64,000 nt of DNA from the NCBI RefSeq assembly GCF_003144115.1, contig NW_020311998.1, positions 247,669 to 311,668 on the forward strand, written 5' to 3'. The translations under genes were made by a program, and so were the position numbers. The notes under the pieces are model-generated. The model was given only the letters and a program-made list of their open reading frames with translations, did no database searches and had not been told where the DNA came from. Origin of the DNA: Tilletiopsis washingtonensis (lineage: Eukaryota > Basidiomycota > Exobasidiomycetes > Entylomatales). Positions 1 to 64,000 of the stretch are shown piece by piece. Every line of letters begins with the position of its first letter. Position 1 is the first letter of the stretch.

Positions 1-499
1 CTCTCCTCCTTCTCCTCCTCCTTCTTCTCCTCTGCCGGCGCGTCGGCAGCGGCAGCGGCACCGCCGGCAGCGGCGGGCGCGGCAGCAGCCGGGGCACCGC
101 CCGAGCCGGAGCCGATGGCAGTCAGGATCTCCTTGACATCCTTGCCCTCAAGCGCCTTGGCGAGGAGCGTGGCCCAGATCGGCTCGACCGGGCAGTTGGC
201 GGCCTGGGTGAGCGAGACGATCTTCTCGGACTGTCCGGGCATGGGTCAGCAATGCCCTGCTCGAGTACGCCAACGTCTCTACATCCTGCCAGCCCCCCGC
301 TGTCACCTCGCTGCCCGCTCCCACTCGGTGCCTCCAGTCCAGCGTCCTCAAGCCCAGCATGCCCTTCTCGCCTGCCGCCCCTTCCAGCTCCCTTTCTCCT
401 CGCGCATGCCCGGCTCGGCGGCATACTCACGCTGATCTCGAGGCCCTCGTCGGCGAGGATGAGGGCAGCGTACGTGGCGGCGAGGTCCTGCGAGGCCAT
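1..499 (-). CDS. RPP1: 60S acidic ribosomal protein P1 (3' end outside window)
   Basis: Minus-strand gene, start codon at 497-499. Exon 1 is 431-499 and encodes [20 protein letters not shown] plus EIS. A 200-nt intron (231-430, GTGAGT...AG) joins in phase 0 to exon 2 (230 down to the window edge), which continues [20 protein letters not shown], then [21 protein letters not shown], an Ala/Gly hinge and the acidic [10 protein letters not shown] tail. This is the standard P1 layout: a helical dimerisation domain, a flexible hinge and an acidic tail. P1 pairs with P2 on P0 to form the ribosomal stalk that recruits translation GTPases. The usual C-terminal GFGLFD motif lies beyond the left edge. 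P1 rather than P2 is indicated by the [17 protein letters not shown] block. The intron after about 23 codons fits the common pattern of an intron near the start of fungal ribosomal protein genes. Confidence 0.93.
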
Positions 500-984
500 C
501 TTGAACAAGCGGTGAGGAATGTGGTTGGTGGTGGTGGGACACGAGGCCGCGGCGGACGCCGTGCCAGGCCAGCAGCCCGGCCGCGGCGGCTCGGCGGCGC
601 TGCGGCGGACGCGGCGCCGGCGCCAGCCTCTCGCCCGCGCAGGCGCCACGTGTGCGACTCCGCGCGCCCGCCAGGCCTGATCACGTGTATCGCGCCGGGA
701 GTCGGCCCACGGAACTTCTCGCACGACACGGCTGCTCCCGAGTTGGCCCGCGGCCGCACCCTGCGCCGCTCAGCTTCACGCCGGCTGGCTGCAGCTCGCC
801 CACGTCGATCTCACCCAGCTCAGCACCTTTTGCATCGCTGCTTATGATGACTTGCAGCTGATCCAGCCAGTCGAGTTGGAGGCATCGCCCCGGCCTGCCA
901 ACGCGCTCTCGGAGGCCTCGGATATCGAGGCGCAGAGCCTGGCGTCGCCTCCGCGCCGCCGCCGCTCCGCCAGCGCAGCATCAT
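500..984. other. Gene-free stretch: RPP1 promoter side and repeat copy A
   Basis: No supportable gene. The part next to RPP1 (about 500-760) is its upstream region. The part from about 781 to 965 is one copy of a repeat whose inverted partner lies near 26.6 kb (annotated separately). Open frames here are short, GC-driven and lack domain signal. Confidence 0.6.
781..965 (+). repeat. Dispersed repeat, copy A
   Basis: About 185 bp that match the reverse complement of about 26565-26750, roughly nine bases in ten by eye. The shared core includes cgcccacgtcgatctcaccc, gcatcgctgcttatg, ccagccagtcgag and ggcctgccaa. The two copies differ by substitutions and a 1-nt length difference after cgctgcttatg, so they are diverged, not recent, copies. 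Copy A ends about 20 bp from the stop codon of the OTU gene. It may be a terminal or subterminal piece of the neighbouring mobile cassette, or an older unrelated element. Confidence 0.75.
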
Positions 985-3900
985 TCATTCTTGCGCCTCT
1001 GTGTCGTCCTTGTCCATTCTCGCCAGATCGCTCTCATCCAGCAGGTCGCTCTCATCCAGCAGAATCTCCTCCGCATCTGTTCGCCGCGGCGCCGGCAGGT
1101 GGTGCAGGTCGTGCCACGCAGGGGTGTCGGACGCGCTCGCAGCTCGCCACCACCAGTCTTGAGGAGAGGGCAGCTCGTGGAAGCGCACGTCGTGCCGCAG
1201 ATGGACGCGCTGGTAGTGGTTGCCATTGACAAAGATGATGGAGCGGAGGATGGGCTCGCCGTGGTTGCTCTCCGTCAGAGGGAAATAGAGCTCGCCGATG
1301 AGATGATCTGTGAGTCGAGCGTGGGGCCGGAGCGAGAGCACTGGATCTCCCAAGAACTCGGCGATGATTGGACCCATGGCGCCAATATCGAGCCAGCTCG
1401 ACGGCCGGGGTCCAGGTCGATGATCTGGACATGTTGCTGACAGCGCTGTGCGAAGGCAGACCATGGCAGTCGACGGCTGTAATGCTGCGAGATAGCGGCC
1501 GGGGTTGGCCAGTAAGCTGGCATGCAGTTCTGCACGTAGCTGCATGCCCGTCTTGTCTGTGCCGCTGGCGAGCGCGTGCCAGCCACAGGCTCCGTCGCCC
1601 GGCACGTCCTCGATGTGGTGGATCACCGCGCCTGATGGCCTGTGCCGCAGTACGTGAGTGGGCGGACTTGACTTGCCTCGAGGCTGGGGTTGACTCACCG
1701 GTGCCAGTCTGACGGTGGCTTTCCCGCCTGGGCGCTGCGGCCACGCTCAATGCGACCGGCGGCTTCTAGGTCGTTGCTGCCGATGAGCGCGACCGCCACC
1801 TTGTCATCGCTGCTTTGCCACGCGGCAAAGCATGTGCAGTCGCGCTCGTGGCGCGCGCCCAGCGCACCCCTGGTGCTCTGGCGCTGCAGCAACGGCGAGG
1901 TGGGCGGACCGGCACTCGACGGGCCGGCACCCGACGGGCTGGTGAGTAGGCGCAAGCGCTTCGTCGCAGGAGTGTCGGGCGTTGGTTCACCGCGCTTGCG
2001 CTTGGCGGGAGTGTTGGGCGCCGGCTCGCGCGACGGCTTGACATGCTCAGCAGCAGCAGCGGCGGCCGCAGACTCGGGCTCGTCGGAGCCGGGCTTGCGG
2101 TCAAAGAACGCCGGCAAGCTCGGCGGGATAGCTGCTAGCACGTCGAGCTTGCCGGCGTAGTCGTGCAGCTTGCTGCAGTGCAGGGCGCTCTCCTGCTGGC
2201 AGCGCTCTACCTCGGCCCGGAACTGCGGCTGGAACACCGCCAACTCCTCGTGCAGCGTAGTCACGACGCCCTGCACGAGGTTCGCTCGCCCGTAGGGCGC
2301 CAGATGGTCGCAGAGCGCGCGCCCGCGGTCCTTCGAGTCGGCGATTGACGCCAGGTAGACGTTCCAGTCGTCGCCGTCCTTGTCCTCGCACGGCCAGCCG
2401 GCGGCGACGTTGCCGTGGCGATAGGCGCGTAGCGCTTGCTCCCAGGTCGGCTCGGCAGAACGACACTGCAGGTGCCAGGCGCTGATGGCGACCTCCTGCA
2501 TGGCCGTGCGGCGCAGTGCATCGTCTATGTCTGCGCTCGCAAGGCGGCACGTGCTCTGGAAGAGGTCCTCAGCCCTCGACGGCGCTTCGATGAGGTCCCC
2601 AGCGCCGGACGGCGATGGCTCCTCGGGCGGCGCCGAGGCGCGCGACGGCTCGCCTGCCTCTGCCCGCGTCGCCAGCGCGTACTGCGTGTAGCTCGCGTCC
2701 CTGACCTGCTTGGCGCTCTTCGCCGCATCGGACGTCTTCTTGCTGATGCTCTTGACGCCCGGGCAGGACTTGAGCGCGGCGATGGCGGCGCACAGGCTGA
2801 CGTCGGTGTTCTCGAGAGCCTCGCAGACGACGGCGAAGGGCGGCGGCGGCTTCACGTCGGCAAACAAGCTGACGCACAGGCGCTGAAAGTGCGGACTGTC
2901 CGGCGCCAAGTCGGCGTCGTCCGAGATGCCGCTCCAGCGCTTCTTCCAGCCGGTTGGGCCCTCCAGCCCAAGCGGCGTGGCGAGGCGGGCGGCCGCCTGC
3001 GGAAAGAAGAGAGGCATGCGCGAGGCGGGCGATGCGAAGAGCTCAATCGCGCCTTCCGGCTCGTCGTCTGGCGCAGGCGATGCGGAGAGCTCAATCGCGC
3101 CTTCCGGCTCGTCGTCTGGCGCCTGCGCCTGCTCGGCTGCGGCACGCAGCTCTGCCACCAGTGTGGCTCGTTCCTCGTGGCCGATGATGATGCGGTCCTC
3201 GAGAAGAACCCACTCGGCTGGCATCTGCACGCTCTCGCTCTTGCTCTCGAGGACCGGCTCTAGCACCTCCTCCTCCTCTGCGTCGCCCAGCTGCAGCTCT
3301 TTGAGCCGCCGTTGGAAGATCTTGGCTTCCGTAGGCATCGCTCCGCCGACCTTGAGCGTGAGGGTCGGCGGCGGAGCCGTTGACCATGTGTGCCGTGCCT
3401 CGGCTTCTGTCGCCGTCGCGGCCCGACCGGCAGTGCCGGGCGCAGCCGCAAAGGAGTGCAGCGGGCCACACAGGGCGGCCACACCGGCCGCGGCCAGCGT
3501 GTTGAGGGCGAGATCCTGTGGCGAGAGGCGGCTGCCGCTCTCTTCAATGATGGAGAGGACGTGCTGGGCGAGGTCGCGGAGGCTGGCCACGGGCGAGGGC
3601 GACAGGGACGAGGTAGACTGCTCGCGCACCAGATCTTCAAGCATGGCCGTATGCGCGTGCGTCTGTATCCACGCACACAGAATGGCCGTCATGATCTCGG
3701 CGCTGTGAGGCGAGGCCCAGTACGAGTCGCTGGGCGCTTGTGCGCCTGCGGCACGCGTCATCTTGTCGAGCTGACCGAGAAAGGCTAGAGCGTCGACGCC
3801 TCGGGTGCGAGCCACTGTGCTAGCCGCCTGCAGTGCGGCGAGGACGGTGGTCGCGGTGTGCATGTTCAGCCATGCAGGATGCCGGGCCGGGTCGACGAGC

Positions 3901-4055
3901 AGCAGACGTGCGTAAGGCGAGTCGCTGACGGTTTGGCGTCTCGGCGCAAGTGAGTCGCCGGCGCTCGGCACCACGAGTGGAGGCGGCGGCTCTTGCAGCT
4001 TCCTATGGAGAGCGAGGAGGTCGCACGAGCGAGAAAGGACAGTTGAGAGAGCCAT
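985..4055 (-). CDS. Large protein with C-terminal OTU-type cysteine protease domain
   Basis: Two exons on the minus strand: 1699-4055 (ATG at 4053-4055) and 985-1639, joined by a 59-nt GTGAGT...AG intron in phase 2, giving 1003 aa. Residues 1-785 match no family I recognise. They are mostly helical or disordered, with a tandem duplication around DDEPEGAIEL (about 3030-3120) and a basic NLS-like patch PAKRKRGE...ATKRLRLL. The second exon holds an OTU-like domain: GDGACGWHAL supplies the Asp (801) and Cys (804), and NGNHYQRV supplies the His (927). OTU proteases usually remove ubiquitin. The intron joins the OTU part to the long N-terminal part in frame, so this is one gene. It is divergent from the FEN1-Fanzor gene across 345 bp, which suggests co-regulation and membership of the same element. 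Activity on ubiquitin is inferred. Confidence 0.75.
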
Positions 4056-4400
4056 GCTGAAAGACGAGGGGCGTGAGGTGGGGGGGGGGGGACGGCTGCC
4101 CGCAGCTGCCAGTGCCTGGGCCTGCTCGCCATGACGTCCAAGGCCGCGCACCCATACGCGTGTGCCAAGGCACGCACGTGTGCCGCGGCCCAGGCACGAC
4201 ACAGAGCGCTCCGGCCGCAACACCAACAGGGCACGCACGCCGCACACACGCAGGCACGCCGCAGGCAGCCGAAGTTCAAGTGCTCGCTTCTTCACCGGGG
4301 CGCGCGCTGCTGCTGCGAGGGCAAGGCACACAGACGCAGCTCTTGCTTCTTGCTCCCACTCTCTCTCTCTCTCTCGCTCTTTCTCGCATGCCCTCTACTC
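4056..4400. promoter_or_regulatory. Shared divergent promoter of the OTU and FEN1-Fanzor genes
   Basis: 345 bp between two divergent start codons. It contains a homopolymer run of about twelve G at 4079-4091 and a pyrimidine-rich tract (tctctctctctc...) at about 4358-4388, just before the plus-strand start. CT-rich tracts next to start codons are common in fungal promoters. The plus-strand reading frame stays open upstream into this region, but the MG start at 4401 fits the FEN1 family. Confidence 0.55.
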
Positions 4401-7400
4401 ATGGGCTTCTCCATCGACAGGTCTGGCCACTGGCTGCTGCGGAGCCTGGTCGCCGGCACCTACGATGGCGAGAGTGACGCACTCGCATACGCACGCCGCC
4501 ACTCTCAGCGCCTCCGCTTCCTCGTCGTTGACGCGACGCCGCTCGTCTACTCGATTGTCTCGCGCACCTGCGCTGAAGCAGGTGTCGCTGAAGCAGGCGT
4601 CGCTGAAGCAGGCGTCGCTGAAGCAAGCCTCGCCAACCTCGACGAGCTCGTCCGCGCCTGCATCGCCGCAGTCGTAGAAGAGATCTGGCGTGTCGCCGCT
4701 CTCCTCGACGGCGACGACAAACGAGTCATCTTCTGCTGGGACGGCGCGTATGTGGCACAGACGAAGCTCGACACGATCACGCGAGATCGCATGCGAGATC
4801 GCATCATCCATGCCGAGTCGTACAGGCGCGAGGCGAGCCACAGACGCCCACGCATCGAAGAGCTGCGTCGTCACGCTGCGGCTGCTGTGATGCAACGGCT
4901 TGTCAATCGCCTGTACAGCAGCGGTGGCCTCGACGAGCTCTTTGTGCAGCATCTGCTGCAACACGCACTCTGTGAGGAGGAGATGCTGGAGAACGCACTG
5001 GCGATTGACGAGCGCACAAAGACTGTGCTACACATTGTCGCCCGTGACGAGGCAGACTGCCTCATCGGCCGCCTCTGTCCTCGGCTGCAAGGCAGCGGAG
5101 AGTCGGCGGTGCTCTCGCCCGACGCCGACCTTCTGGTACACTCGCTCGCCGCGCCGCAGCTGTCGTACCGCTGGGTTGTCCAGCCGCTGCCAGTCACCCG
5201 CAAGCAGAGGCGGCAGCGCAGTGCGCTGCCGCCTCCGGCGTTCCATCGGCAGCACCTCTACGACCAACAGCGACTGCTTGCCATAGCCCCTCTCGTCTTG
5301 GCATCCGTCGCTCTCGGCACAACGGACTACGGCAACGGTCTGCCAGGTGTCGGCGCCCGCGCCCTGCTGGGCAAAGACGACTGGCTGCCGGGCCTCGCAG
5401 CGGCCGTGAAGCCTGGCCTCGTGTCCCGCGCCTGGGCCGACATGGCCGCAAGCGCAGAGAGCGTGCAGGCTCAGACCCATCGACTGATCCAGCGTGTGGC
5501 CGCTCTTGACTCCAAAAAGAAGCACAGCGCCATCGACGTCGCGCGCGTCTGCAGCATCGCCAACGTCTATATCCTCAGCACGCACGCCGCCACCGAGACG
5601 GTGCCGCGCCCATCGTTCTCCGAAGGCCCCGGCCATGGCTGGCGCAACACGCTCGGCTTCTTCGCCAACAAGCGCTTCATGCGCTGCACGCCCAAGAACG
5701 GCGCGGCAGAGCGCACGCCATTTGTTCCGACGCTGGACGCTTTGCCGCGCTTGCGCAAGCAGCTCGGCGGCCGCCAGACCGCAGTCGGGCGCACCTACCT
5801 CGTGCCCGTCGAGGATGCGGCAGCGATGCCGATCGGCGCACCCAGGGAGGGGCCCAATTGGGACCTCCTGCCAAGGAAGAAGCCACGCTCTGTCAAGCCC
5901 GCGCGGCATCGTCCGTCACAGAGCAAGAGAGCTGCGCAGAGGGCAGCAAGGCAAGACGAGGAGCCGCTCGTGGTCAGGAAGAAGACGGTCTCTATGCCCG
6001 GCGCAGCAGCGAAGGAGAAGCTGGTCGGCATCTTCGGCATCGCTACTGTGCGCTCTACATCTGCGGATCTCGACTCGACGTATGTCGGCATGGCTTCGAC
6101 GGTGGTCGTCGCCGGGCAGTACCTGTCCGTGGCTGTTCAGTTGACTCTGCGCGAGCTGCTTCTGCTCGAGCCGACGTTCCTGGCGTGCGAGGACATCGAT
6201 CTTGATGCGCGCCTGAGGACTCTGTGCCAGGTCTGCCGCAGCGCGTCCCCTCTCTGGACTCGGCGGCCGGACAGCGCAGCGCTCTCCGCAGAGCTGTCGG
6301 CACTCTCCGCAGAGGAGCGTGGACTCATGCGCCTCAAGGGCGTCACTATTCCCATGCTGCTGGCACGCCGGGCAACAGCCGACAGGATGAGTCTTCCGCC
6401 TGCCGCTCTCGCCGACGAACACTGCATCTCCAGCACCGCACACAGCATTGTGAGTGCATGTTGCGTGTCGTCACCAGCACCGCCAGCGTCACGACGTTGA
6501 TGCAGTTGTCGCTGCGGGCGCGCCAGTTGAAGAAGTGGTGCGGCCTTGCAGATCGCTTGCGCTCACTGCTCGCCAAGGCGCTGCGCACGGCCTATGGCGA
6601 CAAGCACGAGGCCATGCTCCGCGCTGCGCTCGACACGCCTCTAGACGAGTCACCTGTCTGCTCGGCGGACGTCATGGAGCTGCTCACCGTACGCAACAAG
6701 CACATGCACGCCGCTCGACTGCAGCTGCCAGAGCCCGATCGCCTCTGGTCCAGCACGCCGCGCCAGATGCTCGAGACGCTGCGCGGGGCTGCTGCGGTGC
6801 ACATGTTCCGTGCATGGATAGAGCGCCTGTCGGGCACCAGTGTGCTCGACGGCACAAACTTCTGCCCGGACTTTGTCTCAATCCACACACGTGGCGGGCT
6901 GACGCCTTTTGTGCGCGAGGCGGTGAGTCGCGCAGAGGCCGACGCAAGGGCGTGTCCGCTTACCTCGCCCGGCCCCTATAGAGTGCACGGCTTGGCGCTC
7001 TCGCTGCGCTTGCAAACCGCAGCCATCCGGCGCCGGCGCCCTTTGAGCACGAAGCGCTCGTGCGCTGCGGGCTCTTCTTTGACAGACAGCAGTGGGCACC
7101 ACGCCCGCACGTGGCCGCCGAGCACAAGTCTTTGCTTGCTCGCCTCAAGCGTGCCCTTGGCCTCAGCACCACCACCTCGCGCGTGTACGAGCTGGAGGCG
7201 AGGGCAGGCCGGCACTGGGTGCGGGCGTTCGAGAGCATCCTGGGGGTGCCCTGGCGCAGTCTGGGCTTCCGGAAGCCGGCCTGGCTGCCTACTGGGCACG
7301 TCGAGAGCAACGGCACGCAGATGCGCTGGAGCTACGTCAATCTGGCACGCCCAAAGCGCCGCCACATGGCCACGGCCGGCGTTGCCCAGTCCCGTCCGCT

Positions 7401-8598
7401 CTACGAGGACCAGCTCGACTCCGCGTGGGGCAGGCGTCTCCAGGCAGCTCCGATCGCCACTCTGCCTCTGGCGTCCAACCAGCGCTTCGAGCCAGCGAGG
7501 GCCAGTCGAACAAGCGCTTCGAGTGGCGGCATCGGCGGAACGACACCGGACAAGGAGATTCGAGAGCGGCTTGCAGCAGGGCCAGGCGCTGTGCATCACG
7601 TGGGCGTCGACCCCGGCCTCAACAACGTCCTCGTTCTCTCACGCCGCCGACCGCTGCGGCCAGGCACGGTCATTGCCTTTCCCGAGCCGCCTTCACCAAA
7701 GCTGGCGCTGCTGCAGCCGCTCTCCGCTGCCGAGCGCCGCCATCTTGGCATTCGACCCTCCGAGCCGCCTTGCTACCGCGCCACCGCCGCCGCTTGCAAG
7801 CTGTATGAGCTCTCGGAGAGCCTCACACTCAAGCCGGGCTCGCTGCGCAGTGACAAGCCTCTCAAGGCAGCGTCAGAGCCTCATCACCCTGGTGATGACG
7901 TGCAGCGGGCGCTGGCAAAGATGCTCACGCCCGTGCCCACGGCCATGGAGCGCGAGCGCCGCATCCTCCGGCACGCACGGCAGCAGCGCCGCGCCCAAGA
8001 CGAGCTGCTCGAGTGGCTTGTGCCCGGCAGCAGGCCCGGCTTCCTCGCTCAGCACCTGCAGCAGTGGCAGCAGGGCGACAGCCCGGCCCTTGTCATTGCG
8101 CATGTTGGAGACTGGGTGGGCCACAAGGCCTCCAAGCCAGCCCTTGCCGCCCCAGTGCTGCGAGGTGTCATGCAGCGCGCAGCGCTAGCATCGCCATCGC
8201 TGCCCATCCTGTTCCGCAAGCAAGACGAGTATCTGACGTCTTCTGTCTGCCCGGAGCGCTGCGAGGATGACGAGGGAAGTGCGGCCGCCGCAGCCGCCAC
8301 GGCCGCCCAGACGAACAAGAAGGGCACGCCCAACGTCGTCGTCGGCACGGCTCCCGAGCACGCTCGCTCACCCGTGCCTGCTGCCCGCCTGACAAGCGTG
8401 TATCGCAGCGCCACATCACGCCCAGTCCACGGCGTCAAGCGCTGCACCACATGCCGCCACCTCTTCTCGAGGGATCGAGCGGGGGCGGCAAACATACGCT
8501 TTGCCGGCATGCACGAGCTCGCCTTCGGCTATGGACCCTTCCGGCCCCGCCCCAAGAAGGCCGTCGGAGCCGCAGCCGGCACAGCGCCCGCGTCCTGA
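4401..8598 (+). CDS. FEN1/XPG-type flap nuclease fused to a Fanzor (TnpB-like) RuvC nuclease
   Basis: Three exons, 4401-6449, 6506-6922 and 6982-8598, with 56- and 59-nt introns, both phase 0; 1360 aa. The N-terminal part is FEN1/XPG-like, with all seven metal-ligand acids aligning: VVDA (D44), CWDG (D114), DEADC (E217, D219), SPDADLL (D241, D243) and TTDYGNGLPGVG (D309). The start MGFS resembles the FEN1 N-terminus. The C-terminal part (about 823-1360) has VGVDPGLNNV (RuvC-I, D1032), HVGDW (about 1197-1200, where the usual RuvC-II Glu is absent), QDEYLTSSVCPERC (E1238, C1245, C1249), RCTTC (C1310, C1313) and SRDRAGAANI (RuvC-III, D1320). That is the Fanzor pattern: DEY-TS, a zinc ribbon and DR-NI. 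FEN1 nucleases cut 5' flaps; Fanzors are RNA-guided DNA nucleases. The middle (about 350-820) is unassigned but has a basic linker. Both nuclease centres look intact. The fusion is read directly from splice phase; transcripts are needed to prove it. Confidence 0.85.
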
Positions 8599-8618
8599 GC
8601 CCTCGCGGCCGGCCCCTG

Positions 8619-8706
8619 GGGCACGCGCACATGCGTGCTTCTGATCTCGCCTGCACAATCACGTGCAGGTATGGGCACTTGCCGAGTCTCATCTCGGCAG
8701 TGCCTA
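8619..8706 (+). ncRNA. Candidate Fanzor guide (omega) RNA: three consecutive hairpins
   Basis: Starting 22 nt after the Fanzor-like stop codon are three hairpins. H1 is gcacgc (8621-8626) / gcgtgc (8633-8638), with a 6-nt loop. H2 is cctgcac (8650-8656) / gtgcagg (8663-8669), with a 6-nt loop. H3 is ggcac-t-tgccgag (8674-8686) / ctcggcagtgcc (8693-8704), with a 6-nt loop and one bulged t; flanking t8672-a8706 and a G-T pair can extend it to about 14 pairs. TnpB and Fanzor guide RNAs are structured and encoded at the 3' side of the nuclease gene, ending at the element border. Position and structure fit, but RNA evidence is lacking. The alternative is stem-loops in the 3' UTR or the COX17 promoter. 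Confidence 0.45.
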
Positions 8707-8887
8707 GCAGCTCGCGTCATCCACAATGCCGCCTCGCTCTTCACCATCACCACCTCACCTCAGCACCTCTCGCAGGCCCACGCGCTCACCGACACCGCCG
8801 CTGCATCTCCATCTGGACTGCAGCTAGCCCAGCTCTCGTGCTGCCTCAGCCACCTCGACCTTCTCGCCTCGCGCAGCGCAGCTCAGC

Positions 8888-9477
8888 ATGTCTGCGCCGG
8901 CTCAGAGCGTGCCGAACCCGCAGACGTCGGCGTCGGCAGTGAACCCGCTGAACCCAAAGGGCATCAAGCCGTGAGTATGGCAGTCTGTGCTCGACAATGG
9001 CTAGGCGCCGCTGCCGTCGTCGCTGCGGCTGCGCAGCTGCGCCCGCCACTGCCTCGTGGGAGGGAGTGCTTCGCGCAGCAGCGGCGAGCTGCTCTGTCGC
9101 ATTTGCTGCCCGGCAGTCTCTGACGGTCTTCCGCTTGCTGCCGCTTGGGTGGTGCTGCTGCGCTCTCAATGCGGCGTCTCCGCTCCCGTCGCAGCTTGCT
9201 GCCGCTCGGGCCCACTGCGACTCTGCATCTGCTCTCGCCGGGGCGCTCGCCACTGCAGGCGCTGGCGGTCCGTCTTCACGACGCGCTCCAGGACGCTTCG
9301 CTGACGCCGTGTCTCCTTGACAGCTGCTGCGCCTGCCCCGAGACGAAGCAGGCGCGCGACGACTGCTTCCTTCGCTTCGGACACTCGGTGGAGGAGCATG
9401 GCCCCGACGCGCGCAAGTGCGAGGACCTCGTGCGGAGGCATCGCGAGTGCATGGCCAGCCTGGGGTTCAAGATCTAG
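8888..9477 (+). CDS. COX17: Mitochondrial copper chaperone Cox17
   Basis: Two exons, 8888-8970 and 9324-9477, joined in phase 2 by a 353-nt intron (GTGAGT...TTGACAG); 78 aa. The protein ends [17 protein letters not shown], then a C-x9-C arrangement ([20 protein letters not shown]). This is the Cox17 signature: the copper-binding CC pair (the KPCC motif) and twin CX9C motifs that form disulfides in the intermembrane space. Cox17 hands copper to Sco1 and Cox11 for cytochrome c oxidase. Its start lies only about 180 bp beyond the candidate right end of the Fanzor cassette, so its promoter may be short or partly supplied by the element. It converges with the SAM37-like gene. Confidence 0.95.
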
Positions 9478-9623
9478 TGGAATGCCAGCATGTGAGATGT
9501 ACGTGCGCTGTGTGATGTCAGAAGGCGGGTGGTGTTGCGTGGGACAGAAGCTCGACGAGCGCAATGCGAGTGAAAGCAGAGAGCCACAGAGCATGGCTGA
9601 GGAATAGAGGTGCGAATCATGCA

Positions 9624-11343
9624 TTACTCATCGTCATCGTCGACAAAGGCAAAGTCCAGCTCCTCCTCTTCGTCCACCTCTGTTTGTACTTCCCAGCCAT
9701 CCTCCGCCTCGACTCCCAGTTGCTCTTCCTCTCCCTCCTCGTCCTCGTCCTCTTCCTCTCCCTCCTCCAGCTCCTCCTCATCGTCGCTCTCTACTCGTCG
9801 CACTTGCGCAGGCCGCAGCACGCCGTCCGCCTCCTCGAGCACGACGTAGCCCTCGTCCTCGTCGTCTTCGTCATCGACGAACTCGATGCTCAGCAGGCCG
9901 CTGGCGAATGCCGTAAAGACGACGCCGACGATTGCCGTGCCGATCCACACGGCGCGACCCCAGAGAATGCGGCGCCGCTGTGCTCGCACGTGCGGCGGCT
10001 CGGCGGGTGCTGTGGGCTGCGTTGCTGCTGTGCGGCGAGAAGAGAAGCTGGAGGCTATCCGGTCGGGAAGTGACGCGCCGAATGCCCAGACGCTGCCAGC
10101 TGCGTGGCCGACCGTGTACGCCACACCGGGGCCAGCGGCGACGTCGTCTCCAGGCAGTGCAGGCCAGTCGACGGCCTCGAGCCCGCCGTCGGCTGCGACG
10201 CGGGTGGGCCAGAGCAGCGAGCGCAGGCGCGCCGTGTGTGCCTCGAGCGTGGGGAAGGAGCGCAGCAGCTGTGCGAGCGGAGAGGTCGCGAGGGCTTCGT
10301 ACGACGGCGGCAGCAGCAGTGGTGCGAGGAGTGAAAAGAGCTGGATGTCGAGCGGCGAGGGTCTGTGCAGAACGCGATGAGCAACTGAAGCACTCGTGAG
10401 GCCGCTGTGCGCTGCTCACCCAGACGCGCCGTCGAAGTACTCGTCCGAGCCTAGTGCCGTGGCGACCGTCTGCAAGACACTGCGTGCATGCTCGATGAAC
10501 TGTGTGAGGCGCTTGTCAGTAGCGATGCAGGCGATCAAATGCTTTGCTCGAGAGCACGAAGAGATCGCACGACTCGCTTTCCGGGGGCAGACATGCGCTC
10601 CCTGAGAAGTGCGCACAGAGCACCGCACGCTCGCCTCCGCCCACCGCCTGCTCCCCATGCCGCCATCTACGACGCATACTCACCTTTGCCTCTCCGAACT
10701 TCTCCTGCGTCTGACGCTTCTCCTGCTCGCTCAAGCCCTTGCGCAGGCGGATGCCAGCTCTCCGCGCCACCTCATCTCGCTCCTTTGCCTCCTGCTCCTT
10801 TGTCTCCTGCAGTGCCTCGCCGAGCCCGAGCTCGCGCATGCGGCGCGCCAGCTCCGGGCGCAGCGCCGCGCGCAGGCGGTGCGGCGCAGAGCGCGAACGC
10901 GGCCATGAGAGACCGGCGGCGTACGCAGAGAACGTGTGCGTGGCAAAGAGCGGCGTGAACCACTGCGCGTGCAGCAGTGCAGGTGCCAGCGAGCGCTCGA
11001 GCAGCGCCGCCAGTGCCGCGTGCGCCGGCTGGGGCGCCTGCAGCACCGGCGCGCGACTGCTGCTGCTGCTGCTGCCGCTGCTGCTGCCTGCGCCGTCGAG
11101 AGCGGCGAGTGCCAGCGCCTTGAACTCGGCGGGCGAGTGTGCCAGCGGCACGGCGCTGAGGTGCGCCTCGAGCAGCGGGGCGCGCGCGTGCAGCAGCGGC
11201 TGCAGGGTGCCGACGGCGAAGGGCAGCGCTGCGGCCCGCAGCAGCGAGGCGGCATACAGCGAGGCGGCGTCGAGCGTGGGCAGGCCCGCAGTGTCGGCGG
11301 AGCTGGGCGCCCAGACGATGAGCTGCGGCGGCGGCGAGGCCAT
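9624..11343 (-). CDS. SAM37: SAM37/metaxin-like outer mitochondrial membrane protein
   Basis: Three minus-strand exons: 10684-11343, 10420-10499 and 9624-10362; 492 aa with all phases closing. The N-terminus (MASPPPQLIVWAPSS...) resembles the Tom37/metaxin glutathione-S-transferase-like domain. The middle and last exons give the GST-C-like part, with FIEHARSVLQTVATALGSDE and GPSPLDIQLFSLLAPLLLPP. Near the C-terminus a basic patch precedes one membrane segment (GRAVWIGTAIVGVVFTAFAS). Sam37 belongs to the SAM complex that inserts beta-barrel proteins into the outer membrane. Oddities are an Ala-rich N-terminal domain with a poly-Ser run and a very acidic tail of about 80 residues after the membrane segment. 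The family call rests on the overall pattern, not on a strong motif. Confidence 0.7.
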
Positions 11344-12243
11344 GGCTGCTGCTGGGATGGAGGATGTGGAGAGGAAGGAGGCGGGAGAGCATCGTCGCCT
11401 GTGCATAGTGCGCAGCCAGACGCAGCGCAGCATCGAGACTCGGCGACGCGCGCAAAGCTCTTCCCCTCCACCATGCGCGCCCCTCTCACCGGCGCAGAAG
11501 CAGGGCTTGCGGCGTCTACGCAGCTCATACTGATGCACTGAATACGACAGAATATGCACTGAGACTTGAGAAACAGGTCCGAAGAGCCAGAATGCAGTGT
11601 CTGTGCGGAGGCGCAACACTTGCGAGAGGACAGCTCGGGCTTTGCTCGCCAGCACTGGGCTCGCCTCTCACCGACTCGATGGCTTGCTTAGCGGACTGCC
11701 ATCTCAAAGCGGGGAGCTCTGCTCTTCACCGATACTGGCAGAAAGCAGACGGTGTAATGGTGGCGGTAGTTAGCTTCTCGGACCCTCGTGCTGGAGACGC
11801 AGCTGCAGGACTGCCAGACGAGACGCAGTGCCGAACATGAGCTGCCGCAGAGCCCAATCAGAATCTGCGCTTGCCGGCCTCTCGGACCGCTTGCAGCCGG
11901 CGCAGCGCGGCAGCCTCAGCAGCCTTGATCAGCGTCAGGCTCTGTTGCCCTGCGCTGGCATGCTGCGCTGCTCGCTGTTGCGGCCAGGGCGTGAGTGCGC
12001 GATGCCAGAGGTGCAGCTTGGCGCACGTCGGGCTTGGCTCGCCGGCGCGCAAGCCACGCGGCGAGCTCGCGTCGGTGGCCGGCCGCGGCGTGCTGGCCGT
12101 GAGCTCCGTGCGGTGCGGGGCCCCAGCGAGCGCGGGGCGGCGTGGTTGCTCTGCCTCCGCTCGCCCGCCAGGCGGTGTGCTTCCTCCGGCCGCCGGCGCT
12201 GCTCCTTCTCTCACAACCTCATCCACCGCTTTCCTGACAAGCC
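11344..12243. promoter_or_regulatory. Divergent intergenic region between SAM37-like and AACS genes
   Basis: 900 bp with no supportable gene; it must hold both promoters. A short open frame from 11592 and others here lack domain signal and conserved splice sites. No tRNA or repeat was recognised. Confidence 0.5.
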
Positions 12244-14891
12244 ATGTCCGCCGCCACGCAGGCCGAAGCCGCCGCCGCCGAAAAGGTGCAGGGCAAGCTC
12301 GTGTGGGAGCCCAAGGACCCCAGCAGCACGCGCATCGACGCCTTCCGCCGCAACGTCGCCGAGCGCCGCGGACTGCAGCTCGACGACTACCACGCCTTCT
12401 GGCGCTGGAGCGTCGAACACCCGGCCGACTTCTGGGCCGATGTGTGGGACGAGACGGGTGTCATCGCTAGCAAGCGCTACGAGCAGGTGAGTTGCGGCCG
12501 AAGTGGAGGGCGCGCGCCTCTCTTCATGCGATGGGAGCAGATGAGCTGTGTGCTGGATCTGTCTGTGCACAAAGAGCAACCGCTGCTGCGCTCCACTCGC
12601 TGCCCTCTGTTTGCTTCTCTCTCCTCGTTGCGCGCGTCTCCTCCACCTGCAATGCTCTGGCTAACACCGCCCGCAGGTCCTGCCCGAGAGCGCCGCCATG
12701 TACCCGCCGCCGCGCTGGTTCGAGGGTGCGCGCCTCAACTTTGCCGAGAACATGCTGCGGCACCGCGGCTCGACGCCGGCCGTGTACGAGGCGACGGAGC
12801 CGGAGGGAGATGGCGGCGTCCTGCACCTCGCCTCCTACACGCACGACGAGCTGCGGCAGGCGGTCGCCAACGCAGCACGAGCCATGCGGCGGCGCGGCCT
12901 CAAGACGGGCGATCGCGTGGCGCTGTATGCGCCCAACTGCGCCGCCACGCTCATCGCCTTCCTCGCCGCCGCGAGCATCGGCGCTGTCTGGCTCTCCTGT
13001 GCGCCCGACTTTGGCGCCGCAGGCGTGCTGGAGCGTCTGCGCGCGCTGCAGCCGCGCTTCCTCTTCACGTGCGACGGCGTGCGCTACAATGGCCGCAAGC
13101 ATCCACACGCTGCGAAAGTCAAGGAGGTGCTGGATGGCCTCAAGGTCGAGGGCCAGCCGCTCGAGCTGCTCGTCGAGATCGAGTACATCGGCGGCCAGAC
13201 GCCCATCGAGGGCGCCATGCGCTGGGCCGACTTCCTGGAAGAGGGCGCTGGCGACGATCACATTGAGTATTCTCAGCTTGACTTTAATCATCCCCTGTGG
13301 GTGCTGTTCAGTAGTGGCACAACGGGTGAGCTTGGAATGCGCATGCGCTGCTTTGATCGCTGTTGACCTTGCATTCGCGTAGGCAAGCCAAAGGCGATCA
13401 CGCACCGCGCTGGCGGCATGCTGCTGCAGCTCAGCAAGGAGCACCTCATCCACGGCGGCCTCTCGAAGGACGACGTCTTCTTCCAGTTCACCACGCGTGC
13501 GTCGCGCACACTTGCACCTCTCAGCCGCAGCCGCTGACGCCCGCCGCAGCCGCGTGGATGATGCACAATTTCCTCATCGCCACACTCGTCGCCGGCTGCG
13601 CCATTGTGCTGTACGACGGCGCGCCGCTCAAGCCCGCCAATGTGCTGTGGGAGCTGGCGGATCGCTACGGCATCACCGTGTTTGGCACGAGTGCTGGCTA
13701 TCTCTCGGCGCTGCAGCGCTCCGGCTACCGGCCAAAGGACGAGTTTCCGAACCTCAAGGTCCGCCAGGTCAGTTGAGCCGCGCGTCGGCAGTGCGATCTC
13801 GCTGAGCAGAGGCATGCGATCCGCAGATCCTCTCCACTGGCTCGCCGCTGCGCGCAGATCTCTACCCCTGGATCATCGATGCTATTGGGCCTGTGCTCAT
13901 CGGCTCGATCACGGGCGGCACGGACATCGCCAGTCTCTTTGCCGGACACAACGAGGCGCTGTGAGTCTTCTGGTCGGGCTACGCGCACATGCGGCTGATG
14001 CGCTCTACTCGCAGGCCGGTGCGCGCAGGCGAGATCCAGGCGCGCAACCTCGGCATGAACGTGGATGTCTTCGACGAGGAAGGAAAGCCCGTCGCGGCCG
14101 GTGCTGGCGAGGGTGATCTGGTGTGCAAGGTGCGTGCGCTGCCTGTCTGCCCGTACGCTCAACCGCTGACGCTCTCTGCAGACGCCCTTCCCGGCGCAGC
14201 CGCTCGGCTTCTGGGGCCAGCCGGAGAGCCGGCATTTCGAGACGTGAGCCCGCCCTGTGCCAGCGTGTGTGCCACGTGCTGACGACGCCGCTGCAGATAC
14301 TACTCGCAGTTCCCAGGCGTCTGGTACCACGGCGACTACGTCTCGCTGACGCCGAGCCTCGGCCTGGAGATGCGAGGGCGCAGCGACGCCATCTTGAACC
14401 CGGTCAGTGCGGATCCGAGCGGAAGGCGCCCTGCCTCGTCCTGACATTGCGACTGCGAGCAGGGCGGCATCCGCTTCGGCTCGTCGGAGATCTACGAGAC
14501 GCTCGAGGCGCACAAGACGTCTGCGCACCTCTGCGACATCGACGCTGCCGTCGTGTGTGCGCTCAAGACGCGTGGCGGCGACGACGAGGTCGTCGTGCTG
14601 CTCGTGACGCTGCGGCTCGACTCGGCCTCTGCCTCGCCCGAGGGCTTCAAGGCGCTCGAGACGGCCGTCAAGAGCGCCGTGCGCAGCGCACGCAGCGCTC
14701 GCCATGTGCCGGCCTTCATCCGACAGGTGCAGGGCGTGCCGCTGACGCTCAACAGCAAGCTCTCCGAGATTCCCGTCAAGAAGCTCCTCAACGGCGCCGA
14801 GCTCAGCGCCATCAACCGCTCGACGCTGCAGAACCCAGACTGCCTCGAGGAGTACGTGCAGCTCGGCAAGGAGCTGCGCGACGCGATGTAG
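12244..14891 (+). CDS. AACS: Acetoacetyl-CoA synthetase
   Basis: Nine exons: 12244-12486, 12677-13325, 13383-13496, 13550-13767, 13827-13960, 14015-14129, 14182-14243, 14297-14402 and 14463-14891; 689 aa, near the 670 or so usual for the family. It has the N-terminal acyl-CoA synthetase cap (GKLVWEPKDPSSTRIDAFRR), the AMP-forming signature LFSSGTTGKPKAITH split by an intron, WMMHNFLIATLVAG, SITGGTDIASLF and WYHGDY. Most introns are 48-66 nt. The enzyme activates acetoacetate to acetoacetyl-CoA in the cytosol, feeding ketone carbon into sterol and lipid synthesis. WMMHN, where many family members have WMMWN, is a small difference. It converges with the membrane-protein gene after 141 bp. Confidence 0.93.
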
Positions 14892-15032
14892 AGAGAGAAA
14901 TGCGGATCACACATCTCATGGACTGGCCCGGTATGGTACACTGCGAGGCATGCAAAGACAGGAAGAACGAGGCCAGCGAGACGGAGCAGAGGAGGAGAAG
15001 CAAGGACAGAGAGAGGCGGAAGCGGAGCAGGC

Positions 15033-17564
15033 CTAGTCGTACGTGGAGCGATCTGTCCGCCGTGCCGAGGCCAGTGGGCCGCGAAACGACCAGCTCGAGA
15101 GGCTCTGCTGCATCGACTGCGGCGGCGGCGATGCTGGCATGCCGCTGCCGTCGTTTGCCAGTCGCTGGGGCAGAGGCGCTGATCGCGGGCCGAGCTCGTC
15201 GACCCAGTCATCCTCTGCCTGATCCTCGTCGCTGTGCACACGCGGCGCCTCGCCAGCAGCACCTGCGCTAGGCCGTCGGCGCGCACTGCGCATACTCGTC
15301 GTGCCCGGATGACGACGCGTGAGAGAGGAGCTCTCGCCGCTCGTAGTGTCGCCGCCTGTCTCGACGGCCGTGGTGTCGCCAGGCATCTCGCCGAGCGGCT
15401 GCAGCGGCGCCGGCGCAGCTGCTCCATGGCCGCCGCCTTGTCCGCTGCCGCCCACACCAGCGCCGCTCGTGCGGCGTGAGCCGCCTTGCGCCTGCTCGGA
15501 GCTGGGCCGACCGCGCTCGTTGAACATCATCGTGCGCAGACCAGGGCCTTGCGGTCGCCCGGCATTGAGCACCTGGTCGCGCAGCGCCGTCTGCTCTGTG
15601 GCGGCGCGGCGAGCTGCCGCAGCGTGCGCGAGACGCAGACGCTTCATGCGTCGTCGGATGAAGTTGGGCTGGTGCGAGGCCATGTAGTCAAAGGCGCTGC
15701 CGAGCCAGCCAGGGCCAGACGTGGCGGTCGGGTGCGTGTCGCTGGAGCTGGCGGCTGTCGTGCGTGCATCTTCGGCGTTCGCCAGTGCTGCACCTGCCGA
15801 TCCGGACGCAGCACCACTGCCGACGACCGAGACGCTCTGCAGTTCCACCTCGCCAGCCGCAGCAGCACTGCCGCTAGCAGCTGCGGCTGACGCAGTGACG
15901 GCATCGTCGCTGCCAGGCGACTGTGCGTCGATGCCGATGCCCTGCAGCTCGATGCCTTCGCTTTCGCCTGCACCGCGAGTGCCTCGGCGCAGGCGACGAT
16001 GAATGGAAGACGAGGCATCCTTCGTCTCGCCCGCCAGCCGGTTGCGCAGACGCTTGATGCCGCCGAGCATGTCTTCTGCGTCGACGCTGGCGGCAGCTGC
16101 CTCGGCCTTGCGTCGCTGACGGTCAGCGCGCTCACGCTTGCGCTTGAGCCTCTCCTCGCGCTTGCGCTGCCGCTCCTGCCGCTCGGCACGATCCTCGACT
16201 TCTCCGATGCCCTGCGATGTGGAGAGCATGAGCTACCGCAGCATGTCGTGCAAGTCATTGCGCCACTCACCATGCCGCTGCCGACCCACCACCAGAAGCC
16301 GAGCCACGACTGCCAGATGGTGAGCGTCCAGCACATGTCGGGCAGCCACCAGACGCGGTCGAAGGCGATCTCGACGAATGAGATGGCCGTGTTGATGATG
16401 GCGAGGCCGACGCTGCCGGCGCCAAAGGCGGCAGTGCCGCCGTCGGTGCGCCAAGCGCGGCGTCTGTTGACGAGCAGGCCCCAGATGAGCAGCGCCGACG
16501 TGTAGAGCAGCGTAAGGGCCGAATTGCAGATGTTGCGCACGGCATCGCCAAGGTCGGACGTCTTGACGTCGTCGGCCGCCGACAGGGCAGTGAATTCCAT
16601 CCCCGAGGCTGCCAGCGCGAGCGGACCGAGCATCCAGAGGATGAGGCGCGCCTCCAGCGCTGACGGGAAGAGCAGCGTGAGGAACTGAATGTGCGTCAAC
16701 TGGCGGAGCGAGGCGTCAGCGAGTGACACAGCGAGGGTGACGGTCGGCAGAACGCACGTGTGCGAGCGCCGTCGTGCAGGCACGCATGAGCAGGAAGAAG
16801 GCCTCCTGCACTGTCGTCCAGCTGCCGTCCTGCGGCGGGATCTGCACGCCGATGTAGGCGAACATGTAGGGCCACTGGTTGCTCTGCTGGCGCAGCTTGG
16901 CGAGGACGATGTGCATCTGCACGCTGAGGCTGATGAGCAGCATCGCCGTGCTGATGGCCTGCAGGATGTAGTTGCGCGACGAGAGCGGAAAGTGGTACTG
17001 CGCCGTGAAGAGCAGGTGCACGCTCAGCACGACGACGAGCGCCAGGTTGATGCCGTTGACGACGATCTGCGACGGCATGCTGAAGGCGAAGTCGGGCATG
17101 ATGGCCAGCAGCGGGTCGTGCGCCACTGAGCTGAGCGTCGCCGACGGCTGTGTGTCGATGCGCGAGACGCCGCTGTCGCAAGGTTGAGTGAGCGCTCTGC
17201 GGCGGCACTGCTTGCGCTCCACTCACGTCGGCAGCTGACTCTCGCTGACCTCGTCGGCGGTCTGCTGGCGGCGCAGCACATCCGGCGTGGGCGCTGCGGC
17301 TGCATCGCGCTCGAGCAGCAAGCTGGCAAGCTGGCGCTGCAGGCCGGCAATGTGCTCCTCCTTGGACGACGGCGAGCGGCGCTCGGCGAGCCGCTGCTCG
17401 GGCGGTGTCGGCGGCGGCTGCGTCTGCTGCGGCTGCGGCACCGCAGCGTGGGCGTCGTGCTGCGGCAGTGCAGAGCGGACAGCCGGCACGAGGGCCAGCA
17501 GTGCGAGCAGCAGCAGCACGGGCAGCAGCCGCACGAGGCGCGACGGGCACAGCGGCGCGCGCAT
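15033..17564 (-). CDS. Seven-helix membrane protein with long charged cytosolic tail
   Basis: Four minus-strand exons, 17227-17564, 16758-17172, 16271-16699 and 15033-16211; 786 aa with closing phases. It opens with a signal-like hydrophobic stretch (LVRLLPVLLLLALLALVPAV), then a Pro/Gln linker, then about seven membrane segments through VNGINLALVVVLSVHLLF, LLISLSVQMHIVL, LILWMLGPLALAA and SVGLAIINTAISFVEIA to WQSWLGFWWWVGSGM. The last exon is a cytosolic tail of about 390 residues that starts with a strongly charged Arg/Glu coiled coil (EDRAERQERQRKREERLKRK). I cannot assign a family. The layout recalls PalH/Rim21 and the basidiomycete pH sensor Rra1, which also pair seven helices with a charged tail, but this is topology only. 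The membrane topology is inferred by eye. Confidence 0.7.
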
Positions 17565-18340
17565 GCCGGGCAAGCGGGAGCGCCTGCTGGGCGCAGCAGC
17601 CGCGAGGAGAGCGCCAGAGAGGCGGCGATATGCGATGCTGGCGGAGAGCAGCGTGCGCTGTGCAGCGCGGCGCGCAGCAGCGGAGAGAGAAGGCGCGAGT
17701 GCGGACGAGCAGGACGGGACGATGGCGGTGGGATGCCAAGCAGCGGCGCGCTGCGGGGACCGGCTCCACGAGACGGGCGTGGGAGCAGCGGCGGCCAGCG
17801 CGGCGGCGCCAGAGCAGCGCCGCTTGCAGTTGATTGAATCGCGCGCATCGCGGACTAGACTCGCGCCTCCTGCCTCTCTTCTACGTCCTCTCCCTCTCTC
17901 TCTCGCGCCCGTCTCGCCCTCCTTCCGACATCGACCCGTCCGACTCTCGACTTGTCCCACCCTTACTCCGACGCTCGGCTCGCTCGACTCTCGGCGTCTC
18001 TAGAGCTACAAGCTCTGCTCTCGGCTCTTTGCGGTCTGCTCTCGCCTCGACGGCTCTCGCACCTCGCGCACCTCGGCGCCTTCGTCTCTCACACCTCGCG
18101 CACCTCGGCGCCTTCGTCTCTCACACCTCGCGCACCTCGACGCCTTCGTCTCTCACACCTCGCGCACCTCGACGCCTCTCGCGGCTCGCGCACCTCGGCG
18201 CCTCTCGCGGCTCGCGCACCTCGGCGCCTCTCAGCTGTGCACCGGCGTGCTACAGCTGCGACTCGGCGCTCTTCAGCGCAGCCCTGTCGCGGCGCGCCCG
18301 TGCGGCGCCCTCGCTGAGCTCGTGCTAGAGGGCAAGCTGC
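17565..18340. promoter_or_regulatory. Divergent intergenic region with minisatellite
   Basis: 776 bp between the divergent membrane-protein and zinc-finger genes. The proximal half is pyrimidine-rich on the plus strand (about 17870-17960). The distal half carries the tandem array at about 18050-18235. No gene supported. Confidence 0.5.
18050..18235 (+). repeat. Minisatellite, about 32-nt unit in several diverged copies
   Basis: Repeated units of the type cacctcgcgcacctcggcg + ccttcgtctct. Later copies replace ccttcgtctctca with cctctcgcgg, making the spacing shorter (about 26 nt). The array lies 100-290 nt upstream of the zinc-finger start, so it probably falls in the promoter or 5' UTR. Copy number is likely variable between strains. 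Confidence 0.8.
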
Positions 18341-19815
18341 ATGCCGCCCGACGTCGCACGCGGCATGCCGGCTCTGACGCTCGCCGGCGGCGGCGCAGCG
18401 GCCGACGGCGGTCCTTCGTACGAGACCGACGGCCTCGAGATCGTCGGATTCGTTCCGGCGCAGTCGCAGTCGCAGTCGCAGTCGCAGTCGCAGCAGCAGC
18501 GTCAGCAGCAGCAGGCGCAGCAGCAGGACCAGCAGCAGCAGCGTCAGCAGCAGCAGCAGGCGCAGCAGCAGCACCAAGTCGTGCGCGCATCCTCGACGGC
18601 ATCCTCATCGTCGTCGGCGGCCCGCGCTCGCGAGACGCTCTTCGCAGTCATCCCGCCGCCCAAGCCGGCGGCGTCGTCGACATCAGCGCGCCTCGCTTCC
18701 GCTGGGCCATCCATCAAGCGCTTCGCGCCGCTCGAGGAGACGCACAGCGACGTCGATGCCGACATCGACAGCGACACCGACGCCTTCATGGCACCGCCGC
18801 CGCCGCCTTCATCGTCTCGTCGCGCTGCCGACCTCGACGCTGCCTTCCTGCCTCGCCGCCAGCGACGTGAGGACTTCGAGGAGCCGCTGCCGCTGCCGTC
18901 GCTGCAGCCCCGGACAGTCTTCGGCGACGAAGCGCAGCGCTGGGGCTCGCCATGGCGCGCGGCGCGCGAGAAGCTCGTCTGCGGCTGGCTGCTCGATGCT
19001 GCAACTGCTGCGCACGCGCCGGACAGGCAGAAGCGCTGCGAGGAGGAGATGCACAACGCTGAGTCGCTCGTGCGTCACATCTGCGCGCAGCATCGCGAGC
19101 CTGGCCGCAAGCCGCGCTGCCGTGTCGGCACATGCAACAAGAGCGCCGTTGCCGACGAGTTCGAGGCGCACGTCGCAGGCCACTTCGCTCAGCACGCTTT
19201 CTCGTGCCCGTGGCGCGAGTGCCGTGCGGCTGCGGACTTCAAGACGCTGCACAAGCTCGAGGATCACATCCGCACATATCATCTGCGCAGCGGCGCCGCT
19301 GAGGTCGACGAGCGCGACCTGCGCGTGCTTCTCTTCCCGCGCCCGCTGCGCCGCCCTCAAGCCGCCGAAGAAGACGTCGACGCGCTCATCGGACGCCTCG
19401 GCAGCGTGCGCGTAGCGTGCGACTCGGCCGTCGTCCAGCTCGCACCGCCTAGCGCGCGTCCAGAGCGACGAGGAGAGCGAGTCAGGGACACGCTGCTGCG
19501 GCTGCCGCGCGCCGCCGCATCTCTCGCAGAGCCGGTCGCCGTCGCCGATGACGAGGAGGAGGCAGTCATGCCGGGCGCGCCGTGGCGTCGCCTGATCTCC
19601 GAGTTAGTGAAGCTGCAGCCTGCTGCACAGCCGCTCTCGTTGACGCCCGACGCCGCTAGGCACCTCGAGTATGTCGGCCCGCTGCTGCGCGTGCCTGCAG
19701 CTCGTCGTGTGCTCGAGTCGATGCGCAGCCGGCAGTTGGACTGCGTCGACCTCGATCTCGGCAAGGAGAGCCTCGACATGACGACGGCGGAGCTCGACCG
19801 TCAGCAGCGGCAGGC

Positions 19816-19857
<42 letters not shown>

Positions 19858-20668
19858 GCAGCAGCAGCAGCGCCGAGAGCGACAGGCGTCGCAGGCGCAG
19901 CGCATCAGCGAGGATCAGCCGCCGCCGCTTCTGCCGCCGTCGCAGCCGCAGGCGCAGGCGCAGGCGCAGCGCATCATCGAGCAGCCGCAGGCGCAGCGCA
20001 TCATCGAGCAGGCACAGGCGCAGCGCATCATCGAGCAGGCACAGGCGCAGCCGCAGCCGCAGCGCTCCCTCGAGCAGCCGCAGCGCTTTCTCGAACAGCC
20101 GCAGGCGGCGCCGCCGCCGCCGCAGCAGCAACAGCAAGTCGACTTCGACGGCGACATTGGGCTTCAGCACGACGGCGACGACTACGAGCTGCACGACATC
20201 GACATGCAGCAGCAACAGCAGCAGCAGCAGCGGCAGCAGCCGCCGCCTCGCCTCAGCCCTCCGCACTTCACCTCAAGCAGCGACTCGGAGCACGCGTCCG
20301 TCGGAGCCTCGAGCCACTCGCCGCTCAAACGAGCTCCGCCTGCGTCGTCTTCGTCTGACGACGACTTCACCATCGTGCTAGAGAAGTTCAAGCGACCGGC
20401 AAAGAGACGCGCTCCCTCCGCGTCAGGCACGGCGGAGGCGCCGGTCGTGCTGACGGACTCGTCGTCGGCGGCGGAAGACGGCGCGGCTGCTGCCGGCAGC
20501 AGTCCAGGCGCACGTGCTGGCGCTAGTAGCAGCACTGCAGGCGCTGCTGCTAGCAGCAGCAATGCTCGCGACGTGCATGCGTCGCAGAAACGCAAGGGAG
20601 AGGCGCGCAAGTATCGCCCCAATCCCTCCGAGTACAAGCTTCACGAAGAAGATGATGCCTCTACGTAA
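18341..20668 (+). CDS. Gln-rich protein with C2H2-type zinc-finger pair
   Basis: Single exon, 775 aa. Near residues 257-310 are two Cys/His clusters, CRVGTCN...HVAGH and CPWREC...HIRTYH, consistent with tandem C2H2-like fingers. Long low-complexity blocks flank them: QSQSQS then Gln-rich runs near residues 43-85; a run of about 16 Gln (about 19815-19860); repeated QAQRIIEQ units (about 19945-20050); and Ser/Asp-rich acidic stretches. The C-terminus has basic NLS-like KRPAKRRAP. It may be a nuclear regulator, with Gln-rich parts acting in activation, but I cannot name a family or targets. CAG-rich coding repeats make length polymorphism likely. It converges with the MZM1-bL31m gene after about 100 bp. 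Confidence 0.75.
19815..19875 (+). repeat. Coding CAG microsatellite (poly-Gln)
   Basis: Almost pure CAG run inside the zinc-finger gene, followed by mixed CAG/CGG codons. A second CAG/CAGTCG-rich stretch lies at about 18463-18575. Both encode Gln or Gln-Ser tracts. Confidence 0.85.
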
Positions 20669-20771
20669 CGACGTCGCTTCCGCTTCCGCTTCCGCTGCTT
20701 CCATCTCATCTATGTACCCCTGCGCTCTCGCAATGTCACCTTCTCCATCATGCACGGCGCTCGCATTGCTC

Positions 20772-21773
20772 TCACTTCTTGCCCTTCTTGCCCTTCTTGG
20801 CCACCACCGGCGTGCCCGCGCGCGCTTCCCGCCCGCCGCTCATCCACGCCAGGTCGTCGGCGTCCCACTTGGCCGCCTGCTGCTCGACAGCGGCGCCCTG
20901 CATGCCCTCGAAGCGCTTGCGGAAGCGGCCGAGGCGGCCGCTCTCGTCGTCGTCGCCGCCGGCGCGCCGCTCCATGCCCGGGTTCCACAGCGGGTGGTTC
21001 GTCGGGTCGCGCGTCAGCTTGACCATGCTGCGCGGGCTCGTCGTGCTGAGCTGGATCGACGAGCCGTCGGAGAGCAGCACCGTCGACGGGAACGTCGGCA
21101 CGGGCCGCGGCAGGCCGCCGGCCTTGGATGCGGCGGGCGCGCGCGCACTCGTCGAGAAGGCTCGTGCCGACGATGGCCCGGCGGCGCCACGTCCACTGCT
21201 GGCCGAGCCGCTGGCGCCGCCGCAGCGTGGCACGCCCTTCGAGGCCTGCAGGTCGGCGAGCTGCTTGGCGCGGCCCTGCTTGATCGTCTCGTTGGAGCCG
21301 AGCTCCGTCTCGGGGCGCATCTTGAGCTCTGGCGAGCAGCAGCACAGCGTCAGCGTGGCGGCTCATCGATGTGCTCGCTGCTGCGCTTCTGCAGCAGCGC
21401 ACAGCGTCGTTGCTGTGCCGTCGCAGCGATCTGTGTGCTGCTGTCGCTGCGTTTTCGCAGACATCTCCACGCACTGCACTTCTGCCGCACTGCCTAGCAC
21501 CGCCCGGCTCCTCGCTCTCGCAGGCAACTCACTGTACGCCTCCGTCTCCTCGTTCCAGCGGCCCTGCACGACGTTGCGGCGCAGCACCTCGACGATCTCG
21601 TTTGCCTCCTGCATCGCCTGCTGCTGCACGGCGGCGTCGGGCTCGGCGCGCGCGGCCTCGAAGCGCTGGCGCATGTGGGCGCGCCACGCCGAGTTGGTCG
21701 CGGCGTCGCCGGCGAAGGCCTGCCGCGCCGAGGAGAGGACGCGGCGGTAGAGCTGCGGTGCCTGCGCAGACAT
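20772..21773 (-). CDS. MZM1-MRPL36: Fusion of LYR assembly factor MZM1 and mitochondrial ribosomal protein bL31m
   Basis: Two minus-strand exons, 21533-21773 and 20772-21328, joined in phase 1 by a 204-nt intron; 265 aa. Residues 1 to about 115 match MZM1: the start APQLYRRVLSSARQAF carries the LYR motif, RRNVVQGRWNEET matches the family's NLVQG block, and across the intron LKMRPETELGSNETIK matches the MZM1 C-terminal TELGDNETI block. MZM1 is a matrix chaperone of the Rieske Fe-S protein of complex III. After a Gly/Ser linker comes ARAFSTSARAPAASK, which looks like a mitochondrial presequence. Then STVLLSDGSSIQL and LTRDPTNHPLWNPG match bL31m (yeast Mrpl36), a large-subunit mitoribosomal protein. 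No stop or splice signal separates the halves. Cleavage in the linker could release two matrix proteins. Confidence 0.85.
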
Positions 21774-22952
21774 GCTGGGCGAGGAGGGGGCGAGGGCGAG
21801 TGGAGTGGCGGTCGGAAAGCAGCGCTCGCCGGCGGGGCGAAGTCGAGCGCCTCGCCATCTCGGCGGCGCCGGCCGCCATCTCTCACTCACCTGCTGCTCC
21901 GCCGCGCGCGTCACGTGCGCGCTGCCCCTTCGCCGCCCTCATCCTCCGCCCAGACCCTGGCCTCGCAGCACCTCGCACAGCGCATCAGAGGCTGTGAGAG
22001 CGTGCTCTGACAGCGGAGAGCGGCGCATCACACACGCTCGTGGGTCTAATTATGCTTCAGATCGCGGACGGCGCAGCTGTGACAATGTGCTTTGGATTTT
22101 GGCGAGACGCAGGGATGGGAGAGAGAGGAGAGAGAGAGAGGCTCGCGACGCACAGACGCTGCGCGTGGACACAGAGACCACGCTGCGACGCCTTGTGCGA
22201 CGAGACACAGGGAGAGGGAGAGAGGAAGGGAGAGGAGAGAAGCCTAGGAGCCATGCGAGAAGAGCGAGACGCAGCAGCAGCCGATCGTCACTGCCAGCGA
22301 CCACGGGCTGCGCGCGCTTCGACGCGGCGAGCCTCGCTGCCATACCGCTGCACCTGCTCCACTCGATCCAGAGTTCGCCAGTCCACGCCGCTCGAGAGCT
22401 GCAGTGGCGCATCCGTCGTGCTGGTGACCATGCTGAAACCCCGCCGCACAAGAAGGGAGAGAGCGAGAGAGAGGGGAAGCCGAGCGCCGTCGTCGCTGCG
22501 CATGCACGCGCGTTCGTGTGTTGGGTGCGGTGCAGCGGCGCCGTCTAGAGGATGCCTGGAGGAGATGCGCAGAGGCGACGAGATGCAGCGATGAGATCGA
22601 GAGAAAGACCGAGGGCGCAGCGGCGGACGAGAAGCGAGAGCGACGTCGACCGCGACAGGGCTTCAGCGACGATCACGCACGCCGCGCGCGTGTCGAGCTG
22701 GACCAGTGAGGAGGGCGAGCGGTCAATGGGAGAGAGGGCAGGGAGAGGGGAAAGGGGGATGGCCGGGAGAGAGTAGCATGCGGGGGTTGAGATGTCGGAG
22801 CGAGAGGCAGCTGGATCGGGCGAGAGAGCATTGAAGAATAGAGGGGCAACCGAGAGACCATGACGTGGAAGCGCGCGCAGCCAGCAATCTAATCAGTTCG
22901 CCTGCGAGAAAACGTGAGGCGTGAGCAGGAGCGGCGATGCGACTGTGCGTGC
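21774..22952. other. Gene-free stretch between MZM1-bL31m and HOG1, GA-rich
   Basis: 1.18 kb holding the MZM1-bL31m promoter and the HOG1 3' region. The plus strand is purine-rich in two blocks (about 22115-22260 and 22700-22860, with repeated gagagag and agggagagg). No gene, RNA or repeat family recognised. Confidence 0.5.
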
Positions 22953-24914
<1,962 letters not shown>

Positions 24915-27333
24915 GATGGGCGAGCGGAAGCGCGAGGAGAGGGAGAGAGAACGGAGCTAGGCAGCGGCAGGCAGCAGGCGGACAGCAGACGAGGCTGTGG
25001 CGGCGCAGCGGCGGTGCGGGCGGAGCAGCTCAGGAGACGGGCGCGCGGCCGGGGGCGAGAAGAAGGGACGCGGCAGAAGAGCGCGGCGCAGGCAGGAGCA
25101 GGAGCGGCGGCGGCGGCGGCGTAGGTGAGGATGCGAGGAGGGGGTGCGAGGGGATGTGGAGAGCGGGACGGAGTGCAGCAGCCTCCTCTCAGGGTGCGAC
25201 GTGCTGCTGCTGCCGCCGTCTCTGCGCGCGGCTGCGTGAGCCTCAGCCTCAGCAGGCAGGCTGTGCCACGCCCCGTGACGCGCGGCGCGCGGCTGACGCT
25301 GCGTGCGGGCGGCGACGGGGGCGCGGCGGCGGGCGGCGGCAGCGCAGCCGAGGCGAGGGCGCGCGCCGCGCTGAGGGCACGCCAGCAGCGGCAGCAACAC
25401 GCGCGCCACGGCTCGGCGCCTGCCTGTCGCTGCTCAGCTGCCCGCTGCACGCCTGCACCCCGATTACCTTTGTGCGCGCGCGAGGCTAGTCGCGCACTAC
25501 AACATCCTCGCGGACCCTGTGATGCGCATTACAAGCGCGCGGCAGGGTCGCGCGGCGGCACGTGTGGCTTCCGGCGTCAGATGCGGCGCGGCTCGCGCAC
25601 GCTGCTCTCCTGCGCTGCTGGATGCGGCCGGCCGCACGATGACGGCGCTGGGCCTGCCGTTGTGCCTGCACATGGTGCTGCTGCCGCCGCTGCATCTCAT
25701 CTGCGCGATCCTGCTCTGCCCATCGCTGGAAAGCGCCGGGCGGGGCGCGGAGGCAACCTCTCAGCAGCATGTCTGCGCGCGAGGAGCTGCAAGCAGAGGC
25801 TGTCGCAGATGCGGGACCCGTCGGCGAAGCGTGCTGGGGGAGAGGAGGGGCTTGCGCCGCCGGGCCCTGTGCAGAAAGCAGATGCCGCGAAGCGGCTGCG
25901 GATGCGGGATCTCGCGAGACGTGCGCTCTGCCGCGGCACGCTCTCGGAGGCAGAGCCCGCCGCGGCGCCGGCCCGCCTTACTCGACTCGCCTTGGCTGCG
26001 CACTCGCTGCAGATCTCGCTCCTTTGCGCATCAAGCGGACAAGGAAGGCAGTCACGGGTCAGTCAGCACGCAGTGCAAGGTGGACGCTGATGGATGAGAC
26101 CGGCACGGCACACAGACAGGCGCGTCTGCTGAGTCGAGTCAAGCCGGATGCTTGGGGCTGCGTGCGCTGCTATGCCTCTACCGCAGCCGGGCCATCCCTC
26201 ACGACCCCGCACTTTCATGCTGCTGGCGTGTGGGAGCCGCGCAGTGTCCGCTTCGAGCTGGATGCAGAGGCCTGATGCCATCCTCAGCGGCTCCGGCCTG
26301 CCTGCTGACCGCGCAGCATGCTCGCTGCGCCAGCCCAGACCTGCCGGCCCGTCGCGCCGCTCCCCCTGGACGCTCCTTCACGCCGCAGCGTCTTGCGCGG
26401 CAAGCACCTGTGCCTGCCGCAGTTGCGTTCTCTGCCGCCAGAATTTCGGCATCGCGAGACTCCAGACGTCTTTCTTCTGTTTTGCCTCCGAGACCTCGAG
26501 ACAGATGGCCAATGAGACTGGGGCGGGTCGGCGTGCGCTGGCAGCGCGGCTGTGGGACGCGCGGCGCGCACGGAGGCGACGTCAGGCTCTGCACCTCTGT
26601 CCGAGCCCTCCGAGAGCGCCTTGGCAGGCCGAGGCGATGCCTCCGACTCGACTGGCTGGAGCAGCTGCAAGTCCACCATAAGCAGCGATGCAGGAGATGC
26701 TGAGCTGGGTGAGATCGACGTGGGCGACTTGCAGGCCAGGCCGCAGCGCAGGCGGTGCAGTGGCGTCCTCCGCGCGCTGCGTCCGTCCCATGGGGCATCT
26801 CACCTGCCGCCGCGCCCACAACGGCAGGTCAGGGCAGCGCACATGGGCGATGGTCGCCGCTGCTGCTCCGGCTCCGCGTGCAACATCCACCTCGCACCAG
26901 CCGCCAGCCCAAGCGGCCCTCGCAGCCCGCCCGCTCGGACGCAGGCCGGCACGCAACGGGCGCCCGCCAGCGGCCAGCAGCGGCTGCGGCGCGCCGTGCC
27001 TTCTTCCCGCCGCACCTCCATCATCCCGGGCGTCCTCTCCCCACGCCGCTCCCCTCTGCTCCCCCTTTTCCTTTCCCTCCTCCTTCCTCTTCGTCGCTGA
27101 GCTGCGCTCGCGACTCTTCCGCTTCATCTTCTTATCCCCGCCTATCCAACGCAGCGCGTTTGCCGTCTGCAGAGTCGTTTCCTGGCGAGACGCTCTGGCA
27201 CTCCGCTGTCTATCCTCCTTTCCATCTCGTTAATTCCCCCACCTCTCTCCCCGCCGACCCCCTCGGGAGCGGCTCTTCTCCTCTCATCACGTCTTCCTCC
27301 TCCTCCCACCTCCGCTTCTCTTCCGGCTATGCG
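24915..27333. other. Gene-free 2.4 kb stretch with repeat copy B
   Basis: It lies between the divergent HOG1 and kelch genes. Open frames (for example 25125-26090 plus) have no domain signal and look like GC-driven noise. It contains repeat copy B (26565-26750). The last 300 bp before the kelch start are pyrimidine-rich, as expected for a fungal promoter. The middle part may be an old, unrecognisable insertion. Confidence 0.5.
26565..26750 (-). repeat. Dispersed repeat, copy B (inverted relative to copy A)
   Basis: The reverse complement of this stretch matches copy A at 781-965. Similarity stops on both sides: the sequence beyond it does not resemble the OTU gene, so copy B is a solo piece and not the end of a second cassette. 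Confidence 0.75.
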
Positions 27334-30300
27334 ATGGACGCGGCACCCGGCGAATGCTCGTCCAGCCGGCGGAGCAGCATTGCGAGCAGCAGCCGCACCT
27401 CAACCGTGCGGCGAGCCGCTGCTCGGGGCGCACATGACGGCGCCGAGCTCGCTGCGCCCCTCCTTCAGCGACCACGGCGCCCGGCGGGCAGCGTCGCGCG
27501 GCCGGCGGGCGCTGCACACGCTCTCCTCCGTGCCTTCGTCCTGGTCCTGCTCTGCCCAAGCCTCCTCGCAGCACTGGGCCAGCGAGGCGCGGGTGTGGCT
27601 GCAGTGGCGCTGCCGCGTGCCCACGCCCATGCTCGCCCTCGGCAGGAAGGGCGCAGCCTCGACGGCGGCCGCTCGCTCGCTGCGTCGGCCAGCGTCGCAG
27701 CGGGCCCTGCTGGGTCTGGCGCAGCAGCGGCGCGTGTGCAGCAGAACCCGCGCCGTCTCCACTGGCAGCGTCGCCAGCACGGCGTCGAGCGGCAGCAGCT
27801 GAGTGCACGGAGCGCAGCGGTGCCCGAGGTGCTCGAGCTCGGCACGCCTGGTGGTGCGGCAAACGGCAGCGATGCCGGCCCCGGCCCGCGATGGGGCCAC
27901 ACGGCCGCCTTCCTGCCTCAGTCGCAGGTCGTGCTCTTCGTCGGCGGTCAGGTCCCGTCGTGGAACTATGCCAGCGCCGGCATGGTCACCAACGACGTCT
28001 TCGCCTTTGATGTCTCGGCGCTCAACGCCAGCGCTGCTGGCAACACCACCGCGGCATGGTCGCGCCTCTCGTCCGTCGGCCTGCCTCCGCACGCTTTTGC
28101 TGCGCGTGCCGTCACGCACGACGCCGCACACCTCGACGAGCGCCTCTGGATCGTCGGCGGCGCCACGAGCGACTGCAGCCAGGATGCGCCCGTCTACTCA
28201 TGGTCGGCGCCAGCCGGCGAGTGGCGCAACGGCACATGGTCCACCCCCGCCATCTCCTCGAATGCCAGTGTGCCCGTGCGGCGGCGCGGAGCACGCGCAT
28301 TCCAGGTGCCCTCGGAGCTCGGCACCAAGGGCGCTGAGCGTGCGGCGGCACGCCAGCGTGGCGGCACCAGCTTCATGGTCATCGGCGGCACCGCCGACGG
28401 CAGCACCTGTGCACCCGCAGCCAGCGAGACGCAAGAGGCAGACTACTTCGGCGTCGACATCTGGACCGGCGCCGCCGCCTCGCCGGCGGCACGCTCTGCG
28501 GCGGCAGGAGCACAGCCCGCCGGCGATGACGGCATGTCGGTCCGCTCGCTGGCGCTGGAGCCGTCGATGAAGGGCCTGGCGCTCGTCGACTACGCCACGG
28601 TGCTGCTTCCGGCCAACGCCTCGACCAACTCGAGCGACCGCGTCCTCTTCCTCGGCGGCCGCGATGCCAACCACACGCTGGCGTCGCTGGCGTCGTTCTG
28701 GGCGCTCGACCTCGCGTCGGGCAAGTGGGAGGAGTGGAACGCCACGAGTGCCGGCGAGACGCAGGACCTGCCCAGCGGCCGCGTCGGCCACACGGCCAGC
28801 CGCATGCCCGACGGCCGCATCCTCATGCACGGCGGCTACACGACGCTCGAGCACGACGGCGTGCGCCGCAACGCCACCAACGAGGCCTTCGTCCTCGACC
28901 CGAGCGTGACGCCGGCGCGCTGGAGCCGCATCACGGGCTTCGGCAGTGCGCCCGCGCGCGCCTACCACACGGCCGTATGGGCCGGCGACGTGCTCGTCCT
29001 CGGCTTCGGCCAGGCCGTCGATGGCTTCGCACCGGCGAACCACACGGTTGCCCTGCCCGCGAACAGCACCAAGACGCTGGCGCCCGACGCCAATGGCGAC
29101 GTCGCCGTTGTTGCGAGCAGTGCCGTGCACTTCCTCGACACGGCTGCACCCGGCGGCTGGCGCTGGAGCGACAGCCTCGACGACGTGGTCAACGCTCGCA
29201 AGCGCCCCGCCACCGTCACCTCGGAGACGCCCAGCACCGAGGCGCTGCCCACTGTCACGCCGGTTGCGCCGGTGCCCGAGCCCAACGTGGCCGCGGCGCC
29301 GAAGAAGCAGCCCGCGCCCGAGGCCACCGAGTCATCACCAGCGGCTGACAGTGCACCAGCCGACAACCCGGCGCCCGACGTCACGCCTGTGGCTCCGACG
29401 CAGCAGACGGGCGATGCTGCCAAGGTGGCAGTCGTGCCGGCATCGCCCGTCGCCAGCACTGCTGCGGATGCACCGCCCTCGAGCGACTCCTCGTCGTCCT
29501 CGAGCGCCACCAAGTCCGGCGCCATTGCCGGCGGCATCCTCGGCGCCGCGGCTCTGGCTGCCACGCTCGGCGGCCTGTACGCCGCACACAAGCGCCGCGA
29601 GGCCGCTCGTGACGACGACGGCCTCAACGACTTCTTCGGCAAGGACGGCGAGATGCTGCAGCGGCCCGAGGAGCGCGGCCCGCCCGTGTCGAGCCTGTGG
29701 CTTAGCCAGCCGATGGCCTGGGCCGCCACGGCAGGCAAAGGCCTCAAGCGGCAGGCGACGAACGCCTCGGAGGCCTTCCGTGCTCGTCGGCGCCGCAACT
29801 CGGCCACGCCGTCGGACGCAAGTGACCCCTTCGCCGACGAGTACACGTCTCCGAGCGGCGCGCGCGGCTTCGAGGTGCTGCGTAACGTGCCCGCTCGTGG
29901 CCGCCTGAGCATGCGCCGTCAGCAGCAGATGGACGCTGCCTGCGAGCCGTCGCTCGAGCAGGCCACGCCTCGCGCGCTGCCCACTGCCTTCATCACATCG
30001 CTAGTGGCCGACGACGAGGACCAGCGTGCGCTTTACGAGGTCGGACGCACCGTCGGCGGCGGCCGCGGTGCCTCGGACTTCGAGGCGCAGCACCCCTCGC
30101 GCTCGCTCCTGACGCCGCCGATGGAGCACTACGACCGCTCGATGAACCGCTCGAGCGAGTCGCTCGCCAGCGTCGGCAGCATCAGCCACTTCTCCTACCC
30201 GTACCTCGCCGCCATGCACCGCCCGAGCCTGGCCGGCGCCAGCAGCAGTGCCGGCGCCAGCCCGCGCAGCAACGTCTCCGGCTCCTACTACGACCCGGCC

Positions 30301-30789
30301 GCCGTGTCGCCGCGCGACGCCATCCGCCGTGCCTCGCTCGCAGCTGGGGGCATGTCGCCTAACGAGTCGTACTGGCCGACGATGCCCGGTGCGGTCGCGC
30401 TCTCGCCGACATGGCAGCGCGATGACGCCGATGCACGCGATGCCATCTTCGTCTCGCAGCTTGCTGCAGCCGACGGCGAGGAGCTCGAGGAGACGTGCGC
30501 CTCCGACGTTGCCGACGGCGCACCCAGCGCACTCGCTGGCGCGAGCGATCCCGCGGCCTGGGCAGCCGGCAATGCCTCGCCCATGTTCCCCTGGGAGCGG
30601 CCCACGCCGTCTGCAGTGCCCAAGCTGAGCGTGCCCGCCAGCGCGCCGCTCACCTCGGCGCCCTTCCGTGCCCCGCTGCGTGGCGCCGAGGCCCTGCGCC
30701 TGCGCGACGACGAGCAGCAGCAGCGTGCCAGCAGCTCACGCCGCGCACGCCGCTCGCAGCTGCGCGTCATGAACGACTCGGCGGCCTGA
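27334..30789 (+). CDS. Single-pass membrane protein with N-glycosylated kelch-repeat ectodomain
   Basis: Single exon, 1151 aa from the ATG at 27334. A hydrophobic segment at about residues 62-80 (HALLRAFVLVLLCPSLLAAL) could be a signal anchor. Residues of about 180-620 carry kelch-type blades (GPRWGHTAAFLPQSQ, ERLWIVGGATS, GRVGHTASRMPDGRILMHGG, ARAYHTAVWAGDVLVLGFG) and many N-x-S/T sequons (NAS, NTT, NGT, NHT, NAT), which argue that this part is extracytoplasmic. After a Pro/Ala/Thr linker a membrane helix follows (about 729-750, SGAIAGGILGAAALAATLGG, then a basic stop), then a Ser/Arg-rich cytosolic tail of about 400 residues. The family function is unknown to me; wall or polarity sensing is a guess. 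An out-of-frame ATG at 27329 overlaps the start. Confidence 0.8.
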   Translation: MDAAPGECSSSRRSSIASSSRTSTVRRAAARGAHDGAELAAPLLQRPRRPAGSVARPAGAAHALLRAFVLVLLCPSLLAALGQRGAGVAAVALPRAHAHARPRQEGRSLDGGRSLAASASVAAGPAGSGAAAARVQQNPRRLHWQRRQHGVERQQLSARSAAVPEVLELGTPGGAANGSDAGPGPRWGHTAAFLPQSQVVLFVGGQVPSWNYASAGMVTNDVFAFDVSALNASAAGNTTAAWSRLSSVGLPPHAFAARAVTHDAAHLDERLWIVGGATSDCSQDAPVYSWSAPAGEWRNGTWSTPAISSNASVPVRRRGARAFQVPSELGTKGAERAAARQRGGTSFMVIGGTADGSTCAPAASETQEADYFGVDIWTGAAASPAARSAAAGAQPAGDDGMSVRSLALEPSMKGLALVDYATVLLPANASTNSSDRVLFLGGRDANHTLASLASFWALDLASGKWEEWNATSAGETQDLPSGRVGHTASRMPDGRILMHGGYTTLEHDGVRRNATNEAFVLDPSVTPARWSRITGFGSAPARAYHTAVWAGDVLVLGFGQAVDGFAPANHTVALPANSTKTLAPDANGDVAVVASSAVHFLDTAAPGGWRWSDSLDDVVNARKRPATVTSETPSTEALPTVTPVAPVPEPNVAAAPKKQPAPEATESSPAADSAPADNPAPDVTPVAPTQQTGDAAKVAVVPASPVASTAADAPPSSDSSSSSSATKSGAIAGGILGAAALAATLGGLYAAHKRREAARDDDGLNDFFGKDGEMLQRPEERGPPVSSLWLSQPMAWAATAGKGLKRQATNASEAFRARRRRNSATPSDASDPFADEYTSPSGARGFEVLRNVPARGRLSMRRQQQMDAACEPSLEQATPRALPTAFITSLVADDEDQRALYEVGRTVGGGRGASDFEAQHPSRSLLTPPMEHYDRSMNRSSESLASVGSISHFSYPYLAAMHRPSLAGASSSAGASPRSNVSGSYYDPAAVSPRDAIRRASLAAGGMSPNESYWPTMPGAVALSPTWQRDDADARDAIFVSQLAAADGEELEETCASDVADGAPSALAGASDPAAWAAGNASPMFPWERPTPSAVPKLSVPASAPLTSAPFRAPLRGAEALRLRDDEQQQRASSSRRARRSQLRVMNDSAA

Positions 30790-31103
30790 GCATGCCCTAG
30801 CACCGACGAGCGCAGACTGATGGAAGACTCGGCAGCGTGAAGTTCACCTTCTGCCGCCATGGCTCTCAGTCTACTGCTCCGACTTGCTGGCGCCTAGGCC
30901 AGGCGCTGCAGCTCCTTTCCGTCCACCATGTGCCGCTGTCTTCCCGTTACCTCATCCTCGCGTCACCGCGACCCGTCATCATCTTCCTAATCAAATCCAG
31001 CATCTTTCTATCCTCCGATCCTTCGTGTGAACGTGCGAGGCGCGCCTCGCTGCTGACACTGCGAGCGCTCGAAGCCAAGGGGACGGTCAATTCGGTGTAT
31101 TGC
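30790..31103. other. Convergent 3' intergenic region
   Basis: 314 bp between the 3' ends of the kelch gene and the TPP1-like gene. It is somewhat AT-richer, with a possible poly-A context around 30985-31000. No RNA gene recognised. Confidence 0.4.
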
Positions 31104-33765
31104 TCAGTCGACGATCTCCATCATCAGAGCCTCGTATCGTGCCTTGGCCTCAGCACGGCTGCGCTTCTTGATGCGCTGCCGGTCTGCAGCTGCGCCACTC
31201 GGACCGGCCGGGCTAGAGGAGCCACGCTCGGCGCTGGCGAGGCGCGGCACCTTGCGACCGTCGCCTTCCTTCGCTGCGCCTGTCTCGCTCGTCTCGGGCT
31301 CGACCTCTTCGTGCGGGCGCTTCTTCGACGGCGTCCTAACGACGTGACGCGCCTTCGGCGTGGCTTGCTGCGCATTTGCGTCAGGCTCATCCGTCTGGCG
31401 CTGAGGCGACGATGCAGCAGCTTGCGCTCGCGGCTGCTCGACGGCTCTGTCGTTCGGCGCAGCTAATGCGGCCTCGACGCTCTGCTCTGCCGCTTGAGTA
31501 GGAGCAGTGGCGAGGATCTCCTGCCTCTGCTCGGCTGCTACAACCGCGGGAGTGGCTGGACGGGCCGGCACAGAGGGCTGCACTTGCGCAGCGGCGACAG
31601 CCGCGACGCTGTCGACAATCCTGGCGGGTGTCTTGCGCGCCAAGCTCATCGCACGGCGAGCCGCTGCTGCCATCGCGGCCATCGTCGCCTTGGCGCTGGT
31701 TTGGGCCGATGGCGATGGCTGATCAGCACGAGCTGCTGACGGTGCTTGCGCGCTCATGTCTGGCCTCGGACGAGCCACTTGCGTCTCGAGCACCAACACA
31801 CGTGCTTGAGGCGCGGTCGGCACAGTGGACGTGCTGGCTTTCGTGGATGTCGGCACCGATGCAGGCGCTCTGCTGACCGATGGCGGCGGCATCTCAGACC
31901 TCTCCTCGACGCGTGCGGAGCCTGGCGGCGTCCGGGAGCGCACAAGCGCTGTGGCCCTGGACGAGCTCGCCATGTCTGAAGGCGCCAGCGGCGCGTCGTC
32001 CGTCTCCTCTTGCAGATGATCAAGCTGCGTCTCGCCAGGCAGGGCAAACGGCAGCGTCCAGTCCTCGTCGGGCAGCTGCGGCGGGCCCGGCGAGAAGCTC
32101 TGCTGCTGCAGCTCGCCTTGCGCAGGCGAGCGGCGCACCTCGGACGCCGCCTGCGACTGCGACTGCGATGAAAAGGGCGACATCGGGATGAACGCTTGCC
32201 GCGCTGGTGCCGCACGATGAGACGGCACGCGCTCAGTGAAAGACTCGTGCTGCGGCGAGAGCGAGCGGAGACGAGCCGGCGGGCTTGGGGCCAGTGGCAC
32301 TGAGAGCCCGCGAGGAGGCGCGACTGTCTCCAGTCGAGCTGGATGAATCTCTTCTTCGAGCACTTTGTCGAAGTCCTGCAGCATCGACGAGAAGGCATAA
32401 GCAGCGGCGGAGGCCAAGGCTGCGAGGCATCACTCACGCCCCAGCCCATTGACTCTACTTCAAAAGTCGGCGTTGGCTCTCGTGCCGCTTCGGCTCGAGT
32501 TGCCAGCTGGCGCTGCGCGCTGTCCAGATCCTGCGCCTTTTGAGCCGCACCAAGAGCTGCGACGGCGCCGGGATGTGCACTGCGCTGGACCTGCGCGGGC
32601 GGAGGCGCAACGCTTGTCGATGACGCTGAGGCCGCACTTGCATCAGCATTGCACGAGCATGTGCATCTGCTTGGTGAACCGCTCACCTTCGCCCTCGTCT
32701 GCTCTCTCTGCCGTCTGCTCTTCTCTCCGCGCCGCTCTGCGTTCTGCTCTTCGCCTCTCGTTCTCTCTCCGTTCCATTTCCAGGCGCTTCTCTGCGCCTC
32801 GCTCGCGGCGCAGGTGCTTGGCGCCTTCGTCGAACCAGAGCTTGAACCAAGCGCGGTGGCCGGCCAGCTCGGGCTCCAGCGTCGAGCGGCCGGGAAAGAC
32901 GCGGTACTCGAGCTCGGTGACGCTGTGGAAGGGCTGGTCGCACGGTGCGCCGAGCACATTGAAGGAGGCGACGTCGAGCACCAGGCGCGGCACAAGCTCG
33001 GGCGGCGGTGCAAATGGACCCGTCTGCCCCATCAGTCGCGGCAGCAGCATGACGGTCGGCCGCACCTCTTGCAGCACCAGCGTCGCGCCGCCGAGAGCCG
33101 AGAGCGGCATGTCGCACTTTCTGCGTGGCGTGCGTCAGTCTCTCTATTTGCTCAACGCGAAGTGTGCGCAGCTCAGCGTCGTGAAGAGCCATTCATTCCG
33201 AATGGCCGGCACGGTACTCCTGGTCCTGTGCTGCCAGGGCTCGACGCTGCTCGCCCTTGCCAGTCGCAACTCACTGAGCAAATTTGCGCATGGCTGATGC
33301 CTCGAAGCGCACGAGCGTCTGCGCCTCGCGGTCAGCCACGCAGGCCAGCATCATGCCCTGCTGCGGCGGCGGGCTGCAGCGTGCGAGGAGCTTGCGGGCA
33401 GCGACCGAGTCGGCGGCCTGCAGCAGCCGGCGCTTCTCCTCGCTGCGTGCGGCGCCCGCCGGCGGCGCTGCTGCGGCCGTGTCCGCGGGATAGATGCGCA
33501 GCAGCTGCACCCGGCTGCCACGCATGTACCGCACGTCGTCGAGGCGCTGCGTCCGACGCTCTGCGGCGGCAGCAGCAGGCGCGGCCTCGAGCGTGTGCCG
33601 GCTCGACGAGGCGCCGCCTCCTGCTCCGGCGGCGGCGGGTGCGTCGGCCGGGGCGAGCGTCACCAGCGACGGCGCCAGCGCGAGCAGCTTCGCGACGAGC
33701 CAGGGGCGCAGCGACTCGGCCATGCCGGCGTGGTGCAGCACAAGCGACTCGTGGTGCGAGAGCAT
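31104..33765 (-). CDS. Candidate TPP1/ACD-like (Tpz1) telomere OB-fold protein
   Basis: Four minus-strand exons: 33275-33765, 32687-33120, 32438-32625 and 31104-32375; 794 aa with closing phases. The N-terminal ~270 residues follow the order of the TPP1 OB fold: SLRPWLVAKLLALAPSL (compare the LRPWI opening of TPP1), RGSRVQLLRIYPAD, MMLACVADREAQTLVRFEA (the strand with the D-x-x-x-x-x-R/L-V pattern), LSALGGATLVLQEV and PRLVLDVASFNVL. A highly charged Arg/Glu helix (RRERGAEKRLEMERRENERR) follows, then a long Ser/Pro/Ala-rich disordered tail with NLS-like SKKRPHEE and RIKKRSRAEAK. TPP1 links telomeric single-strand binding to telomerase recruitment. The assignment is by pattern and should be tested; any other OB-fold nuclear protein is the alternative. 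Another ATG at 33723 could be the start. Confidence 0.5.
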
Positions 33766-34015
33766 GCGGTCGCCGCGCGGCCGGTCGCGGAGGTGGCAGT
33801 AAGAGAAGAGTCTGGTCTGAGAGAGTGGTGGGGTGGAGGAGGACGCGCGACTCGCGCCACGGCGCGCGAGTCGCGCCGCGGCGGCGCCGGCTGCTGGAGC
33901 CGCTGTGCTGCTGACGTGCGCTGCTGGTGCTGCTGCCTGCTACTAGTCGTTCTTCTCGCACCTCATCACCCTTGTCGCGCCGCGTGCCGCACCATCCAGC
34001 GCTCCTGATGCACCG

Positions 34016-36962
34016 ATGATCCTGCGCGCTCGCTTCGCGGGCTACCTCGAGCCCACACCGGACACTGCCACGAACGGCCACTCGCACCGGTCCGTCAAGC
34101 CGAATGTGCAAGACCGCCTGGCCCGCGTGAGCCGTCGTACCGCAGCGCTCCCCGTCGCCACTGCCACGCTTCCACCTCGGCTGCCTGCATCTGCGCATTC
34201 TGACCCAGCGGTGTCGCATGCATCGCCTGCACCTCATGCGTCGGGCTCCGACCCAGCAGCGCCCGTCGCCGTCGCGAGCGCAAGCTCGTCTCGCACCCCG
34301 CCTCCAGCAGGTGAGCACGCCTCGTCTTCTGCGCACACACCCGTGCACAACAGTCGCTCGGGGCATTCCATGTCACCTCAAGACGATGAAAAGAGCGACA
34401 GTCCCGGCGTCGCTCGAATGAATACGGTCGTCACCGAGGACATGCGCGGTCGCTATCTGCCGTTCTATGTCGATGTTCATTTCGTCCAAAACAACGAGCG
34501 GTCTTCGGCCGTCGTCCGTGAAGTCAGCCAGAGCGAGGAGCGCAAGAAGTTCCTCGAAGTGCTCAGACAGGTCGCGGTGACCGCCAGGTCAGCGAGCTCA
34601 ACCAGTGACGGTCAAGCCTCCAAGATCGACAAGAAGGAGGAGCAGCTGACGACTGCGTTCATTGAGCTGGCCAATCTCGTAGCGCAGCTGTGCGGAGCAG
34701 AGACGATCTTCCAGAACTCTGGCGCGCGGGAGACTACGAATAGAGTGAGGTCATTTGAGCTCACGTCAGGGACATCGCTGACCCAGCGCTTAGTCTGTCG
34801 ACTTCTGCAAGCCCGACATATGTGTGCGGCGGCCGTGCGACTCGACGAGCCAGTCTTACGAGACAGTCATCGCCATCGGCGAGGTCAAGACCGCGGAGAG
34901 CGAGGACGAAAGTCCTACGTTGATGACGCAGCTCGGACGCTACCAGGTGCGTTCTTCAGGCCCGAGTCAAGGAGTTTGCTCGCGGGCCGCTCGTGACGTG
35001 TGCGCTGGCGGCCACACATTCGGCGCGCTTGTGCTTGGCTTTGCGTGCTGCATGCTGACGCTCACCTTTCGCAGCTCGCCCTCATCAGCACGCGCCCCTG
35101 CGTCAGCGTCTGTCACGGTCTTACTCTGTGTGGCGCGAAGCTGCGCCTGTGGCGCTTCGATGCCCACACCTACGCCTGCACGCGCGTCATCGATCTTCAT
35201 GACGAGGCGCACGTTGAGCAACTTGTTCGTTTCGTCGCATTTCTGGCGAGCGACGAGGCACTCGTGCGCTGGTCGCCGACAGAGCACGAGACGTTCGGCG
35301 TCAAGAACGGCCTCGACAGTGTCGAGGTGTACACCTGGCTGGCGCCGCCTGTGCTGCTCCTCGCGCGGTGTGACCTCTTCGGCGGCCGCACGTGCTGCTG
35401 GGGTGGCCAGGCGCGTCGAAGCGGCGGTGAGGTCGAAGACATCGTCATCAAGATGGCCTGGGTACCGTCGTACCTGATTGGTCACGAGGGCGCCGTACTG
35501 CGCCATCTGGAGGCTGCTGAGGTGTCAAACATCCCGCGCTTCGCTGGCACACTCGACTATCCATCGGCGATGCGCACTGATCGCTCGAACCACGCGGTCA
35601 AGCTGATCGATGATGCCGCGATTTCGAAGGCGCGGTGCTGGATCCCAGAGTGGTCCAAGCATGGCGTGGAGCTCGATGCGCTCGTCCTCAAGTGTCCCAT
35701 CGGACTTCGCATCGTCGCTCGCTCGCCGAGAGCACAGCTCGACGTGCTGCACATGTATCGCGACCTCGGCGCAGTCCTTGCCCGCGTCGCCGAGGCTAAT
35801 GTGCACTATCGAGACTTCAATCTCGGCAACGTGCTTCTCGCACCGGCGTCGCTCCGCGAATCATCGGGTCTCGCCGTGCTCCTCATCGACTTCGGTGGTG
35901 CTCGCATCGGCGAGCAACCACGCGGCAACCTGCCGTCACGCGATCGCTCTGCCTCGGTCGCTGATGGGGGTCATGAGCTTCGCCTGAGTGCTGACGACGC
36001 TTGTTCGGCGAATGCCTCGTTCATTTCGCGGCAATCAACTCAAGCAGCCGAGAACGTGAGAGAGGTGATCGAGTGGTCAGAAAAGGTTGCGCTGTTCGAA
36101 GCGGACCTCCCTGCCCCGTCTGCAGACGATTACGACTACAAGAACACGGACCTGCAACTTGCGCGGCAGACACTGTCCGAAGCCGAAGCCGCCGTTCGCT
36201 CAAGCCAGCATCGGCCGACCGATGATCTCGAGTCGGCATTCTGGTGTCTGCTCTATCAGGTGAGGCGCACCGCACGCTTTCCCGCCGCCCCTGCGCGCTT
36301 CTGCCCTTCGCTCTGGCGCCAGGATCTCGGCAGCTGAGCCCGTCTCTGATTCTTCTTCCTCAGAGCGCACTCATCGGCGGCAACACGACGACTGTAGGCA
36401 GTATGGGTGTCAAGGACTTCAAGTCTGGTTACGTTGCAGCATGGAAAAATCGCAAGCGGGTTCGTGCTTGCTGCTCGGTCCCGATCTGCCGAGCCGTCGC
36501 TGATCCAGCTTGGCGGAACAGGTCGTCGAAGTCATGGGCCTGGGCAGCACCTCGCTGGCAGCGTTGCTGCAGCAGGGCGAGCTCATGACTTGCTTTGAGC
36601 AGGGTCCACGGATGCCGTCCAGCACCGAGCCGCTCATGACGCAGGGTCATGCCGAGGCGTTCAAACGCTGGAACGTCCTCTTCGACCGCGCCATTGTCAA
36701 GGAGGCGGAGCGGGTCGCAAAGGCAGAGAAGCGCGTCCAGGACAAGGAGCGCCTCGCGAAGCCCGATGCTGCGTCTCGGGCCGCTCCGACGGACGACAAC
36801 ACTTCACTACTTCCGGCCGCTCCGGCAGATCCATTCTCTCAGCCGATGAAGAAACGCCGTGGCGTAGCGCTGCAGGACCGGAGCCGACCGTGCGCCGAGA
36901 GCTCCGCGCCCGTGTCGTCGCGCACGCGCAGCAAGCAGCAGCGTGATGGCAACGCCAACTAG
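34016..36962 (+). CDS. FunK1-type fungal protein kinase
   Basis: Five exons, 34016-34744, 34794-34946, 35075-36259, 36364-36459 and 36522-36962; 867 aa. The kinase core shows VHYRDFNLGNVLL (catalytic loop), VLLIDFGGAR (the DFG region) and the FunK1 signature DDLESAFWCLLYQ, where an Asp-Asp-Leu-Glu-Ser block replaces the usual C-lobe helix. The N-terminal 240 residues are mostly disordered, then YETVIAIGEVKT precedes the lobe. The C-terminus is a basic coiled tail with SSRTRSKQQRDG. FunK1 kinases are an expanded family of fungi with sexual multicellular stages; their substrates are unknown. Start codons of this gene and the TPP1-like gene are 250 bp apart, head to head. The last intron is set at 36460-36521 because only this pair keeps the frame. 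Confidence 0.88.
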
Positions 36963-37204
36963 GACTACCTGCGCTCGCACGGCGAGCGCTGCAGCCACAT
37001 TCCATCCCTCTCCTCTTCCTCACACCATACCTCGACATCTCAATACCAGTCCCGTGCGCATACGTGGTCTGAACGCGCGGCGGGCCCCGTTGTCGCGCTG
37101 TATCTTTGCTCGCTGGGCATCCGTCTCACAGCCTTATCTGCCTGCGGCATGGTGCGCTGCGTCGCATATTAAGATTTCAGCATCTCCTGTGCAGCTCGCC
37201 GTCG

Positions 37205-40200
37205 TCATCCCCGTGCGGCGAGATGTCCTGCGCCATTTTCCGCCGCGTAGTCTGTGGAGTGGCAAGCGCGTCTCAGCGCCTGGGAGACTCGAGCGCACGA
37301 TGAGAGCGCACTGACCTAGATGGATGTATGCGCGCTCGACCTCATCTAGACTCTCGAGCGTGTACGTCACGCACTCGCCGAGGTCGTGCGCGTCCTATGA
37401 GTTGATAGGGTCAGCGTCGCCGGCGCGGAGAGGCGTGCACTCGACTTGCCTTCAGCGGCACCGTTGCACCAAGGACGATGTCGACCTGCAGGCGGCGTCA
37501 GACGCAATTGCGGTGCTGTGCCTGCTAGGACAACATACCTCGCAGACCGTGTGGTCGCCAGCGAAGTAGACTTCAAAGGCAGACACAGACTTGACCGCGC
37601 GGCTGTGAGCGCGGGTTGGTCAGCTCCAGCTGTGCCTCGTTCGGTGCCGCACCGTGACTCACAAGCGCGTGACCAGGTACAAGCACTGCGCCACTGCGTC
37701 CGGCCCAGCGGCGGCGCCAGTCAACCGACTGACAGTCTCGAGCAGCGTCTCGCCCCATTCCGTGAGGATGTAGATGCTTAGGACTGCAGTGCGTGCTCAG
37801 CGCCGAGGCGATGCATCTGAGGCGCGCGTGTACTCACGCGCTCCGCCGATCGGGTCAAGGGCCGGCCAGCCAAGCTTGCTGCCGACGAAGGCTGCAAGCA
37901 CGGACTCGTCAGCAGTGAGTCAGCCAGCGGAGGCTGTCGACGCACGGAAGATGAGCGATGCAATGTTCTGACGGCGCAGGCCGGGTCAGCACGATCGCAG
38001 TGCAGCTCTAATGTGCTCGCTCACGAAGACGACGTCGTTCTCTGCGTCTGTGATCAAGGCGCCTCGTCAGCAGCAGAGCTGTGTGTCAAAGCAGCAGCAG
38101 CGACGCACCTTGCGCGACGGCGCGCACGCCAGAGCTCTTGCTAGTCCGGTAGATGAGCCACATGCACGCCTTGATGCCTAGACCCACGGCAACACATGAG
38201 CAGCAAGCGTCGCCCGTGGCCAAGCAGATTTCTCACCGATGGTTAGAAGCATGAACGCGATCCCGACGAGCGGCAGGCTGTCGCCTGCGCCCGGCTCGGG
38301 CTTGCCTGTCCGGATCACGCCAATGAGACGCTGGACCGACTCGAGCAGAACCTGTTTGCCAGTGCTCAGCACAGCACAACCTCCATCGCTGCGCGAATGC
38401 CACTCACTTGAGCAAAGGACGCGATCATGAGGACGGAGAAGATGACGACACTGCGGCAGAGTGAGATCGTGCTTCGGTAGAGCAGCTCATCTTGTGCTTA
38501 CCCGAGCGGCTGTGTTCCAAGTGTCAGCGAGTGCTCGACGGCGGGCAGACTCCTCACGCTCACCTCGAGGCGTTTCCGGCCAGTCGGATACGCATACCAC
38601 GTGCGCCATGTGACGTGCGAGATGGCCACCGACGTCCCGAAGATGATAAGCGTGGAGAGCAGGTCGAGCGCCGAGTCGACAAGGCTGGCCAGTAGCGAGA
38701 CGGAGTTGGACGACAGCACGGCGAAGCCCTTGCCGCCGAGCAGGAGCACGTTGACCGCACTGGACTAAAGGTCAGCAGAGATCGCACCCCACAGCATTGC
38801 AGGGGGGACCGACAGGTTGACTGGAAGAAGAACGCTCTGATCAGCAGACTGGCGGACAACTGAGGCGCCTGCGACTCACTGTTGATGGCAAAGCTCGCCT
38901 TCTTCTCCTCTTCATCGTCGCGCTCCGCCTTGCCCGGCACGTGCGCCAGCAGCTTGCGCCGCTCGCGCTCGCGCAGGCCCCCTGGCACCGACGCCAGCTT
39001 GGCTGATGTGTTGGATCCTGCCTCCGATGGCGCCTTGCCGGGCCCCGAGGAGGTGCTGCGCTCGATGCGCAGATCGGGGCCGCCAGGAATGTGCACAATG
39101 CGCTCGCGGTCGCGCGCCTTGCGCTCGGCACGCTGCACCGCGAGCTTGCGGTCCAGGCTACCGTCCACTTCGCTCTCGTCGTCCTCCGTCTCCGAGTCTG
39201 CATCGCCGCCGCCGCTCGAGCCGTTCCCGTCCTTGCGAGATCCGTTGAGCGCGGCGATGCGCTTCTGCTTGGGAACGTGCTCCAGTGCCGCCGGCCGCAC
39301 GCCCTTGGGCGTGCGAGAACGCACGACGCCTGCCTTGTCCGGCTTGCCTGAGTGCTCAGGCAGCCCTTCACCCGGGGGCACCTCGACGCCAGCCTCAATG
39401 GTGTGCAGTCCCTGCGGGCCGGAGAAGCTCGTCGCCAGGGCGGAAGGAGTCGCGCCGTAGCCTCGCGCAGAGCGAGAGGAGCGCCGCGGCGACGAGACCA
39501 TGCCCGAATCAGACGAGAGCAGGTTTGACTCTTCGTCATGCACGCCGCCGCGCTTCTTCGCCGCGTCCTTGCCGAACCACAGGCCCGAGAAGAGGCCGCT
39601 GGCCGTGCGTGAGACGAGGCTGCCGCGCCGGCGCCCGGCAGAGAAGTCTTCGCCCTCTGCGTCGCTCTCCTCGTCGGACGTGTAGCCGCTGACGCCGCGC
39701 TCGAGCTCAGCGGCGCCGTCAATGTTGCCGAAGCGCTTCAGCACCTCTGCCGGGAAGCGGCTGTCGACGATCTGGTCGACCTCGCGCCACATGTCGAGGA
39801 TGCCGTTCATACGCTCGTAGCTTCGAGCGTGCGTGGTCAGATGCTGCAGCGGCGCAGATGTCGGGGCCTGTGCGACGCCACTCACTACTCGCGCACTCCG
39901 CGCCGCTGCTTGGCATTGCGGCTGAGCTCGCGGATCTCGTCGTCCGTCTTGCGCGCGCTCTCGTGCCACTGCGAGCGGTCGTCGACGAGGCCGGCGAGCA
40001 CGCTGAGGTCGCGCAGCGAGTCGGCGCGCTCGGGAAAGAAGTGGCGGCCCAGGCGTGCGATGGAGGGCGACGAGTGCATGCCGAAGTGCGAGTGCGACTG
40101 GCGCAGCGGCGCACTGCGCATGTTGGCGGCGGCGCTGTGGGCCCGCTCGCGGCTCGAGCTCGGTCGGTCGAGCGAGGAGGAGCGCACGGCGCTGGCGGCG

Positions 40201-40286
40201 CTGCCGAAGCGTGCGCCGGCGCTGCGGGCCGGCGGCGACGAGTCGCGGCTGACGGTGCCGCGGCGGTCGCCGGTGCGTGCAACCAT
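37205..40286 (-). CDS. Mn-type cation diffusion facilitator transporter
   Basis: Sixteen minus-strand exons, first 39886-40286 and 38880-39820, last 37316-37394 and 37205-37251; 744 aa and every phase closes. Residues 1 to about 440 are a disordered cytosolic extension with YERMNGILDMWREVD near residue 135. The transporter follows: LLGGKGFAVLSSNSVSLL, then VDSALDLLSTLIIFGTS, where D-x-x-x-D in helix 2 marks Mn-type CDFs (Zn types have H-x-x-x-D), then PTGRKRLEPLGVVIFSVLM, DAENDVVFN (helix 5, D...ND) and a cytosolic ferredoxin-like domain ending HLDYAAENGAGH. It probably moves Mn2+ into an organelle. Micro-exons include 38810-38820 (11 nt), 38502-38509 (8 nt), 38025-38047 and 37946-37967. The intron after 37450 uses a GC donor (GCAAGT). 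The donor of the 11-nt exon (GTCCCC) is weak, so this joint is the least certain. Confidence 0.85.
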
Positions 40287-40546
40287 GGCGGCGAGGCGGC
40301 GTGCGAGGGAGGTGGAGGGGGGAAGGAGAGCTACAGGGGCTGAGCTGGACGCGGCGAGAAGGCAGATGCTGATATGGCCGGCCAAGCGCGCACGGCCCGC
40401 GTTCCCACGCTCCACCCCACCGCCAGGTCACCGACCGGGCCGAGCACGCGCCCTTGCCGATGCCGACCCCGCCGCGGCGCGCGGCCACCGCACGCTCGCT
40501 GCGGCTGGACGTCTCTCCACCATCCTCTCCCGCGCCCGCTCTCCTC

Positions 40547-42033
40547 ATGACCGAGCAGCCACAGCAGCAGCAGCCCTCAGTGCTGATCATCGGCCTTGGT
40601 GCGCTCGGTGTGCTCTACGGCGCGCTTCTCTCGCGCGGCGGCGTGCGCGTGGTGGCCTACGCCCGCTCCACCGCCGCGCAGCTCGAGGGCGAGGGCATCG
40701 AGCTGCGCAGTGCCAAGTTCGGCACCTTTACCTGGCGCCCGGCACGCGTCGTGCGCAGCGATGCCGAGGCGCGCGCGGAGGCGTACGACTGTGAGACTGC
40801 CTGCGCTTGCTGGAGCATGGCGCGCGCAGCATGTGCGGCAGGCGCGCTCTGACGCGTGCCGCCCAGACATTCTCACGACCTTCAAGCTCGTGCCCGAGCT
40901 GCGCACCATCTCGTCGCTCATCAAGCCCGTCGTCAAGCCTGGCTCGGCACCGGCGCTCGTGCTCGTGCAGAACGGCATCCACGTCGAGCGCGAGCCGCAT
41001 GCGTCGCTGTGCGAGGGCGACGAGCCGGTGTGCTCGGCGCTCATCAGCTGCTGTGCCTGGCTCGGCGCCACGCTCGTCGATGGCGGGCGCGCCGTGGACC
41101 ATGGAGGCTTGGAGCGTCTGGTGGGTGCAGCTGAAGCGATCTCGGCTGTGTCCGGCCAGCAGCTGAGCGTGGCTCCAGATGATCGGCCTGTATCCCTCGG
41201 CCGAGCCTGGCGAGGACTCGCCGCGGACACGCGCGTGGAGGAAATTTGTCGAGCTGTATGCTGCGGGCGGAGGCGGCGCTGAGCGGGTGGAGAACGTGCA
41301 GGCGGTGCGCTGGCAAAAGGGTATGTACGGTGCCGCATCGGTGCTGCTCTTGCGCTGACCTCGTGTTGTCGTGGGCTCTGCTCGCAGTGCTGTGGAATGC
41401 ATGTGAGTCTTGCGCCCGCAGCCTTCTTCAGGCCATGCAACTAATGCAACACAGGCTGGGGCGGCCTCTGCCTGCTCTCTCGCCAGCCTGTCTCCGCACT
41501 CCTGCAGCCCGACGCCATCCGCTACTCTGCGCCCGTCGTGCGGGGCCTGATGCAAGAGTGCGTCGCCCCCGCTCCGCTCTCAGATCTCCGGCTGACGTCT
41601 TGCAGGTGCATGTCCGTTGCGCGAGCTGAAGGGCTGGGCGCCGATGTGCTGCCCGAGACGAGCGTGGAGGAGGCGTTTGGTCTCACATTCGAGGAGCGGC
41701 CAATGAACCCCGAGCGCAAGGGCAATCTCAAGGACACATTCAAGCCGAGCATCCTGATGGATCTGGAGGCCCAGCGGCCCATGGAGCTCAGCGGCATCGT
41801 GGGCAATGTGGTGTGTGAGTCGTCTCGCCTCCCGCATCCTTCCTTAACTGAAGTCGGTCTCGCCAGCATTGGCGCGCAGACACAATCTCTCTACGCCGCG
41901 CCTCGACCTGCTCCTCGCAGCCATCCGGCCCGCCCAGGTCGCGGCCGTCCGTGCGGCGCGCGACATCGACAGCCAGGACGAGGTGCCAACGAGCGGAGGC
42001 CTGCCCGAGGGTGCAGACGCCATCGTGCTGTGA
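40547..42033 (+). CDS. PAN5: 2-dehydropantoate 2-reductase (ketopantoate reductase)
   Basis: Seven exons: 40547-40790, 40867-41120, 41179-41320, 41388-41402 (15 nt), 41455-41557, 41606-41812 and 41880-42033; 372 aa. The N-terminal NADPH Rossmann motif is VLIIGLGALGVLYGALLSRGG. LVLVQNGIHVE is the family's substrate-side loop. The C-terminal half has the conserved KDTFKPSILMDLEAQRPMEL and GIVGNVV helices of the ApbA/PanE C domain. The enzyme reduces ketopantoate to pantoate in the pantothenate/CoA pathway. In fungi this family also includes relatives of unclear substrate, so the exact reaction is likely but not certain. A 15-nt internal exon is unusual. Its start is about 260 bp from that of the CDF gene (divergent), and it converges with NPR2. 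Confidence 0.88.
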
Positions 42034-42191
42034 CGGCGCAAACGAAGAGAGAGCAAATGCAGCCAGCATGGGTATCATTGGTGGTCTCGCGGCGCAGCAG
42101 TGCGCGTGAGAGAAGCAAGAGCGGCAGCGAGGGAGCTCGGAGGCAGCCCCGTCGCGCGGCCGCTCGCAGCAAAGCGTATGCGCAGCAATCT

Positions 42192-45100
42192 TCACTGCAG
42201 AATGATCCTGATCAGGCCGTAGTCGCCCGCCGCCGTCGCCTCGGCCAGTACGGCGCTGGGCCAATTCGTTGCCGCCGTCGACGCATGGCCCATCGACGTT
42301 CCGTCTTCGTCGTCGTCGCGCCCTCCGCGCGCATTCTGCTCCTGGCTGCCATGTCGCCGCAGCGCATTGGGCGGCCGAGCGAAGCCAGAGGCGCTCGCCA
42401 GCGTCGAGTTGCCGACGCTGCGGCGGCCCAGCGTGCCTCCAGCTTGTGCGCCAGGGTACGCGATGGCACTGGCGCCCGTGAAGCCCGAGGCGTTGGCCAT
42501 CTCTTCCTCTCCCCAGTCGGCATGTGCGCCTTGCTGCGGCAGCGTCCATGTCGAGTCGCCGGGCGCCATCGAGCTGCGCTCGCGGGCCGTGCTGCCGCCC
42601 GTGCCCGCCGCGCCGGACGGACGGCCTAGAATGAGCAGCAGCTGGTGCAGCTCGCTCCACGAGATGCCGAAGCGCACACACAGCTCGTCCTCGGGACGCG
42701 TGCCGTCGCAGAGCGAGCCGAGCTCGGGCGGCACGTAGGGCTGCTGCGTCGTCTCGCCCATCGTGCTCTTGCCGGTGCCGGCATGACTGCCATCGGCGAG
42801 GCGCGAGAAGGCGCTGTCGCCCGCGCGTGCATTGCTGTGCGAAGGGATGCCGCCGCTCAGCGTGCGTGTCCACGCATGCATGCTCGAGTTGCTCTTCCAC
42901 TCTCGCAGCACGCGCTGCGCGCCCGGCGTCGGCGGCGCTGCCTCGTCGGGCGGGCGGGACAGATCGAGCGCCACGCTGGCGACGTCGACCACCGTCGCGG
43001 TCGCATGGCGATGCATCGCGGCGCGGACATTCCTTGCCGAACCGGGTGCGCGCTTTGAGGGCGACGTGCCGGACATAGAGGCATCGAGCGTCAGGAGCGA
43101 GCCGTTCTCCGAGGCCTCTCTGCGGCCCCGGCGACGTGGCCGAATCGCAGTCTGCGTCGCGCTTTGAGGCGTTGCACCGGACGCTTCCTGCGTGCCGGCA
43201 GTGGCCTTTGCGGAGCCCCCGTCGCCCTCGCCAGCCGGCACGAGTGGGCGTGCCGTATCGCCTGAGCGGTTGAGTGCTGGCCGCTCCCGACTACTGCCGC
43301 TTCCCTGCCCCTCCTCCTGCGCCGCTTGCATCCTCGCGCGGCCCAGCGGACTCGGACTTGCATGCTTGCGTCCGGCCTCGAGTCCCGGGATCATCGAGAA
43401 GGTGGAGAAGCCCTGCGGTCCCTCGGTGCCGCCGCGCGCCTCTCTGCGCACCGGCGAGCGTGCCGTGCTGCGCTCCTCGGTCAGCGGCGCCGCCAGCAGG
43501 ATGGGATAGCGATGCACGCGGCGCAGGAAGCCCTTTATGACGCCAAACGTGACGAAGCGGCGCACATCGATGCCCAGCTCGTCGACATCGTGCGAGTCGA
43601 TCCAGTCGTGCAGCGTGATGCCTGGCCGCAGCGCGCTGTAGAGCTGCAGCAGCTTGGGCCACGAGGGCACGGCACTGCCGGCGCGCGAGACGTACGCGCC
43701 ACATTCGCGCTGAATCGACTCGTCCTCGGCCATGATGGCAATCGCCGGACGCAGGCTGTACATGTTCGAGAAGGCGAAGATGTCGAGCGTGATGATGCAG
43801 CTGTAGAAGCTGTGGTGCGGAGAAGTCAGCCGTGCGCACGGCAACGTGCTGGAGGTGGCTCACAGCAGATGCTCCATGCATTGCCGCGTCAGCTCGAGGT
43901 CGGCGTCCGCCAGCTGCGCGATGCGCTTGACGTGATTGACGCCGTCGATGAACGGGAAGATCTGCGCCGGACATGTCAGCCTTTGCTGATACCGAACAGC
44001 GCGCAGCACGCCCACCTTTGCCATCGTCAAGTCCCAATTGCCCTCATTCTTGCCCTTGAGATCGAGCAGCGCGACGGGCACATCCCAATCCTTGACCGGC
44101 GGCGGGTTGGCATACGTCGGAAAGAGCTTGAGGTTGATGGCGTCGCGCACTGTGCGGCCCAGACCGTGCGGTGGCTCGCGCTTGCCTGGCGCGAGCATCA
44201 GCGCCGGTGCAAGGGCACCGACGGACGTCGAGAGCGGCATGGCCGAGGCGACACTGCTGGACGCAGTCATGTTGCTCGCCGCAGCAGCAGGGACACTGCC
44301 GCCGACATTTGAAGCAGTAGCAGCGCCGATGGTGCGCAGCGACAGAATGCCGTCCTTGAGCGCCTCTCGCCCAGCCGAGTGCCGCTCCCGCGAGCCTCGT
44401 CTATCGGCAGCGCCCGTCTCGGGCAAGCCGCTGCTGGGCGGCAGGGGCGTGCCTGGCACAATGTCGCTGGAAGTGGCAGCACGCAGCATCGGCGCTGTCT
44501 CGCCGGCGGGCGTCGTTGCTCCCGACGAGGCTGCGTCTCTGTTGTCGTTGACAGAGGCAGACATCGTCGAGACGGTCGTGCCGCTGAAGCCGAGCGCCGC
44601 CAGCGTTTTTGAGCGGCCGAGCGAGGGACGCATGCCCTGGTCGCCAGACGAGGAGCGCGAGGGAGTGCGTGCCTTCGCCTCATCACGGCTGCCTCCTTCG
44701 TCGTCGGAAGACTGAGCCGAGGGAGCGAGCGAGGACCGCCGCATGCTCAGCGTCGACAGCGGCGACATGAGATCCACGGTGTTGGCGCGAGCGACGCGCG
44801 GACGAGGAGAGGTCGAAGCACTGCCTGTGCCGCTGCCGCCCAGCGCCGTCAGCGCCAGATCGGCAACGCGCAGCTTGGTGAGCGGAGTGGCGGGCCCGCC
44901 TCCGCTCATCACTGCCTCGGCCTCCGCAAGCTGCGAATTAAGCAGCACCGGATCGCCGAGGTGCAATGGCGGCACAGCGGCCAGGCGCGCTGCCTGCACC
45001 GCAGCGGAAAGCTCTTGCACCGAAGCGTCTGACACGCCTATAGACGACATCGGCGTCATGGCCACACCGTCGGCGCCGTCCTTGCCTGGCACGCCTGCGC

Positions 45101-46204
45101 TGCCACCGCCGGAAGAACGCCGTCTCGTCATCGCCAGCCCGCCGGCCGGCAGTCCAGCGAAGGGGGAAGAGGGCATGCTCGACTGTCCTCCCGTTGCGGC
45201 TCTGCCATTGCGCGTGACTACACCGCCGCGCATGCTGCGGCCCGCTCCGCCAGCGCCGCCGGTGTTAGCACCTGGCTTATCGAGATAGCGCGTGTGCGGC
45301 GCATCGGGCAGCGCAATGAACGTCTCGCAGTAGGAGTTGAGGTCCTCGTACAGCTGCTCGATGAGCCCATACATGCGCGGCTGCGAGCGAGGCGAAGAGA
45401 GAAACGATTTGGAGTCCTGGCAGCGAATGGTGAGCAGGCCGCCTTGGACGCCTTCTCCGCACCTCGACTCACTTCGAGATACCGCAGCGTGCGAGCACAC
45501 TTTCTGACGACGGGCTCGTACGCACGCACGTCAGACTTGGCATCAAAGACAAAGGCGAGGTTGAAGATGAATGTGTTGCGTGCATACTTGTCCTCGTCGT
45601 GCATGAGCACGGGATAGGCGAGCACCTTGAACGCCTGTGCGCCGTATGCGCCGGGATGCGTGGGCGTGCCGGGCTCGAGGGCTGCGGCACTGGCGAGGCA
45701 GGTGACGAGATGCCCGCAGAGCGGCTCCTTGGGGATCAGATAGTCCTTCAGCGCTGCCCAGTCGAACAGCGGCGGCGGCGCAGGTGCAGCGGCCGAGGGC
45801 GCAGCAGCTCGCCGCGGCGATGCGGGACGCGACGAAGAGAGCCGAGGCGGCACGAGCGGCGGCTGGGCCTGCGCCTGTGGCACAACGGCGCCATCAGGCA
45901 CCTGGTACACGACCTTGGGGCCCTCGGTCGGGTGGAACACGGCCCAGAAGACGGCAACGAGGCGCGGCAGGAACTGCTCGTCGAGCAGCGGCGCGGCGAT
46001 CGACTCGGTGCTGAGCAGCGAGCTCAGCGAGGCATCATCGTCGTCGTCGTCAGCGCTGGAATACTGCGGTACCGGCAGCGCGTCGTCGCTCTCGTCGGCC
46101 GCACTGCTGCTCTCCTCGCCAGGATGCCGCTGCGGAGCCCGTCGTTGGCGCGCTGGCGACTCGGGGCCGCGCGAGGCCGGGGCCGAGGGACGGCGCGCCG
46201 ACAT
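42192..46204 (-). CDS. NPR2: GATOR1/SEACIT subunit Npr2 (NPRL2)
   Basis: Four minus-strand exons: 45473-46204, 44016-45416, 43864-43961 and 42192-43809; 1282 aa. Family blocks are LVAVFWAVFHPTEGPKVVYQ, DYLIPKEPLCGHLVTCL, YARNTFIFNLAFVFDAKSD, YEPVVRKCARTLRYLE, IFPFIDGVNHVKRIAQLADA and LLFYSCIITLDIFAFSNMY, in the family order. Npr2 forms a heterodimer with Npr3 in the GATOR1/SEACIT complex, the GAP for Gtr/Rag GTPases that turns TORC1 off under nitrogen limitation. Most Npr2 proteins have 400-650 residues. Here about 370 residues of Ser/Ala-rich linker (exon 2) and about 450 more (exon 4) are inserted between the conserved blocks, with an acidic poly-Asp stretch near the N-terminus. Confidence 0.93.
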
Positions 46205-46887
46205 GGCTGCGGGAGCGGCGGCAGCGGCGCACGCACAGCCGGGCGGCGCGGAGGGACGGGCTGGTGTGAAGAGGGCGGCGCAGGAGGGGATGAGTGTGGA
46301 GCAACAGCAAGGCGAGAGGACTCGGAGCCTCAAGCCTGGCCCGAGCGGCGCGCTCACAGCCGCGCGGACGGCCGCCGTCCTGTTCCCACGACTGTCAGTC
46401 ACGTGCGCACGCCCTTGCGCGATCTCGGCATCAGGCGACCGGGCGCTGCTGCCGTGCCGTGCTGTGCTGCCCTGCCGGAGCCGCGCGCGCGCCGTCACCA
46501 CACAGCGCGGCTGCTGCTGCTGACTGCCGCACGCGCGGGGAAGCGGCGCTCCCTCGCCGTCGCTCACCACCTCCACCACCCCTCTTCGGCCGCTCGCGGC
46601 ACACGCCCGGCTCGCACCTCTTCCTCCGAGCCTGCCCGCCGTCGCAGACATCAGCGAGACGGCAGCGCGGCTGCGTCGTTGCGCATCACTCCCTTCCGCG
46701 CCCACCCCTGACAGGCGCGCACAGCGGGCCGCACACCGGCGCCTTATCGCACCCTCTGGCTGCCGCACGTCCGTCTGCCATCCGCGCTCGCGCCTCATAC
46801 GTGCTCGATCTCTTGCTGGCGCACGCCTGATCACTCGTCCGACGATCCTCTGCGCATCGCGGGTGTCTCTCTTGGTCCTGCTGCACA
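46205..46887. promoter_or_regulatory. Divergent intergenic region between NPR2 and GID4
   Basis: 683 bp with no supportable gene. Open frames reading through it come from NPR2-antisense noise. It should hold both promoters; no discrete motif is named. Confidence 0.45.
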
Positions 46888-49139
46888 ATGGCGCCCGCTC
46901 TCGGACCCCCGTCAGGCGGCGAGGGCAGCAGCAGCAGCGCAAGCACACTGGATGTCCCATCTGCATCGCACGTTGCCGGCGGAAGCGACAGCGTCGCCGC
47001 ACCTAGCAGCAGTGCGGCACACTTCGATGGGCCCAAGCAGTGCACGCACTGCGGCGCCGCTCTCGAGGTCGAGCTAGACGAGCCCATGAGCTCCGAGAGC
47101 GGCGCCGCGCACCATGGCGATGCCAGCGGTGCCGCCGCTCCGCTCGCAGCGCCTGCTGTGCCGCCGGAGCAGCCGAGTCCGAGCGCTCGCGTCTTTGCGC
47201 CGCCCCCTCGCTCGCCAGACCCAGCTGTCGCACATGCGCCGCTTGCCGCACAGCTCTGCATCGACTGCCGCGCCAGACGAGACCTGAACCGTCTGTTCGC
47301 ACCACACGTTCCCGAGGCCGCGCGTCAACTGGCGGACTTCATGGAGACGGACGCGCCTGAGCGAGAGGCCCTGGTCTCTCCACCATGGGCGCGCTGGACC
47401 TCTGCGCCGCTCAATGCGCCGGCCAGCCGCAGTCGGCATGTTTCGCCCTCACGTGCTTTCGACGCGGCCACAGCATCGATAAGCGCAGCAGCCGACGAAC
47501 AACATCTGGACGTCGTAGCGCGACACTCCTCGCCCGCCGCAGCGCCTCTACTCTCGCAGCGCAGCCTGAGCTCGCAGAGCCGGGGCTCGTCAAGCGGAGG
47601 CATGGCCAGCGGCAGCAGCAGTCATGCTGCAGCAGCAGCACCTAGCATCGTGCCGACCGCGACAAGGTGGCCCTCATCGCGAGCTCGTGGCGCATCCTTT
47701 TCGCGCTCGAGCGCTCCGCATACACCCGCTGCGGCACCGGCACGTGGTGAGGCACTGGCAGTGAACCTGCCGCGCAGCGCACGGACGTCTAGCAGCAGCA
47801 GTAGCAGCAGTGTCACCGGCGAGCACGGCAGAGAGCGTCGTCCGGCAAACGAGACCAGCGCTCAGCCAGCTGCCTCGACATCCGCCTTCGGTCCGCATTT
47901 GCTTTCACGGCCACGTCTGTCCTCCGTCTCCGCGGCCGAAGCAGCAGCACCGCTCCACCTGCCGCTTTATGCGGCGCTGCAGCAACGGCGTGCGGCGCCG
48001 GATCCGCGCGCCGATATCAGTCTGCTGCGCTACCGCACGCAGGGCAAGGGATGCCTGGTGCCTGGTGCGACGTTCACGGGCACGCAGAAGAGCGGAAGGA
48101 GCAGCTATGAGGTGGGCGTGCAGATTGTGGTGAGTCAGCGGTGTCCACAAGGATGGAGAGGGATGGGCAGGGATTTGGGCCGGCGCGCCAAGCGCTTGAG
48201 ACTCAGCTGCGAGTCCGTGGGCTCGAAATCCTTGCGACGTGCGAAGCGCGCTCGCGCGGTCGCACCGATGATCCGCGGCCTGCTGCTCCGTCACGTTGTG
48301 CTGGTGCCACTGGCCCACGACGCTGACTCTGCCATGCGCCTGACTCCAGAATGTCGACCTGGCCTCTTCGCACCTCTGCGGCTACCTCAACATCCGCGGC
48401 CTCACCGAGGACTGGCCGGAGCTGACGACGTTCTTCGACGCTGAAATCATCGGCGACCGCTACTCGTTCGTGACGAACAAGTGGGGCGCCAAGGAGTCGA
48501 GTGACATGACGCACTGGGTGTGTATGCCCGCTGCCTGCGCAGCAAGGGTGCGTGCAGAGCTGATTCCCGACGCTGCTCTGTAGAAACGCTTCTCGCCCTT
48601 CGGCCCGCTGCGGCGGCAGCTGGGCAAGGACGGACGCTTCAACCACCTCAACCAGCCCTTCATCTTCATGCGCTGGAAGGAGCGCTTCCTTGTGCCTGAC
48701 CACCGCGTGCGCGACATCAACGGCGCATCCTTTGCTGGTGCGTGCCAGCGCAGTAAGGTGTGCTGCGCGGAGCTGACCTGCGGCTGCTCTACAGGCTTCT
48801 ACTACGTCTGCGTCGAGCTGGGCGACGAGACGGCGGCCGATGCGCGGACCACGCGGAGCGGCAGCGTCGGGGACATGAGCTCGGAACCAGACAGTCCTAT
48901 CGCGCACAGCCGGACAGAGACGGCAGACGAGGACTACGAGATGGAGCAGGCGCCCGAGACGGTGCCGCTCAAGGGCGGGCGCATGGTCGGCTACTACTTC
49001 CACGAGAACAGCGAGCCGTGAGTTGCCTCGCTCCGCGTAAGACGCATCCGCGCTGATGAGCCTCGCCGCACGCAGCTACCAGCAACTCACGCTGCAGCAC
49101 CAGCCCGAGTCGACGTCCTCGACGTTTGAGCTGCACTAG
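46888..49139 (+). CDS. GID4: GID E3 ligase substrate receptor Gid4/Vid24
   Basis: Five exons, 46888-48129, 48350-48517, 48584-48737, 48795-49017 and 49076-49139; 616 aa. The C-terminal ~250 residues are the Vid24 beta-barrel: CLVPGATFTGTQKSG, YEVGVQIV, VDLASSHLCGYLNIRGLT, LTTFFDAEIIGDRYSF, HWKRFSPFGPL, FIFMRWKERFLVPDH and GASFAGFYYVCVELG, ending PYQQLTLQ. Gid4 binds Pro/N-degron substrates such as gluconeogenic enzymes and presents them to the GID ubiquitin ligase. The N-terminal ~370 residues are a disordered Ser/Ala-rich extension. Near its start are two CxxC pairs, CTHCGAALE and LCIDCRARRD, about 70 residues apart, which could bind one zinc. The acidic insert before RMVGYYFH is also long. 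Confidence 0.93.
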
Positions 49140-49592
49140 CTGCTCTCTGCTGCCCTCTCTATTGCTGCGCGCCTCGCTCACGTCATGTCTTCACGATATC
49201 CACACGCGACATACCTCTCCCCAGTGCCTGCCCGGCACCCCGTCTCTCACGCTTCCGCACGTCTTCCCCCGAGTCTCCATCCATCTGTGCTACCACCCCG
49301 TGCCAGCTCTCGGCCCACGTCCCGCACCTCATTTGCACGTCTCCGCTTCGACTGCCGCCTCGCACAGGCGCTCTTGGTGTGCAGACGCGGTGGGGTGTGG
49401 CAGAAAGGCTGATAATACAGATGCCACCGCAGACGGCGGCGCGACACGTGCGGCAGGGCGATGCGTGTGTGGGTGCACAGAAGGAGCAGGCCGGTGCACG
49501 GCGGGACAGATAAAAGAGAGGGTGGGGTGGTGCTGGCACGGTAACGAAGCGAGCGGCGAGGAGTGGCCCTCGACGCTCGCGCAGAGGGGGCC
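49140..49592. other. Convergent 3' intergenic region of GID4 and ABD1
   Basis: 453 bp with no supportable gene. The sequence has pyrimidine-rich plus-strand stretches (49150-49300) and no recognisable RNA. Confidence 0.4.
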
Positions 49593-52500
49593 TCAGGGGA
49601 GCTTCTCGAATGCAAAGGCAAGGTAGAGACCTGAGGAGCGGCAACGTCAGTCGTCGTCGAAGCAACAGCACACTCGTCGTGACTCACTCGCAGCTTCCCA
49701 GAGGCCCGGCGGCATGGGCAGATCGGAGTGCTGCGGACTCGGCACGCCCATCTGCCGCAGCAGGCGCGCCGCCTCGCCGCCCGCGGCGCTCTCGTCGAGC
49801 CAGACCTGCTCGAAGGTCTTGCGGTAGATCAGACGCAAGCCGACTTGCGCTGCCAGACTATTCGCAGGGTGGCAGTGTTAGCGCTATGGGCAGCACGCAT
49901 CGCTGCGCCGTACACTCACGACTCGAACTCTTCAAAGTCGACGACATACTCGTCGCACTCGTCGATGGCGTCCTTGAGCCAGAAGGTGTAGCGATGTCCG
50001 AAGGGCGGGCACAGCTGCTTCTTCTCGGACTGCGCCGGGTCGAAGCGGACCTGGTAGAAGTCGTTGCCGAACGCCAGCTGCTCGCCGGGCAGGCTGGCGA
50101 GGTCGCGGCGCAGGCGATCGGCGTCGGGGATCGTGCCGAGGAAGACGCCGCCGGGCCGCAGGTAGCGCGAGACGTTCTCGAGCATGAGACGTGCCTTGGA
50201 GACGTTCTCCCAGGCGTAGTGCATGCAGAACTGCAGCGTCACGTTGTCGAAGCCCGGCGCCAGGAGCTCATGCGGGATATGTTCATCGACGGAGGTCTGC
50301 GAAGTGGGATGGAGTCAGGACGGCTGCTGCAGTCCGTCGTCTACGCTCGATCACTTACACCGAAGGCATCGAAGGCGAAGAAGGACGCCGCGAACGGCTG
50401 CCGCTTCTCGCTGTAGCGAGCACGCGCCTGCTCGATTGACTGATCCGCAATGTCTGTGCGTGCGAGTCAGCACCCAGCTCGTGACTGCATCTCCGCGTAG
50501 CAGCCACTCACCGACGAGCACAAGCTCCCGCACATTCGCCGCGGCCCACTTGCGCAGGTCGCCGCCTTTGCCGGCGCCCAAATCAAGGACACGTCCGCCT
50601 CTGCGGCCAAACTGCGAGATGATGGCGCTCTTGACCCAGTTGTTGAACTTGCGCAGCGGCAGAATCGGGCTCTCGTTGCGCGCTTCGAGGCCAGCGTCGG
50701 GCCGCGAGTTGTAGTGCGACGCCACTGCGGCAGCCGCAGCAGCAGCCGCAGCTGTGGCCATTGGATTCGGCGGCAGGCTGGCCTTGCCACGCAGCACCTT
50801 CTCCGGCCCAGCGCGGACTGCTGCAGGTGCGGCCGAGCCCGGCGGTGCGGTGGAAGGGCCCTCGATGCCGAAGCGCGCAAACATCTCCTGCCAGCCGTCG
50901 CCGCGCCCTGGATTGGCGCTCTTCCACGCAGCACGCAGCGGGTTGGTGCCAAGCGTGGCAAAGCGGGCAAGCTCGTCGCGCGACAGCGGCACGCGCACGA
51001 TGCCCGGCGCAGTCACGCGCTTGGCGGCGTAGCGCGTGCGGACGGGAGGCGGCGGCGCCACGGGCTCCGGCGTGGCTTCCCGCGGAGGTGGCGGAGACGG
51101 AGGCATAGGCCGCTTGGGCGCAGAGGCACTACTGGAAGGCGCACGAGACGAGGTCGCCGGCGGGGTCGGCGAGAAGCCATTGGAGCGAGCAGCTTGTGGC
51201 GAAGGCACGCGGCGCTGTGTCGGAGACAGGCCGCGCTGCTGCTCGTGCGCTTTGGCGCCGCCGACAGAAGCCGCACCGCCATTCGTTTTGCCATGCGACG
51301 CAACTTCGCCAGTACGCAAGTCCACATCCATCGTAGCCTGCTGCTGCGCTGCGGGCGGAGCGTCTGCATTTGGCCTGGCCTTCTTGCGCGCCGCCTTCTG
51401 GCCTTCTTGCGCCGGCGTAGTCGCTGGCGATGTCATCTCGTCGAGACTCGCGACATTCCGCTTGCGGATCAGGCCGTCGCTGCCCGAGGCAGGTAGAGCG
51501 GGTCTCGGCTGCACCTCTGCTTCTGCAGCCTCTCGCAGCGCTGGGTCAGAGTGTCGATGAGGGAGCTGCGGGTCCAGCACAGCGGCGACCGCATTGCCTC
51601 TCCTCTCAATCTCCTCTCTCCTGGCCCTGCTCTGCTCCCTCTCCCTGGCCATCTCCATCTGCTGCTGCTGCTGCTGCTGCTGCGCCTGCTCGCGCGCCTG
51701 CTGCTGTTGTTGTTGCAGTCGCCAGCGTGCCTCTTCCTCCTTCTGCCGCGCCTCCGCCTGCAGCTGCTGCACTTTGGCCGCCTCCGCTTGCCTCGCATGC
51801 TCCGCTGCGGCGCCGCGCTCCCACTCCATGCGCTGCGCGCGCTCCACGCGCTCCTGCTCGGCCTCGCGCTCGCGCGCAACGAGCTCGCGCTGGCGCTGCA
51901 GCTCCATCTCCTGCTGCTGTTGCTGTTGTTGATGCCGCTGCTGCTGCAACTGGAGGTGCTGCTGTTGGTGATGACGCTGCAGCTCCTCTTCTCGCTGCAG
52001 CATCTCTGCGCTTTGCCGCCGCTGCAGCTCGCGCTGCTGCTGCATGCCTGCATGCTGCATCTGCTCCTGGCTCACCCTGCGCGGTCCGTGCATGGGCCGG
52101 CCAAGCTCAGGCTGTCCGCCGCCTGGCGACGCGAGCCACGGATAGCCGTGCGCAGCTGCGGCAGCGGCATCGCCGGGCGTCAATGGCGGAGCATGCTCGC
52201 CGGAGCCGACGGGCGTCAGCGGCGTGCGTGGCACCATGGTGGGCGCATAGGCGAAGAAGGAGCTGCCGGGCGTCGTCGGGTACGGCGAAGCGCTGTGTGG
52301 ACCAGCGCCTTCATGTCCGCTTCGTGGAGGCGGCGACGCAGCATGCAGAGGCGGCAGCGCCGCACGCCGACTCTCAGGGCTGCGTCGCGGCAGCTCAGGC
52401 ACGGCAAAGTCGCCCGACAGCCGATGTGGCTGCGCCGCTGCTGGCCGGCCGGCGTCCATCGACATGAGCCGCGGCGGCCGACGTGCATCGGTCTGTGGAC

Positions 52501-53317
52501 TCAGGATGACGCTGGCGCCAGCAAAAGCAGGGCCCCCGCTGCCGAGCAGCGGCGAGCTGTTCGTGTGATGCCGGTGCTCAAGACGTGCAGAGGGCATGCG
52601 CGGCGAGTGCTGCTCCATGCCCACTGCGCCGGCACCGCCAGTGAAGCGCGCCGAGTTGGAGCTGCTGCTGCGTGGCCGCGAGTCTTCGAGCGCGCCAGGT
52701 GTGCCGGCGTTGAGGATGCTAAAGAGCGACGGCGAGCGTTCGGTGCGCTGCATGCCGCCCGGCGTGCCGCCGATGCTGCCGGAGCGCGGTGCGTCGTGCG
52801 GCGGCAGCAGCGAGTGCCGCTCGGGCGGCGAGGCGTGCGGCCCGCGCATGGGCGGTCCGGGCGCCGGCGAGAGGCGCGGCGCCGTCGACGCAGCACTGCC
52901 GCCGCTGGAGCGGCGTACGAGCGGCGCATGCTCCTCGGAGTTGAGCATGTCGGCGATGCTGGCGCTGCGCGATGCCCGGCCGCCCGGCGGCGCCGGCGCA
53001 TGCTGTGCCGCGCTGGCGCGAAAGGAGTCGGCGCTGGGCGTGCGCGAGAGGGGCCGCGAGTAGGCCGTACCGCCGCTGCCGCTGCCGTAGGCGTGCGCCG
53101 GGCCCGGCTCGGGCGGCGCCATGGGCGAGGAGAGCGGGTGCGGCGCATGGTGCGAGGGTGCTGCGGGGCCGTCGAAGCGCATGGCATGCGTGCTGCCGCT
53201 GCCGCTGCCACTCGCAGTGCTGGCCTGGCTGTGTGCGCTGCTGCCGTGCCGAGGCAAGGCCGGCCGCGGCGGCGACGAGGGCGCCGCATCGCGCACGGGA
53301 TCGAAGCCGGCGGGCAT
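49593..53317 (-). CDS. ABD1: mRNA cap guanine-N7 methyltransferase
   Basis: Five minus-strand exons: 50512-53317, 50359-50453, 49920-50296, 49688-49857 and 49593-49630; 1161 aa. The catalytic part starts near residue 890: FNNWVKSAIISQF, GGRVLDLGAGKGGDLRKWA (SAM motif I), DIADQSIEQARARY, FDNVTLQFCMHYAWE, GVFLGTIPDADRL, FGHRYTFWL and the final YLAFAFEKLP. These are the Abd1/RNMT blocks. The enzyme methylates N7 of the 5' cap in the nucleus. Yeast Abd1 has about 436 residues; here the N-terminal ~850 are Ser/Pro/Gly-rich, then a long Gln/Arg/Glu coiled-coil-like region (about 52070-51590 on the minus strand), then basic blocks (RKRNVA, KAARKKARPN). The extension may bind RNA polymerase II or RNA; that is a guess. 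Confidence 0.92.
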
Positions 53318-53742
53318 GCTGGGCAGCAGCTGCGGCGGCGCGGCGCTCGGCCCTGCTCAGAGCAGCAAGATGCGCCGCAGGTGGTGCTTGCACGTGCAGC
53401 AGAGCGAGACGGCGTCGACTGCGGCTTTATTGTGCGCGATGCATGGCGCAGTGGAGCTGAAGGGTGAGAGTGTGGCCTGGCAAGCCGGAGCGAGAAGGAT
53501 GGTGGTGGTGTGGGAGGAAGAGCGACAGACGCGCGCATCGGCGTGCGTCGCGCTCGCAGAAGCGCTGCTGCCAGCGACCAAGACGCGCCTGCCGAGCACC
53601 AGCACAAGAGACCGATGCCGTGCCTGGGCCTGCGAAGGCGGCGCGCGCGCGGCGCTTCGCACGGTCCGGTACCACACACCTTCGCGTCCTCTCACACCAC
53701 CCACCTCAACGCGCCTCGCTCTCCGCCGCCTGCGCCCGTGCC
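53318..53742. promoter_or_regulatory. Divergent promoter region of ABD1 and COG7
   Basis: 425 bp between two divergent start codons. The frame is open upstream of the COG7 ATG, but without family similarity, so the ATG at 53743 is preferred. Confidence 0.5.
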
Positions 53743-56700
53743 ATGGCCTCGCCGCTCGCCTCGCCGCTCGAGGCCCGCAACGGCAGCGGCAGCAGCGGCG
53801 CAGCAGCAGCAGGGCCGAGCAGCAGCAGCAGCAGCCATGCCGCCGCCTCGCTCGGCCTCGGACATGCCTCCACGCCGCCCGCTCGCCGTCCAAGTGCCAG
53901 TGCCCGCCTCTACTCGTCGCGCCTGCGCGCCGGCGCCGCAGCCCACGCCAGCGGCGCAGACGAGGCCCTGCTGCGCTCGCTCGACGACGCGCCCTCGCTC
54001 GCACACTGGCTCAACGGCGCCCTCGCTGCTCAGCCTGCGACACGCCCAGAGGGCTCCAGCAGCAGCGGCGATGCCACGCCGAGCGGCAGCGGCAGCGCCG
54101 TGCCGTCGCTGGCCGCGCTCGACGAGCACCTCTCGCGCCTGACGCTCTCGATGGGCGAGGCGCGCGCCGGTGCCACGGCCGCCATCGACGACGTCCTTTC
54201 GCACACGTCGGCCTCACTGCCGCGCCTCGGCACGCAGCTGCGCCTCGTGCGCGACGGTGCCGTGCAGCTGAGCGAGCGCATCGACGCCGTGCGCCAGGCG
54301 GCGGGCCTGCAGCCGCCGCAGCTGGCAGCGGAGGCGACGCAGTCTCCGCAGCCGAATGGCACGCACACGGAGGAGGGGCAGGCCGTTTCGACCTCGGCGC
54401 AGCCGACCGACGCTGCCGAGGCTCTCTCCCGGCTCGCGGCGCTGTACACGCTGCGTGCACGCATGTCCGCAGCGCGCGACGTGCTGCGTCTGGCCGAGTC
54501 ATGGTCGACACTGGCGCCCGACGTCACCTCGCACCTCTCCGAGGAGAAGCACGTGGCTGCGGCATCGCGTCTCGCCGAGGCGGCCGCCTCGCTGCCCGTC
54601 TTTGAGCGCACGCCCGAGTACGAGGCGCGCGCTCGGCTGCTCGCCAGCCTCACCGATGCGCTCGAGGCGCAGCTGCGCCCGCAACTGCTGCGTGCCGCAG
54701 AGGCAAAGGATGTGCAGACGGCGGCACGCTGCGCAGATGTGCTGCGTACCGTCGGCCGCGCCGACGAGTTCGCTGCTCTGTGGCGCCGCACACGCTCGGC
54801 TGCTGTGGTGCAAGCATGGAACGAGGATGCGGCGGCACAGTCGGCTGTGGCGCGCTTGCAACAAACGTGGCCAAACCTCATTGAGCAGCTGGCCGACGTC
54901 CTCGAGGAGGAGTGCACCTTTGCGCCGGTCCTCTTTATCCAAGATCCACGCAGCGCACTTGAGGCGCTCCTCGTCGGCGCCTTGCAGGAGCTCGAGCCGC
55001 CATTGGCAATGACCATACGCAATGCGGCAGACTCGAGCGGCGAGGCTGCACTCGAGGTGCTGTTACGAGCGTATGGCCTGGCCAGCAGCGCAAGCTCGCG
55101 CTGGTCAGCCATCCTGGCGCGCCTGGCCGCAGCAGCAGCAGCGGAGTCGCCATCGGCAGCGGCAGGCGCTCAGCTCTCGCCGCAGATTGCACTGCAAGTG
55201 TCGCCCTTGCCGATCTCGCCCGGTAATGCCGGTCTCGAGCCCACTGCCAGCCCTTCGCGGCCATCGACGCACGCAAGGCGCAACTCGTCCATCAGCGTCA
55301 GTCGGCGCAGTTCAAGGCGGGTCAGCGTACTCGGCTCGCTTGACACACGCCGCACGTCCCTCGAGCCCGCAGAAGGCCCGTCGCCCGGCGGCGCAGGCGC
55401 GTCGTCGGCCGTGCCAACACCCGCGCTCGGCGTTTCGCTACGCCGGCCTGCTGCTTGGGAGAGCATGCTGTGGACGCCTTTCCTCGAGCATCAGAGCATG
55501 TACGGCGCCCTGGAGAGCCGAGCACTGCAAGCTGCATGGCAGCGCGGCGCTGCAGCACGACGCAGTGCGCATCCTGAGGGCGCTGCCAGCGCCGCGGGCT
55601 TTGCGGGCGAGCTCGAGGCTGCCATCTGGCTTTGCTCCGAAGCGACAAAGCGCGCGTTGCGCTTTACCTTCGGCCTCGGCCTGCCCTCTCTGCTGACGGC
55701 GCACGATGAACTTCTCTCGCACTTGCTCGAAGTGGCACGCCAGGCGCTCGAAGAGACGGCACGCGCCTCGATGGAGGCGTCTCGCGCACGTGCTGCGGCG
55801 CTGCTTGAGGCGGACGAGGAGACGTACGGCTATGGCGAGGGCGAGGAGTGGGCGGCATTTGAGCAGGGCGTCGCCATGCTCCGTGCGGCGCGGACGGCGC
55901 AGAACAAGCTCGACTCGCTCGAGGAGGAGACGGCCGCCTCGAGCGCCAACATCGCTGCTGCCGTCCTTGCGGCCGGAACCAAGCCGGGCGAAGAGGCTCT
56001 CGCCCGCGTGCTGGAGCACAGCGAGAAGAGCTCAGAGGCCGCACTGGCTATCCTGCTCGCTCACACCGATGTCGACGCTCCCGCTCTGCGCTCCGCATGC
56101 GAGGCGGTGCGCGTCCACATGGCCAGCCGCGCCTCGCGAGCGGCATTGACGAGCGGCAGCAGCGAGGCACGCAAGGCTTCCTCAAACGGCCTCGGGAGTG
56201 CAGCACCGCCGCCGTCTGCGCGCAGCAGTAGCCAGGTCATCGCCTCTGCCCTTCTTCCACGGGCCCGCAGTGCACTGCGTGCTCATGTGCGGGCACTGCA
56301 GCGCGCTCAGTGCGACGTCGTGCTTGCGCCTCTGCTGCCCGCGCTCGAGGCGTACAGCGCGCTGCCGGCGTGGCAAGCCTCGCGCCTGCCGGGCGCGGCG
56401 AACGAGTACGACCTCGCCATGCCCACCTTCTCCGTCAGCCACAGCCGCACGATGGGGCGCGTCGGCGAGGGCCTGTTGGATCTGCCGCGCCTGCTCGAGG
56501 TGTGGGCCGCAGACGAGGCGCTGGGATGGGCACTCGAGGCACTGCCCCATGCGATGGAGGATGAGGCTTTCGCCGGCGCAGCGCACGATGGCCTACCCGA
56601 CTCGCCGGCGCGCTCAGAGGTCACGCATGGGAAGAGCAGCAAGCCGCCCATCGCATCGCCGTCGTCGGAACGCCGAACACATCGCGCCAGCGCCTCCATC

Positions 56701-57123
56701 GCCGCCATTGCCACCTCTGCGCCTGCGCCCGGCGCCCCTGCGCCGCAACCCCTTTCGAGCCACGTCGCTGCCGCTGTGCCCGAGCCTGTGACGCCCGCCG
56801 TGGTGCTGCAGGCCTATCTGCGAGCCCTGGCACTCACGCTGCTGGCACACATCACCGACGTGGTGCTGCCTTCCATCGCCGCGCTCAGCGCAGCAGGCGC
56901 CGCGCAGCTCGCGGCAGACCTGGACTATCTCGACAACATCCTCGCCTCGCTCAACGTCGACTCGCAGGCGCGTGGCCTGCGCGACTGGCGCGATGCCGCG
57001 GCACTGCCGGACGCAGAAGGACGAGCATTGAGTCGCGCTCGCAGTGCGGAGGATCCCGAGAAGAGGCGGTTGGCGCAGAGCGATGCGTTCGACGCGGTGG
57101 TGCAGATGCGAGGCTGGAGCTAG
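53743..57123 (+). CDS. COG7: Conserved oligomeric Golgi complex subunit 7
   Basis: Single exon, 1126 aa. After an Ala/Ser-rich start, the N-terminal COG pattern is clear: SLAHWLNGAL, LDEHLSRLTL, AALYTLRARMSAARDVLRLA, WSTLAPDVTSHL and LASLTDALEAQLRPQLLRAA, followed by long helical repeats and DLPRLLEVWAADEALGWAL. COG is an eight-subunit vesicle tether for retrograde traffic inside the Golgi; Cog7 lies in lobe B and helps keep glycosylation enzymes in place. The protein is longer than the usual 750-850 residues because of Ala/Ser-rich inserts (about residues 475-560 and 960-1000). It lacks introns while most neighbours have several. Confidence 0.8.
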   Translation: MASPLASPLEARNGSGSSGAAAAGPSSSSSSHAAASLGLGHASTPPARRPSASARLYSSRLRAGAAAHASGADEALLRSLDDAPSLAHWLNGALAAQPATRPEGSSSSGDATPSGSGSAVPSLAALDEHLSRLTLSMGEARAGATAAIDDVLSHTSASLPRLGTQLRLVRDGAVQLSERIDAVRQAAGLQPPQLAAEATQSPQPNGTHTEEGQAVSTSAQPTDAAEALSRLAALYTLRARMSAARDVLRLAESWSTLAPDVTSHLSEEKHVAAASRLAEAAASLPVFERTPEYEARARLLASLTDALEAQLRPQLLRAAEAKDVQTAARCADVLRTVGRADEFAALWRRTRSAAVVQAWNEDAAAQSAVARLQQTWPNLIEQLADVLEEECTFAPVLFIQDPRSALEALLVGALQELEPPLAMTIRNAADSSGEAALEVLLRAYGLASSASSRWSAILARLAAAAAAESPSAAAGAQLSPQIALQVSPLPISPGNAGLEPTASPSRPSTHARRNSSISVSRRSSRRVSVLGSLDTRRTSLEPAEGPSPGGAGASSAVPTPALGVSLRRPAAWESMLWTPFLEHQSMYGALESRALQAAWQRGAAARRSAHPEGAASAAGFAGELEAAIWLCSEATKRALRFTFGLGLPSLLTAHDELLSHLLEVARQALEETARASMEASRARAAALLEADEETYGYGEGEEWAAFEQGVAMLRAARTAQNKLDSLEEETAASSANIAAAVLAAGTKPGEEALARVLEHSEKSSEAALAILLAHTDVDAPALRSACEAVRVHMASRASRAALTSGSSEARKASSNGLGSAAPPPSARSSSQVIASALLPRARSALRAHVRALQRAQCDVVLAPLLPALEAYSALPAWQASRLPGAANEYDLAMPTFSVSHSRTMGRVGEGLLDLPRLLEVWAADEALGWALEALPHAMEDEAFAGAAHDGLPDSPARSEVTHGKSSKPPIASPSSERRTHRASASIAAIATSAPAPGAPAPQPLSSHVAAAVPEPVTPAVVLQAYLRALALTLLAHITDVVLPSIAALSAAGAAQLAADLDYLDNILASLNVDSQARGLRDWRDAAALPDAEGRALSRARSAEDPEKRRLAQSDAFDAVVQMRGWS

Positions 57124-57243
57124 GGCGAAGCATGTCATCCTTCCTCTCTCACTCTCGTGGATGACAATTGCATGCCTTGCCGAGCAGAATTAGAGTTGTA
57201 TGATGCTCGCTCGTCACGCCGCTGCACTTCACGTCGAGGCCCC

Positions 57244-58667
57244 TCACTCGTCCCCAAAGTCGCCGCCATCGAGATCCTTCGGCTCTTTTGGCTCCTGAGA
57301 GGGAAGTTATTGCAAAGCGGGGAAGAGGCCATGCGTGGTCAGAGGCAGGCTCTGCGACGGGGGAGCTGCAGCAGGAGCGGCACGACTCACCTCGTCCTCG
57401 CCGTACTGCATCGCATTGTCCACGTGGCTCAGTAATGACCCGACCGAGTCCTCGTCTGTCGAGTCGAGCGGCATGAACGAGACCATGGAGAAGTCGTCGA
57501 TCTAGCAGCGCAAGGGGGGGGGGGGAGGGCAGCAGTCAGTGCGCCGCTGCAGCATGCGCTCCTGAGACCAAGAGCCACGCACGAGCTGCACGAGTGCTTG
57601 GTTCAAGGCATGGAACTTGGGATTTGTCCGCGAGTTCGCCTCTTCGACGAGCAGCAGAGGATCTGGATCCAGATACCTGTGAGCCCGAGGCTCCGTCAGT
57701 GGTGCGCCCATGTGCCGGTGTGCGAGTGGAACGAGGCACGCTCTGCTGGCGCCATGTCCCGCTAGCTGCCCTCTCGCCGCCCTCGCCTCGCTGCAGCACG
57801 CAAGGCGCACTCACCGCTGCAGCTCTCTGCGATTCCTCCCGCCCTGCGTCTTCTCGCCCGTGTCGCCGCTCTTGACGAGGTCCATCTTGCTCATGACGTT
57901 GATGCAGGCGCAGTCGAGGTTGATCATGCTGCTCATGGCGCTCATGACGCCGGCAAAGTACTTTGGCGCATCGTCGATGAAGTTGCTCTCGAGCAGGTAG
58001 AGCGAGCAGAGGCGGAAGTTGTACGTCGTGGTGAGGATGGACAAGAGACGCGTGATGAGCGGCGTGTGCGTGTACAGCTCAATTTGGCCTGCGGGAGGTG
58101 TGAGAGAGGCGGAGGTAGGGGGAGAGACGGTCGGCGCACCGGGACAGTCGATGATGATGTAGTCGTCGTCGAATGCGCCCAGTTGCTCCTCGAGCCAGTC
58201 GAGATTCTCCAGCAGATACCTGCACAGCTCACGTCAGGCCAGCTGCACCGAGGAGAGCACTAATGACAGAAGGACAAAGACTGTGATGGCACGCCATGCA
58301 GAGCTCTGGCAACGCAGATCATCCCCCCCCCCCTCTCTCTCCCCTGCACGTCGCCTGCACTGTCCACCTCTCCGTCTGACCCAGTAGCGCCGAGCTCGCA
58401 TCGCTCTCCTCGCCGCGACTGCACTCACTCGAAGCAGTACACCAGCCCACCATTCGGACCGAGGCCCATCTCCTCCATGACGTCCGCCAGCGACACGAGC
58501 TCGCGGATGTCGATGGCGGGCGCATACTCAAAGTGCTCGGCGGCGGGGTCGAGGTTGAAGAGATGCACGTTGCGCCCGGCGGAGTGGGCGTGCGTGATGA
58601 GCGCGCTGCAGAGCGTCGACTTGCCGGAGCCTGCGGGGCCCGTGACGAGGACGGCGTAGCGACCCAT
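57244..58667 (-). CDS. GPN3: GPN-loop GTPase 3
   Basis: Six minus-strand exons: 58429-58667, 58140-58219, 57815-58088, 57583-57676, 57391-57501 and 57244-57294; 282 aa, the usual size. It has the P-loop [29 protein letters not shown], the GPN insert in [30 protein letters not shown] (switch/G3), a G4-like MSKMDLV and the family C-terminus [20 protein letters not shown]. Gpn3 works with Gpn1 in assembly and nuclear import of RNA polymerase II. The fifth exon is preceded by a C run of about 12 nt in the intron (57519-57530), a slippery spot for sequencing. Confidence 0.95.
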
Positions 58668-58834
58668 AGCGAAGGAGATGGTGGAGGTGAGGCAAGACAA
58701 GCGAGGAAGCGGGGGCGCGCCTGAGGGGAGGGGGCCGCCGCCAAAAAGCGAGCCGCGGCCCAACTCGCGCGCCTTCCTTCTCGCCTCGCCCTCGCCGCAT
58801 CTTGCCTTCCCGCCTCCACCTCCCTCTTCTCAGC

Positions 58835-60027
58835 ATGTCCTCGTCCGCCAGCTCCTCCACGCCCGGCTCGCCCACGCTGCCGCCGTCGCGCCTCGGCACA
58901 AAGGCGCACTGGGACGCCGTGTATGCGCGCGAGGTGGCCAACTTCCGCGAGAATCCTGACGACGAGGGCGAGGTGTGGTGCGTCGCGCCGTCTGGCGGGC
59001 CTGCGCCGCGTGCGACTGACTCTCGCCTCGCTTCAGGTTTGGAGAGACGGCCTCGCGCCGCATGATCGCCTCTCTGCGCTCGCTGCTCGCCAACAACAGC
59101 CTCGAGGCGCCTTTCAGCGTACTCGACCTCGGCACGGGCAACGGGCTGCTGCTGCACACGCTGCTCGACGCAGACCTCACGCCGCCGGCGCGCATGATGG
59201 GCATCGACTACTCCGAGGGCAGCGTCACGCTGGCACGCGAAGTGGCCGAGGCGAGAGGAGAGGGCGCCGAGGAGATCAGGTGGGCGCAGTGCGACTGTGT
59301 GGACGATGAGGAGGCGGTCAAGCGCCTGGGAGAGTGGGATGTGCTGCTTGACAAGGGCACGGTGAGTCTGGTCGCGGCTAGTGTGCATCTGAAAGGGGCT
59401 TGAGGAGGGGGAGCGCTAGCAGGCGGTCAGGCGACTGGGCGATGGCACTGCGAGCGATGCCTATGGCGGAGCAGCGGGAGGAGAAAGGCAGATCGGCTGC
59501 GTCCGAAGATCGAGAAGGGCGAGCAATCGTCGTGCTGTCTCACGACGGCAAAGCCTTTCAGGCTCGCTCTGCGGATCTCAAGATCCTCTCGTCTCTTGCA
59601 CAAGAGAGACTGCTTCTCGCACTCTGTCTCGCAGACCCCTGCCGCCTGCACGCTTCGCTCGACGCCGGGCTCCGGCGCAAGAACGAGGCTCATTGCACGG
59701 CACGAGCGTTCCCCGTTCACCTGCCTCTCACTCTCTGCACGAGCTGATCTCCTTCTTCTCCAGCTGGACGCAATAGCTCTCTCCTCGCATGCCTCTGTGC
59801 GCTCCTACATCCGCAGCACGCGCACCCTGCGCGGTGCATCCGGCATTCTTCTCCTCACCTCGTGCAACTTCACGCTCGAGGAGCTCAAAGCCCTCTTCCT
59901 CGACGACGCGGAGGGGAAGAAGGATGAGATTGAGGAGCTGGAGGAGGACAAGAAGCCGAAATTCTCGTTTGGTGGAAAGACGGGGAATACGACGACGGCG
60001 GTGCTGGTGCGGAGAAGGAAGGAATGA
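58835..60027 (+). CDS. EFM4: eEF1A lysine methyltransferase Efm4 (METTL10 type)
   Basis: Three exons, 58835-58977, 59037-59361 and 59764-60027; 243 aa. Blocks are SRLGTKAHWDAVYAREVANF, EVWFGE (across intron 1), VLDLGTGNGLLL (SAM motif I), MMGIDYSEGSV and LLDKGTLDAIALS (across intron 2), matching the Efm4 subfamily of seven-beta-strand methyltransferases that modify a lysine of translation elongation factor 1A. The second intron is 402 nt, far longer than its neighbours. The start is 168 bp from that of GPN3 (divergent). Confidence 0.92.
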
Positions 60028-62812
60028 GATGGATTGACGTCGGATCTGCGCCTGCGTGAGGTGGAGAAAGAGCGACCCAAAGGTGAGTGTTGTCGGTCGA
60101 GTGCATCCCTGATCGCGGCAGCAGCTTCGCTTTCCCAGCATGCAGCATGCAGGCCTCACCGTCAATTTTCTGATCGGGCCCTGCGAGCCTTTTGCTGCAG
60201 CTGAGGCTGCGAGCATAGGCCAAGACAATAGCAGAGCATGGTCGCACGGGCCCGCCATCGAGGCCGCTGTGCCTGCAGTATGGGCAAGTGCGACTTGCTC
60301 AGGGCGCCGTGGAGCGTGTCTCGCCTAGGCCTTGGCGTTCGTCCCGCCAGTCGGGCCTCTGCTTGGCCAGAGAAAGGGCCTCTGTCGAATTGCAAGGACG
60401 ACGATCTGCCAGTGCAGGTGACATGCGTTTCGCAGCTCGCTCGACGCTCTACGTTTCAGCCAAGGGCTAGACCAGACTTGACTCGCAAGCGAGGCTCACC
60501 AGCAGGCAGGACAGCGATGACCTGTTGCGTACACATGATGATGCCTCGTTGCACCGCCCCTCGTACCTCGAGCACAGCCTCATGCTGGGCTTCTCACCAA
60601 AATGAGCGGCTTGCCGTGCGTGCGGCACCCAGTCGCTCATGTGCCCTCATCGTGAGCTTATCTGTATCGACCGGGAGCCCAGGCCGGTCTTCGAGAAGAA
60701 TTGCGGTATCCAGTGCAGCATCAGGTGCAGGGCGATGGCCCGGCAAGCAGTCCGAAGCACATCGGCTGCGACTGCAGCCTCCGCCTGAAAGGCCCATCAC
60801 TTCATCTGACGAGCTGAGGAGTGGTCTGAAGGAAGTGTAACCTTAGGCCGCAGCCTCGTTAGCTGCAAAAGCAGGGCGACCCATAGCGGCATGCCGCCTG
60901 CCGCTTTGCCGCAACAGCGTGCAGCGCTCAGCGATGCAAACGACAGCACGCAGTTGCAGACGCAGGGCGGCAGACGACGGATGGCCGAGATGCCGCTGCA
61001 CCCTGCACCCTGCCAAGCAGGGCAACAGACTGGCCGCGAGCCACATGCGAGCAGAACGTTCGTAGCAAGGCAGATCGGAGCTCGGCATCGATCTGCCTCT
61101 GTCCGCCAACGGCTTGATGTGAGGAGAGAATGCGTGAGAGCGCGTCTGCATGGCCGCAAGCACCAGCACACTGCTGCTGCAGCTGGGCGGCCGGTAGCAG
61201 CTATGGAGTGCAGGTCAGGTCGCAGCTTGCGGATACACATCGATGCGGCATGCGATGCGGCTGGCCCGATGCGCTCCCTCGCCCGCCCCTGGGTGCTGCG
61301 AGCCGCTGATCAGCTCATTTCACGGCACATCGGCCCGTCCTGCGCCGCTGCATCAGCTTGCAGCGCTGTCGGGAGGACAGCCGTGGGCAGCAGCGCTCAG
61401 AGCACCGAGTGCGAGCGTGGCGCAGAGATAGGTCGTGCGATGCGGCGCAGGATTGCGGAGGATGGGCGAAGGCAAGCATCACCTCGGGCCGCGACCGGCC
61501 GGCGGCGCCCCTGTCCCGCAAGCGTGCCGGCTAGCGGTGCCTAGCTCCGCCTTGCTTGCATGTGCCAAGTCGAGATCTGCGCGCTGCTGCGAGCAAAGGT
61601 AGAGTCTGCACGAAGATATGCCCGTCTGCCGCTCGCGCGAGGAGGTTGCATGAGGGAGAGTGAGGGACGGCGCTGCATGCACCCTGATGCGGGCGCAGCA
61701 TGCGGCGCAGCGGCATCGGCCGTTGGGCGCAGCGGGGCGCCGCTTTAGGCTTCGCGTGGGCGCAGCGGTGCGGCGCCCCTTGACGCGTGACATGGCGCGT
61801 CGCTTGCTTTTGCGCGTCCCTCCAAGGGCTGCAAGCGGCTTGCGCGTGTGGCTCTTGCCGTCGCAAAGCTCCTGAGTCAGGTCGGCGCAGGAGTGCGTGC
61901 TGCAAAGCACCAGCGGCTCGCCGGCTTTCCTGCTGTGACTGCGATGCTGCTCGCTGCATGCTGGGGCTGTGCACTCTGTGGGGGGCGGCGGCGGCGGCGG
62001 TGGCGACATGCCGCGAGCGGATCTCTGCTGCTCCAGCCTGCTGCGCGCTGCTGCAGCGGGCTGCTGCTCACGCTGTTCATCTGCGGCTGAGGCTGTGCCA
62101 GCCTTAAATCAGAGAGTTGAGCTTCCTCAGCGGCAGCAAGGCGAAGGCAAATCTGCCGCAGACGAACAGGCACGCCGGGGACAGGAGCCTCGACGCCCAT
62201 GCAACGGCCCGGCGCAACGGATGATCGCCCACTTTAGGGAGCGGAGGCGCAAGCCGCTAGAGCAAAGTAAGAGTCTAGTGCCCCTCGCGGGAAGCGGCTT
62301 TCCCGGCCCGCAGCCGCTCCTCAAGTCCGCAGCGTGCATGCGGCAGCGCTGCAACACTCTCTGCGCCCCATCGAAGCCCTCGGGTGCTGCTGCTCTCGGG
62401 CCGAGAAGGGCACTTCAGCCTTTGCCCTCCGTCAGTGCTCGGCGCAATCGGCGGCGTCGGCCCGCTGCGCCCGCACGAGAGACCCCAATTACGGGTTGCC
62501 GCACGACGCACCCTCCGCCCAAGCTCCTCGGGAGTGCTGACGCCGCCGTCTCTGGCTCGCCTTGTGCCCAGACCCGACGGCGCGGGCATCACAGCAGCGA
62601 AGATGCAGGAGAATCCGGAGCGCTAGACGCCCTCGCGATGCGGACCGCTCGAAAGCATAAGAAGCGCGCCTCTCGCCTCGTCTCCCCATCTTTCCCTCCA
62701 TCTCCTCCTCTCCAGCTCTCCCACTCCCAGCCTTGCCTCTCTCACTCCCGCCTATCTCTCTACTCCACTCCCTACAACGACTCAAGCCCAGCGCACCAAG
62801 CCACTCGCCGCC
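60028..62812. other. Gene-free 2.8 kb stretch upstream of the secreted-protein gene
   Basis: No supportable gene on either strand. Open frames of 100-330 codons have no domain signal and lack paired splice sites. The sequence is GC-rich, with short imperfect internal repeats (gggcgcagcgg type near 61715-61770) and a G/C-rich run near 61980-62000. It could be an old, decayed insertion or a long promoter. I see no terminal repeats. The last ~180 bp (62660-62810) are pyrimidine-rich, as a fungal core promoter would be. Confidence 0.5.
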
Positions 62813-63824
62813 ATGCACTTCGCCAAGCTCCTCACGCTCGTCGCGCCCTTCGTCGCCGTCGTTGCTGCGCTGCCGCACGCCGGCTCGGAGCTGCAGACCC
62901 GCGGCTACACCTACACGCCTGCCGACTGCACTGTGGGTCCATCGGGAGCATCAGCCTCTACTCTTCATACTGACTCCTCGCTCGTAGCCCATCTACGCCG
63001 TTGGCTCGGCAAACGCAAACCTTCAGCTCTCGGCAAAGGTCGATGTGCTGGGCGCCATCGACAGCCTGGCCGGTGCGCTGCAGGGCGTCGTCGCCGGCAT
63101 CACTGCCAAGGTCGATGTGGCCGTCCAGCAGACGGTCCACGACGCTGTGCTCGACGTCGAGTTGGCTCTGAAGGCGGCTGCCAGGTGAGTCGCATCCTCT
63201 GTCCGCTGCGTGGTGTTTGCTCACATGCCTCTTCGCACAGCGTTACGGCGACCATCAAGGCTCAGACCGAGGCTACGGTCAAGCTGACGGCTGCCGAGGT
63301 CGACGCGGCCGTCAAGCAGGCGCTCGCCGCCTCCATCGCGCAGATCAACGGCGTGCTCGCTGCTTCCATCAAGCTGCAGGGTGCGTGTTCTTGCCCCTCG
63401 CCGCCGTGTATCACCCTGCTCACTCTCTCTATCAGCTGTCCTGCGCGCCGACCTCGACGCCGCCTACGCGCAGATCTCGCAGTACATGTCCGCCATCACG
63501 CTCGACCTCACCACGCTCGTCGGCGGCTCGCTTGCCATCCTCGGCGACCTGCGCGTCCTCGCCGGCATTGCGACGATGCTCGGCGGCGCCGGCTGCGGCT
63601 GCGGCGGCTTTGCCGACACGCTCTACCTCAACCTGCGCCTCGACAACAACGTCGTGCCCGTCGTGTGCAACCTGCTCGGCTTCGTCGTCGGCCAGCTCGA
63701 GACGACGCTGCGCACGCTCCTGGCGCCGTTCGCCCTCAAGACGGGCGTCAAGCTCGGCGCGGGCCTGCAGATCAGCGCGGCGCTCAAGTCGACGCTGACT
63801 CTCCTCACCGGCACGTGGCACTAG
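62813..63824 (+). CDS. Small secreted protein of unknown function
   Basis: Four exons, 62813-62932, 62988-63184, 63241-63380 and 63436-63824; 281 aa. The start MHFAKLLTLVAPFVAVVAAL is a clear signal peptide, followed by a possible Kex2-like or short propeptide stretch SELQTRGYTYTPADC. The rest is Ala/Val/Leu-rich amphipathic helix with few charged residues, with Cys only at the start, in GCGCGG and in VVCNLLGFVVG. No membrane anchor or known enzyme motif is visible. It resembles the fungus-specific secreted helical proteins often annotated as hypothetical; a surface or effector role is possible but unsupported. Confidence 0.75.
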
Positions 63825-64000
63825 AGGCACGGCTTCTCGCCTTCGCCGTCGCCCGTCTCTTATGTCTCCCACCCTCCGGTCACCTTATTCCCCCTCGCCG
63901 TCGCGCTCCTCTCGCCTCGGCCCCACCTTCTCCTTCTCCGCGCACGTGCACACACCCACGTAGCCGCCTCTCGGCCGCCCGCGAGTCGAGCGCCTGTCGC

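Follow-up and report, generated by a model that had tools for sequence, protein, structure and literature searches.

Fanzors are eukaryotic relatives of the CRISPR nucleases, usually carried by transposable elements, although such carriage does not strictly define them. What benefit they bring to their carriers is, to our knowledge, unsettled. Enzymes of the FEN family, for their part, cut at the junctions of flaps and hybrids.

Fanzor proteins have in common the Bao–Jurka motif, D-X(125,275)-[TS]-[TS]-X-X-[C4 zinc finger]-X(5,50)-RD, as set out in excerpts of PMC3627910; the same excerpts give Fanzor1 proteins an additional conserved Gly and Glu (G500 and E536 of SPu-1-1p). Excerpts of PMC10711439 add a DPG at RuvC-I and a glutamate six residues before the first zinc cysteine. 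These papers, together with parts of PMC10432273 and PMC11423790, furnish the Fanzor1 comparison made below. Among the closest described systems are PGv-1 and its relatives, in which, according to the excerpts of PMC3627910, the Fanzor element also carries a GIY-YIG endonuclease. In the locus described here a second, FEN/XPG-like nuclease likewise accompanies a Fanzor-like one, with the differences that in PGv-1 the two are separate proteins and that PGv-1 elements have a Mariner transposase.

A FEN–Fanzor fusion in four copies

In a 64,000-nucleotide stretch of the Tilletiopsis washingtonensis genome (the window), three predicted plus-strand exons, at 4401–6449, 6506–6922 and 6982–8598, join into one open reading frame of 1360 amino acids followed by a stop. 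Exon 1 (residues 1–683) encodes a FEN/XPG-like nuclease, a basic linker at around residues 492–531, and the start of a middle region; exon 2 (residues 684–822) continues the middle region; and exon 3 (residues 823–1360 and the stop) encodes a Fanzor-like RuvC nuclease. Three further full-length copies are present in the same genome—C19, C15 and C25, respectively 40%, 34% and 32% identical to the window copy—along with decayed or partial pieces on C5, C6 and C11. The four proteins are about 1360–1440 residues long, differing from Fanzor1 in their additional N-terminal FEN/XPG-like nuclease, and in all four the two halves follow one another in the same order and reading frame.

Ten predicted catalytic residues, seven of FEN type and three of RuvC type, are identical in every copy. 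The window protein contains 130 Asp and Glu residues, 18 of them identical across the four copies, and all ten are among the 18 (hypergeometric P = 1.6e-10, with residues treated as independent). Judged by these residues, each of the four copies, diverged as they are, has kept both nuclease centers whole. That one gene joins a FEN-like nuclease to a Fanzor-like one, as the first-pass annotation had proposed, is well supported, and this architecture is a repeated and conserved one in the genome.

Searches of a protein database returned no match at E ≤ 1 for the full-length query or the four-copy alignment (8000 scored candidates each). The C-terminal alignment returned one, P0001, a metagenome piece of 494 residues that matches C15 at 99.3% identity over 454 aa; since this sole outside relative is without a FEN half, only one genome is known to have the fusion. 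Pattern searches of viral contigs and of prokaryote genomes turned up 54, 60 and 44 matches, of which not one was confirmed, and the best PDB match to the full fusion profile (E = 3.3) we take as chance. The first-pass annotation knew of no description of the pairing, and a literature search found no account of a FEN–Fanzor fusion, one ambiguous preprint sentence aside.

Head to head with the fusion gene at all four sites stands a homologous partner gene, while the other flanks differ. Because this partner is conserved, we regard the locus as a two-gene cassette.

A proposed cut-and-trim mechanism

Our preferred reading, to which we give a probability of roughly 0.6, is that the cassette pairs a FEN/EXO1-like nuclease fused to a Fanzor1-type RuvC with an OTU-like partner, and operates by cutting and trimming. 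The arrangement suggests a two-gene element, not described so far, able both to cut DNA and to trim the resulting ends. RNA would guide the Fanzor half to a matching site, a double-strand break would follow, and the tethered FEN half would resect or trim the 5′ ends or flaps left there. With its ends so trimmed, the break would then be repaired by copying a template with homology to it. In a selfish element, such copying would favor entry of the cassette into an empty allele, that is, homing; in a domesticated one, the same copying would be put to use in targeted repair or in recombination. The weakest step of the scheme concerns the OTU-like protein, which might keep the nuclease stable or else have ubiquitin signals at breaks as its substrate.

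If this is true, the fusion would offer a natural model for genome-editing enzymes that push repair in the direction of copying. Four diverged copies have all kept the fusion to a 5′ nuclease, which points to the processing of ends as part of what Fanzors do, and makes the question of their benefit testable with a single protein. The conserved OTU-like neighbor offers a second, unexplored handle. We suggest only tentatively, at somewhat worse than even odds, that such cassettes constitute an as yet undescribed class of fungal element: transposase-less, combining RNA-guided breaks and 5′ resection or trimming in one protein that would thereby force repair by copying, with an OTU-like partner that would guard this protein or tune the break response, and spreading by homing. 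Each would in effect carry a programmable nuclease of natural origin with end resection built in.

Mobile or domesticated?

The cassette, both genes together, sits at four unrelated sites, and it is this distribution of copies that suggests mobility or homing. Element ends or a transposase, unlike in Fanzor1 systems, were not recognized at the fusion. Among the 25 longest of 31 inverted pairs between positions 3600 and 9700, none convincingly brackets the window cassette; a Pfam scan of eight neighboring frames found no transposase; and neither of the two window flanks tested has a second copy in the genome. The role in mobilization envisaged in the first-pass annotation consequently gains nothing from the surroundings of the window copy. 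Six frames flanking the C19, C15 and C25 copies, among them the partner gene of C15, had no Pfam match at E ≤ 0.01. We weighed whether a 1335-bp repeat in the neighborhood of C15 and C19 might be a non-autonomous relative, and set it aside; we saw no ends that it has in common with the cassette.

These same absences around the window copy would suit a domesticated host enzyme, one whose two centers have been kept for housekeeping repair, recombination or genome defense, in a cassette that no longer moves. So would the presence of COX17, which adjoins the window cassette, and the age of the copies, which have fallen to 32–40% identity with the window copy yet remain intact. We nevertheless consider domestication unlikely: diverged copies at unrelated sites, together with the pieces on C5, C6 and C11, look more like a unit that spreads, its copies arising and decaying, than like a single conserved host gene.

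The Fanzor half

The motif given in the excerpts of PMC3627910 is present in all four copies, using a pattern that allowed a zinc linker of 2–80 residues. In the window copy it comprises D1032, a gap of 208, T1241–S1242, C1245, C1249, C1310 and C1313, and R1319–D1320. The DPG (residues 1032–1034 in the window copy) and the alternative Glu six residues before the first zinc cysteine are found in all four as well, and G1198 and E1238 are identical throughout. As far as the excerpts describe Fanzor1 proteins such as SpuFz1, then, the likeness extends to the RuvC triad with DPG, the alternative Glu, the conserved Gly before the ribbon, the C4 ribbon, and RD; the difference is that the ribbon halves lie far apart in the window copy. 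In C19, the second ribbon cysteine (the C1249 equivalent) is spaced differently.

Against PDB (177,635 sequences, E ≤ 10) the C-terminal profile had one match, weak at E = 0.35, to the Spizellomyces Fanzor SpuFz1; among Fanzor and TnpB chains, none but this was matched. The alignment covers GDW and DEY-TSSVCP-RC, and, weak as the match is, sets G1198 and E1238 on the SpuFz1 Gly and Glu that lie 36 apart, as the excerpts report. Window exon 3 by itself matched nothing in PDB. Pfam PF07282 (Cas12f1-like_TNB) matches all four copies at E ≤ 1 (best 2.2e-6); in a genome search C19 alone exceeds the curated cut-off (29.0 versus 26.3 bits), the window copy scoring 11 to 15.5 bits, below the same 26.3. 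The guided_TnpB model matches three of the four (best E 0.0023), and three match phrog_506 of PHROGs, ‘transposase’, weakly (best E 0.067). An AlphaFold model of 6982–8598, made without an alignment, was unusable (mean pLDDT 38.7). The C-terminal half is probably a Fanzor1-type RuvC nuclease, with the predicted activity of one, and presumably RNA-guided.

Guidance might have been lost, instead, leaving a TnpB/Fanzor descendant that acts beside the FEN half as a structure- or sequence-specific nuclease. The WED and REC parts gave no sequence match, as such loss would lead one to expect, and the middle region (residues 561–900) is 25–36% identical between copies, below both catalytic parts. The Fanzor fingerprints and zinc cysteines, however, are kept in all four copies, and residues 901–1020, upstream of RuvC-I, are still 27–43% identical, so that loss of guidance strikes us as improbable.

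The FEN half

D44, D114, E217, D219, D241, D243 and D309, all in exon 1, occur in the order found in FEN/XPG proteins and are identical in the four copies; we take these seven carboxylates to correspond to the FEN1 catalytic residues. Their positions, like those of D1032, E1238 and D1320 and of the four ribbon cysteines, are as first annotated. M1, G2, K122 and R130 are also identical in all four; presumably the Met-Gly start and the basic gateway residues that follow the second Asp matter here as they do in FEN1. FEN1, EXO1 and XPG have all of these features, and a Gly-containing turn after D309, in common with the fusion, whose FEN half differs in being very diverged and in being joined to a RuvC nuclease.

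No copy scores above cut-off with curated FEN/XPG models, and the window copy does not match them. XPG_I_2 reaches E = 9.7e-4 on C25 (best 19.2 bits, under the cut-off of 24.2), fen_arch reaches 0.0025 on C19 (best 16.9 bits, under 352), and XPG_I reaches 14.6 bits, under 24.9; the XPG_I_2 and fen_arch matches fall on different parts of different copies. Because the curated cut-offs are not reached, we call this half FEN/XPG-like. The expectation that profiles would recognize both halves was borne out to the extent that family matches exist, but they come mostly from the paralogues; the window copy is weak, and alone has no significant family match.

A FEN profile built from the four copies picks up, at E = 7.6e-5, an EXO1-like XPG_I gene of the same genome—the one clearly recovered of six XPG_I places—and its best match among the window's other frames is 0.084. 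In PDB, profile searches at E ≤ 10 recovered not one FEN1, EXO1 or XPG chain. The best matches there, which we take as chance, were 0.069 (a glutamine run) and then 0.34 for the FEN-half profile, 1.6 for the C19 FEN exon, and 0.35 for window exon 1. AlphaFold without an alignment again gave an unusable model (4401–5660, mean pLDDT 42.2). From the conserved residues we infer that the N-terminal half is a FEN/EXO1-like 5′ nuclease, presumably with 5′ flap or 5′–3′ exonuclease activity.

Such a nuclease could act on guide structures, trimming the guide RNA or the R-loop and leaving the RuvC half as the sole DNA cutter. This would accord with the way FEN-family enzymes cut at flap and hybrid junctions, and with the tethering of the two centers in all four copies. 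We find it quite improbable: an Rfam search of window positions 1–12000 had no match and found no guide RNA, and all seven carboxylates of a DNA-flap nuclease are kept, although RNA substrates are still compatible with these.

Most probably one gene, not two

Both predicted introns of the window copy are phase 0: 6450–6505 (GTGAGT...GATGCAG, 56 nt) and 6923–6981 (GTGAGT...TATAG, 59 nt). Rejoining the exons reproduces the 1360-residue chain and both intron borders, in agreement with the exon coordinates and predicted splice sites first annotated. Neither position holds an intron in the C15, C19 and C25 gene models, whose introns are of the GTGAG...CAG type. Four intron positions are common to two or three copies, in the same place and phase; one, near residue 543 and between the halves, occurs in both C19 and C25. 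In C15, a single open exon of 1049 codons spans both window intron sites and links the FEN half to the middle region; in 500 first-order Markov simulations of this exon the longest open frame averaged 339 codons and never exceeded 785. Because the C15 exon crosses both sites, we reject a reading of the locus as two genes. An artefact in which false introns join neighboring FEN-like and Fanzor-like genes would account for the window copy's need of two predicted introns found in no other copy, but is scarcely credible against the C15 exon, the collinear, in-frame halves of all four copies, and the introns common in place and phase, the one between the halves included.

The OTU-like partner

In the window the partner gene occupies 985–4055 on the minus strand and encodes 1003 aa. 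Its first exon (1699–4055) specifies the N-terminal ~785 residues, in which no known domain was found; a predicted intron follows (1640–1698, GTGAGT...CACAG, 59 nt); and the second exon (985–1639, stop at 985–987) specifies the OTU-protease-like domain. Between the divergent start codons of the two genes lie 345 bp (4056–4400), presumably a shared promoter, of which a genome search found no second copy. The earlier sequence reading had made no mention of this conserved, head-to-head neighbor.

When the genome was searched with residues 1–786 of the partner, only C19 was recovered, not C15 or C25; homology of the latter two rests on other comparisons, including a separate one for the OTU-like part. 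Against PDB, the N-terminal profile gave best matches of 0.033 and 0.21 (both to coronavirus-type non-structural protein 8) and 1.2 (mL49), which we take as chance. A genome search with Pfam OTU (PF02338) did not find the partner, and Pfam scans of the partner gave no OTU match, which is why we call it OTU-like only. Its PDB profile has as best match the OTU protein EschOTU, at E = 0.044 for the whole chain (1.7 and 650 for the two stretches singly). Like OTU-type cysteine proteases, from which it differs by its N-terminal 785 residues without known relative, the partner has an Asp-Gly-X-Cys and a downstream His. The predicted catalytic Cys and His are present at all four copies (in the window C804, codon starting at 1587, and H927, codon starting at 1218), the His of C19 being placed on a further exon by a guessed junction.

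Gene model and fused architecture

Joining 4401–6449, 6506–6922 and 6982–8598 on the forward strand of the window yields 1360 residues and a stop—the three-exon gene proposed in the first-pass annotation—and every residue named there for a FEN1/XPG center and a Fanzor-like RuvC center is found in the joined translation. The introns, 56 and 59 nt long, open with GTGAGT and close with CAG or TAG. On its own, this copy is difficult to classify: a Pfam scan finds no XPG match and a mere hint of a Cas12f1-like zinc-ribbon domain (13.3 bits); exon 3 draws an NCBIfam hint of guided TnpB (10.1 bits, the sole bit score seen, versus a cut-off of 100); and PDB searches with single exons return no relevant match.

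At the level of predicted genes, it is the paralogues that settle the fused architecture. When exons 3 and 1 are searched against the 18.7-Mb genome around the window (32 contigs), both halves match collinearly on contigs C19, C15 and C25, and partially on C5, C6 and C11. Gene models built with GTGAG…CAG introns give proteins of 1357 aa for C19 (40% identical to the window protein), 1385 or 1389 aa for C15 (34%; one intron has two possible ends) and 1438 aa for C25 (32%). Exon 1 of C15 is open for 1049 codons: it begins with the start codon, covers the FEN half and the middle region, and ends shortly before RuvC-I. Both window introns therefore sit where C15 runs on uninterrupted; in 500 first-order Markov simulations of this exon, the longest open frame did not exceed 785 codons. 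A short in-frame stretch of the same exon, at the site of a C19/C25 intron, could itself be intronic, spanning a whole number of codons; in both cases the frame stays open.

Paralogues share introns, identical in place and phase, near window residues 543 (C19 and C25; a position between the two nuclease halves), 1007 (C15 and C25), 1200 (all three) and 1302 (C15 and C25). The window copy alone appears to have undergone intron loss and gain. Compared over 4401–8598 with loci L027, L028 and L029, cut from this genome, it has none of the four shared introns and two of its own that occur in no paralogue.

Conservation of the two active centers

The four copies are identical at 198 of the window protein's 1360 residues. 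Of its 130 Asp and Glu residues, 18 do not vary among the copies, and every one of the ten predicted to be catalytic falls within this set (P = 1.6e-10). In all five segments compared, the closest pairs are window–C19 and C15–C25, at 45% and 47% identity, respectively, for residues 1–330, and 45% and 50% for residues 1021–1345. The same pairing in every segment is what one would expect if the fusion were older than the copies.

In the C-terminal half, the zinc-ribbon model matches all four copies at E ≤ 1 (best 2.2e-6), and guided_TnpB matches three (best 0.0023). In the genome search the zinc ribbon of C19 scores 29.0 bits, above the curated cut-off of 26.3; C15, at 18.7 bits in that search, and the window copy lie below it. 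Against 177,635 PDB sequences (E ≤ 10), a four-copy C-terminal profile has a single match, the Fanzor of Spizellomyces punctatus (E = 0.35), the alignment spanning GDW...DEY-TSSVCP-RC; the match is specific, though its score is weak. All four copies also contain the TnpB/Fanzor motif defined by Bao and Jurka (PMC3627910) and the Fanzor fingerprint of DPG plus an alternative glutamate described by Yoon and colleagues (PMC10711439). Two invariant residues, G1198 and E1238, fall on a Gly and a Glu of the Spizellomyces Fanzor whose spacing is that of the two extra-conserved Fanzor1 residues pointed out by Bao and Jurka. Altogether, the C-terminal half is, by its predicted features, Fanzor-like.

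In the N-terminal half, three of the four copies match XPG_I_2 at E ≤ 1 around the E217–D243 segment; the best of these matches (E 9.7e-4) scores 19.2 bits, below the cut-off of 24.2. Around the D114 segment, fen_arch matches C19 at E 0.0025 and C25 at 0.12 and leaves C15 unmatched. The segments hit by the two models belong to separate regions of the fold. A FEN profile built from the four copies finds an XPG_I gene of the same genome (E 7.6e-5; best among the window's other frames, 0.084), EXO1-like on our reading, the one place clearly found among the six XPG_I places searched. Profile searches of PDB at E ≤ 10 leave FEN1, EXO1 and XPG chains unmatched. Also invariant are M1–G2, which we take to be the FEN-family Met-Gly start, and K122 and R130, presumably the gateway basic residues. 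Seven FEN-type carboxylates are kept in all four copies. Because every model match stays under its curated cut-off, we call this half FEN/XPG-like.

Possible mechanism

Sequence establishes how the two centers are composed and that both are conserved. Their activities can be proposed from the known families, in which Fanzors are RNA-guided DNA cutters and FEN/EXO1-type enzymes take off 5' flaps or resect 5' ends: the Fanzor half would cut DNA with an RNA guide, and the FEN half would act on such flaps or ends. Tethered together, they would process ends while the break forms, favoring copying repair. The window, C19 and C25 proteins carry a lysine/arginine-rich linker behind the FEN half, which would fit nuclear entry; the most basic stretch of C15 lies elsewhere. 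No guide RNA, WED or REC parts were recognized, Rfam had zero matches in window positions 1–12000, and alignment-free AlphaFold gave no usable model.

In literature searches on Fanzor with flap endonuclease, fungi or transposon fusion, RuvC, TnpB or basidiomycetes, and OTU protease, no title or abstract start among the matches listed describes the fusion; most subscription papers lie outside this scope, and absence is not proof. Broader searches were little informative, none of the matches listed mentioning Fanzor, and the titles listed for 'Fendon' are on other subjects. In the main texts, 'fused' and 'fusion' are absent from PMC10432273 and PMC11423790 and denote tag fusions only in PMC10711439. 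One passage, in an excerpt that gives no architecture, may or may not relate to this fusion.

A two-gene cassette

The divergent neighbor of the fusion gene (985–4055, reverse strand) is homologous to the neighbors in C19 (E 2e-27) and C25 (3e-5). C15 matches the window partner at 2.9e-6 as frames and 0.007 by direct tblastn, and the C25 partner at 5e-27. Start codons of fusion and partner lie 345 bp apart in the window, 394 in C15, 306 in C25 and 603 in C19. The partner's first 786 residues find only the window itself and C19 in the whole genome. The OTU-like stretch downstream is part of the same predicted gene: in C15 a single open frame, 1195 codons long when counted from its start, spans this stretch and the N-terminal part, and the window gene joins the two across one 59-nt intron into a 1003-residue protein. 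Used as a genome-wide query, the OTU-like part recovers the window, C19, C25 and C15 loci, plus one weakly matching piece on C6. Asp-Gly-X-Cys and a downstream His are kept in all four partners. Among PDB chains the domain matches an OTU protein best (E = 0.044; separate stretches are insignificant alone); it goes undetected by the OTU model of Pfam. The C6 piece (874361–874576, E 1.5e-4) lies ~148 kb from the FEN pieces of that contig. A clear Pfam OTU match occurs at C7:8126–8506 (minus strand, E 8e-12), in a 2882-codon open frame near the contig end, possibly a large mobile-element protein.

Beyond both genes, comparisons of ~30-kb loci find nothing more than weak matches, short repeats (one within the frame of the C25 partner) and, in C15 and C19, a dispersed repeat of 1335 bp. 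The two-gene cassette is therefore the unit common to the loci. In the window a COX17 copper chaperone gene (9145–9477, forward strand; Pfam E 1.5e-16) adjoins it directly downstream.

Possible signs of past mobility

The window flanks 8560–9000 and 4040–4420 have no second copy in the genome, by a search that passes over very common words; the 25 longest of 31 inverted-repeat pairs include no convincing termini for the window copy; and a Pfam scan of eight neighboring frames has no transposase-like match. Partial or decayed pieces occur elsewhere. On C5 only the RuvC half is present (positions 5364–6724 of locus L030), its RuvC-I DPG kept, and neither FEN half nor partner is recognized within 13–15 kb on each side; C6 has FEN pieces only, broken by stops, and C11 a piece of 34–35 residues. 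Copies at unrelated sites, together with these pieces, suggest that the cassette spread in the past, probably through homing and not through cut-and-paste transposition.

The 1335-bp block, 95–98% identical among copies, occurs at no fewer than about eight places, including C15:469140–470579 (L037:6121–7560, in the locus cut from that contig) and C19:382388–383836. Two blocks lie ~1.3 and 0.3 kb past the partner genes of two cassettes; such proximity seems beyond chance, and the block may flag a hotspot for insertions or be related to the element.
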